From a virus: a stretch of 44,429 nt of DNA. Of the stretch, positions 1 through 44,429 are shown in pieces. Made by a program: the position numbers and the translations under genes. Under the pieces are notes generated by a model. That model was not told the DNA's origin, did not search any database, and saw only the letters and a program-made list of their open reading frames with translations. Within the stretch, counting starts at the first letter, position 1. Every line of letters starts with the position of its first letter. The stretch spans positions 1 through 44,429 of IMG/VR virus record IMGVR_UViG_3300032193_000200; one strand, given 5' to 3'.

Positions 1-247
1 CGTGCTTCATTGCCGCTACAGCGACTTCATACGCTCTAGGGTGCCCAGACTCCTGTGCGACCTCTAAGGCACCGTTAACCGCCTCCTGCCCCTTGTCTAT
101 GAGACTGTATAACTCACCCCTGGTATATTCGTAATCTTTCTCACGATCGTCCCTATCGACCTTAGGCGGCACGGGTTTAGATGGTTTGCTCTCAACCACC
201 TCCGCATCGATATTAAGGATGTTCTCCATGTTTTCTTCTAAGCTCAT
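1..247 (-). CDS. gp16: Terminase small subunit, 5' part (runs off the window)
   Basis: The ATG at 247-245 opens a frame that stays open to base 1, giving about 82 N-terminal residues that start MSLEENMENILNIDAEVVES. A charged, proline-rich segment is followed by a helical stretch ending near GHPRAYEVAVAAMK. This matches the layout of T4 gp16, where an acidic N-terminus precedes a helix with the motif SPRHMEVFATLM. In T4-type phages gp16 forms a ring that regulates the large terminase gp17 during headful DNA packaging. The gene starts 2 bases after the gp15 stop, exactly where gp16 lies in T4. No strong ribosome binding site is visible just before the ATG, so translation may be coupled to gp15. 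The identification rests mainly on position plus this short motif. The 3' end is outside the window. Confidence 0.8.
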   Translation of the reverse strand, partial: MSLEENMENILNIDAEVVESKPSKPVPPKVDRDDREKDYEYTRGELYSLIDKGQEAVNGALEVAQESGHPRAYEVAVAAMKH

Positions 248-249
248 AA

Positions 250-1053
250 TCAGTAGTAGGTAATACCTTCGTTAAATCCGAAATCATCATCAGCAGTTAC
301 CAACGCATCATCTGCTGCGTTAACTACACCATCGCCATTCTTATCCTCAGTTGCCTTAGGAGAATATGTACGGGTGACTGTTCTGCGACTGACGTTAAGA
401 TCTCCAATAGAGTCGTTGATAATAGCAGTGCGAATGATACCAGCATTGCTATATGGACCGTATAGATATGACTTCACACTAAACTGTAGTGTGTAAACAA
501 TATATCTACGATTGAGGAAACTATCATCCCACTCATCCTCGTAACTAATATTGTTTAGAACAATAGGAACGTCACGTTTTTCATCCATGTCTGATATGAA
601 ATTAATTGTGACTGAGAATGATGGTTGGAAGTACGGCAAGATCTGCTCTACAATTTGCAGTGCTTCGTCTTGTGACTTAGCAATTACTCCTAGTTCAAAA
701 TTAAAATTGTATGGAACTGGGACGTACTGACTCTTTACCTCATCACCATCATCATTGATGATTGTTTTATACTTCTGAGTTGGTGGTGTCTTTCTCTGAG
801 CATCATAATCTAGACCCTGCATCTCAAAGTATAGACGTGGCAGAGTAATAGCAACTTTATTATCTGCTCCTGGGTTTTGCTCTAGTCTTGTTAGAAACTT
901 ATTCTTGGGACCATATGCCAGAGGTACTTTCTCTACCTCTAATACATTGCCAGTAGTTGGGTCTTTTTTCTGCAACTCAATGTTGTTGAAGAGAGTACCA
1001 AAGGCAATAATATTCCTTCTAATAGTTTCGTTGTAAAAATGTGACCCTAACAT
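250..1053 (-). CDS. gp15: Tail sheath stabilizer and completion protein gp15, with an EF-hand-like loop
   Basis: The protein has 267 residues, close to T4 gp15 (272). The N-terminus GSHFYNETIRRN resembles the T4 start FGYFYNSSFRR. Residues 134-144 (IVEQILPYFQP) are identical to the T4 protein, and the following NNISYEDEWDDSFLNRRYI region also follows the family. In T4, gp15 forms a hexameric ring that caps the tail and joins it to the gp13/gp14 neck. The gene overlaps the gp14 start codon region by one base and is followed 2 bases later by gp16, the T4 order. The C-terminal tail is unusual: residues 237-248 (DKNGDGVVNAAD) fit the calcium-binding EF-hand or dockerin loop, with acidic or amide residues at 237, 239, 241, 245 and 248. 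I know of no such loop in T4 gp15. Confidence 0.93.
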   Translation of the reverse strand: MLGSHFYNETIRRNIIAFGTLFNNIELQKKDPTTGNVLEVEKVPLAYGPKNKFLTRLEQNPGADNKVAITLPRLYFEMQGLDYDAQRKTPPTQKYKTIINDDGDEVKSQYVPVPYNFNFELGVIAKSQDEALQIVEQILPYFQPSFSVTINFISDMDEKRDVPIVLNNISYEDEWDDSFLNRRYIVYTLQFSVKSYLYGPYSNAGIIRTAIINDSIGDLNVSRRTVTRTYSPKATEDKNGDGVVNAADDALVTADDDFGFNEGITYY

Positions 1054-2177
1054 TAGATACTACCTGTAAAGTTTCCTGCTTCACCGAATGGGTTGCCTTC
1101 ACTCCAGTCGATAATATTATCACCTTCGTCTTCGATTTCCCTATTTTGGTCGTAGGCAGTGGATACATTATTTAGAGTGTCAAATGTCTCAGGACTCCAC
1201 TTAGCACCAGAAGTTAGACCTGTTATTGTTTCTGCGGTAGTGAACGTTCCAGTTCTGTTGTAGACTTGGAGAGCTCTGGTTGCGCTATCCCAGGACTTGA
1301 CTTCTGCTCTGTTATCTTTGGGGGAGTAATCAATGACGACAGTAGGTACAGAACTGTACCCACTACCAGGACTTGTGATAGTAATGCCGTTAACAATGCC
1401 AGTGCTACTAACTGTAGCAGTCGCTGTAGCACCATTTCCTCCGCCTCCAGAAATAGTTACTGATGGTGGTGTAGCAACCTTATAGTGTGATCCACCATCT
1501 GTGATTGTAATACCAGAAACAGCATCACCAGTAATAGCAGCAGTTGCTTTTGCTAAGAACTCATCACCAACAACTTCTTCACCTACTGTAAAGTCTCCAG
1601 TGCCACCAGGATCCATGAAGAGTTTAATAGCAGATGCATAAACCTCTTCGACAACATCGATCTCTGCAACACCAGTATCAAAGTCATCACTGCCAACCTC
1701 ATAGATCTCAGCAGTCATTGAATAATATTGAATTTTTCCAAACTGGTAGAATGGTTGTTCTCTTTCTACAAATTTGATTTCATACAAATCTTTTGTCAAT
1801 GGGAAGTATAGAAGGTCTCCTTCATTAGGTCTTCCATCAACAGTTAGTGTTGGATTATTAGCTGCAACAACTTCATCCCATCTGCGTGTGGATACACGGA
1901 ACTTTACTTCATCTGTGACACGCAATCCAAACTTGCTAATGAACTCTGAAGTCTCACCAAATCCTTCTACATTAGAAAGCAGCATTTCTACTTGGAACTG
2001 CTCTTGATATTTTGAATAGACAATATCGTCTAGCGTATTATCCTTGAGGATAGTACGTGGTAGATAGTAGATATCAGATCCAAACAGTTTAATCTGCTCA
2101 TCGACCAGATCCTGGTATAGGGTCTGTTCGTCTGAATCTCCTTGGTAGTAAGTTGGAAAGTAAGGACTAGTAGGCAT
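1053..2177 (-). CDS. gp14: Neck protein gp14 with an inserted GSGY beta-repeat module
   Basis: This 374-residue protein lies directly between gp13 and gp15, as in T4, where gp14 (256 residues) is a head-completion protein that joins head and tail with gp13. The start MPTSPYFPTYYQGDSDEQTL and the segment IYYLPRTILKDNTLDDIVYS look like the cyanophage gp14 family. The extra length comes mostly from about residues 210-285, which hold two copies of a GxGY...PxVTI beta repeat (ITDGGSHYKVATPPSVTISG and SPGSGYSSVPTVVIDYSP). The same repeat occurs in the giant fibre-like proteins upstream. The C-terminal part after residue 285 returns to ordinary acidic sequence. The stop is adjacent to the gp15 start, so the two are probably translated from one late transcript. 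Function is inferred from family and position. Confidence 0.88.
   Translation of the reverse strand: MPTSPYFPTYYQGDSDEQTLYQDLVDEQIKLFGSDIYYLPRTILKDNTLDDIVYSKYQEQFQVEMLLSNVEGFGETSEFISKFGLRVTDEVKFRVSTRRWDEVVAANNPTLTVDGRPNEGDLLYFPLTKDLYEIKFVEREQPFYQFGKIQYYSMTAEIYEVGSDDFDTGVAEIDVVEEVYASAIKLFMDPGGTGDFTVGEEVVGDEFLAKATAAITGDAVSGITITDGGSHYKVATPPSVTISGGGGNGATATATVSSTGIVNGITITSPGSGYSSVPTVVIDYSPKDNRAEVKSWDSATRALQVYNRTGTFTTAETITGLTSGAKWSPETFDTLNNVSTAYDQNREIEDEGDNIIDWSEGNPFGEAGNFTGSI
1327..1545 (-). repeat. GSGY/PTVT beta-repeat insertion inside gp14
   Basis: About residues 210-285 of gp14. Two repeats are seen, each with a Gly-x-x-Tyr turn, then PPSVTI or VPTVVI strands, and an Ala/Thr-rich GATATATV link between them. 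The same pattern recurs in the proteins encoded at 5907-15032, 15581-20740, 20943-29408 and 31385-41995. Confidence 0.7.
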
Positions 2178-2178
2178 C

Positions 2179-2979
2179 TTATCCGATCATATCCATAGGT
2201 GGGATGGCGTACTTACTGAGAACTTCGCTCTCGATTTTCTCAATCTCGCCCAGTGCATCTTCATAAATTTGTCTGCCATTAAGTGTAACACCACCTGGCA
2301 GTTGAACGTTGTTGTACTTAATTAGATTCATGCCCCACATTTTCTTCATCAATGCAGTAGCATACTTCTTGACAAACATATCATTGTACATTTCAGTAGC
2401 ATCATTTGGATCGATCAAGCGGTGTGCCTCAATCAGTAGATGCTGTCCTTCCTGTAAGAAGTCCTTGTCGATATCTAAGTACAAACGATCACGACGTTGT
2501 GTATATCTAAACTGTTGGAAAGATCCATTATTTAAGACCATATCCAAAGTTTCTAGATATTGCTTGGTCATATAGTAGTTCAGAATATCTAGAGATCCAA
2601 AAGCATATAGATCATTTAAGAAAATCTGATATTCAATACCAAACAGATTGGAACGAATGGAGTTACCAACCATTCCAAAAACTTTACTGACACCTACAAC
2701 GTGATCTGGAATAGGAATAAAATTAGTTGTTTCTTCCCAATTAGTAGTTCCAGTTGTTGTTGTGACTTCGGCAGCGAGTCTAGTTTTATCGTCAGCGGTG
2801 ATTGCGTGTGTGAGATAACACCTCTCCATACCGTTGTAACAGTTCTCTTGGAAGAACTGGAACGTGTCATCAATAACGTTATTTACCTGCTCGTCATCAA
2901 TGTTGACTTGTAGGACAGGCTCACCAAGCTGTCTCTTACAATATGTGATGAGTTCAGCTCTTGAATTTGGAGATGCCAT
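2179..2979 (-). CDS. gp13: Neck protein gp13 (head completion)
   Basis: The protein starts MASPNSRAELITYCKRQLGE and has 266 residues, somewhat shorter than T4 gp13 (309). The motif VIDDTFQFFQENCYNGMERCY and the later YMTKQYLETLDM and GQHLLIEAHRLIDP segments are typical of gp13 proteins of cyanophages. In T4, gp13 and gp14 complete the head after packaging and form the site where the tail attaches. I chose the ATG at 2979 rather than an in-frame TTG at 2988: AAGGGA lies 12 bases before the ATG but only 3 bases before the TTG. That AAGGGA is also the 3' arm of an intrinsic terminator hairpin, so accessibility of the ribosome site may depend on where transcription starts. The gene ends one base before gp14. 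Confidence 0.92.
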   Translation of the reverse strand: MASPNSRAELITYCKRQLGEPVLQVNIDDEQVNNVIDDTFQFFQENCYNGMERCYLTHAITADDKTRLAAEVTTTTGTTNWEETTNFIPIPDHVVGVSKVFGMVGNSIRSNLFGIEYQIFLNDLYAFGSLDILNYYMTKQYLETLDMVLNNGSFQQFRYTQRRDRLYLDIDKDFLQEGQHLLIEAHRLIDPNDATEMYNDMFVKKYATALMKKMWGMNLIKYNNVQLPGGVTLNGRQIYEDALGEIEKIESEVLSKYAIPPMDMIG

Positions 2980-2985
2980 TACACA

Positions 2986-3022
2986 CAAAAATCCCTTCTT
3001 ACCTATTTAGGAAGAAGGGATC
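2986..3022 (-). terminator. Intrinsic terminator between the 66-aa gene and gp13, with a promoter-like loop
   Basis: A 10-bp perfect stem pairs 2991-3000 with 3012-3021. A further three pairs extend inward (3002-3004 with 3009-3011), with one bulged base. On the minus strand the stem is followed directly by five T. The apical part reads CCTAAATAGG, which contains the late-promoter-like CTAAATA. The descending arm holds AAGGGA, the likely gp13 ribosome binding site. Confidence 0.85.
3004..3010 (-). promoter_or_regulatory. Possible late promoter (CTAAATA) in the terminator loop, ahead of gp13
   Basis: CTAAATA on the minus strand, 24 bases before the gp13 ATG. It matches seven of the eight bases of T4 late TATAAATA if the first base is ignored (C replaces A at the second position). 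The same heptamer is found ahead of the genes starting at 15032 and 29408. By T4 spacing, transcription would begin near 2998, inside the 3' arm of the hairpin. Confidence 0.45.
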
Positions 3023-3027
3023 TGGGA

Positions 3028-3228
3028 TTATTCTGCTGCTGCTTCTTCTGGTGTCTGTGGAAGATCAGAAGGGGGTTGATCTTCTAGGAGACCCAAGGTC
3101 TCAAGACCACCAGTCAGCTTCAGTTTGTATTCTTTTGCTTTGACTAGGTTTTCTTCTAGTTCTGCAATTTGCTTTTCTGTAGAAGCAATTTGCTCTTCAA
3201 AATTCTTCTTAAGTTGTGCAGGATCCAT
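3028..3228 (-). CDS. Small coiled-coil protein, unknown function (66 aa)
   Basis: Residues about 5-40 (KKNFEEQIASTEKQIAELEE and on) have a heptad-like pattern of hydrophobic residues among Glu, Lys and Gln and are predicted to form a coiled coil. The C-terminal 20 residues are acidic and proline-rich and probably unstructured. Similar short proteins are common in the structural region of T4-like cyanophages, but I cannot name a function. A late-promoter-like AATAAATA lies 30 bases upstream, and an intrinsic terminator follows the stop, so the gene may form its own short late unit as well as being read from the adhesin cassette. No clear ribosome binding site precedes the ATG. It sits where T4 has wac (fibritin, also a coiled coil), but it is far too short to be fibritin. 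That resemblance is positional only. Confidence 0.75.
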   Translation of the reverse strand: MDPAQLKKNFEEQIASTEKQIAELEENLVKAKEYKLKLTGGLETLGLLEDQPPSDLPQTPEEAAAE

Positions 3229-3257
3229 AGTAATCAGAGGAATGATATATCAATCAA

Positions 3258-3265
3258 TATTTATT
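3258..3265 (-). promoter_or_regulatory. Late-promoter-like AATAAATA ahead of the 66-aa gene
   Basis: AATAAATA on the minus strand, one mismatch from T4 late TATAAATA, in the short gap after the adhesin-partner gene. By T4 spacing the transcript would start near 3252, giving a leader of about 24 bases. Confidence 0.55.
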
Positions 3266-3268
3266 CTA

Positions 3269-3634
3269 TCACAAAGTAGTGTCAATATCCAAATCTGGTT
3301 CGGGTTCCTTGTCATGAAGTTTGATAATTTGATCTACCATGTATGCAAGTTGACCATCAACGGATAGTCTCAGTTGCTTCACTCTTCTCGTGAACTCATC
3401 CAATTCAATATCTCCTGCCTTTAACTCAATTGCAAGATCATAAGCTGCCTTAGCAACAGTTTGTGCTTCTACAGTACCAGAAGTTCTCAGTGGTTTAATG
3501 TAGTGGATGTAACTACTCCACCCACTTCTCTCACCGAGTCTGCGATTTCTGATGAGTTCTTTTTCCTCATCAGTTACACTTAAAGCTCCTCTTCTCTCTA
3601 AAAGGAATAAGTATTCTTCAGGAGTCATCTTCAT
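3269..3634 (-). CDS. Adhesin partner protein 2 (possible fibre chaperone), 121 aa
   Basis: The start ATG overlaps the stop of the adhesin gene upstream as ATGA, so translation is probably coupled. A GGAGAT ribosome site lies 9 bases before the ATG, inside the last codons of the adhesin. The N-terminal 38 residues (MTPEEYLFLLERRG, then VTDEEKELIRNRR) are charged, helical and resemble the start of the partner protein encoded at 4568-4939. The second halves differ. A short acidic tail, PEPDLDIDTTL, ends the protein. No enzyme motif is visible. Position straight after a fibre-tip gene is typical of fibre assembly chaperones or tip proteins such as T4 gp38 or Tfa, but sequence does not show homology to either, so the role is an inference. 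Confidence 0.82.
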   Translation of the reverse strand: MKMTPEEYLFLLERRGALSVTDEEKELIRNRRLGERSGWSSYIHYIKPLRTSGTVEAQTVAKAAYDLAIELKAGDIELDEFTRRVKQLRLSVDGQLAYMVDQIIKLHDKEPEPDLDIDTTL

Positions 3635-4566
3635 TGTACCCAGATCTCCGCTCTCATAGTTCTATTTACACCAGTAGTGCCTTGACAGCAGTAGATATGA
3701 TCTCCTGCTGATGCACCAGAACGCTGGACACCAATACCACCAGAAACATCATTAGATCCTTGGTTACCTTCGTTGTTCCAACCAAATCCCCAACGGACTC
3801 GGTTGCTACCATTTCCTCTGTAGTTAAATCCATACCACTGGAAACCATTTTGGTTGGAGAATCTGGAACCTTGCCACATGCTCTGACCACGAGGGTTGCT
3901 AGACAATTGTTGCTGACTTTGCAATCTGGAAAGGCATGTAGATCCTGTACCCTGTCTCCATGTCCATCCAGTGTATGGAACAGAAGACTGACCACCATTA
4001 CTACCCAAGTCTGGGAACACAGCGCACATTGTGGATGCGTTGTAGTAGTTGAAAACGTGGTTCTTATGGTCACCATCGTTTCTATTCAACTGAGTGGTGG
4101 CATTATAAGTATTTGACTGAGACCAGTAAGAGTTATTGTAGTTGAAAGTATTTCCTCTAGTACACTTCCAAGCAAGCATCCAACCACCGCCACCTAGGTG
4201 ATTGCTTCCCATAGCGCAATAAACCTGAGTAGCACCAACAGTGGGAAGAGAAATCCAGTAAACACCATCAGTTGCTGCTGGGTTTACTGCAAGAATTGCT
4301 GCTGCAGATGGTGCTGCTTTTTCAGCAGATGATCCATCGATCTTAGATCCACCAAAACCAGACCACTCATTTCCATCATAAACTTCTGCAGACTCCTCTT
4401 CGGTATTAAATCCAATCATACCGATCTGAGGACTGCTAGGTCTAGTAGAGTTGGTCCATCTTCTGATTCTAAGATTTCCAGTGACATCGCATGTGCCATT
4501 AGAATCAACGGATAACGAGTTGTTACCCTGTAGAGATGAAACCCTGGTTACGTTAATCTGTGACAT
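3631..4566 (-). CDS. Fibrinogen/intelectin-like tail adhesin, copy 2 (311 aa)
   Basis: Residues 1-35 are beta-rich. Residues 47-73 form a fibre box (GMIGFNTEEESAEVYDGNEW) common in phage tail fibres. From residue 84 on, the sequence follows the start of fibrinogen-related and intelectin domains: DGVYWISLPTVGATQVYCAM (100-119), then GGGGWMLAWKCTRG. Later landmarks shared with the neighbouring copy are WYGFNYRGNG (244-253), RWGFGWN, GSNDVSGGIG and a CysCys pair at 293-294. It has seven cysteines against three in copy 1. I infer a receptor-binding tip that recognises a surface sugar. The gene begins one base after the stop of the 142-codon-frame partner gene and ends in an ATGA overlap with the next partner gene. 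The intelectin link is from motif reading only and is moderately sure. Confidence 0.85.
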   Translation of the reverse strand: MSQINVTRVSSLQGNNSLSVDSNGTCDVTGNLRIRRWTNSTRPSSPQIGMIGFNTEEESAEVYDGNEWSGFGGSKIDGSSAEKAAPSAAAILAVNPAATDGVYWISLPTVGATQVYCAMGSNHLGGGGWMLAWKCTRGNTFNYNNSYWSQSNTYNATTQLNRNDGDHKNHVFNYYNASTMCAVFPDLGSNGGQSSVPYTGWTWRQGTGSTCLSRLQSQQQLSSNPRGQSMWQGSRFSNQNGFQWYGFNYRGNGSNRVRWGFGWNNEGNQGSNDVSGGIGVQRSGASAGDHIYCCQGTTGVNRTMRAEIWVQ

Positions 4567-4567
4567 G

Positions 4568-4939
4568 TCAATTAGGGTATACTTCTGCGATTGCGAGAAT
4601 CATGTGGTTGAGAGCTTCTGCTTGGATTCTCTCTGGTGTATCTTGATTGTAATTAGCCAAGAAACCAGGGGAGTTTGCAAAAGATCCCTTATCATACTTA
4701 CCGAGTTTTAAATCATTTACTCTGTCTAGCAAATCATTTGCAGACTTCGCAATGTAAGCGTTTGCCGCTTCCTTTTTGATTTTCTCGATATTCTCTACAT
4801 ATTTATCTGTATGTTTCTTGCTCATCTCTTTACGACTTCTGAGCATCTCATACTCGTCCTCAGTAATGTCTAAGTAATACCTAGACTTTCTGAGTTCAAT
4901 AATATGTTTGTATTCTTCTTCTGTTAATTCTACGTTCAT
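4568..4939 (-). CDS. Adhesin partner protein 1 (possible fibre chaperone), about 123 aa
   Basis: I place the start at the ATG of 4939-4937, giving MNVELTEEEYKHIIELRKSR. This makes an ATGA overlap with the adhesin stop and puts GGAG about 11 bases upstream, exactly as in the downstream partner gene. A longer frame from 4996 is open but would overlap the adhesin by about 60 bases and has no support. The N-terminus holds two similar short helical units (LTEEEYKHIIELRKS and ITEDEYEMLRSRKE) followed by a lysine-rich helix. The rest, including ANSPGFLANYNQDTPERIQA, has no motif I recognise. It is a likely remote paralogue of the partner protein at 3269-3634. A chaperone or tip-binding role is inferred from position. 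Confidence 0.82.
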   Translation of the reverse strand: MNVELTEEEYKHIIELRKSRYYLDITEDEYEMLRSRKEMSKKHTDKYVENIEKIKKEAANAYIAKSANDLLDRVNDLKLGKYDKGSFANSPGFLANYNQDTPERIQAEALNHMILAIAEVYPN

Positions 4940-5907
4940 CTTACGTAAATCTCCACGCGAGCGTTTCTTCTCATGCCAGTACGGTTTTGGCAACAACCAA
5001 CAGCATCACCAGCAGACCATCTAGATCCACCACGATACTTCATACCAATACCACCACCGACATCATCACTACCCATGTTGCCATTAGGATAGAGACCGCC
5101 GCCATTTTCATTCCAACCAAATCCCCAGCGAGATCTTGTGTCTGTACCGTTAGACCTGTAGTTAAATCCATAGAATCTAACGTCATTCTGAGTGCTCCAA
5201 GGATTACCCCAACCACTAAAGTTCAGAGCGTCTCTGATGAAGTATCTATCAACAGTGCTAAACAAACTCCTTAGTGTAATTCTATTTCCACCATAGAAAT
5301 TATTTTCCAACCATGTCCAGTTTCCTAGGCCACCAATACTTCCACCAGATCCAATGTCAGGCCAGCGTGCAAAAATATCTTTTGCATTGAAGTTGTTAAA
5401 TGATGCAAACTTTGCGTCTCCATCATTTTGGTTATTAGCACTAGTATTCAAGGTGTTTCCATTTGTCCAGTAACCAGAGTCATACTGGAAAGTACCGCCT
5501 CTAGTTGCTTTCATTGCCATCTGCCAACCACCTTGGTCATATGCACTATTCATGATGCAATACAGTTGGGTTGGACCAGCACTTGGAAGATCGATCCAAT
5601 AAACACCATCACCTGCGGATGGGTTTGCTAACTTAATATCGTTAGCGGATGGTGCTGCTTTGTCAGCAGACGATCCATCAGGAGCAGATGATCCACCTGC
5701 TTCTACCCACTCAGTTCCATTGTAAAATTCTAGAACTTCATTCTCTGTATTATAACCAAAAGATCCTGTTAAATTAGCGGGACGACCTGCTGTCGTCCAG
5801 GTAGGAACTTTAAATCCACCATTAATTTGAAGGGTTTGGTTTGCGGGAACAATGACGGTGTTGTTTGCCGCCAGTCCTCTTAGTTCTCCAACACTTAAAC
5901 TACTCAT
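4936..5907 (-). CDS. Fibrinogen/intelectin-like tail adhesin, copy 1 (323 aa)
   Basis: The N-terminal 35 residues contain VIVPANQTLQINGGFKV, a short beta cap like the ends of other cyanophage fibre proteins. Residues 48-72 hold the fibre box GSFGYNTENEVLEFYNGTEW. Residues 99-136 read GDGVYWIDLPSAGPTQLYC followed by GGWQMAMKATRG, the opening pattern of fibrinogen-related and intelectin domains. NDGDAKFASFNNF (161-173) and the final strand RRNARVEIYVR also recall intelectins. Cysteines are at 117, 305 and 306. The ATG overlaps the stop of the 3041-residue protein by one base (TAATG), with GGAG about 9 bases upstream, and a perfect TATAAATA lies 50 bases before it. I infer a host-receptor adhesin mounted on a larger fibre. 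Intelectin homology is suggested, not proved. Confidence 0.87.
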   Translation of the reverse strand: MSSLSVGELRGLAANNTVIVPANQTLQINGGFKVPTWTTAGRPANLTGSFGYNTENEVLEFYNGTEWVEAGGSSAPDGSSADKAAPSANDIKLANPSAGDGVYWIDLPSAGPTQLYCIMNSAYDQGGWQMAMKATRGGTFQYDSGYWTNGNTLNTSANNQNDGDAKFASFNNFNAKDIFARWPDIGSGGSIGGLGNWTWLENNFYGGNRITLRSLFSTVDRYFIRDALNFSGWGNPWSTQNDVRFYGFNYRSNGTDTRSRWGFGWNENGGGLYPNGNMGSDDVGGGIGMKYRGGSRWSAGDAVGCCQNRTGMRRNARVEIYVR

Positions 5908-8900
5908 TAAATTACGCTCCAGTTAGATCCGTTAGAAATAGTGACTGTATATCCATTATTTATAGTCACAGGACCAGCACTCATACAAGATTTGCTTGCT
6001 GGAATTGTGATGTTTTCCGCAATTGCTTGACGGTTTGCCTTAATGATACCGTAAGTATCTAGGTACATAACGTCTTGATTAACTCTTAGTGTACCATCAA
6101 CGTTAACGTCACTGCCAACATCTAGATCATAACGTGGGTTACCACTTCTGTTAATACCAACTCTGGAGAGTCTGTAAATATCAGAACCATTAGGTGCTTC
6201 TGTCCATCTGGAAGTAACGAATGGTTGGTTGTTCTGGTAAACAAGACCATTGACGTTGAAGTTACCTTGGACGTTTAGACCGTAACTAACAGTAGATCCA
6301 GTAGCGGTGCTGCTGGTATTGGTGGTTCCAATCGAAACTCTATTAGTGCCACCATTAATTGCAATCGCAGGAGTAGAGTTCCAAGATGTTCCACCATTGT
6401 TGGTAGATGCTTGGATAGTAAAGATGTTGTTACCAACCAGCTGGTTACCAATTCTGAAGTTTCTGTAGGAAGAAGAACCACGGAATACTAGTGGAGCACC
6501 AGAGTTATCGTTGTCAGTATCAATAGTGATCTGATTTTGTACAATCAGTGTGTCATCAATGTATGCTGTACCATCAACGTGTAAGTTGTAAGATGGATCT
6601 GTTACACCAATACCGAGAGATCCTCCTGCAGTACCAACCAAAGACATAATGTGGTTGTTTGGTGCATCGCCAGCACCTTGTCCAGGTTGCCATGTGTAGA
6701 AGTCAATAGCATTTCCGTTGCCAGATCCACCACTATTGTGGCGAGTCTTAATTGCGTGCTTGTAGTTCTGAGATGCGTTATATCCCATGAAGACCTGGGA
6801 TGTACTAAACACATTGGAGTTGTTACCAGATCCAAGATGTAGTGCTGCTTTTCCTGCCTGACCATTTCCAAATCCATCGATTTGGAGTTTGACATTAGCA
6901 TTGGTTCCGCCAGTGCCACCAGAAATTCTAACGTTATTGTTAGAAGCATCTACGAATAGAGTTCCGCTGTCAACCGTGAAGTCACTGGCAACAGTAGCAG
7001 TAGAAAGCATACTTGCTGTTCCACTTACGCTGAAGTTAGATCCACCACCAGTAATGGTTAGTGAACCTGTCATTACATCACCAGCCTTCAAGACGTTTAG
7101 TGATGCAGAACCAGTTAGGTTTGCTGTGATTGTTCCAGCAGAGAAGTTACCCGAAGAGTCACGAATAACAGCAGTGGAAACAATGTTTGGAGAGTTGAAT
7201 GTAACGTTTCCAGTGTTCCAGATCTTGTTACCATTGATCGTAAATCCATCAGCGTTGGCAACCTGAGCATTCAGGGTTCCAGAACCATCAGTAGAATTAC
7301 CACCAGTTACGACAAGAGCAACGTTATAGTTAGCTGCTAACTGAGAAGAGTTGAAGTAGATACCAGGAGAAGAAGAGTTACCATCTTTTCTACCCAGTCT
7401 GAGGTTACCAGTTCCACTATCACTTTCAAGTGTTGCTACTTGGAATGTGTTGTCATCTTCGATTGCGAAGTCGTGGAATGTAACTCTTACACTTGCAGTA
7501 CCAATTTGCAGAGCACCAACGAAGTTACCTGCAGTTAGTCTACCAAAGATTAGTGTGTAATCTTCTGTTGGGTCAGAGACGTTATTGGTAACGATGTTGT
7601 CAATCGAGATAACACCAGTTGCCTGAGCGTTTGCGTCATACAGGTTGACAGTTTGACCAGGGAGGAATGGAGTTCCACCTAGGACCTGACCAGAAACATA
7701 GATCTTGTACTTAGAATCGCCAGAGAAGGACTTGATTGTGATGGAATCACGGATAACACCTGCACTCTGGAAACTTGGCATTCTGTTATCAGATAGTGTG
7801 CCATAGTTGATATTAAGAGCATTCTGATACCAAGTGCCTTGTCTGTTATCAAGTCTGTCTGCGTCTAGGTCAGAATCAATACCATCGTTATTAGATGTCC
7901 AGACTTTACCCCATGTACCGAAAGTAGTGACTCCAGTTCCAGAACCACGGAGATACATGTTATCGTTATCGGTGAATGCAAGTTGTCTTACACCACCAAT
8001 TGCGGTTAGACCGCTACCATCTGCTCTGAGAGTAAGAACCATGTTTTTGGTTCCACCATCATTCAGTTGGTTTGCACTGTTGTTAATGGTGTTGGAAACA
8101 ATACCAGTAACGAAGTTGTTTGGAGTTGGGTTAGAAGTTGGGTTGTTAGTACCAGTGATAAGTCTAATCGTTCTAACTGACTGACCAGAAATATCAATGT
8201 TGTACGTACCAGCGAGTCTATCCGTAGGAACTCTACCAGTCTGTAGGTTATCTGCGTTGGTATAGAAACTAGAGTCTGCACCGTCTAGGAAGTCAGCATC
8301 AAGACCAGATCCAGAACCAGTCTTCAGTTCGATAGAACCGTTACCTGCTGTGCCGATGTTAAACTGAGATTTCTTGAATCTAGAAACACCTAGTGTGCCA
8401 TACAGGTCAGCAGAAACTGTTAGGTCAGTAACTCTTTGTACGTCAAGGGCAACGTTTGCATACTGTCTAAGAACGGTAGATAGTTTTGCTTTTCCTAAGA
8501 AGCTAGAACCAGAACCAATCTCAACTGGAGCAGAAGAAATGTCAAAGTCAGCAGCGTAACCACTGCCACCATCTGTAACGACTACAGATGTAACAGCACC
8601 ACCAGAAACAATGACGTTGCACTTAAGTCCACTGCCAGGAGCACCACCAGTAATAGTTAAGTCGAAGTATTGACCATCGGTATAACCACTACCACCGTTA
8701 GCGATGATGACGCTATCTACGAAATTGCCTTGAGTATCTGTAGAGTCAAACGTGATTGGAGAAGAACCACGCTCGAATTCAATGATTGTTCCTAGAGGAA
8801 TCGTAGCAGTTAGTGGGTTGTTCAGAGAAATTGTTGTCTGTCCGCCAACCGTAATAACACCAGTAATGTTAGTGTTTTGTTGAATACCACTTACAGTGTT

Positions 8901-11900
8901 TTTAACTGCATGACCAATCAGAACGTTTGCGTTCGTTGCCATTACAAGTTGACTGGAACCAGAGTTTGCCTGAGCAGTCAACTTATCAAAGTATCTGATT
9001 TCAGCACCCTTGAGTGACTGTACTGCCTTAGCGTATGTCTGATCACCACGTAGGAATGTGAACGAGTTAGCAGCACCTGCATTAGCAAGTCTATCTGTCT
9101 CAATAACACCAGATGTAATATCGGATGCTGCAATCTGGTTGGAGGATAGCGATACCCAGTTATTATTATCACCAGAAGATGTATTGACAACTCTGCTGAG
9201 GTTTACGGTTACTGCTGGTGTATCACTGGAGTCAATGTTATCAGTATCCTGAATAGCAATGTTGTTAACAATGTCACCATATAGTCTGCTTTCGATTAAA
9301 GCATTACCTTGTGCTTGTGTTCCTTGTCCAGGAGGTGCAGAGAAGGTAACAGTTGGAGCGGAGGTGTAACCTTTACCACCTTTAAATCCATTGAATGTTA
9401 CAATCTCTACAGCAACAACTTCTCCATTTGCAATGGTACAGGTTGCGGCAGCTGAAACAGCACCTAGTCCTTGTCCACCACCAGAGAATGTGATTGTTGG
9501 TGGTTGGGTGTAACCAGAACCACCGTTGGAGATTGTCAACTGATAAACAACACCAGTTCTATATTCAGTTGCCTGAACACGACCACCAGATACACTACCA
9601 GTGAAGATGTCGCCAATGGTAAACTGAATTGTAGGATCGACAGCGAATGCTAAGAACTGACTGTCTAGATCATTGTTAAGAATGAAGGACTGTGATGTAT
9701 CCTGTTGGATCGCGATGTCACCAGCAAGTGCGCCTTCAATAGCAAGTCTTTCTGCTTGGTTTGCAACAGTGTAAACTTCAAATGGTCTTAGTGCTGGGAT
9801 CTGGTCAATAGAAATCTTACCAGAGTCAGTCAATTCAACCAGTGCTCTAGGAACAGCGTTCGTAGAATATGGTTTGTTGATGAAAGGACCAAGGTTGTTA
9901 GTAATATAATCCTTGACTGCCTTTTGAGTAGGTAGTACAGAGTCACTTGTGGTAGCACCACCAAGTGTGTTATCTGCGGAGAATCCAGTAACAACAACGT
10001 CGCCACCTTTCAGTTTCAAGAACTCAACTTCAGAGATGGTAACCGTACCCGTGAAGGTGATAGCACCAGTTCTGTTCTCAATTCTAGCGAATGTACCAAC
10101 CTTGAAGTCACCAAGTTCGTCAGTACCAGAGACGTATACACGACCGTAGTCTTCGGAAACTTGTTCAAATGCTTCGATCTTAGTACCACCGTTTTCAGGT
10201 AGTGCAAGATAGTTAGTACCAGAACCTGCAAATTCCCAGGTGTGGGAAGAAGAGTTAACGATAGAAGGTCTATGTAGTCTGATGGTAGCACCAGTGATAG
10301 ATCCAATGGCAATTGGTTGACCAGTGGTTTTATCTTTGAGTGACATGCCACTGCCAACACCATCATCAATGGTTAGATCTGCACTGTTATCAGCAGCAAC
10401 AGGTCCAACAGCATCAATAAAGTATTCAATATCTGGATTGACATTTTCGTATCCATCAATCTTAACAATATAGTGCTCTAGTGGCGCTCTACCTAAACCA
10501 GAAATACTAATGATAGTTCTGCCTGTTGGTGTTGCAGAGATGTTACTTACAGTACCAACGTCGAACGTATATGCTTCTCTACGGAAACCATTACCTCTTA
10601 GTGCGTTTAGACCGAAGTTTGTAGCAGAGTTGGTGATAGATGCATAACCACCAGTCTCACAAAGGACACCATCTGCACAGAAAATAACAAAGACCGAAAC
10701 TAACTGGGTGTAACCATCTTCAATAACCTTATATCCTGTACCACCAAAGGAGACGATCGTGAATGCCGCAGCAACCATCGACTTACCCTGGTTGGGGAAG
10801 GTTGCAGTGCCGTCAAGTTCCAATCCAGGGAAAGGACAGTTGGGTTGCTTGACCTTAGAACCATCAATTAGAGCACCGCCACCACCTAGGAAAGAGATAA
10901 CAGAAGAGTTCTGTGTATATGGTGATGCCTCAACGATAGGCAAATCATCAAACGTACCTCTGATAGCAGATCTGACATTCTGTTGATCTTGAATAAAGCT
11001 ATCTGGATACGTGATAACTGGTGCAATATCATATAGAGTTCCAGTATTAATTGCAGTAGCTCCAGGTGCTGTACCATTTGCAGGATCAACAGCGTATTCT
11101 AAGATGCTATCATAAAGATCCATCAATGTAGTGATGGTAGATGCTACGTTAGAGCATGTTGGATTAGTTCCAGACTTAAGAATATTCCAATCTTCAAATT
11201 TAGGGATTGGAGAATTTAGTGCTGTAGGACCATAATTAATCAGAGTAGCATTTGCCTTTGCACTTACAAACGTATGTGCGACACCCGCAGCAGCACCTGC
11301 GTTTGGTACAGTACATGTTACTGTGGTTAATCCACCAGCACTTGATACGTTGGTAATTGCATAACTTTCACCATAGTTGGAATCAAACCTCAGAGGACTT
11401 GCGTGGTCTCCAGGTGTTCCGTTGTAGGTGCAGTTGAATACTAGTGCCTCTTCTGCAAAAGCGATTCTATCGCTGGTAGTTGGTGCTGTGGCTGGATCGG
11501 GGAATGTTACAGTTACTTGACCCGATGTGGAGTTATAAGTAGCACCCTGTGGTGTAAATGCAGCAACATTGCCATCAGACCAGTTACGCATTGCAGCGAT
11601 TGCTAGATCTTTAACTTGCTGGAAAGCAAATCTAGTAGCTGGTAGTTCTGATGCAGGGACACCAACCAATGCCAAACCATCGTAGTAAAGTTCAGCAGCA
11701 GTTACTGTTCCTTTATTTCCACCCAATACCAAGTCTCTACAGAGATTGCGTAGAGTTAGTACAATATCTCTACGACACTTGCGTTCTTGAACGTTGTTAA
11801 GTGATAGAGATGGATATTGAACAAGTGCTGCTCTGTATGCTTCATCAGCAATCAAGTCTTTGTTCTTCTGAATCAGATATGCAGCATCTAGATATGTGCC

Positions 11901-14900
11901 AGTTGCATTATTGCTAATTACATCTACCCAGAGATAAGATAGAGTATCGATAGCAGCTCTTACATCATCACAATACTTTCCACTACCATTTGCTGATCCA
12001 TCAGCATTCAGTAGCGCCGTAGAAGAGATAATCGTTGGATCGAAGTATCTTGGTAGAGAAGAATACTGAGGAGTGTATAGATCATCACTGAGAGTTCTGT
12101 TTCCAATCCTCCAGTTGCACATTGCGTAGATTGCTAGTTCTCTAGCAAATTCAAATCCACGAACGTTTTGCGTAATTTCATCTTCGATGAAACCAATTTG
12201 TGTTCCTACAATATACTTCTGTGCTGCTGTAAGAACGTTGAAGTTTGATCCAAACTCAAGGTCTCTTACGATAGCGTTGAGGAAGTGTACAACGTCTTGA
12301 CGGCACTGCTCGTCGTTACCAGGAATAGAGAAACTTGGATATGTTTTCTGACCATCAGAACAGGACAGAAGCATGTTCTCGATCTTGATAACATCATCTT
12401 CTGTTAGAGATGCAACTGGATTGTTGGTTGTAACTGTAGCAATACCTGTTCCAGCATTGTCCCATACAAATCCAGTAACATTGTACGTGTTACCACCAAA
12501 TGTTACTGTACCACCACTGACGTAAGTGTGAGTATCAAGAGTCGCATTAATTCCTAAGAAAATGTCGAAAGTATTACCACTGACGTTAAATGCAGCGTAA
12601 TGATACTTTGCATATTCAGAGTTAATAAACCCAACAACCTCATCAGCAATGAAGTCTCTGTTGTTTCTGATTAACTGGCAAGCATCCTGATATCTTCTTT
12701 CTACAGGAGTAGACAGTTTAAATTTGTTTGGTGAGTTGAGTAGAGATAAAGTAACAGATTTGGAGTAAGACTTTACCGTAGCATTTTGTCCTGGGTCAAA
12801 GTCTGATACAGAGAATCCGTTGACTTTCTTTGGAATTACAAATCTTCTAGCACGACCATCAGCATCTTCGATGACCTTATAGATTCTTTGCTTACCATTC
12901 AAGAAAGAAATGTCAGGACTGTTATTAGTAGGCAGACCTTCAATTAGAATCTCTTGACCTTCTTTCAATTCGTGGGTATTAGATCTACCAACTAGAGCAC
13001 TAGTATAGAAAACAATACCACCAAGGTCTTCTGAATTACCATATATGCCACTCTGGAAACCACCTTGAGAGACACTAGGATCGTTCTGTAGGGAGAAATC
13101 GATTCTAGAAATAGGTAGAGTTGTAGTTACATCTTCGTCATAAGATACAACCTCACCTTCAGCTCTAATCGATACAATGTCTGTAGAGTCAAATGTTTCT
13201 GTAGTTACAGTTGCATTGAACAAGTTGATCGTTCCATTTCCTGTAGCATCCCATGTTGGGGAGTCAAGGATAGGTACAACAGCAACATCCCAATAAGTTG
13301 GGGTATTCTCATCATCTGGTGTAATAGAAGCAACTTCGTAATAACCAGCAGTGAAGTAGGTATCTGTAGTATCGTCTAGATACAGATAAGTACCACCAGG
13401 GATGGTTGGTTCTGGATCTGTTCCAGTAAATCTCAGTTTGTTTTCTCCACCAACACCAGTACAAGTGAGGTTTGTAATTTGAGATCCAGTCGAACCAGAA
13501 AGAATATATCTAAATTGCTCACCAGCGATGAAGGAACCACTTGTTAGTCTTACATCAACATTACCATTGATGTATGCACTAGCACCTGTTGTTACATCAA
13601 AGTTAACTTCGATCAGTTTTGCTCTAGAACCAGTGTTAACACCAACTACTTCTAGACCAGTTACTAGTTGTTGTAAACCTGTATTTTGCTGGAAAGCAAC
13701 ACGGAATTCATCTGGACCAAAGATTTGGTGACCAATTGGATACTGTACACCAAAGTCACCATTGGTCTCATTATCGATCGTGATTCTTTGCTTGTCATCA
13801 AAGACCATAGCAAAGTCCCAAGTAGCAACTGGGTCACCGTTGGAGTCAATTTGGTCGCGATATGTAACACCAATAACGTAGTTCTTATCGCCAAACTTGA
13901 AAATGTGCTTGTTAGCATTTGCAGGTCTGATAATTACCAGACGTAGGTTGTCACCAACAACTGAACAGTCGGGTGGTAGAGAGATTGGGTTATCTTCTAC
14001 GTAGTCACCACCAGAGACAACCAGTGTTTCTTTAACACCAGGAGTTGCCCATGCTAGTTGTGCTGCTTTTTTAATTGTACGAACAGGGTTAACTGCCGAA
14101 CGACCGTCGTTCAGGTCAGAACCAATCTGTTCAGAAACGTAAATACGACCACCAACGTCATTCGTTGCTAGGTTGAGTACGTATTCTGTAGTAGCAATCT
14201 TGTCAGATCTATCGCCAAGTAGAGGTGTGATAGAACGTGGATAGACGCCAGCTTCTCCAGTCTCTTGGTATTTAAATGCATTTGGATCGTCTACACGGAA
14301 ACCAATATGCTTGAAGTTAACTTCACCGTTAGCAACAATACCATCAGTGTGTTCTGGTGCTAATGAACCAGTCTCACCAGCATTTAGTGCTTGATAAACA
14401 TTGTTACCAAAGTATCTGTAAGAGTTCTCCTGAATAATAACGTTGGGAGACCAGATAGTACCACTGCTGTTAACATAGGTCTTTAAGTTTGGACCTCTGA
14501 GTTCTAGGTCAGGGGTAACGAAGTTATCAATATCAAGGTTTAGAACTCTCGCCGTGTCTGAAATGATCGACGTTGACGTTCTAATAGCACCGTTGATATC
14601 AAGTTCAAAGTCAACAGTATCCAGTTCTGCTACAAGAGAAGCACCTTGTCCATTGCCACCAGTAACTGTGACTGTAGGAGCAGCGGTGTAACCAGATCCA
14701 GGATTGTTAACAGCAACGTTGATAACACGTCCGTTAAAGATAAACGCGGAAGCTTGTGCTTGTACACCACCAGGGGTAGTTGGCGGATCGATAGTGATAG
14801 TTGGAACTACGGTATATCCAGTACCACCAGAAACAACGTTAATGTTGTTTACTCGTTCTCCCGTTCTGTTAATACCAACACGAGGTAATCCAGTCGCAGC

Positions 14901-15032
14901 ATCAAGTTCGGTTCTGACGATCTCTCTTTCAAGAGCACCAGTACCTCCCCTAATGGTTAGTTCATTATCACCGATGAGTTGTGGTTTTGAACCTCTAATA
15001 AACTCTTTATCGGAATTAATGTTAAAACTCAT
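5907..15032 (-). CDS. Giant tail-fibre-like virion protein (3041 aa)
   Basis: ATG at 15032 with AGGAG 12 bases upstream; start MSFNINSDKEFIRGSKPQLI. Modules in order: two GSGY/PTVT beta repeats (about 60-137); a CBM5/12-like unit (about 193-240); a beta-helix-like stretch starting GGRIYVSEQIGSDLNDGRSA; two helical CRRD modules (about 779-975 and 1046-1150); more GSGY repeats (about 1830-1915 and 2105-2180); tail-fibre repeats such as LDGADSSFYTNADNLQTGRV; VGIGTT/NLHVDGTAYI-type beta repeats; and a terminal cap SAGPVTINNGYTVTI. No enzyme motif is seen. Such composition is typical of long tail fibres or outer baseplate proteins of cyanophages. It lies in the interval that holds short-tail-fibre genes 11 and 12 in T4, but I see no sequence match to them. 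It is a very large protein for a myovirus fibre. Confidence 0.88.
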   Translation of the reverse strand: MSFNINSDKEFIRGSKPQLIGDNELTIRGGTGALEREIVRTELDAATGLPRVGINRTGERVNNINVVSGGTGYTVVPTITIDPPTTPGGVQAQASAFIFNGRVINVAVNNPGSGYTAAPTVTVTGGNGQGASLVAELDTVDFELDINGAIRTSTSIISDTARVLNLDIDNFVTPDLELRGPNLKTYVNSSGTIWSPNVIIQENSYRYFGNNVYQALNAGETGSLAPEHTDGIVANGEVNFKHIGFRVDDPNAFKYQETGEAGVYPRSITPLLGDRSDKIATTEYVLNLATNDVGGRIYVSEQIGSDLNDGRSAVNPVRTIKKAAQLAWATPGVKETLVVSGGDYVEDNPISLPPDCSVVGDNLRLVIIRPANANKHIFKFGDKNYVIGVTYRDQIDSNGDPVATWDFAMVFDDKQRITIDNETNGDFGVQYPIGHQIFGPDEFRVAFQQNTGLQQLVTGLEVVGVNTGSRAKLIEVNFDVTTGASAYINGNVDVRLTSGSFIAGEQFRYILSGSTGSQITNLTCTGVGGENKLRFTGTDPEPTIPGGTYLYLDDTTDTYFTAGYYEVASITPDDENTPTYWDVAVVPILDSPTWDATGNGTINLFNATVTTETFDSTDIVSIRAEGEVVSYDEDVTTTLPISRIDFSLQNDPSVSQGGFQSGIYGNSEDLGGIVFYTSALVGRSNTHELKEGQEILIEGLPTNNSPDISFLNGKQRIYKVIEDADGRARRFVIPKKVNGFSVSDFDPGQNATVKSYSKSVTLSLLNSPNKFKLSTPVERRYQDACQLIRNNRDFIADEVVGFINSEYAKYHYAAFNVSGNTFDIFLGINATLDTHTYVSGGTVTFGGNTYNVTGFVWDNAGTGIATVTTNNPVASLTEDDVIKIENMLLSCSDGQKTYPSFSIPGNDEQCRQDVVHFLNAIVRDLEFGSNFNVLTAAQKYIVGTQIGFIEDEITQNVRGFEFARELAIYAMCNWRIGNRTLSDDLYTPQYSSLPRYFDPTIISSTALLNADGSANGSGKYCDDVRAAIDTLSYLWVDVISNNATGTYLDAAYLIQKNKDLIADEAYRAALVQYPSLSLNNVQERKCRRDIVLTLRNLCRDLVLGGNKGTVTAAELYYDGLALVGVPASELPATRFAFQQVKDLAIAAMRNWSDGNVAAFTPQGATYNSTSGQVTVTFPDPATAPTTSDRIAFAEEALVFNCTYNGTPGDHASPLRFDSNYGESYAITNVSSAGGLTTVTCTVPNAGAAAGVAHTFVSAKANATLINYGPTALNSPIPKFEDWNILKSGTNPTCSNVASTITTLMDLYDSILEYAVDPANGTAPGATAINTGTLYDIAPVITYPDSFIQDQQNVRSAIRGTFDDLPIVEASPYTQNSSVISFLGGGGALIDGSKVKQPNCPFPGLELDGTATFPNQGKSMVAAAFTIVSFGGTGYKVIEDGYTQLVSVFVIFCADGVLCETGGYASITNSATNFGLNALRGNGFRREAYTFDVGTVSNISATPTGRTIISISGLGRAPLEHYIVKIDGYENVNPDIEYFIDAVGPVAADNSADLTIDDGVGSGMSLKDKTTGQPIAIGSITGATIRLHRPSIVNSSSHTWEFAGSGTNYLALPENGGTKIEAFEQVSEDYGRVYVSGTDELGDFKVGTFARIENRTGAITFTGTVTISEVEFLKLKGGDVVVTGFSADNTLGGATTSDSVLPTQKAVKDYITNNLGPFINKPYSTNAVPRALVELTDSGKISIDQIPALRPFEVYTVANQAERLAIEGALAGDIAIQQDTSQSFILNNDLDSQFLAFAVDPTIQFTIGDIFTGSVSGGRVQATEYRTGVVYQLTISNGGSGYTQPPTITFSGGGQGLGAVSAAATCTIANGEVVAVEIVTFNGFKGGKGYTSAPTVTFSAPPGQGTQAQGNALIESRLYGDIVNNIAIQDTDNIDSSDTPAVTVNLSRVVNTSSGDNNNWVSLSSNQIAASDITSGVIETDRLANAGAANSFTFLRGDQTYAKAVQSLKGAEIRYFDKLTAQANSGSSQLVMATNANVLIGHAVKNTVSGIQQNTNITGVITVGGQTTISLNNPLTATIPLGTIIEFERGSSPITFDSTDTQGNFVDSVIIANGGSGYTDGQYFDLTITGGAPGSGLKCNVIVSGGAVTSVVVTDGGSGYAADFDISSAPVEIGSGSSFLGKAKLSTVLRQYANVALDVQRVTDLTVSADLYGTLGVSRFKKSQFNIGTAGNGSIELKTGSGSGLDADFLDGADSSFYTNADNLQTGRVPTDRLAGTYNIDISGQSVRTIRLITGTNNPTSNPTPNNFVTGIVSNTINNSANQLNDGGTKNMVLTLRADGSGLTAIGGVRQLAFTDNDNMYLRGSGTGVTTFGTWGKVWTSNNDGIDSDLDADRLDNRQGTWYQNALNINYGTLSDNRMPSFQSAGVIRDSITIKSFSGDSKYKIYVSGQVLGGTPFLPGQTVNLYDANAQATGVISIDNIVTNNVSDPTEDYTLIFGRLTAGNFVGALQIGTASVRVTFHDFAIEDDNTFQVATLESDSGTGNLRLGRKDGNSSSPGIYFNSSQLAANYNVALVVTGGNSTDGSGTLNAQVANADGFTINGNKIWNTGNVTFNSPNIVSTAVIRDSSGNFSAGTITANLTGSASLNVLKAGDVMTGSLTITGGGSNFSVSGTASMLSTATVASDFTVDSGTLFVDASNNNVRISGGTGGTNANVKLQIDGFGNGQAGKAALHLGSGNNSNVFSTSQVFMGYNASQNYKHAIKTRHNSGGSGNGNAIDFYTWQPGQGAGDAPNNHIMSLVGTAGGSLGIGVTDPSYNLHVDGTAYIDDTLIVQNQITIDTDNDNSGAPLVFRGSSSYRNFRIGNQLVGNNIFTIQASTNNGGTSWNSTPAIAINGGTNRVSIGTTNTSSTATGSTVSYGLNVQGNFNVNGLVYQNNQPFVTSRWTEAPNGSDIYRLSRVGINRSGNPRYDLDVGSDVNVDGTLRVNQDVMYLDTYGIIKANRQAIAENITIPASKSCMSAGPVTINNGYTVTISNGSNWSVI
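5957..5964 (-). promoter_or_regulatory. T4-type late promoter TATAAATA ahead of the adhesin cassette
   Basis: A perfect TATAAATA on the minus strand, inside the last codons of the 3041-residue gene (it encodes part of TINNG). It is 50 bases before the adhesin ATG at 5907. By T4 spacing, the transcript starts near 5951 and includes a GGAG ribosome site. Confidence 0.7.
8510..8720 (-). repeat. GSGY beta-repeat pair in the 3041-aa protein, third cluster
   Basis: Encodes IIANGGSGYTDGQYFDLTIT followed by a second unit with VVTDGGSGYAADFDI. Same Gly-Ser-Gly-Tyr turn and flanking strands as the copies in gp14 and near the N-terminus of this protein. Confidence 0.65.
9290..9550 (-). repeat. GSGY/PTVT beta-repeat pair in the 3041-aa protein, second cluster
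   Basis: Encodes ISNGGSGYTQPPTITFSGGG and then GGKGYTSAPTVTFSAPPGQG, separated by an Ala-rich strand. These are among the cleanest copies of the repeat in the window. Confidence 0.7.
11580..11895 (-). repeat. Helical CRRD-GGN-RNW module, copy 2 of the 3041-aa protein
   Basis: Residues about 1046-1150. Signature: DAAYLIQKNKDLIADEA, then YPSLSLNN, KCRRDIVLTLRNLCRDLVLG with GN, and LAIAAMRNW. It aligns by eye with the copy at 12100-12690 and with two copies in the gp7-like protein (34815-35135 and 35520-35860). Confidence 0.7.
12100..12690 (-). repeat. Helical CRRD-GGN-RNW module, copy 1 of the 3041-aa protein, split by a beta insertion
   Basis: Residues about 779-975. It starts DACQLIRNNRDFIADEVVGF and resumes at QCRQDVVHFLNAIVRDLEFG, ending LAIYAMCNW. 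Between the two halves lies a beta-rich insertion of roughly 80 residues (VSGGTVTFGGNTYNVTGFVW and neighbours) absent from the other copies. Confidence 0.65.
14315..14457 (-). repeat. CBM5/12-like unit in the 3041-aa protein
   Basis: Residues about 193-240: an initial Trp (IWSPN), an aromatic pair (SYRYFGNNVYQA), then GETGSLAPEHTDG. This pattern is typical of small carbohydrate-binding modules found in phage fibres. A similar unit is encoded at 16635-16812. Family assignment is by pattern only. Confidence 0.45.
14622..14852 (-). repeat. GSGY/PTVT beta-repeat pair near the N-terminus of the 3041-aa protein
   Basis: Encodes VVSGGTGYTVVPTITIDPP and then NNPGSGYTAAPTVTVTGGNG, about residues 62-137. 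Same repeat as in gp14. Confidence 0.7.
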
Positions 15033-15069
15033 GGTGTCAACTATCTCCTGACCCGTTTATCCTAGTTTA

Positions 15070-15076
15070 TATTTAG
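15070..15076 (-). promoter_or_regulatory. Possible late promoter (CTAAATA) ahead of the 3041-aa gene
   Basis: CTAAATA on the minus strand in the 46-base gap after the 166-aa gene, 37 bases before the ATG at 15032. AGGAG follows it. It shares the heptamer with the sites at 3004-3010 and 29445-29451. Confidence 0.5.
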
Positions 15077-15078
15077 CA

Positions 15079-15579
15079 TCACTGCCACTCGATACTGATA
15101 ACCTCAGTAACTGCAACCCACTTAATATTGTTTGTTGTACCTGCTCTAGTTGTATTATAACTAAATCTGTTTGAGGACCCTAATGGTTGAATGTCCCACG
15201 TCTGTCCATCGGGGATGTCATCTTTGATAACCGTTCTCATGCTGGACAAAACAGTAGTGGCACCAGCAGCATCACAGAACAATGTAGACTCAATTTTTGC
15301 TGAGTAGACAGTGCCTGAAGCATTGACTCCCATAATGTGTCCAGTAATAAAATTGAGGGTGTCACTTTCAATGGTAATTTGTGTGCCATTAACATCCAGT
15401 TGAAGAACTGCTGTGTTTAGACCACGTAAGATGAATGTACGACGCGCACTATCCGTATACTCAGAGTTTTTAATTTCTAAAGTATTTAAATCCTTTGCGT
15501 TTCTTAATTCATCAACAATAACAGTCTTATCGATGGAAAATCCACCTGTTGAGTCAAACTTTTCTTTTGTAGTTGCCAT
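15079..15579 (-). CDS. Virion-associated beta-rich protein, unknown function (166 aa)
   Basis: The start is MATTKEKFDSTGGFSIDKTV, one base after the stop of the 1719-residue gene. The sequence is rich in alternating polar and hydrophobic residues and appears all-beta (TFILRGLNTAVLQLDVNGTQ, VYSAKIESTLFCDAAGATTV). It ends NNIKWVAVTEVISIEWQ. No catalytic motif, signal peptide or membrane segment is visible. Small proteins of this kind are conserved next to the cyanophage giant fibre genes. I infer a structural role, perhaps linking or capping the two neighbouring giants, because it sits between them and probably shares a transcript with the upstream one. I cannot assign a T4 counterpart. Confidence 0.8.
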   Translation of the reverse strand: MATTKEKFDSTGGFSIDKTVIVDELRNAKDLNTLEIKNSEYTDSARRTFILRGLNTAVLQLDVNGTQITIESDTLNFITGHIMGVNASGTVYSAKIESTLFCDAAGATTVLSSMRTVIKDDIPDGQTWDIQPLGSSNRFSYNTTRAGTTNNIKWVAVTEVISIEWQ

Positions 15580-15580
15580 T

Positions 15581-18500
15581 TTACTTCTTAGTGATGGTGG
15601 AGGTTACAGTAATATTTACCGTTTCAGTTGCTGCAACGTTTGAACCGATTGCAAGATTGAGTCTTACTTCATTAGCACCAGTAACTTCAAATGTTGGAAC
15701 AATCAGTTGTGTGCCAGTTCTGATGTTGCCATATTCGGTGTGGAATACATCAGTGGTATTATCAGTAATGCCAAACTCAATAAACTCTTTGTCGCCAGTT
15801 GTAGTATTGTGAGCAACAATAACTGTCTTGGCTCCCATGGCAGTTGCTGTAGGATAAAGAACAGAGTTTGCATTATTTACAGTTCCTTGTGTCAAAGAAA
15901 CTTTATCAGTAAGAATCTTGATATCATTAAGTTCAAATTCCTGCAAGTCACCATCAAAGACTTTGACTTGATTGATAGTTCCAGTTCCAAAACCTGTATT
16001 GAGGTATACATCACCTTGGTTGTCAAGTCTCAAGACTGGTTCAACAAAAAGACCACTGGAAAGTCCAATGTCAAAGTATTGCTTGCTACCATGCAAGAAT
16101 GTTCTATCTACGGCGGTGTTGTCTAGCGTTGTTGCAGCACCATCAAATGTCATTAGAGATGCTGTAATTTCAAATTCATCTGAAGTGGATGAAACAATCG
16201 TATCTACTGTATCAAACTGCAACTCTGTAGTAGTCAGTCTTAGTGTATTGCTACCATCATTGTAGAAGTAGAGGACATTTTCATTTGCTCCAGGTGAAGT
16301 TTCTGGAATGATGTAAGTATTTTGGTCAACGTCCTTGACTCCACCAAGAGAACCCCAGTTCGCTCCATCATAACCTTCAAATTGTGTGGATGTTGTATTG
16401 AATCTGATGCTGCCTTGTGCTTGAACACCCCTTTCTCCATCAGTACCGACTGGAATTACAATTGATGATGCAGCGTCAATGGTTACTTTCTTACCAGGGT
16501 TTGGTCTAAAGACCAGATCACTAACATCTGTGCTGATAGTGTTATCTGCTAAACGCAATTCCGAGTTGATAACAACTGGACATGCAGCATCGGGTCCAAT
16601 TCTAACTTCTTCAATCTCTTCAAATGTTAGAGGTGCAACTGCTAACTGAGACCATGTAAGAATTGCAGTACCATTTAGTTGGGCACCTGTGGTGTGGATA
16701 GGTTCATTGCCACTAGTTCCAGTTGTACCAGCAGTTGTAACTTCATACAAGTTATTCAACCACTTGACATACTGACCAAGTGTTACTGGAGTATTCGCAG
16801 TCCAAACTTGATATGCAGGTGCATTAGTTGCTGGAGAGTGAATTTTCTTATTGGTTACAAACTCTAGTTTAGTTGGACCAAACTTGACAGTATTAATACC
16901 ATCATTGTAGAACCAAAGGGTGTTATCATTAGAACCAATTGTTTGTTCTGCAAGAATATAAGTGTTACCGTCTAGGTCTCTGACACCACCAAGAGAAGAC
17001 CATGCCTGAGATGTAGCACTGTATCCTTCATACTGATTCGTTTGTGTATTGAATCTGATAGATCCATTACCAACTGCTGCAGCTCCAGGTCTTTGTGATG
17101 TATCACCAGCGGGAATGTTGATTGCTGTAGTTGTGTCTACCTTGACAACTCTACCAGTAGCTGGTTCTAAAACTAGGTCAGAAGTTACAGAGCGAATCTC
17201 ATTGTTCTCTAAAACAAGTTCGCTATTAATATCAATTGTACTAGTAGTTACAATAGTACCACCGATCGTTAGGTTACCTGTAGATTCTGCAACAGCAAAT
17301 GCACTACCGATTGCAAAATCTGCAGATACGTTAACATTATCAGTGTTTAACGTAATAGTATTTGTTGTTGTATTGGTGAGGTTTGTTACCTCAATGTCTC
17401 CTCCAGCAATTGTTGGAGCAGTTAGAGTTCCAGTTATATTAGCAGCGTTAGATGTTAATTGCTGAGAAACTACTTCCGTCAAGGTAATAGTTCCAGTATC
17501 AACATCCTGTAAAATTGTATCAGATACTTGCGTTTGGGTTACAGTAACTTCAAATCCACTACCAAATACTTTGGGGTTATTTGGATCTGATGTTACAGTT
17601 GCTTCGTTACCAATATCACCACCAGACTCAGCATTTTCTGGATCGTTGATTGAGTTAAAGTAATATAGTGTTGTTGGAGTATTTGCAGTAACTGTAATCT
17701 CAACATCATTCTGATTACGAATCACACCATCAGTAAACTCAGCACCAGCAAATGTGAGGGTTACCAGACCAGAGACGAGTGGAGCATCCGACAGAGTAAT
17801 TGTTGTTGCATTATCAACAGATGCAACCGTTGTGTTAATAGCTAATTCTCCAGGACCAGTTCCAGTCTCTGTTACTGTCATTCCAGCAACGATACCAGTT
17901 GTCGAAGTTACAGTAATTTGTGTGGAAGTAGAATCAAGTGTCGTGGTGATGTTCTCTACTAAACTTGGTGCTTTAGATCCACCTGGGAATGCAGAGAAAG
18001 CGAATGTATGTACGTTGTTTGATGCATCCGATGTATCAATTTGATACTTGTTGCCAACATAGAACGTAAGGTTTGGATGCATCTGTGCTCCAGAACCATC
18101 ACCAGTATCAATAAAGAATTTGTTTCTAGTTGTTCCTGCTGTATTAATTGTATATTGAGTTGTTCCGTATGTAGCAGTGGTAGCACCAACAATAATGCTA
18201 TCAGCATCTTGGAAACCAGAAGCATATGTAATAATATTGCTAATGTTTCCGCCAGAAGTGTTGACTACATAAACTTCTGCATCTGTGCTTTGAGAAACAC
18301 TACTAATTGTAACAGTAACATCATCTGCTGGACTTGCACCACCAACTAAGTTTCCACCAATAGTACAAGTGTCTGTGTCTGCATAGAACAAACCACCAGT
18401 AAATGTAACTGTGCTAATGTCACCAGCTGGATCCCTAGCAATATCAATACTACCACCCTGTCCATTTCCAGATGTTGTGAATACTGTAATTCCAGAATAT

Positions 18501-20740
18501 GTTGCGTTTGCTTCTGCAAGAATAGTTGAACCAGCGCCACTTGCTGATTGTGGCGCACCATCTGCAACTTTGATAACATCACCAACACTGATTGCAGAAG
18601 AAGTGACCGTGCCACTAAATGTAATCAGTTGAGTTGGTTGTGTTGTGAGTGTGTATATAATTGGTTGAGTTAGGGAAGATGCGTCTACACTCAGACTATC
18701 ACCAATATTATATCCATTACCAGCATCGGACAATGTGAAATTGGTGTCATCAATAACACCCAAAGTATCAATTGTAAATGAGAATGGTGTTGTTCCTACT
18801 CCAAATGGAGGTGCGAAGTCTAGAACTGCAGCACCAGGAGTTGTTGGTGAAGTAGAAAGAACAATTTGATTTGGTGTGGTTGTCAGATCTACAGAAGAAA
18901 CTGTAGTGTCAGCAGCGAGAACACCACCACCACTTGTTTGGGTAACAGTGTAACCATTGAAGATACCAGAAGCATCGGCAACTTCAATAGTGGATAGTCC
19001 AAGAGGAGAAACAAAAGTTAGAGTTGCTGCACCACCAGTGGTTGCAGGACCAGACATGGTAATCTGGGTAGCATTATCAACTGATTGAACAGTTAGTGTT
19101 CCAGAACCAGCATCACCAGTGCTTCCAGCATCGGTGTAGATAAGCATTCCTGGGTTGATTCCTGCAGTGGTTGTCATTGCGACAACAGCAGAGGAACCAG
19201 TGAGAGTTGCAGCTGCACCAGTTACCTGTCCAGGTAGTGTGGTGGATACATTAGAAACTGCTACTGGTAAAGTTTGAACGTCACCTACTACGTGATCAGT
19301 TCCATATGATGTAATTGTAATTGCATCAATTTTACCAGGGTTACTGGTTACTGTATATGCAAAGTTAGATCCACCACCTCCACCTAGGTCAGAATCTGCA
19401 GCACTTAGAACGTCACCAGTTATGTAATTCTGTCCATTATCTGTAAATACGACGGCAGTAACTTCACCGTCATATACAGGACCAGATAGTGTAAATTCTA
19501 TTCCAGTACCAGCGCCACCCAAGAAGTTATTTGGGAAAGTTACAACATCACCTGCTTGGTATCCAATACCACCAGAAGCAGTGACAATGTTGGTAGCAGA
19601 TCCACTAGTGATTGTAATATCATAAGAAGTGCCATAACCATAAGATCCAGCAGTACCAGATACAACATTCATTGTACCGCCCATGCCAGTATGGACAGAA
19701 CAGTTATATTGCAGAACAGTGCCAGCAGTTGCAGCAGGAAGAACGATTATATCAGTAAATGCTCCAGCACTACCAGGAGTGCCGTTAGAAAGCATGATAT
19801 ATTCTGCGGGTAGGAAACTACCTGCATTATCGTTGAACATCAAAGGATGTCCAGTATTAGATGCATCAGATTGATCAAATCTGTAGGTATTGCCAATAGT
19901 CAAGCTAAGTGTAGCTTGAGTTTGTCCATCAATCTGGTAAAGATTATCTGGTGGTGGAGTACCAGGATTTGTTACTGTAGTAACAGCAAATGTTTGTGTT
20001 GGTGTGTTGAATGCTTGTACGAATGTGTATACACCATCGGTGTATCCAGAACCAGCGTTGGAGATAGTACCAGGATACTGGGTGTTACCAGTAATAGTAA
20101 TTGTTGCTTCCGCACCAGTTCCTGTACCACCCGTCATAGGAACAGCTGTATATGTTCCAGGAACATATGCGGAACCTTCTGTAATGTCTCCTACAATGCC
20201 ATCTACATCGAAGTCAGCAAACATTCCTAGTGTAGGAGATCCACTAGAAACAAATGGTTGTGCTGCATAACTACCAGCAGTGTAGTTAGCACCTGTATTG
20301 GTAATTGTACCCTTAAATTCTAGTACAGTAATATCTGCGGTTGCACCTTCACCAGATCCACCAGTAAGAATTACGCTACTATAACTTCCACTGTCATAGT
20401 TTTGACCCTGGTTTACAATTGTCAGACCAGACTGGACAAGAATTTTCTTTCTTACTTTGATGTCTCTATAACTAATTACCTCTAGAGGCGCATAGTCAAA
20501 TAGGTTCTTACCAGCAGAAACGATGCCTAAAGTTCCTGTGTCTGCTTTGAAGATGCCTAAAGTTGAATCACTAGTAAACGCCAAAGATGGCGCAACTCTA
20601 GTTCCATCTCCAATTTTTAATTCGCCAGTGGCGAGGTTACTACCACCAGATGTGACGTTGAAAATCTGGGCACCGATGTCATTGATTTTTACCCTTTGCT
20701 GTTCAAAGGTATCAGTGCGTGCTACATTAATTGCTGGCAT
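15581..20740 (-). CDS. Large virion protein with cupredoxin-like domain and fibre modules (1719 aa)
   Basis: Start MPAINVARTDTFEQQRVKIN, the usual opening of a cyanophage structural family. Modules: GSGY-type beta repeats (about 100-250); a cupredoxin-like domain (about 268-361) with His298, Cys347, His350 and Met353; beta repeats ending near VDNATQITMS (about 510-577, 578-643); an EANATY module (about 735-815); a second, degenerate cupredoxin-like unit (about 891-925 and 999-1043) split by another VDNATTIT repeat; then two fibre boxes (GSIRFNTQTNQYEGYSATSQ and GSIRFNTTSTQFEGYDGANW) with a CBM5/12-like unit between (about 1310-1367). The C-terminus VTSTITKK is basic. The ATG overlaps the end of the small upstream gene by 14 bases. 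A late-promoter-like CATAAATA lies 54 bases upstream. I infer an outer baseplate or fibre component. Confidence 0.87.
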   Translation of the reverse strand: MPAINVARTDTFEQQRVKINDIGAQIFNVTSGGSNLATGELKIGDGTRVAPSLAFTSDSTLGIFKADTGTLGIVSAGKNLFDYAPLEVISYRDIKVRKKILVQSGLTIVNQGQNYDSGSYSSVILTGGSGEGATADITVLEFKGTITNTGANYTAGSYAAQPFVSSGSPTLGMFADFDVDGIVGDITEGSAYVPGTYTAVPMTGGTGTGAEATITITGNTQYPGTISNAGSGYTDGVYTFVQAFNTPTQTFAVTTVTNPGTPPPDNLYQIDGQTQATLSLTIGNTYRFDQSDASNTGHPLMFNDNAGSFLPAEYIMLSNGTPGSAGAFTDIIVLPAATAGTVLQYNCSVHTGMGGTMNVVSGTAGSYGYGTSYDITITSGSATNIVTASGGIGYQAGDVVTFPNNFLGGAGTGIEFTLSGPVYDGEVTAVVFTDNGQNYITGDVLSAADSDLGGGGGSNFAYTVTSNPGKIDAITITSYGTDHVVGDVQTLPVAVSNVSTTLPGQVTGAAATLTGSSAVVAMTTTAGINPGMLIYTDAGSTGDAGSGTLTVQSVDNATQITMSGPATTGGAATLTFVSPLGLSTIEVADASGIFNGYTVTQTSGGGVLAADTTVSSVDLTTTPNQIVLSTSPTTPGAAVLDFAPPFGVGTTPFSFTIDTLGVIDDTNFTLSDAGNGYNIGDSLSVDASSLTQPIIYTLTTQPTQLITFSGTVTSSAISVGDVIKVADGAPQSASGAGSTILAEANATYSGITVFTTSGNGQGGSIDIARDPAGDISTVTFTGGLFYADTDTCTIGGNLVGGASPADDVTVTISSVSQSTDAEVYVVNTSGGNISNIITYASGFQDADSIIVGATTATYGTTQYTINTAGTTRNKFFIDTGDGSGAQMHPNLTFYVGNKYQIDTSDASNNVHTFAFSAFPGGSKAPSLVENITTTLDSTSTQITVTSTTGIVAGMTVTETGTGPGELAINTTVASVDNATTITLSDAPLVSGLVTLTFAGAEFTDGVIRNQNDVEITVTANTPTTLYYFNSINDPENAESGGDIGNEATVTSDPNNPKVFGSGFEVTVTQTQVSDTILQDVDTGTITLTEVVSQQLTSNAANITGTLTAPTIAGGDIEVTNLTNTTTNTITLNTDNVNVSADFAIGSAFAVAESTGNLTIGGTIVTTSTIDINSELVLENNEIRSVTSDLVLEPATGRVVKVDTTTAINIPAGDTSQRPGAAAVGNGSIRFNTQTNQYEGYSATSQAWSSLGGVRDLDGNTYILAEQTIGSNDNTLWFYNDGINTVKFGPTKLEFVTNKKIHSPATNAPAYQVWTANTPVTLGQYVKWLNNLYEVTTAGTTGTSGNEPIHTTGAQLNGTAILTWSQLAVAPLTFEEIEEVRIGPDAACPVVINSELRLADNTISTDVSDLVFRPNPGKKVTIDAASSIVIPVGTDGERGVQAQGSIRFNTTSTQFEGYDGANWGSLGGVKDVDQNTYIIPETSPGANENVLYFYNDGSNTLRLTTTELQFDTVDTIVSSTSDEFEITASLMTFDGAATTLDNTAVDRTFLHGSKQYFDIGLSSGLFVEPVLRLDNQGDVYLNTGFGTGTINQVKVFDGDLQEFELNDIKILTDKVSLTQGTVNNANSVLYPTATAMGAKTVIVAHNTTTGDKEFIEFGITDNTTDVFHTEYGNIRTGTQLIVPTFEVTGANEVRLNLAIGSNVAATETVNITVTSTITKK
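16635..16812 (-). repeat. CBM5/12-like unit in the 1719-aa protein
   Basis: Residues about 1310-1367: AYQVWTANTPVTLGQYVKW, then LNNLYEVTTAGTTGTSG and a closing TAILTW. The spacing of aromatic residues fits small carbohydrate-binding modules common in phage fibre proteins. Pattern-based only. Confidence 0.45.
18290..18540 (-). repeat. EANATY module shared with the DUF4815-type protein
   Basis: Encodes ILAEANATYSGITVFTTSGN, an IARDPAGDISTVTFTGG strand pair, and ADDVTVTISSV. The segment at 27320-27565 in another gene has the same order: LAGEANATYTGVTGNSSANG, VARNSSGVISNVTVTAGG, TDDITITVATI. Confidence 0.7.
19660..19940 (-). other. Cupredoxin-like domain region of the 1719-aa protein
   Basis: Encodes about residues 268-361. 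GNTYRFDQSDASNTGHPLMF carries His298 and LQYNCSVHTGMGGTM carries Cys347, His350 and Met353. A His, then Cys-x2-His-x2-Met, is the ligand layout expected of a mononuclear copper site in a plastocyanin-like fold, although the Met spacing is shorter than in plastocyanin. Whether copper is bound cannot be told from sequence. Confidence 0.6.
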
Positions 20741-20933
20741 TTTTGATTAACTCTCGCAGTAAGGATTTGATCTCAGAAACTTCATTCTTCAACATATTTA
20801 TGTCGTCCAACGCGGAACTCAGCTGCTTTGATTTTCTCCTCGACTCTATAGCCGAGGAGTCCTTACATATGATGGCACCTGTGTTTAGGTCCCTTACGAG
20901 ACCATCGTGCCCCTCAACTTTTGCATATCCCAT
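20727..20933 (-). CDS. Small coiled-coil protein, unknown function (68 aa)
   Basis: Start MGYAKVEGHDGLVRDLNTGA, a compact N-terminal segment, followed by a predicted coiled coil from about residue 30 to the end (LSSALDDINMLKNEVSEIKS). It begins 9 bases after the DUF4815-type gene and its last 14 bases overlap the start of the 1719-residue gene, so translation is probably coupled. Short proteins with the same GYAKVEGH start are frequent in T4-like cyanophage structural regions. No function is known to me. A late-promoter-like CATAAATA lies inside the gene and likely serves the downstream gene. Confidence 0.8.
   Translation of the reverse strand: MGYAKVEGHDGLVRDLNTGAIICKDSSAIESRRKSKQLSSALDDINMLKNEVSEIKSLLRELIKNASN
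20795..20802 (-). promoter_or_regulatory. Late-promoter-like CATAAATA ahead of the 1719-aa gene
   Basis: CATAAATA on the minus strand, one mismatch from T4 late TATAAATA, inside the 68-aa gene and 54 bases before the next ATG. Predicted transcript start is near 20789. Confidence 0.55.
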
Positions 20934-20942
20934 ACGCGGAAA

Positions 20943-23900
20943 TTAATATGAAGCAACTGCTCTCATATCCTGAATCTTAGGAACGTACACTGGATCATTA
21001 GATCTCATGACAATCTTGATTCCGAAAGAGCTAAATTCTGGTAGATTTGCAACACTATATTGCAGTTCTTGATAAGAAGTTTGCTTCTCTACGATACCAG
21101 AAACGGTATTCTCGTTAGTTGGCAATTCATCTGTATTTGGTAGACCTGTTCCGTTGAAATATTCCCACTCAATGTTATCAAAAGATTCTTGACTGGAAGA
21201 CTTCTTATAACGGAATAGAACTTGTACGTCATCAATGTTCTTGACATTTGCTGTCAATCTAACATCGATCGTTGTTCCAGGGTTACCAATTGCAATTTCC
21301 TTGGTTACATACTTAGCAATGGAAGAACTATTGCTGAAGGACGTTTCTGGTCTGTATTCAATACCATTTGTATATGATACACCAGAAACTTCCCAATATC
21401 CAGTTGTCTCACTTTGTTGATCTGGATATGCAATAATATCTCCTACTCTGAAGATATCTTCTACACCCTCACCAGATCTAGCGTTACCACCAGTTGCAGA
21501 TTCAACAAGAGATTCTGTATATCCAAGAGTTCCAAATGGTTTCTTGTCATTGCGTAGTGTAATCGTGAGATTTTGAGCATCAAAGATTTCTACTTTACCG
21601 TTGATCTTATTATCAAAGGTAGAAGTTAGAGCACTTGGATTTCTTGCTACGATATTCTCAGCAACGTCTACACTGAAGACCTGTCTAGTTGGATCAGTAG
21701 ATACCGCAGCACGAGACTGATTCTGAACATCAGTTAGTGCTGGATCATATCCAACCGCAGAAAGTGAAGTGTCACCAAAAGTGATACCTTCATTCTTTTG
21801 GAATCCGTTTGTTGTGGATACTCTTACCCAAATCGTTGGACTGCCGTTGATTTCCTCAACTCTAGCAATCGTTCCTTTTGCTTTACTTACAGCACCTTCA
21901 ACTGCTTGTGGTACTGTAATTACAGTTCCAGCTGGAATGTTTGTCAAAGCAAACTGCGAAACTGGTTTGAAATCAAGGACTTGATCTCTTCTTCCGTAAC
22001 GATCTTCTTGTCCAGCAGACTTCTCAATTCTATTGCTTGCTAACTTAATAGAAGCAGAAGACAAGTCAATAGCAGGAGACAGATAGGAAACTGTAGATGC
22101 TAGTTTGATACTATACTGCAGTGACTTATCAATGTTATTAGAAGTTTGATTGATCTTAGAAGCAAGAACTTTCTGATTAGTGAAATAGTGAATTTCATTC
22201 AAGAAAGTCTTTTCATCACTAACTTGAGTGTAAGAAGTGTAGTTATTGGTAGTAGAGTCAACTGGGATAATATTGGTGGTCTGAACAGTCGTCTTTACGC
22301 TTGTAGCAGTAAATGTTAGATAATTTACTTGTGGATACAGACGCTCATATTTTTTGTTGTGAGCAACAAGAATAGATGATCCACCACCCCTAAGTGTGCT
22401 AGCAGCAACGGTAGGACTTGCAATATGGTAGTAATCAACACCAGCACTATCTACAGTATAAAGTCTGGAGTTTAGTTGAGTTGCTGGGATACCACCAGTA
22501 TCTGCCGAACCCTTGAAGAATACGAAGGACTTTCCGCGATCTTCAAAACCATGGTTTGGATGATAAACACGAATGATCTTATTGTTATTTCTGAATAGAT
22601 CAGATGTAGCACCAGCGTTAGAACCACCATCTGTTTCAAATGGATCTCTTCCAAGAGCTTCGTATGTAAGATCTTCGTTCTCGATCTTGAGTGTTCCTTC
22701 TCTAGTAATATCAAATTCTGCTCTATGAATAGTGAACTTAATATCTTCAAAGAGGTCTTCAGACCAAGTGTCTACGTTTTGAGATCTGAATACAGATCCT
22801 AGTAGTGGTTGTGTAGTTACAGGTGTGCTTGTAGCAATTTCAATTTCACCTAGTCTAGATGTCCATAGTGCATACTCTGTTGAATCAGTTTCAACAACTA
22901 GTGCATATTTGGAGTTATTTTGTAGATAAACTGGGTTATCAAAAATGAATCTAGTTGGTGTTGTAGATTCTGTAACTCCACTAGAATCGACTGCTACACC
23001 CATTCTAACTGCTGGTGTGTCAATCGTTACACTTGCCTCAACTACAGCGCCTGCAGCGCCATTACCGATGCCTTTGACAACGATAGATGGTGGGGATGTA
23101 TACTCAGAACCAAATAGTGTTGGTTCTGCAAAGTAAATCTTACCTTCGGAAATACTTACTCTGCCGTTTGCAACACTACCACCAGGCAATTGTGGACTCT
23201 CGAAAGAAAGAATAGCAGTTTCGTAATTTCCACCAGTTTCTTTAACTGTCAAGTTTGTAACTTTACCAGCATCTCTCGCGATAGTCAATACAATCTGAGT
23301 GTTGTTGGTTGCATTGGATGTTGTTAGAGATCCAATAATTAGATCTTCATTTTGAACAAATGTTTTACCATTGTGGTTGCTTAGAACAAGTGTGTAAACT
23401 TGCTCATTAGTCAACGTAACTTCTCCGTTTACAGTAGCAGTAATTTCATTATTGTTCTTGTCTAGAACTTTTGCAAGAGGACCACTGCAATTTGATCTAG
23501 AACCAGTAATGACTTCATTGATCTTGATGGTAGCAGTGCCATTAGCAAATACACGAATTCTTGTATCAGGAGTCAAAGAACGCTCTGTGCCAGGAAGAAT
23601 ATACTTTCCAGGCTTGTCGCTCTCTGTATTAGTCAGATATACTCTGATTGGAATGTTGGTAGACTTTTTATTGAAGTAGAGATCAACACCAGTAGCAAAA
23701 CAACCACCATCGAAGTTCTCGATCTTGAATGTTTGTGCTAATGGATTTGGTTTTGTCTCTACATCAGTAACACTATCGATCAACTGTACACCTTCATTTG
23801 CTTTGAAGATAGCAGGTAGAGTAGAGTTGATAGTGGAAGGATTCTCTGGTAGTCTGCCAAGAGCATAATACTTGACTTCAGCATAAGAATCTACAGTGTC

Positions 23901-26900
23901 TTTAGCAGCATTTGTTGCACTAGATGTAAACCTAACTGTCTTAATACCAGTGGTAACTCTAACTTGCTCAGATGTCAAGTCGTAATTTACAGTATTGACA
24001 TCTCCAGTCCAAGTAGCATTCTCAAGTGGAGCATATCCACCAGGAATTAGAATCAAACCACTTGCATTACCATTTTCATCAGTGACGATGCTGCCATTGA
24101 AACCAGATAGAGAGTTTCCTGCAAGACCAGTAAATCTGGCATCTGGGTTTACCCATCTTGTAATATCTCTTCCTTCTAAGAAAGGATATAGTCTAGTGGA
24201 TGGTTTTAGTCTCTTAATTACATACTTGACAGCAATGCTTCTTGCAAAGAACTTGAGGGAGGTTGCAATTGATCCCTTCTCATTGCTATCAGTAGATAGA
24301 CCTTTTCCTAACTCATTGTTCTGTGGACTTACGTTGGAAGAACTTGCTACGGAAGCAGATTCAACCTTGGAGAATGCACTGTCGGAATTAGTAGATCCAA
24401 ATGACGTGATTTCACCAAAGCTGTTTTTCGATCCAATCCAGTTAACAATGAAGGAATTGAAGATGCTGGAATATGCTTCAGTAATATCATTCTTTGCTAG
24501 GAAAATAGAATATAGTTGTGTGTTATTATCTACGACCAGTGGTTCTACACTGTCGTCATACCAAGAATCAATATTTGGTTCTAGGGCACCTTCTCCAACA
24601 TACTGGAGTGCTACAAATGGATTTGGATTAATCGTCTTGGTAGCAAAATCGTTACCTAGTAGAGGTAAAGTCGTATAAGGTAGAGTTACAATATTACCAG
24701 TTTTTTGGTATCCATCGATAACACGTTGATCGTTCCTTGTATTTGACTCTACAAGAGCATAAGAATCCTCATGTGTTTGAGATCTTAATACAGACTGTTG
24801 TGTGTCAATAGCACACTTATAATCACTAGAAGATACTTCACCTCTCAAGTGAGTTTCAAAGTTATCAACGATGAATCCAGTTTTGAATCTGTTGAATCCA
24901 ATTTCATCGCGAATTTGCATTCCTAGTGCTTGCTGCTCAAGAATGCTGAGAGTAGTGTAATACTCAAGTCTCTCAACACGCTTCTCCAACTTGGCAATAT
25001 CCTTCATCGTATATCTACGATTATCAACAGGAGTAATTCTTACATCCTTGCTGCTCGTAGTGAATGCTGGAATATAGAGATAGTATAGAGCGATTGCATC
25101 ATCCAGAGGTTCTGGACGAGTTGGGTTCTGTGAGGAGTTGCCTTCCTTAAGGACAAACTGACCTTTCTTATTAAGGAAGATACCATCAATTCTGCTCAAG
25201 AATTCTGTTTGACTGAAGCTGAATGTATATTCTAAACCCTTATCAGGAGCAGGTGTTACAGAAACTACACCGCCTTCTCCAATGAAACTAGTAGCAATAC
25301 CTTGTCTAGAAGAGGTATTTGAATAACCAGTGATATAAGAAGAGTTATCAACCTTGGGTCTGAAATCAAGGACGTTCTTAAGTGAAACGATACCATGAAC
25401 AGCAGAGTTGAATGATGGGATTTCTTCCAGAGTTACACCAGATTCGTGGTTGTAACTATCTACTGTACAGAAGTCACCAGCAGAGTGCTCAAAGTAATCA
25501 AATGCTACGACAAGTTGTCCTGTAGGTGCGGGGTATCCTGGTTTTAGAACAATTCTAGAAACATCATAGAATGTATCTCTCTGTCCATCATCAAAGGTAA
25601 ATCTATCAGTGATGTCCTGACCATTGCCAACTAGGTTTCCAGCAGTATCAACTTCTGGTGCAGCAACAGATGTTCCCTCATAAACATATCTCAACTTGTA
25701 TGCATCTGCATAAGTCGTGAGTGTAGTAGATTCGCTATCGAAGTCTTCTCCACGGAAAGGAATAACTCTATCACCAACAGACTTAATAAGGATTCTCTTA
25801 TTAGGAACGTTTGTTTTGATTCTAGGACGTGCTTTAGATAGTTCTAGAGTAGCAGATAATTTTAGTTTGGGGAAAGTATTTGTTGCGTTGAATACTGTGG
25901 TTGGTAAACTAATTTCTACAGAACCAGCATTTAGTCCACTTGCCTGATCAGTTTGATTGGTTGTAGATACATTGTCTGCGGTGATGTATACAATATCACC
26001 CTTCTTGACAGTAGTAGCGTCACCAGGATCAAGAACAGTCATAACAAAATTGGACTCATTGAAAGTTACAAACCTTTGAGTACCAAATGGTAGTTGAGCT
26101 GTAAATGTAATTGTATTTGAGTTACTAGTAGAAGTAGTTACGAAGTCTCTTCTGTAGTAATACTTGATCTTGGAGTCTTCGGATCCTCTAGAAACAGATG
26201 CAACTTGACCACTGCCAGTTGGATAGATTAGTGTTCCAGATCCAAAGTTATCAATCTTTGGAGAAATCTTGACAATGCTATCATTAGTTACATCTTCTGG
26301 AATAGCAGTGTTTAGATAAATTCTAGACTTGATAGTGCCTTCTGGTTTAGTTGCAAATTGAACAGATGCTCTTACAGACTTGCCATCTGTTCCAGTAAAT
26401 TGGATATAGTCACCTTGCTTGAGAAGTTGTGTAGCATCTCCACCAAAACCATTACACTCTAGGAATCTATATCCTTTTTTACCAGAGAAGGTAAATTCAG
26501 TAACCGAAGTAAGATTTACATATTCTGTTTTGTTGCTTTCGATATCAGCAGTAAACTTGTTAGCACCGAGACTACCAAACGCAGAACCAAAAGACTTGAC
26601 ATCTGCAGGACTATAGGTAGTAACGCTATTTCTGAACAATACTGCATCAACTCTTGCAGCAAGAGCAATGTTTGCATTAGGATCAGTAATAGTTACTGTA
26701 GGTGGTTGAGAATATTTCTGAGAGAAAGCTTTTCTTTCTCTGACAACAACAGAAATAACCCTACCGCCAGCATCAACAGAAAGAGTTACCTTAGAACTGT
26801 CAAATGGTTGACCGTTGATAGAAACTCCTGCCGATGACGCCGTATATCCACCAGTAGATCTATACTTGGTAACAAAGTGAGAAATGGTATCGTCAGTTGC

Positions 26901-29408
26901 AATCTTAGCACTGTTGCTGTTCTCATCAATCAGAACTTCTCCAGACTTAAATGTTCCAGAGAGGGTACGAACCATCAGCATAGCAGAACTACTGAAAGAA
27001 GAATCCGTACTTCCTTCAATTACACCATATGCACCACTAGTGACACCAACAACATATTGACCAGAAGAGAACCCAGTAGATGGTGTTTCTTCTAATACAA
27101 GTTTTGTGAAGAACGTAGGACCAAAGTATCCTAGTCCAAAAATAGAATTATAAACTTTTTCACCACTGACAAGAGTTCCTTTGGAGAGGACAATATCAGT
27201 ATCACCGTTGAATCCAAATCCTCTTTCTTTTAGTGTAAAGTTGCTGGATTTTGTGGTTCCAACTAGTGGAGTAATTACATCACTGTAATCAGTAATGTAA
27301 CCAAGTCTAGAAACATTATCAATAGTTGCTACAGTAATAGTAATATCATCTGTAGTATCAGCACCACCAATTGTGCTACCAAGAATTGTAATAGTTTCAG
27401 TTGGTGTGTAGTTAGTTCCACCAGCAGTAACAGTAACGTTAGAAATCACACCACTGCTGTTACGAGCAACAGTAAATGTTGCACTGAGACCATTAGCAGA
27501 AGAATTACCAGTAACACCAGTGTAGGTGGCGTTTGCCTCTCCTGCAAGAGTTGTACCAGCACTATAAGTTACTGTAGCAATAGGACCTAATCCAGCACCA
27601 GTTGTTGTGTTTAGATAGAAATATCTTCTGCTTCCATCATCTTCTACATCAAATTCTACAAGAGAATCTAGTTTTGCTTTGCTTCCTAGTAGTGTAATCT
27701 CTGCAAATCTCTTCGCTGCATCTCCAGGGCTTACATCAGGTCTGGTTACAATACTGAATCCGAGAACTTTGAATGTGCTGTAAGATTCTGGAAGACCAGA
27801 TGCTCTAGTTGCAACAGTGTACAGTTGATTGCTGCTATCACAGATGTCTGTGAATGTGATTGTAGGAGCAGCGTTGTTTGCTGGATTTAACTTCTGAACA
27901 GTATTAGACTGTGTGATTTCTACAGTAAATGTTTTTACGCCGTCATCATCACTGTAGATACTTCCTCTACGGTCTACGGTGCTTACTCTTTCATCAGCAT
28001 CTTCTACAAATCTAGTTCCAGCAGCAAAGTCAACCTGTTGACCAATTGTTCCGTCGTTATAAAGAGAGAACAACTCAACGTCTGGATATGCAGTAAGATC
28101 AGAACCTTCTGCATTCAAAGGAACAGATCCAGATACGTTAGCAACAGAATAGGTTGGTAGTCCTCTAGTCTTGATAACTTGGTTATCACTCTCAAGAGTT
28201 TCTCTTGCTTTGCTTACTTCAATTTCTTTTGTCTCTTTGTTGACAATTTCATAACCTCTGATGTATGCCTTACCAGCACCAACATTGGCAACCATTTTTC
28301 TAGAAGCATCTTGCTCATCTAGACCGTTATAGTTACCATCAGCATCAGCAGCATAGACACCGTTGTTACCTTCTTTCTGTGCCCACTCTCTAATGTCTAC
28401 AGAGAAATTATCGACAACGTAGTCACCAGACTCATCGTAAGTTCTTCTAGCGAGTGTCTGCTCTAGTAGGGAATAGTCTGCTTGTACAACTTTCTTTTGT
28501 ACAACACCCCTCTTCACACGAAGGAGTTGAATAAAATTCTTATCAGTTTGAGTATCTAAATCATACTTCTTGAGTGATAGACTAATCTTCAGTCTATGTG
28601 CTCCAGGAGCAGAGAAGTTGGAAGACCCAATAGAGTTGTCATATAAGGATTCGTCCTCCTCTGGAGTGACAATATCCTCCATGACTCGGAATCCAATTTT
28701 TGCACTAGGTGCATTGTAGTATGGATCGATGACTAGTAATTGCTCTTCATTTCTTACGAAATATCCATTAGCAAAGTAGATACCTTCTTCTACTTTAACA
28801 GCAGAGGCAAAACCCATTGCTGGACTTACTACAGAAGATTCTTCTGCTGTATCAGGATCGACAACGGTGACAGCAGTTGGTAGAACAGAACCATCTGTAC
28901 CAACAACCATTAATGGTGTGTTAATACCATCGATAACTTCTAGAGTCTCACCTTGGCGGAAGGTAGACTCATTGTTAGCATTACCACTGGTTGTGTAGAT
29001 GACAAATAGTGTATCTGCATTGGTTTCGGTAGCGTTCTGTGTAGAAACTACGTTTCCAATAACACCAGAGGTAAGACCTCTTAGTTGTGTACCAATTAAC
29101 TGTTCAATGTCATACTTCTTGTAGACAATGTTATCATCACCGTCATTAACAGCAACCTCAGATACCGAAGATAACTTAACGTAGTCTAACTTATTGTTTA
29201 GTCCTACTTCACCAGGGATTACTAGGTCTCCCTGTTTGAATGCATACTTACCATAGCTTTCAATCTGGTTCTGTAAGATAGATTGAAGTTGTGTTAATTC
29301 TCTACTCTGGATAGAGTAACCAGGACGGAAAAGAATTTTATAGAAATTCTTATTATCGTCAAAATCCTCAAAATAAGGAGAAACATTTAGGTTAGTCTTC
29401 TGTGGCAT
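20943..29408 (-). CDS. DUF4815-type giant virion protein (about 2821 aa)
   Basis: I place the start at the ATG of 29408-29406 (MPQKTNLNVSPYFEDFDDNK). GGCGGA lies about 7 bases upstream, whereas an in-frame ATG at 29432 has no ribosome site. The N-terminal region (NFYKILFRPGYSIQSRELTQ, LQNQIESYGKYAFKQGDLVI) fits the DUF4815 family of phage virion proteins. A GSGY/EANATY insertion lies near residues 615-700. The central conserved part includes YTMKDIAKLEKRVERLEYYT, a short coiled coil, and LKPSTRLYPFLEGRDITRW. Further on, PLAQTFKIENFDGGCFATGV and NIPIRVYLTN are typical of large phage baseplate or fibre proteins. It follows gp8 where T4 has genes 9 and 10, so it may connect fibres to the baseplate. 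That role is inferred. Confidence 0.87.
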   Translation of the reverse strand: MPQKTNLNVSPYFEDFDDNKNFYKILFRPGYSIQSRELTQLQSILQNQIESYGKYAFKQGDLVIPGEVGLNNKLDYVKLSSVSEVAVNDGDDNIVYKKYDIEQLIGTQLRGLTSGVIGNVVSTQNATETNADTLFVIYTTSGNANNESTFRQGETLEVIDGINTPLMVVGTDGSVLPTAVTVVDPDTAEESSVVSPAMGFASAVKVEEGIYFANGYFVRNEEQLLVIDPYYNAPSAKIGFRVMEDIVTPEEDESLYDNSIGSSNFSAPGAHRLKISLSLKKYDLDTQTDKNFIQLLRVKRGVVQKKVVQADYSLLEQTLARRTYDESGDYVVDNFSVDIREWAQKEGNNGVYAADADGNYNGLDEQDASRKMVANVGAGKAYIRGYEIVNKETKEIEVSKARETLESDNQVIKTRGLPTYSVANVSGSVPLNAEGSDLTAYPDVELFSLYNDGTIGQQVDFAAGTRFVEDADERVSTVDRRGSIYSDDDGVKTFTVEITQSNTVQKLNPANNAAPTITFTDICDSSNQLYTVATRASGLPESYSTFKVLGFSIVTRPDVSPGDAAKRFAEITLLGSKAKLDSLVEFDVEDDGSRRYFYLNTTTGAGLGPIATVTYSAGTTLAGEANATYTGVTGNSSANGLSATFTVARNSSGVISNVTVTAGGTNYTPTETITILGSTIGGADTTDDITITVATIDNVSRLGYITDYSDVITPLVGTTKSSNFTLKERGFGFNGDTDIVLSKGTLVSGEKVYNSIFGLGYFGPTFFTKLVLEETPSTGFSSGQYVVGVTSGAYGVIEGSTDSSFSSSAMLMVRTLSGTFKSGEVLIDENSNSAKIATDDTISHFVTKYRSTGGYTASSAGVSINGQPFDSSKVTLSVDAGGRVISVVVRERKAFSQKYSQPPTVTITDPNANIALAARVDAVLFRNSVTTYSPADVKSFGSAFGSLGANKFTADIESNKTEYVNLTSVTEFTFSGKKGYRFLECNGFGGDATQLLKQGDYIQFTGTDGKSVRASVQFATKPEGTIKSRIYLNTAIPEDVTNDSIVKISPKIDNFGSGTLIYPTGSGQVASVSRGSEDSKIKYYYRRDFVTTSTSNSNTITFTAQLPFGTQRFVTFNESNFVMTVLDPGDATTVKKGDIVYITADNVSTTNQTDQASGLNAGSVEISLPTTVFNATNTFPKLKLSATLELSKARPRIKTNVPNKRILIKSVGDRVIPFRGEDFDSESTTLTTYADAYKLRYVYEGTSVAAPEVDTAGNLVGNGQDITDRFTFDDGQRDTFYDVSRIVLKPGYPAPTGQLVVAFDYFEHSAGDFCTVDSYNHESGVTLEEIPSFNSAVHGIVSLKNVLDFRPKVDNSSYITGYSNTSSRQGIATSFIGEGGVVSVTPAPDKGLEYTFSFSQTEFLSRIDGIFLNKKGQFVLKEGNSSQNPTRPEPLDDAIALYYLYIPAFTTSSKDVRITPVDNRRYTMKDIAKLEKRVERLEYYTTLSILEQQALGMQIRDEIGFNRFKTGFIVDNFETHLRGEVSSSDYKCAIDTQQSVLRSQTHEDSYALVESNTRNDQRVIDGYQKTGNIVTLPYTTLPLLGNDFATKTINPNPFVALQYVGEGALEPNIDSWYDDSVEPLVVDNNTQLYSIFLAKNDITEAYSSIFNSFIVNWIGSKNSFGEITSFGSTNSDSAFSKVESASVASSSNVSPQNNELGKGLSTDSNEKGSIATSLKFFARSIAVKYVIKRLKPSTRLYPFLEGRDITRWVNPDARFTGLAGNSLSGFNGSIVTDENGNASGLILIPGGYAPLENATWTGDVNTVNYDLTSEQVRVTTGIKTVRFTSSATNAAKDTVDSYAEVKYYALGRLPENPSTINSTLPAIFKANEGVQLIDSVTDVETKPNPLAQTFKIENFDGGCFATGVDLYFNKKSTNIPIRVYLTNTESDKPGKYILPGTERSLTPDTRIRVFANGTATIKINEVITGSRSNCSGPLAKVLDKNNNEITATVNGEVTLTNEQVYTLVLSNHNGKTFVQNEDLIIGSLTTSNATNNTQIVLTIARDAGKVTNLTVKETGGNYETAILSFESPQLPGGSVANGRVSISEGKIYFAEPTLFGSEYTSPPSIVVKGIGNGAAGAVVEASVTIDTPAVRMGVAVDSSGVTESTTPTRFIFDNPVYLQNNSKYALVVETDSTEYALWTSRLGEIEIATSTPVTTQPLLGSVFRSQNVDTWSEDLFEDIKFTIHRAEFDITREGTLKIENEDLTYEALGRDPFETDGGSNAGATSDLFRNNNKIIRVYHPNHGFEDRGKSFVFFKGSADTGGIPATQLNSRLYTVDSAGVDYYHIASPTVAASTLRGGGSSILVAHNKKYERLYPQVNYLTFTATSVKTTVQTTNIIPVDSTTNNYTSYTQVSDEKTFLNEIHYFTNQKVLASKINQTSNNIDKSLQYSIKLASTVSYLSPAIDLSSASIKLASNRIEKSAGQEDRYGRRDQVLDFKPVSQFALTNIPAGTVITVPQAVEGAVSKAKGTIARVEEINGSPTIWVRVSTTNGFQKNEGITFGDTSLSAVGYDPALTDVQNQSRAAVSTDPTRQVFSVDVAENIVARNPSALTSTFDNKINGKVEIFDAQNLTITLRNDKKPFGTLGYTESLVESATGGNARSGEGVEDIFRVGDIIAYPDQQSETTGYWEVSGVSYTNGIEYRPETSFSNSSSIAKYVTKEIAIGNPGTTIDVRLTANVKNIDDVQVLFRYKKSSSQESFDNIEWEYFNGTGLPNTDELPTNENTVSGIVEKQTSYQELQYSVANLPEFSSFGIKIVMRSNDPVYVPKIQDMRAVASY
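23030..23265 (-). repeat. Divergent GSGY beta-repeat pair in the DUF4815-type protein
   Basis: Encodes VKETGGNYETAILSFESPQL and later FGSEYTSPPSIVVKGIGNGA. The turn and PPSIVV strand match the repeat seen in gp14 and the other giants, though the copies are more divergent. Confidence 0.55.
27320..27565 (-). repeat. EANATY module in the DUF4815-type protein
   Basis: Encodes LAGEANATYTGVTGNSSANG, VARNSSGVISNVTVTAGG and TDDITITVATI. It aligns along its whole length with the segment at 18290-18540 in the 1719-residue gene. Confidence 0.7.
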
Positions 29409-29444
29409 TGTACGTCCGCCAAATACTAGCATCTTAGTCGTTAG

Positions 29445-29451
29445 TATTTAG
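29445..29451 (-). promoter_or_regulatory. Possible late promoter (CTAAATA) ahead of the DUF4815-type gene
   Basis: CTAAATA on the minus strand, 36 bases before the ATG at 29408 and just downstream of a terminator. The same heptamer precedes the genes starting at 15032 and 2979. Confidence 0.5.
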
Positions 29452-29458
29452 ACGAGAT

Positions 29459-29486
29459 AAAAAAAATCCCCCGCGCTAGCGGAGGA
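29459..29486 (-). terminator. Intrinsic terminator after gp8
   Basis: On the minus strand, an 8-bp stem (29486-29479 with 29474-29467, one G-U pair) with a 4-base loop is followed by eight T (29466-29459). It is GC-rich against an AT-rich background. It lies 22 bases after the gp8 stop and should end transcripts of the gp25-gp8 group. Confidence 0.88.
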
Positions 29487-29494
29487 CTTGGTGA

Positions 29495-29502
29495 TATTTA
29501 TT
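29495..29502 (-). promoter_or_regulatory. Late-promoter-like AATAAATA between gp8 and its terminator
   Basis: AATAAATA on the minus strand, one mismatch from TATAAATA. It lies before the terminator, so a transcript from here would meet the hairpin almost at once. It may be a chance match, or a source of short or antiterminated RNA. Confidence 0.3.
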
Positions 29503-29508
29503 TTTAGA

Positions 29509-31326
29509 TCAGAACTCGATGACTAGTTTGATGTCTTCAATCTGGTCAGGTGCGCGGGTAATTAGTCTTCTGTTCTCAACGTAGATCAGATCACCCGAGT
29601 TGTTATCAACTTCAGGTGTTCCGATGCCGTTGGTTAGAGTGACGCCTTCGACAGCACCGTTAACAGTGGTGTCTGGGCTTCCACCAGCATTGGATTGAGC
29701 ACCAGTAACTGCTGCGGAACCATTTGCCTCGAAGAGACGGACTTTACCGTCACTATCAAGGTGCTCAGCAGGAGTCTGATAATACTTGAGGATACCATCG
29801 GTTGTAGAACCGTTGTCTAGTACCCAAGAAACAACTGTACCGTATGCAGTACCACCAGTTACAGTCTGAGAAATTCTTTCGTCAGCGATGTAGTCAGTGC
29901 CACCAGTACCAGTGATCTTAACTGCATATAGACCGTTGAGGGTATCAGCGGTAGCAAATGTAGTGGTTCCTTGGTTGTATGGGTCCTTTAGAATACCGAT
30001 TCTACGGAAGTCGTTGTCAACAGGGAAGTCACCAGCACCTTCAGCGTAGGTGAGGCGAATGTTGGTCATAACGCGCTTAGCGTTGAGTTCTAGTTCCATG
30101 TCAGAACCATGACCACCCTTAGGAGGAACGATTACTTCGATAGATCCAGTGTGGTTAGCAGGAGTTGCTACTGCACTGCTTAGTGCTTGGTCACCGAAGA
30201 GGTTGCCGTTAGCAAGAGAAACAGAAGCATAAGTGTAACCAGTTCCCGCAACAGCAACAGAGACAGAAGTAGGATCGATAGCACCACCAGCAGTGGTAGT
30301 GAATTGTACAACACCGTTAGCACCATCACCACGGATTGCGGTGTAAAGTGTCTGTGCAGCAGGTAGGTTGCTACCTGCATCTTCTACGACAGCAACGTCG
30401 ATTGCACCAGCAACTGCTGCGTTCTGAGTAGCAACACGAGTAGCATTGCTAGCAAGAACGATTGGCATGAAGTCCGAAGAGAGGAAGCGGAGTACATCAT
30501 CGGTAGGAAGTGTAAACATGTACTTCCAGATGTAACCAGCGCCAGATGCTTCGGTGTAGATACCGTTAGCGTAGTTACCAGAGGTTGTGCTTGGTTCTTC
30601 GGTTGCGTTCTGACCAGATGGGTTAGCAGAACTCTCACCGTTATAGAGGCACTTAAATACTTCGTAAGTGCTGTTCATTACATAGAACTTAGCGTCAGCA
30701 ATGCTGGTCTGACCTGTAGCAGTTGCTTTACCTAGTTGACCGCCACCTGCAGGAGTTGCAGAGTAGTCGGGTTTGTACATGTCGAACTTGGGGTTAGCAA
30801 CTAGATCCCAGTTGTAACGACGAACGACGGCACGGGCAAACTCGCTGGTAATTCTCTTGGCAGCGATAACGTCATCATAAACGTCAAAACTTTCGACTTG
30901 GTTGTCTAGAGGAAGGGGTGGCTCGTTTTCTGTACCATAACGATAGACACCTGCTTTAGCAGTAGTACCAGTGTCGGATCCGCCAGAATACTCTTTAAGA
31001 GTTGCGCCTAGGGCACCAGGAGTGGAATTAACGCCAGAGGAACCAAAGATTCCAGACAAAAGAACGGCACCATCATAAACTTTGGCAATAGTTCCTCGGA
31101 AGGTTGCAGCACCCCAGTTGGCACCTACATAGACTTCTGCACCTTCCGAGAGAGTACCGCCAGTCACGGAGTATACCTCAAGGTATGCATACCAGGGTTG
31201 TGGGCGACCCACAAAGAAGTACATTCTAGAGCGTTCCGCACTGGTGTCGTTGGGACCCTCAGTTAACGACTCAAGAAATTGTTTCGCGTTGAAAATTCTA
31301 AACTTATCAGAAATAATAGCAGCCAT
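29509..31326 (-). CDS. gp8: Baseplate wedge subunit gp8, enlarged (605 aa)
   Basis: The protein follows T4 gp8 (334 residues) in blocks. The N-terminus AAIISDKFRIFNAKQFLESL and VGRPQPW match T4 AIVTSKFRTEKMLNFYNS and FGRSEPW. AVVRRYNWDL (about 165-175) matches VIPRRDWGD. SGAGYIWKYMFTLPTDDV (about 263-280) matches GDGYVWEYLFEIPPDV. The end GDLIYVENRRLITRAPDQIE matches GEMIYMENRPPIIMAMDQTE. The extra 270 residues are inserted between these blocks: about 45-130, 300-400 (including VAVAGTGYTYASVSLANG, a GSGY-like unit) and 455-575. In T4, gp8 dimers join gp10, gp7 and gp6 in the wedge. Start ATG at 31326 with GGA upstream and two overlapping TATAAATA motifs ahead. The gene lies right after the gp7-like gene, as in T4. 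Confidence 0.93.
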   Translation of the reverse strand: MAAIISDKFRIFNAKQFLESLTEGPNDTSAERSRMYFFVGRPQPWYAYLEVYSVTGGTLSEGAEVYVGANWGAATFRGTIAKVYDGAVLLSGIFGSSGVNSTPGALGATLKEYSGGSDTGTTAKAGVYRYGTENEPPLPLDNQVESFDVYDDVIAAKRITSEFARAVVRRYNWDLVANPKFDMYKPDYSATPAGGGQLGKATATGQTSIADAKFYVMNSTYEVFKCLYNGESSANPSGQNATEEPSTTSGNYANGIYTEASGAGYIWKYMFTLPTDDVLRFLSSDFMPIVLASNATRVATQNAAVAGAIDVAVVEDAGSNLPAAQTLYTAIRGDGANGVVQFTTTAGGAIDPTSVSVAVAGTGYTYASVSLANGNLFGDQALSSAVATPANHTGSIEVIVPPKGGHGSDMELELNAKRVMTNIRLTYAEGAGDFPVDNDFRRIGILKDPYNQGTTTFATADTLNGLYAVKITGTGGTDYIADERISQTVTGGTAYGTVVSWVLDNGSTTDGILKYYQTPAEHLDSDGKVRLFEANGSAAVTGAQSNAGGSPDTTVNGAVEGVTLTNGIGTPEVDNNSGDLIYVENRRLITRAPDQIEDIKLVIEF

Positions 31327-31363
31327 TGGTTTTCCGTTCCGACGTAGTGTTTTGTGCCAAAGT

Positions 31364-31377
31364 TATTTATATTTATA
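31364..31377 (-). promoter_or_regulatory. Two overlapping T4-type late promoters ahead of gp8
   Basis: On the minus strand, two perfect TATAAATA octamers overlap by two bases (31377-31370 and 31371-31364), in the gap between the gp7-like gene and gp8. A CTAAATA (31388-31382) lies just upstream, over the gp7-like stop codon. Predicted starts are near 31364 and 31358, giving leaders of about 32-38 bases. Confidence 0.7.
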
Positions 31378-31384
31378 CCGATAT

Positions 31385-34300
31385 TTAGGAAATTGAGAAC
31401 GGTACGATTTCGTCTCCGCTCGCAATGGTAGTAGTTCCTCTCAGTAAGGTACATCCTGTAAAGGATGTTGCAGTTTTGCCCGTATATTCTATCACAGATC
31501 CGCTCTCTGTAAAGAGGTGACCAGATGATAGGAAATACGTGGTATCAGCAACTGCGATGGTTGATGGTATTGTGCCACTCGAAGTGGTTGTGGTGACTGG
31601 GTTTTGGATGGATGGGTTACCAAGATTCCACTTTTGACCACTAAGAGTGAAGTTTGAATTTCCCCTCTTAACAAAGTCATTGATAGATAGTGCGGCAAAA
31701 TATCTCTCGAAGTGCTGGATAGTCCAGTTAGAAACATTTGCCGTGCCATCATCATATCCAACCGTTGTCCAGTTACCAATATTGGAACCTAGGTTACCAA
31801 CAGTATACTCTCCCTGATATGTATTCAATCCCTCATCTGCGTTAACAAGGTCGATAACAACAGAGTTTCTCTTAGTAACAGTCTTTGCAATAAGAGTAAC
31901 AGGTCCATTATTTCTTGTTTCAACAGGATTGGTGAAGAATACTTCTTCCTGGTAGAAGTCAAGTAGACCACTAGGTGGAGTAAAGAGAAGCAGTGCAGTT
32001 GATTCTCTGCGTACAGAGTAATCGAATACAACATTGATTTGCTGCTCTTGCTGAACCGTAGTCTCTTTATATGTAATGACCATTGGGTCAATACCAATAA
32101 CACCAGTCTCGATAAGACCTTCTCTAACAAACGATACAGAAGAGATGGATTCTACACTAACTTGTGGTTGTAGTTCGAGAATACTTACTCTATCAACTGT
32201 ACCAGGCAGTGTCGTAGATCCGCCTTGTACTTGCAGAGTTCTTGTAGACTCTGCACCTCTGCCTTCAGCAAGGTGTGAGGAAGATACAGAACTGATGCTC
32301 TGAATCGTATTGACGCCACCAGGAACAACAGATACGAGATCTTCCAATTGACGGACAAATGTTCCTGCAGTCCACAGTTGGTCATTTGTTCCATCCTGTC
32401 CTCTCTCACAGAAGAGGAAACGATCATCATACTTACGTGGGTAGTAGATAACCTCGTCGCCAACCAGAATCTTTCCGTTGGAAGCAAACTGTGATGTATC
32501 TGGGATGTATACAATAGTAGAACCTTGTGGGAGGTCTGTTTGTAGGAAAGCACCTGCAGCATTGTAAGTCTTTCTTTCCAGGAATGTGCTGTCAATTTCT
32601 CTTTGAACAGTCGTGGTGATTGCTCTAGAAGTAGAAATAACAGATGCACTGACGACGTTAGGTGCAGCGGTAGCAGCAACAGATACAATCTGTCTGGTTA
32701 CATCAGGTTTCGCCATTACGACAGGAGTGATCCTATCAGTAGATCTTTGGCGAACAACGATACCAGGCTGGTTGTCACCAGTTGGCATATCGTTCAATTG
32801 CTCTACAGGCCAGATATTATCAACAATCTTTCTCTCGATTAGATAAGGAGAGATGAGCAAGAAAGATGAAATGTACGCTGCGATTGGTGGTGGAAGCGTA
32901 ATTGGTGTAACTTCGGATTGAATTGTAATCTCTTGTTTTACAACACTCTGTACACCAAGTTTGATTACATTTACCTCAATGTCATTGTAACGGATAATTC
33001 TGTAGTTTCTCGTTACAACTGCTTTTGGTGCCTCGGTATAACCACCACCACCGTCAATCAGTTCAACCGCAATAACATTGCCATTGCTTACAATAACAGC
33101 AGCTTTAGCACCACCACCATTGCCACTCTTTGGTACAAACTCTACCTGTGGTGGTGTGTAATATTGATATGCAGTTCCTTCTGCACGGGATCCATCAGAC
33201 TTGAATACCTTTCTATTCCAATCCAATCTCTCAATTCTACCAGTTAGATTGCCATTAGCATCTTCCTCCATAATTGGAGTAATGCTCAGACCTTCGCCAC
33301 GAGTAGTACCATTATAAGGTGTTACTGTATATGTGCCGTAATGATCAGAAGTAACGTCATTATTATTTCTATATTCTTTGGAATATACGTTAGGTGCTAC
33401 TTCTTTAATAGTTCTTGGTTTATCTTCACCATCAATCTTGATTACATCTCCAGGTGAAACCTTGAAGAATCCCTTTTTCTTCAGAGCATCATTGGTATTA
33501 GCAACATCGTTTTGATACCAAGTTTGAGACTCTCTAGAAAGAATGGTGATTCCATCTGCACCAACATTATTTGTAGTTAAAGTACAAGTATAAGTTGTAG
33601 TGTCAATGGTAAATGTTGGACCATTTGGATTCAAGAAAATACCAACTTTGATGTCTAGGGCAGGATCAAATGTGGTGTTATTAGATCTTAGTTGGAACTT
33701 GAGATCAGGACCCTGAACGTAGTAGTTGACCATTTTGCCAAGAGGGTTCTTAGCACCAGATGGTAACTCTTGATACAACCAGACATTTGCGTAAGTAGAT
33801 GGATAACCTTTATCAGATGTCCACCAAGAGTTATAACCAGGGTAAACTGTGGTTGCACCATTACCAACGGTTAGTGTCTTATTATAAAGGTAACTGCCAG
33901 GTTCATGGTCATATAAGGTAACGACTTTCTCGTAGTCCTTACCATATAATAGTCTCATGTCAACTACATCTTCTTTCCTGAGAGGATACTTAAATGTAAT
34001 TGCAGGTCCAGCAATCTCGTATGCAGATTCGTAATCCTGAATCACGCCATTGACAAGAACGATCAAGAAGTCTCTATCCTCTACGTTGTAAACCGTGTCT
34101 GTATCTACAGATTTGATGAGGAATGGACCTTTAGAAGATGAATCATCTTCAAGAATCAATGTCTTATCGGTTGTGTATCTCTTGTAGCTACCGATGTTGA
34201 AAGCAAAGAATTTCTCGACAGCAGTTGGTTCGCCAATGGTTTTGGCACTGAGGTCTTGATCCCAAATTGGTGGAGAATCAAATACAATTTGGTTAGGATT

Positions 34301-37300
34301 CTTCGTTCTATCAATATAGTAAGCGTCAAACGCAGGTTCAAAAGCATTGAACTTGTTGCGCTGTACAACACCATTGAGTGCAACAATCAGGTCATCTTCT
34401 GGTCCTGGTAATTGAACAGCGGTGTCATCTTCATAATATAAGTCAAATACTGTAGTTTCTCCATCGATATAATCAGGAAGAGATCTGGTCTCTGTGGATC
34501 CCGTGATCGTAGATGTGATATTTGTTGTCAGTGCAGAAATAGCAGATACAACAGTTGCACATTCAGAAGATGGCAACTGATTGTCTGGAAGGATATTTAA
34601 GTTTGTAATTGGAGTTGTATTTGTATATGCTCCAGTCTTGTTTGGATTAAAGTAGGTTCTATCTAGAACTGTTGGACCAGTGTTGAAGATAGTTTCAATG
34701 ATTTCATAATACGTATTCAATGCTGCAGCAACACCAGCACATGCAGGAGAATTAGCATCAGCAATAACTTCATTGTTGATGACTGGTGCAATATTTGTAT
34801 AGATGCTAGTTCCAGGCAACGTTTGTCTCATTGCTAGAACACACAGTTCATTCAGTACCTTATCATAAGTTGCCAGAGTTTCAGACAACTGATCATTAAT
34901 GTATGCTAGTTTGCTTCCAATAAAGTATAGTTCTGCATATTCGACAATTTTATAGTTGCCACCATATCTTAGGTGTTCAACAACACGATCGATCAGAATA
35001 CCAGTATCTCTTCTACACTTAGTTTCTTTGGAGTTCCAGTTAATTGCAGGATACGTTGCCTTTGCCCAGTTTACAGAGTAATCAATAATATACTCTCTAT
35101 TCTTAGCAATCAGATCAGAACCATCATAGAATGTTCCGTTATTAGTTCCAGCAAATGTGAATGTTACCTGATTCAATCCATTGAATACAGGTGCAACTGT
35201 CAATGATGTTCCAGGACCAACAGAGTATTGATTTCCAGGAGTTACAACACCAGTTGCTGTTGGTAGTGTGACATTAGAAGTCTGTGTGCCATTCAGGTAA
35301 GTATTACCAGGAGCAGCTGAACCAGCAGGTGGTGTGCCACTGGTGATGAGGGCATTGGCAGATACTCTTACTTGAGTATCGTTGATAATCTCAGTAACCT
35401 TAATATTGTTAGCAGATGGGAATGCTCCACCAGCACTGATATGTGCTCCAATAGCAATATTAGAACTGTCAGTGACCGTGATAACATCATCACCAGCAGT
35501 CCAAGAAGCATTAACTTCAATCCAATCCCAGTTTCTAACTGCTAGTTTTGCTAATCTAACTGCATATTCAATTGCAGCATTAATGTAAACTTCGTAAGAA
35601 TCATATTTGGTGACAAAATCTGCTGCATAATCTAATGATTTGACGTTGCCACCAAATCTAACGTCATGATCAAGGGCTTTCATAGTTAGTCTGATGTCAT
35701 CCTTAAACTTAGGTTCTAGGATGTTCCATGGAATAGTATTGTTATTGATTACAGTAGCATACTGAGATTCAAACCATCCAATGGTTTCAGCGACAATAAA
35801 GTCTGTATTTCTATCAATTTGATTGGCGGCATCAATCCATGTGCCACCTCTCTGATAGATATTTCTTACTTTTTTGAGAGTGGACTGACTTACGCTAGGA
35901 TCTCTAAAGTAGAATAGTCTTGCTAAGAATTTCTGTTGTGGTACTACCTGACCTTCTACAGTTTGCTGACCTAAAGGTGGAGCAGCAAATGTAATAGTGC
36001 TACCAGAAATAGAATATGCAACTCCAGGTTCTTGGATTACACCATCAAGAGTAACAATTAGAGATTGATTGTTATATGGAACAATTACACTATTATTAGT
36101 TTTCTCTCTGAGGTTAAATGTTGTGGTTCCAACTAGTTGACCATTTGAATTAAACCTTCCGTCAAAAGGAGCATCTAACTTAACTTCAGCAGACAGTAGA
36201 TCTGTGAAATTATATTCTTGTACAGAAACCGTACCAGTGCCTTCTTTTGCTCTGTAGTCTTCAATTTTTTGAACTGTTTGAGTAACAACTCTGCGGGTGT
36301 TCTCTACTGTAATTTTGTTCTTCTCTGGATCCCAAAGTTGTACAACAGTAAAGTGACTTGCCTTTGGAGACTCAACAGGCATCTCAGAAGATGCTACTGG
36401 ATCAATGATTACCTCACCAAACAGTTTCATACCTGCTGGGTGAGTTGTATTCTTGATCAAGTCTCTCCAAATGCTGATTGGAGTTCTAGATTTAATTACA
36501 TACGAATAATCTTGATAGAAGAAAGAGTCTGTCAGTCTTTGATTACTGTTACCTACTCTACCTCTGTCAGATGTATAGTATCCTTGATTGTCGTATGAAG
36601 ATCTGATATCCAGAGAAAACTTAGTTACATAAGTTGCGACAATTTCTCCAGTGTTTCCTGAGCGCAAACTTTCTACGTTGCTGTTTTCTCTAAATGCACC
36701 AGTGATATTAACGATGGAGAGAAGATTAGAACCTTCGCGCCATTCAGCAACATTTCCTCTTGCAACTTCAATATTGTTGATTTTCTGTACTACAACCTCG
36801 CCTTTTTCAAATGCATTACTGGGATAGTTCTTCAGTGCATAAACGTATGGTGTAGTGTAATCAGAGTATAGTGTTTTATCTTTGTGGAAAGAAGCACCAT
36901 TTCTAACAATAGAAACATTTTTGGGTACACCAATGTCTTCGCCCTGTGCAAACAGTTTTACATCAGATTCAATAATTGCAATTGTTGGTGCAGATGTGTA
37001 ACCCTTTCCTTTTGTTTTTACTTTGATGTCAAATACTTTGCCACCAGCACCCATCGTCACGGTGAACGATGCATCGATGCCTGTGTTTCCATCAGTGATT
37101 ACTACAACTGGTTTAGAGTAGTTTGCACCAAAAGTGTCAACTCTTACACCAGTAATTGTCTTGGTGAATGAATCAAACAATACAGTTGCAGTTGCAAGGT
37201 TATCCTCAGCTGGGAAGACGCCAGTAACAATAGGTGTCTTTCTATATGTGTCACCAATATTTGTAATAGCAACTTTACTAATACCACCAACAGAGAATGC

Positions 37301-40300
37301 AGATGCTGTTGTATATGTGATAGTTCCACTACCATCATACTGTGGTGTTTTCTCCAAAGAATAGCAAATTCTATTTGAAGTAACGTAGTTTACTACCCTT
37401 CTGCCTACAAGAGGATCATTAATAATTTTAAGGTATGAATCCTCAGATGCAATCAGATTGTTTCTATCAAAATAGTAGTAATTAGAAAATTCCGTTGGTC
37501 TCTTGACATCATATGTATTAGTTGCATCTCTCGAACCAAAACCAAACTTGAGTTCGATTTGTGCTCCAGGTGCTCCAGGAAGAATAGCAGATTCTACTTT
37601 TTCTGCTGGGACAATATTGAAACTCTTGCTTGGGCTGAAATCTAAGTAACTTCCAGTCAAAGAACTATCCGATGTATCAAAGATATACTTGTAGTATTCT
37701 TGAATTTCAATAATTGGATTTGTCTGATATGTGCCAGTTGCTCCTCTCTTGAACTCAAACTTATTGGTTGCAGCACTAGCACTGACAATATCAGACAGTC
37801 TTTGTGGACTGCTGTTATCAAAGAACGAATCAAATGATGTAACAGGAGTCAGAGTATTGAGATTAGTTGATGATGGATAAACAATGAATAGTTTGTGTGT
37901 TACAGGATCATAAGTAACAGTTTCAGATCCATTGATTTGGAAGTTACTATTAAAGTTGTATCTTCCGTTATAAAGAACAAATTGTGCGTTGTCGTAATGA
38001 TCTACAGCAGTTGTTCCTTCTTGTGCTCTTTCTACAGTCAGAGTATTACTGGAGATAGAAGACACCTTGACAATTTCGTCGTCAATCTTTGCTAGATCAT
38101 TTACAGCAAATCTAGATGCATCATCAATGGTAATTTTAGTTGACTCTCTAGAAATTCCAACATGGTCAACATATACTTTTAGTCTCTGTGTGCTTTGAGA
38201 AGCACCAGATCTAACTAACTGTGCATCTTCCACAGAAAGCAAATCTTCTCTCTTGTAACCAGTGCCACCATCAGTAATCTGAATATCGGTTACATATCCA
38301 TCACTGCCTACAACGATGTTTGCTGTTGCACCAGATCCAGACCCACCAGTAAGAGGAATGTTTGTGTAACTGCCAGCAGTATAATCCCAACCAACATTAT
38401 ATACGAGCAGACGACCAATACCAGTGTAATTTACTTTAGTAGTGATCGATGGTGGATTTAACTGTAGATCTTGATAGATTCTCTTTCTGACATAATATGT
38501 TGTTGTCTTGGTTGCATCATCAGGATTGATTGCAACATTGATAACATCATTTAGACCAATACCATGGTTTTCAGAAGTTTGAATTAGAGCTACCAGTTGG
38601 TTCACATCAAATGGTTCTAAACCATCACTCAGTGATGTAAAACCAGTAATTTTAGTACCAGAGGTATCACTTAGATTGTTACTTGCTAGGTAGTGCTCTG
38701 CAAGGTTTGCCTCTGTCTCAAAGTAGTATGGTGCTGTACCAGTTGCAGCTTCAGCAGGAGTAGAAGGGTCATTGTCATAGTCTGCAGTCGGCAGAACTTT
38801 TACAGTAACAATGTTTGAATCTGATGTTGTAGCAAGAACCTCACCAAATGCTACTTTTGCTACAGCACCATCAGTCAATTTTAGAATCGATCCTACTGAA
38901 TAGGAGGACGCTGTATCTAACTGCAGATTTAGAACTTTAATCGAAGCAGAGAAGGTATTTGTAGTGTCAAACGTTCCTTGTACATTTCTAAGAACAACAA
39001 CATTGTCATTTCTTACAGTACCTACAATCTCACCAGATGCTCCAGATGCAGGTTGAGACAACGTGTCCCCATCAAACAAATATGCTGGAGTAATAATTTC
39101 CAGTCTGGTTGCTTTAGTCTCAGTAGACTCTAACCAATCAACATCTTTACCCTTTAGTTCAGATACAATTGCTTCTGCACCAAATCCTTCTGTACCAGTG
39201 TTGTTGAAGAATAGTTTAGATCCAACACTAAAGGTGTTTGTAGAAGAGACAATATCGATATTGTCAATACTACCACTCTTAACATCATTAACTGTAGCAA
39301 GGAAGTTTCCACCATTGCTAGGAGTTCCAGATCTATAAAAACGTCTTACATTTGTAGGTAGATCTGTCTGTGACAGGTTTGAATTGTAGTTAGAATCAAC
39401 AGGTAGAGAATAGTAATTTTCTCCAAGGATATATGGATACTGTGGTTCTTGCTGATCATTGATAGTCAAGAAATATGCATATGTGCCTGTTGGGAACTCT
39501 GGAGTTACACAATACCTACCGTTGTTCTGATCAAGCAATCCACTGCGATGTCTATACTCATAGTCATCAATGAATGTACCTAATGGATAGGTAGAGGTGG
39601 ATGGTCCCTCAAAACGACTCGTTTTCTGAACATAACTAGTAGTCATCCTAGCGATGCTGGATGTGGCATCTAATGGATTCTCATATCCAAATGGTCCATA
39701 GATGGGGTTGCCATCATATGCATAACCAATAATAGGAGAGTGTGTTTTACTTGCTGGTTCTTGGAATGTAGAACTAAGGTTGTCATTTAAGGCAACACGA
39801 AGAGATTTTGGATTGCCTACGTGACCATAACCATATTCCAGTTCTCTATTGTAATTCTCAAACAGATATCCATATTCGTCATCTAGTTTTGTTCCTAGTT
39901 TAACATATCTGTTCTTTACCCATCTCTTGATAGTAGCTACACCTTTTGCTCCAGAACCAACAGGAGAAACGATTACTTCGATATTTTCTTGTGAATAGAA
40001 CTCACCTTCATTGATTACTTCGTAACCAGTGACTTTACCACCTTCAATTGTAGCAGTATACTCAGCAAATCTACCTCTTCCTACCTTATCTCTGATTAGA
40101 ATTGTAGGTGGAACAGAATAGTATTCTCCTTGATTGTCAATCAGAAGACTCGTTACTTTACCCTGAGTTACAACAGCACGAATAATAGCACCTCTACCAG
40201 AGAGGATCTCTACTGTTGGGGTTTTAGAGTATTGAATTGGATTTCTTAGTTCAACAGACTCAACAAATTCACCAGAGAGTTTTGCAACTGCTTTTCCTGG

Positions 40301-41995
40301 TACACCATCTACAAGAACATTTGGTGGTGCAGTGTATTTGGTTCCTTTGACGGTAACATCAATTTTTTGTAGTTTGCCAAAGTCAACAAAGTCTTTATCT
40401 TTATATCCATAGACACGAACACCATTGACCAAGATTCCAACATCAGAATCTGGAGTCTTGTAAATCTCAGTAGTTCTTGTTGCTTGCTTTCTGACTAACT
40501 TAAGTAGTTTTTGATCTTGGATGTTTGTTGGATATCCACTAGCTCCATCTAAGATGTCATAGGAAGGATAACCAGTAGATGCAACGTAGTAGTATTGGTC
40601 ATCTTCAAATAGGGCAGATACATCTGCTGTCAATCCAGCGAGAACAGATTGAATTGCTGGTTTTCCAGGGGCAACTGGAACTGCACCAGTAGAAAACTTA
40701 AATCTTGGATTGTTTTGGGAATCAACAACCTTGGAGTCAGACGTGATGAATCCAGGAAGACCAATTTGGATTTTTTCACCAACTGTAGCATTTGGTTGTC
40801 CATTCTCTACATTCAGATTGTAGACTAAACCAAACGATAGTAGGGTTACACCAGCACCACCCAGTTCAATAGGTTCGTATACATCAGTACCTACTGGATA
40901 TGTTCCCTGAGTCTGTCTGGTAGCAATAGTAAATTGGGTGATGTTCTTTTCATCAAAAGTGACAATTTCACTGCCAACTAAAAGACTACCAGTTTTCTTC
41001 CATCCAAGTGTAGAGAAGACTTTGATAGTATCACCAGGACCATCAGTAGATAAGATTTGCTCAGTCAACTGTGTTTTTGACGTGATTGCAAATGTACCGT
41101 TGATAGTTTCCTCAGCAAGGAAAATGTTGTAGATGTTTTCTCCATCTACCGTGCTGTCATATCTTACATTATCTACAGTAGCAGAAGCAAACGCAGTATT
41201 GTCAGTCTGTGGTTGTGTAATTACCTTACCAATCAGATCATTGACATTACCACTAAGAACCTTTGCTTTCAGGGCATATCCTTGTACCCAGTCAGATTCG
41301 GAAGACTTGTATGTAAAGTCTTTTGGTTCATACTGAGTTGGTGTATTCTCTTCACCACCAGCAACCAGTGTATTGAACAGGAATCTTACAGAGGCTTCTG
41401 TTCCTTTTGCCTTGTAGAACTTGCGAATGTTCTTGATAAGGGTTCTCTTATCAACTTCGCCTTTTAAATATTTTTCTGGGAAAGCACCAAGATACTGTGC
41501 TTCAAAACTCTTGATTAACGCATACAGAAATAGATTACTGATATTCTGTACGTCAGATCCACCAGAGTGTGCTGCAGCAACTGTAGAAACAAAATTACTG
41601 GAACCGTATAGGTCGCCTAGTTTGGTGTTACCACTGACACCTCTACTTACGTCTTGGAAAGTATCGTTAGTTCTTGTCTTGTAAAAGCAGATTTCATCAT
41701 CAATCTTGAAATAACCATTTTCTTCTGGAAAAGAAGTGGCATCTGCAACCTGAATGGAAGTAGCAGAATCTGTGACGTTAGTTACTAGTGTAGATTTCTG
41801 CTTAAGTAAATTCTTCTCATAGTAATCGATGTCAGCATAAGTCTGCAAGTTACTGATAACATCAAGAGGTTGACCTTGCAACTCTTGCTGCTCATAATAC
41901 TTGGTTACGAACTTACTAAAAAGTTCGTATTCAGAGGTGATAAACTCTGGGAGTTGTGACTCGATCAGAGTTGAAATTGCCTTTTTTACTGCCAT
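31385..41995 (-). CDS. gp7: Giant gp7-like baseplate wedge protein (3536 aa)
   Basis: The gene sits between gp6 and gp8, the gp7 position. T4 gp7 has 1032 residues. Around residues 180-260, IKNIRKFYKAKGTEASVRFL and NVNDLIGKVITQP resemble T4 gp7 RSYDFYSTKGIEASYKFL and TEDLVGQTIY. About 1600 residues later (near 1825-1860), YSYVIKSRTPISIWRDLIKN and HPAGMKLFG resemble T4 YYVMKIKSNLPSSRWKSDV and HPVGFGF. Other modules: five IDDE/RG-GT units (about 66-130, 319-366, 1279-1332, 3151-3219, 3471-3536); GSGY repeats; a YHYH-like domain (about 753-862); two helical CRRD modules (about 2047-2155 and 2288-2390); and three LNGVIQ-type units. Start MAVKKAISTLIESQLPEFIT, 5 bases after gp6. I infer that it nucleates the wedge like gp7 and that the rest was added. 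Confidence 0.88.
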   Translation of the reverse strand: MAVKKAISTLIESQLPEFITSEYELFSKFVTKYYEQQELQGQPLDVISNLQTYADIDYYEKNLLKQKSTLVTNVTDSATSIQVADATSFPEENGYFKIDDEICFYKTRTNDTFQDVSRGVSGNTKLGDLYGSSNFVSTVAAAHSGGSDVQNISNLFLYALIKSFEAQYLGAFPEKYLKGEVDKRTLIKNIRKFYKAKGTEASVRFLFNTLVAGGEENTPTQYEPKDFTYKSSESDWVQGYALKAKVLSGNVNDLIGKVITQPQTDNTAFASATVDNVRYDSTVDGENIYNIFLAEETINGTFAITSKTQLTEQILSTDGPGDTIKVFSTLGWKKTGSLLVGSEIVTFDEKNITQFTIATRQTQGTYPVGTDVYEPIELGGAGVTLLSFGLVYNLNVENGQPNATVGEKIQIGLPGFITSDSKVVDSQNNPRFKFSTGAVPVAPGKPAIQSVLAGLTADVSALFEDDQYYYVASTGYPSYDILDGASGYPTNIQDQKLLKLVRKQATRTTEIYKTPDSDVGILVNGVRVYGYKDKDFVDFGKLQKIDVTVKGTKYTAPPNVLVDGVPGKAVAKLSGEFVESVELRNPIQYSKTPTVEILSGRGAIIRAVVTQGKVTSLLIDNQGEYYSVPPTILIRDKVGRGRFAEYTATIEGGKVTGYEVINEGEFYSQENIEVIVSPVGSGAKGVATIKRWVKNRYVKLGTKLDDEYGYLFENYNRELEYGYGHVGNPKSLRVALNDNLSSTFQEPASKTHSPIIGYAYDGNPIYGPFGYENPLDATSSIARMTTSYVQKTSRFEGPSTSTYPLGTFIDDYEYRHRSGLLDQNNGRYCVTPEFPTGTYAYFLTINDQQEPQYPYILGENYYSLPVDSNYNSNLSQTDLPTNVRRFYRSGTPSNGGNFLATVNDVKSGSIDNIDIVSSTNTFSVGSKLFFNNTGTEGFGAEAIVSELKGKDVDWLESTETKATRLEIITPAYLFDGDTLSQPASGASGEIVGTVRNDNVVVLRNVQGTFDTTNTFSASIKVLNLQLDTASSYSVGSILKLTDGAVAKVAFGEVLATTSDSNIVTVKVLPTADYDNDPSTPAEAATGTAPYYFETEANLAEHYLASNNLSDTSGTKITGFTSLSDGLEPFDVNQLVALIQTSENHGIGLNDVINVAINPDDATKTTTYYVRKRIYQDLQLNPPSITTKVNYTGIGRLLVYNVGWDYTAGSYTNIPLTGGSGSGATANIVVGSDGYVTDIQITDGGTGYKREDLLSVEDAQLVRSGASQSTQRLKVYVDHVGISRESTKITIDDASRFAVNDLAKIDDEIVKVSSISSNTLTVERAQEGTTAVDHYDNAQFVLYNGRYNFNSNFQINGSETVTYDPVTHKLFIVYPSSTNLNTLTPVTSFDSFFDNSSPQRLSDIVSASAATNKFEFKRGATGTYQTNPIIEIQEYYKYIFDTSDSSLTGSYLDFSPSKSFNIVPAEKVESAILPGAPGAQIELKFGFGSRDATNTYDVKRPTEFSNYYYFDRNNLIASEDSYLKIINDPLVGRRVVNYVTSNRICYSLEKTPQYDGSGTITYTTASAFSVGGISKVAITNIGDTYRKTPIVTGVFPAEDNLATATVLFDSFTKTITGVRVDTFGANYSKPVVVITDGNTGIDASFTVTMGAGGKVFDIKVKTKGKGYTSAPTIAIIESDVKLFAQGEDIGVPKNVSIVRNGASFHKDKTLYSDYTTPYVYALKNYPSNAFEKGEVVVQKINNIEVARGNVAEWREGSNLLSIVNITGAFRENSNVESLRSGNTGEIVATYVTKFSLDIRSSYDNQGYYTSDRGRVGNSNQRLTDSFFYQDYSYVIKSRTPISIWRDLIKNTTHPAGMKLFGEVIIDPVASSEMPVESPKASHFTVVQLWDPEKNKITVENTRRVVTQTVQKIEDYRAKEGTGTVSVQEYNFTDLLSAEVKLDAPFDGRFNSNGQLVGTTTFNLREKTNNSVIVPYNNQSLIVTLDGVIQEPGVAYSISGSTITFAAPPLGQQTVEGQVVPQQKFLARLFYFRDPSVSQSTLKKVRNIYQRGGTWIDAANQIDRNTDFIVAETIGWFESQYATVINNNTIPWNILEPKFKDDIRLTMKALDHDVRFGGNVKSLDYAADFVTKYDSYEVYINAAIEYAVRLAKLAVRNWDWIEVNASWTAGDDVITVTDSSNIAIGAHISAGGAFPSANNIKVTEIINDTQVRVSANALITSGTPPAGSAAPGNTYLNGTQTSNVTLPTATGVVTPGNQYSVGPGTSLTVAPVFNGLNQVTFTFAGTNNGTFYDGSDLIAKNREYIIDYSVNWAKATYPAINWNSKETKCRRDTGILIDRVVEHLRYGGNYKIVEYAELYFIGSKLAYINDQLSETLATYDKVLNELCVLAMRQTLPGTSIYTNIAPVINNEVIADANSPACAGVAAALNTYYEIIETIFNTGPTVLDRTYFNPNKTGAYTNTTPITNLNILPDNQLPSSECATVVSAISALTTNITSTITGSTETRSLPDYIDGETTVFDLYYEDDTAVQLPGPEDDLIVALNGVVQRNKFNAFEPAFDAYYIDRTKNPNQIVFDSPPIWDQDLSAKTIGEPTAVEKFFAFNIGSYKRYTTDKTLILEDDSSSKGPFLIKSVDTDTVYNVEDRDFLIVLVNGVIQDYESAYEIAGPAITFKYPLRKEDVVDMRLLYGKDYEKVVTLYDHEPGSYLYNKTLTVGNGATTVYPGYNSWWTSDKGYPSTYANVWLYQELPSGAKNPLGKMVNYYVQGPDLKFQLRSNNTTFDPALDIKVGIFLNPNGPTFTIDTTTYTCTLTTNNVGADGITILSRESQTWYQNDVANTNDALKKKGFFKVSPGDVIKIDGEDKPRTIKEVAPNVYSKEYRNNNDVTSDHYGTYTVTPYNGTTRGEGLSITPIMEEDANGNLTGRIERLDWNRKVFKSDGSRAEGTAYQYYTPPQVEFVPKSGNGGGAKAAVIVSNGNVIAVELIDGGGGYTEAPKAVVTRNYRIIRYNDIEVNVIKLGVQSVVKQEITIQSEVTPITLPPPIAAYISSFLLISPYLIERKIVDNIWPVEQLNDMPTGDNQPGIVVRQRSTDRITPVVMAKPDVTRQIVSVAATAAPNVVSASVISTSRAITTTVQREIDSTFLERKTYNAAGAFLQTDLPQGSTIVYIPDTSQFASNGKILVGDEVIYYPRKYDDRFLFCERGQDGTNDQLWTAGTFVRQLEDLVSVVPGGVNTIQSISSVSSSHLAEGRGAESTRTLQVQGGSTTLPGTVDRVSILELQPQVSVESISSVSFVREGLIETGVIGIDPMVITYKETTVQQEQQINVVFDYSVRRESTALLLFTPPSGLLDFYQEEVFFTNPVETRNNGPVTLIAKTVTKRNSVVIDLVNADEGLNTYQGEYTVGNLGSNIGNWTTVGYDDGTANVSNWTIQHFERYFAALSINDFVKRGNSNFTLSGQKWNLGNPSIQNPVTTTTSSGTIPSTIAVADTTYFLSSGHLFTESGSVIEYTGKTATSFTGCTLLRGTTTIASGDEIVPFSIS
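31388..31590 (-). repeat. IDDE/RG-GT module, copy 5 (C-terminal) of the gp7-like protein
   Basis: Encodes STIAVADTTYFLSSGHLFTE, SVIEYTGKTATSFTGCTLLR and GTTTIASG. It follows the order strand, TxxF, (E)xxxIxY, RGxxGT seen in copies 1-4. Confidence 0.6.
32335..32545 (-). repeat. IDDE/RG-GT module, copy 4 of the gp7-like protein
   Basis: Encodes STIVYIPDTSQFASNGKILV, GDEVIYYPRKYDD and FCERGQDGTND. Aligns with copies at 41605-41800, 40880-41045, 37990-38160 and 31388-31590. Confidence 0.65.
34815..35135 (-). repeat. Helical CRRD-GGN module, copy 2 of the gp7-like protein
   Basis: Encodes GSDLIAKNREYIIDYSVNWA, ATYPAINWNSKETKCRRDTG, LRYGGNYKIVEYAELYF and LNELCVLAMR. It shares the signature of the two copies in the 3041-residue protein. 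Confidence 0.7.
35520..35860 (-). repeat. Helical CRRD-GGN-RNW module, copy 1 of the gp7-like protein
   Basis: Encodes WIDAANQIDRNTDFIVAETI, ALDHDVRFGGNVKSLDYAAD and RLAKLAVRNW. The CRRD box is replaced by FKDDIRLTMK. Confidence 0.65.
36950..37300 (-). repeat. GSGY-type beta repeats in the gp7-like protein, C cluster
   Basis: Encodes AITNIGDTYRKTPIVTGV, VDTFGANYSKPVVVITDG and VKTKGKGYTSAPTIAIIESD in tandem. Confidence 0.6.
37990..38160 (-). repeat. IDDE/RG-GT module, copy 3 of the gp7-like protein
   Basis: Encodes TKITIDDASRFAVNDLAKID, DEIVKVSSISSNTLTVERAQ and EGTTAVDH. The arginine-glycine pair is RAQEGT here. Confidence 0.6.
39405..39740 (-). other. YHYH-like domain region in the gp7-like protein
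   Basis: Encodes about residues 753-862. IGYAYDGNPIYGPFGYENP, then HRSGLLDQNNGRYCVTPEFP, TGTYAYFLT and YPYILG follow the order of the YHYH domain (Pfam family name), known from secreted bacterial and eukaryotic proteins. The eponymous Tyr-His-Tyr-His appears as TYAYF, so the histidines are lost. Confidence 0.65.
39920..40375 (-). repeat. Four tandem divergent GSGY-type beta repeats in the gp7-like protein
   Basis: Encodes VKGTKYTAPPNVLVDG, LRNPIQYSKTPTVEILSG, DNQGEYYSVPPTILIRD and INEGEFYSQENIEVIVS in a row. Each repeat has a Tyr followed by PPxxxV strands and an Ala-rich link. Confidence 0.6.
40880..41045 (-). repeat. IDDE/RG-GT module, copy 2 of the gp7-like protein
   Basis: Encodes GDTIKVFSTLGWKKTGSLLV, GSEIVTFDEKNITQFTIATR and QTQGTYPVG. 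Confidence 0.55.
41605..41800 (-). repeat. IDDE/RG-GT module, copy 1 of the gp7-like protein
   Basis: Encodes SATSIQVADATSFPEENGYF, KIDDEICFYKTRTNDTFQDV and SRGVSGNTKLG, within the gp7-homologous N-terminal region. Confidence 0.65.
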
Positions 41996-42000
41996 CTATA

Positions 42001-43797
42001 TTACTCTGAGAATGCAGCGAAGCTGCTTTTTGCTACATCAACATCCAAGTAGACCTCTCGTTTTGCCACAATGTCATTTTCTAAAGGTCTTACTCGTAAC
42101 TCGATACGATTATCACCAAAGGTTCCTTTAATGATAGTCATATCGTACAATTTAACTTCACCTTTTGCATAATCAACATCACCAACATTATCGTCCAAGA
42201 GGACTTTTTCGCCAGTGATTCCATCTAGTCTATATAGGATCATTTTGCCAAGGCGATCCTCAAGATACACTGTAAATGTTGGGTATTCTGTTACCACGAA
42301 ACCCGTTGAAGACACTACGGGGTCGTCATCATCGAGGAATGCATTTTGGTAACAAACTTCGTAGTAAGAAGTCGAATTAATCTGAGCGTAAAAATCCTTT
42401 CTCATCGTCACTGAAGTGAGATTGGAATTGATAGAAACGTCAGAATTGTCGATTACAGCAACTGCTTTACTGTATCTAAACTTACCGTTAAATTTTTCTG
42501 TATTAGACGTGTTGATGTAGGACTGAAACTCAGAGATTGCATTGTCTCTAATTTGAGTCTTAGTCAACTCAGTTTTAGACGAATCGAAGAATATTCTGCT
42601 GTTGACCTCAACATATAGAATAGATGGGTCAATTAACTCAGGTGTGATTGCAGCAACACGATAATTCTTGAGTTTTCCTCTAATTTCTTCTTTAGTAACA
42701 GAAGTCAACCTAGCAGCATCTTCTGGTTTGACTGCAATAAAGACTTTACCGTATGCAGGTGGGTCTTGCTCCTCACCACCAAATACAATGATGTCACTAA
42801 CTGCTGGATACAGATTACGAACAATAGCACCGTAGTCACCAGCGGTCACTGCACGGTCTTGTGCGGCAAACATCTTAGGAGCGGTAAACTTGATCTTATC
42901 GACGCTCTCTGCTGCTGTACCGCCTGCTGCAGCGGTCACAGTAGACACAGCAGCACCAACAGATGCTGGATTGTTTCCAGCCTGGTTTACGAGGGTTCCA
43001 GAGAACGTAAACGTCCTTGCACCGTTAGATTCTGCACCAGCAGTGACTAGATACGAAATCTCAATCTTCTGTCCGTTTTCTAGTTTTCTGCCTAGGACAC
43101 CATCACCAAATAGAACTTCATACCTCTGCTCGGATATTTCTTCCAAGAAGTAAATTTCGGATGATGGTTTTGCTTCAAGGATATTCTCAGATAACTTATA
43201 CTCTGTGAATATAGTATTTACTGCTGATGGATATACCTTGACCTGAATAGTAGATGTATCAATGCCAGGGTTATCAAGAATGAAACGCTGACTAGTCAAT
43301 GCTGAATTGAAAGTGTATGTGTTAGTCAACATAGCACCTTCTCTAAGTTCTAGACCGTCAAAATTTACGACGCCATTGACGACCTGACCTAGAACGTCTC
43401 TCGTTACTGCATACTGATACAGTGTGTTATCAAACGAGGAGACAAAACCTGTTCCTGCCTTTAGTGTTAAACTTGTGTCTGTAGTAGCACCAGCATAGGT
43501 AACGGCAAGGTTTACTTTTGCTGTTGGTGCTGTTGTTGACTTTGGACGATATCCCAACTGCTTAGCAAGAGAGACAACGTTGTCTCTTAGACTAGCAGAG
43601 TCAATGAACATCTCATTGACAGTCATGTTGGCATTGAATGCCGTGTAGTACGTATTATATGCCAGTGTGTCAATCAACGTTGCTAACGCTGATCCCTCAA
43701 AGTCATAGTCAGTGAAATCAGAATTCGCCCTTAGGTAATCTTTGAGGGCGGCTTTGATATCACTAAAATCTAAATTTGCTACCTGTGTATATGGCAT
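42001..43797 (-). CDS. gp6: Baseplate wedge subunit gp6
   Basis: The 598-residue protein compares with 660 in T4 gp6. The N-terminus (MPYTQVANLDFSDIKAALKD, then FTDYDFEGSALATLIDTLAY and NMTVNEMFIDSASLRDNVVS) is the conserved opening of gp6 and of the related J-like wedge proteins of contractile systems. AQDRAVTAGDYGAIVRNLYP lies near the middle and is also typical of this family. In T4, gp6 dimers form the continuous ring of the inner baseplate with gp25 and gp53. The gene starts directly after the gp25 stop (TAAATG) and ends 5 bases before the gp7-like gene. No odd features are seen. Confidence 0.95.
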   Translation of the reverse strand: MPYTQVANLDFSDIKAALKDYLRANSDFTDYDFEGSALATLIDTLAYNTYYTAFNANMTVNEMFIDSASLRDNVVSLAKQLGYRPKSTTAPTAKVNLAVTYAGATTDTSLTLKAGTGFVSSFDNTLYQYAVTRDVLGQVVNGVVNFDGLELREGAMLTNTYTFNSALTSQRFILDNPGIDTSTIQVKVYPSAVNTIFTEYKLSENILEAKPSSEIYFLEEISEQRYEVLFGDGVLGRKLENGQKIEISYLVTAGAESNGARTFTFSGTLVNQAGNNPASVGAAVSTVTAAAGGTAAESVDKIKFTAPKMFAAQDRAVTAGDYGAIVRNLYPAVSDIIVFGGEEQDPPAYGKVFIAVKPEDAARLTSVTKEEIRGKLKNYRVAAITPELIDPSILYVEVNSRIFFDSSKTELTKTQIRDNAISEFQSYINTSNTEKFNGKFRYSKAVAVIDNSDVSINSNLTSVTMRKDFYAQINSTSYYEVCYQNAFLDDDDPVVSSTGFVVTEYPTFTVYLEDRLGKMILYRLDGITGEKVLLDDNVGDVDYAKGEVKLYDMTIIKGTFGDNRIELRVRPLENDIVAKREVYLDVDVAKSSFAAFSE

Positions 43798-44190
43798 TTA
43801 TCGTGTGCTCTCTAGGAAGAAATCAACATTCACGGGTACATCCTCTCTGCCAACGATCACGAACGATAGTTCTACTTCAAATCCGTTGCTGTCAAAATCT
43901 GGAGTAATGAGCACAGTGTCTACAATTACACGAGGTTCATAATTTGTGATGGTTTCTTCCACTGCTTGTTTGATTAGAGCAGCAGTACCAAAATCTAGAG
44001 GTTCAAATAACAACCTGTAGATATCAGACCCCAACTGAGGTTGAAAAGGTCTCTCCCCCTTGTTTGTAAGGAGGAGATTACGAATAGATTGAATGATGGC
44101 AGCCTTATCCTTGACAACGACTAGATCATCGCTGACAGGGTGTTTCTTAAAAGTAACGCTCAAATCCTTGAACGTTGGAAACGCAGGCAT
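43798..44190 (-). CDS. gp25: Baseplate wedge subunit gp25 (lysozyme-like fold)
   Basis: A 130-residue protein, the length of T4 gp25 (132). It begins MPAFPTFKDLSVTFKKHPVS and includes AIIQSIRNLLLTNKGERPFQ and PQLGSDIYRLLFEP, the gp25 family core. The Glu-Pro-Arg motif at residues 85-87 (NYEPRV) is the hallmark EPR site that binds the gp6-type wedge protein in T4 and type VI secretion baseplates. Despite a lysozyme-like fold, gp25 is not known to be an active enzyme. It sits at the inner baseplate, where the tail sheath begins. It is followed immediately by gp6. A late-promoter-like AATAAATA lies 23 bases before the ATG. No good ribosome binding site is visible. Confidence 0.95.
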   Translation of the reverse strand: MPAFPTFKDLSVTFKKHPVSDDLVVVKDKAAIIQSIRNLLLTNKGERPFQPQLGSDIYRLLFEPLDFGTAALIKQAVEETITNYEPRVIVDTVLITPDFDSNGFEVELSFVIVGREDVPVNVDFFLESTR

Positions 44191-44213
44191 GGAGATACAA
44201 TATGACTACGTTT

Positions 44214-44221
44214 TATTTATT
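44214..44221 (-). promoter_or_regulatory. Late-promoter-like AATAAATA ahead of gp25
   Basis: AATAAATA on the minus strand, one mismatch from T4 late TATAAATA. It overlaps the stop codon of the upstream small gene and lies 23 bases before the gp25 ATG. Confidence 0.55.
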
Positions 44222-44391
44222 CACTTGCCACAAAAGCCATCTGCCCACTCTTCTTGGTTGTCAAAGAATTCACCTTCTCTGACATCCTTGAGTTTCTGTG
44301 CCCTCTTTAAGTGCCTCTCACTGTCTACTTCTGTAATAAGAGTCATTCCAGACTTTTTAAAGTCTTCTCCCTTATCCACTCTCTTGTCCAT
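44221..44391 (-). CDS. Small protein of unknown function upstream of gp25 (about 56 aa)
   Basis: I choose the ATG at 44391-44389 (MDKRVDKGEDFKKSGMTLIT) because GGAG lies 7 bases upstream. The frame stays open past an ATG at 44424 to the window edge, so a longer protein is possible. The protein is highly charged and ends FDNQEEWADGFCGK. Residues around 28-40 (SERHLKRAQKLKDVREGEFF) look helical. No motif or T4 counterpart is recognised. It is 30 bases upstream of gp25 and may share its late transcript. Confidence 0.65.
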   Translation of the reverse strand: MDKRVDKGEDFKKSGMTLITEVDSERHLKRAQKLKDVREGEFFDNQEEWADGFCGK

Positions 44392-44429
44392 TTGTGGTCT
44401 CCGTCCGTAGTTTTCGTTCAGCATTAGTT

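Follow-up and report, generated by a model that had tools for sequence, protein, structure and literature searches.

Cyanophages are the major viruses of ocean picocyanobacteria, and to our knowledge their receptor-binding proteins are mostly still to be identified. Intelectins are animal lectins for microbial sugars, with a calcium-dependent glycan site made up of Glu/His ligands and an aromatic box, and FReDs bind proteins too. Intelectins have been proposed to descend from a phage FReD protein; according to the same study, phages lack the intelectin domain, and only FReD has been reported in them (PMC9682848). Fibrinogen-like proteins were listed among host-recognition genes in a metavirome study (PMC3909814), and fibrinogen-like names already stand on some other cyanophage proteins in UniProt. 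The gene arrangement that we describe here resembles that of the T-even gp38 tip adhesins, with a separate adhesin gene behind the long fibre gene; the heads in our locus, however, do not belong to the glycine-rich (Gly_rich_2) family of gp38, and their fold differs. It also resembles that of the Tfa-type chaperones, such as Mu Tfa and Pam3 gp25, in having a small gene behind the fibre or adhesin gene and a helical region, which for the Tfa type has been proposed as the driver of assembly (PMC9608196). The Pam3 chaperone is an example of how a small protein encoded by a phage can drive fibre assembly (PMC9608196).

The window analyzed here is a 44.4-kb viral record (44,429 nucleotides), a T4-like cyanophage fragment close to Synechococcus phage ACG-2014h, with 89% identity to that phage across its first 20 kb. 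The reading that we favor, with moderate confidence, is that it comes from a cyanomyovirus with two exchangeable cassettes for host recognition, each composed of an adhesin with an intelectin-like head and a dedicated helical chaperone or clamp. Literature searches within an open-access library found no publication that describes these adhesins or their partners.

Layout of the locus

On the minus strand the genes run in the order 3041-aa tail fibre, adhesin A, partner A, adhesin B, partner B, a 66-aa gene, gp13, gp14 and gp15. The giant tail-fibre gene (5907..15032, minus strand) matches phrog_5342, tail fiber protein, with 4823 bits and is annotated as tail fiber protein in NC_023587. Downstream of it lie the two adhesin-partner cassettes, both on the minus strand: cassette A encodes an adhesin of 323 aa (4936-5907) and a partner of 123 aa (4568..4939), and cassette B encodes an adhesin of 311 aa (3631-4566) and a partner of 121 aa (3269..3634). 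The placement of these four genes in a first-pass annotation of the window was confirmed. Partner A is counted from a conserved ATG; the longest open reading frame begins at a TTG at 4996. The tail-fibre TAA and the adhesin A ATG share one nucleotide (TAATG), a single base separates partner A from adhesin B, and in both cassettes adhesin and partner share 4 nt, ATGA, which hold the stop codon of the one and the start codon of the other. An overlap of exactly 4 nt recurs in 33 of the 35 adhesin-partner pairs that we collected. As the partner gene begins inside the adhesin stop codon, adhesin and partner are probably translationally coupled.

ACG-2014h carries the same four genes, each annotated merely as a hypothetical protein. 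In comparison with that phage all four are under purifying selection (dN/dS, 0.10 to 0.17), which indicates that adhesins and partners are real genes; positive selection was sought on the heads in the same comparison, and none was seen (dN/dS, about 0.1). The 66-aa gene (3028..3228, minus strand; phrog_580, E = 3e-20) lies outside the cassettes, at the edge of the variable island that precedes gp13; in S-H9-1 and ACG-2014h its position is taken by a comparably sized gene. Elsewhere in the window, the head-closure protein gp14 (1053-2177) contains a GSGY-type repeat insertion at about residues 189 to 282, and such repeats are also present in the giant tail fibre (5907-15032).

Adhesins and their intelectin-like heads

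Adhesins A and B align end to end with 44% identity (E = 1e-74), and the motifs said to be common to both are present in each and recur in the aligned relatives. Over their full length both also match PHROG 1325 (E = 3e-86 and 7e-74), a family without an assigned function to which the present analysis adds a fold and a partner. Residues 1 to 75 of each adhesin form an N-terminal module (adhesin A, 5683..5907, N-module profile E = 3e-38; adhesin B, 4342..4566, E = 1e-40; minus strand; both sequences are in the seed of the profile). The head follows, at residues 76 to 323 of adhesin A (4939..5682, minus strand; A1 profile, 1.5e-95) and residues 76 to 311 of adhesin B (3634..4341, minus strand).

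The proposal of the first-pass annotation that these heads contain a fibrinogen/intelectin-like domain is supported by a family model, by a profile search against the PDB and by structure prediction. The NCBIfam model NF040941 (GGGWT_bact), which describes a fibrinogen-like YCDxxxxGGGW domain, is matched above its curated cutoff of 30 bits by adhesin A (40.5 bits, E = 2e-10), adhesin B (38.8 bits, E = 7e-10) and the adhesin of P-TIM40; the model spans 46 residues only and names no function. A Pfam search of the adhesins returned no fibrinogen model, only a sub-threshold match to COLFI. A profile was needed for the PDB search, since single adhesin sequences gave chance matches only. With the A2 profile, built from an alignment of 77 relatives, the best matches were intelectins, namely lamprey serum lectin, human intelectin-1 and the Xenopus lectin (E = 3e-5 to 6e-4), followed by tenascins and ficolin at E values of at least 0.004. 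When two bacterial relatives were used as single queries, one matched intelectins solely around the GGGW motif, and the second gave chance matches only.

The AlphaFold model of adhesin B is confident (mean pLDDT, 91.8). The Foldseek check that had been recommended returned intelectins as the six best PDB matches; these were the six with E values below 1e-3 (2e-5 to 8e-5, over 304 to 323 columns), and the best ficolins reached 4e-3 over about 110 columns. The TM-scores to intelectins are modest (0.34 to 0.43), though the alignment spans the whole head. Intelectins, the X-type lectins (human intelectin-1, 4wmq; XEEL, 4wmo; lamprey serum lectin, 7e1e), are therefore the best profile and structural match to the phage heads. 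The FReD-type N-terminal part of intelectins, with its YCxM...GGGW motif, is present in the phage heads; in the profile search against the PDB, significant sequence similarity to intelectins ends after about 55 residues of the head, with none in the second half. Vertebrate intelectins have eight conserved cysteines (PMC9682848), a pattern that the phage family does not show: three cysteines are conserved family-wide, and the first FReD cysteine is missing. In contrast to intelectins, the phage head keeps one FReD-motif cysteine together with a C-terminal CC pair, at a TM-score of about 0.4, and the phage protein adds the N-terminal module and a following partner gene. Profile and predicted structure together support the heads as intelectin-like, within the fibrinogen-like superfamily and closest to intelectins; on the same evidence, their identity as true intelectins is not established.

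A more far-reaching view would be that the phage heads have the full intelectin fold, that animal intelectins share descent with or derive from receptor-binding heads of prokaryotes or phages, and that the partner represents a novel type of intermolecular chaperone specialized for this fold. We regard this as doubtful; if true, the intelectin domain exists in bacteriophages. Because the phage heads show a longer structural match, the statement that phages lack this domain (PMC9682848) is worth testing again, and the proposed phage-FReD origin of the animal proteins can now be weighed against relatives from phages and bacteria whose match to intelectins is longer.

We suggest that the C-terminal head probably binds a cyanobacterial surface glycan. 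It may instead be a structural cap or a binder of a protein receptor that shares just the ancient FReD scaffold, and it speaks for such a protein that only the beginning of the head shows significant sequence similarity to lectins. We consider a head without sugar binding rather unlikely, as the nearest folds are the sugar-binding intelectins and then the ficolins, and a LamG/concanavalin-like head is among the others carried on the same N-terminal module. The present analysis gives a named head family with a testable class of ligand, plus a partner gene for co-expression.

The numbers of cysteines had been read as a sign that the two adhesins differ in specificity. Adhesin A has three (C117, C305 and C306), and adhesin B has seven (positions 26, 117, 135, 181, 211, 293 and 294). 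Conservation across the family is limited to C117 and the CC pair; the four additional cysteines of adhesin B fall outside this set, and hence the counts are not evidence of two specificities.

The partner proteins

The two partners are charged proteins of a family without a database name. The likeness claimed for their N-termini holds as a weak pairwise match (27% over 71 residues of the N-terminal half, E = 4e-4), and iterated profiles seeded with partner A or partner B converge, placing both in one family. The AlphaFold model of partner A is all-helical (pLDDT, 83.6). Searches by fold, by profile against the PDB and by family gave no credible match for the partners, and either partner used as the sole query against viral contigs found near-identical copies only. 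Searches of Pfam, PHROG and NCBIfam gave no match of the Tfa type; the N-terminal beta-sandwich of Pam3 gp25 has no counterpart in the all-helical model. As there is no fold or family match, the chaperone role that we propose for the partner rests on genomics.

The genomic evidence comes from copy number, co-divergence and domain association. Of nine complete phage genomes, all except P-TIM40 have as many partners as full heads (2/2 in one, 1/1 in three and neither in four), and in none of the nine was a partner copy found apart from a head. Distances on the adhesin and partner trees are correlated (Spearman, 0.74, and 0.45 on 21 non-redundant pairs; 0 of 5,000 permutations in each case); co-divergence of this kind is expected too from plain co-inheritance of neighbours. 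An N-terminal hairpin is present in the partner in all 26 pairs in which the adhesin has the N-terminal module and absent in all 9 pairs in which it does not; the long partners (101 to 157 aa) have the hairpin, and the short ones (71 to 96 aa) lack it. On the adhesin tree, three changes in the hairpin coincide in position with three changes in the module, a number too small for significance. Taken at the genomic level, these observations show a partner dedicated to this type of adhesin, and the suggestion of the first-pass annotation that it assists assembly is compatible with them. It is very unlikely that the small gene has nothing to do with the adhesin and is, for example, a regulator, an anti-defence gene or an antitoxin-like gene that merely shares the operon: a helical, charged and unnamed product would suit such a gene, whereas the copy-number match, the co-divergence, the association of hairpin and module and the absence of the partner elsewhere in complete genomes argue against it.

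We think that the partner is most likely an assembly chaperone or clamp. Its core may contact the head and its N-terminal helical hairpin may handle the N-terminal module, a division of labor suggested by the co-occurrence of hairpin and module. It is also conceivable, if unlikely in our estimate, that the partner is a stoichiometric subunit of the virion, for instance a clamp retained at the junction of adhesin and fibre, as TfaMu-type proteins can be. The overlap, co-divergence, hairpin association and copy number would agree equally well with such a subunit, and the Tfa chaperones of Ur-lambda and Mu have been found in mature phages (PMC9608196). An assembly role for the partner remains our preferred interpretation.

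A head need not always have a partner, as the heads of P-TIM40 and of one group of loci (L069-L076) have none adjoining. The intelectin-like adhesin of P-TIM40 is followed by a gene whose product has a glycine-rich (Gly_rich_2-type) domain. In one contig fragment (L078), a partner-like core domain is fused behind a phrog_20715 domain, distant from the head.

Distribution and origin of the cassettes

The head is present in many phage contigs and in genomes of Bacteroidetes, Actinobacteria, Verrucomicrobia and others; at the bacterial loci, it was not followed by a partner-family gene. Bacteroidetes genomes (L153-L171) have this head too, in some cases on a number of adjacent proteins with a secreted look, and these may be cell-surface lectins. 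One 188-kb contig of a bacterial assembly labelled Nonlabens xiamenensis (L169, NZ_RMVE01000006.1) encodes a P-TIM40-type adhesin together with its 269-aa neighbour and seems to be a cyanophage genome deposited with a bacterium.

The N-terminal module is combined with a variety of heads. Its 75-residue profile matched 123 distinct open reading frames in the collected loci. The intelectin-like head is complete in 41 of these, partial in two and absent from 80 (82 of 123 without a full head), counts that show variety and not frequency, because some of the loci were collected for matching the module. Other heads on the module include LamG/concanavalin-like and glycine-rich proteins. Three tandem adhesins with the module and with differing heads are encoded at L078:3956-8434, and an internal match to the module lies at residues 1200 to 1254 of a 1719-aa protein in the window (15581-20740). 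Gene content between the fibre gene and gp13 differs among S-H9-1, S-RSM4, Sf-CH1b and ACG-2014e, and in S-CAM4 the genes after the fibre differ again. It is the position beside the tail-fibre gene, this changing content of the island, and the use of one module for many heads that suggest an adhesin role. The module, a beta domain of about 75 aa, probably docks the adhesin onto the tail-fibre apparatus, and since it carries many other heads, each cassette appears to be an exchangeable fibre tip that brings along a putative chaperone for assembly.

The first-pass annotation explained the two cassettes by duplication and divergence. Tandem order and 44% identity are what a recent in-place duplication with diverged specificity would leave, and yet the trees make it extremely unlikely. 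Adhesin A clusters with S-H9-1 and S-H9-2 and adhesin B with P-HM2 and others, in different deep clades separated by a fully supported branch, and the partners likewise fall in separate clades. Trees in which adhesins A and B were forced together were rejected by the AU test under the model used (p-AU = 1.7e-5; with S-H9-1, 1.3e-5), as were trees in which the partners were forced together with S-H9-1 (P = 0.002). Furthermore, S-H9-1 carries cassette A alone. These relationships indicate that one cassette was probably acquired, acquisition being likelier than duplication in place. Two specificities for the two cassettes are plausible, and carrying both may widen the receptor range of the phage.
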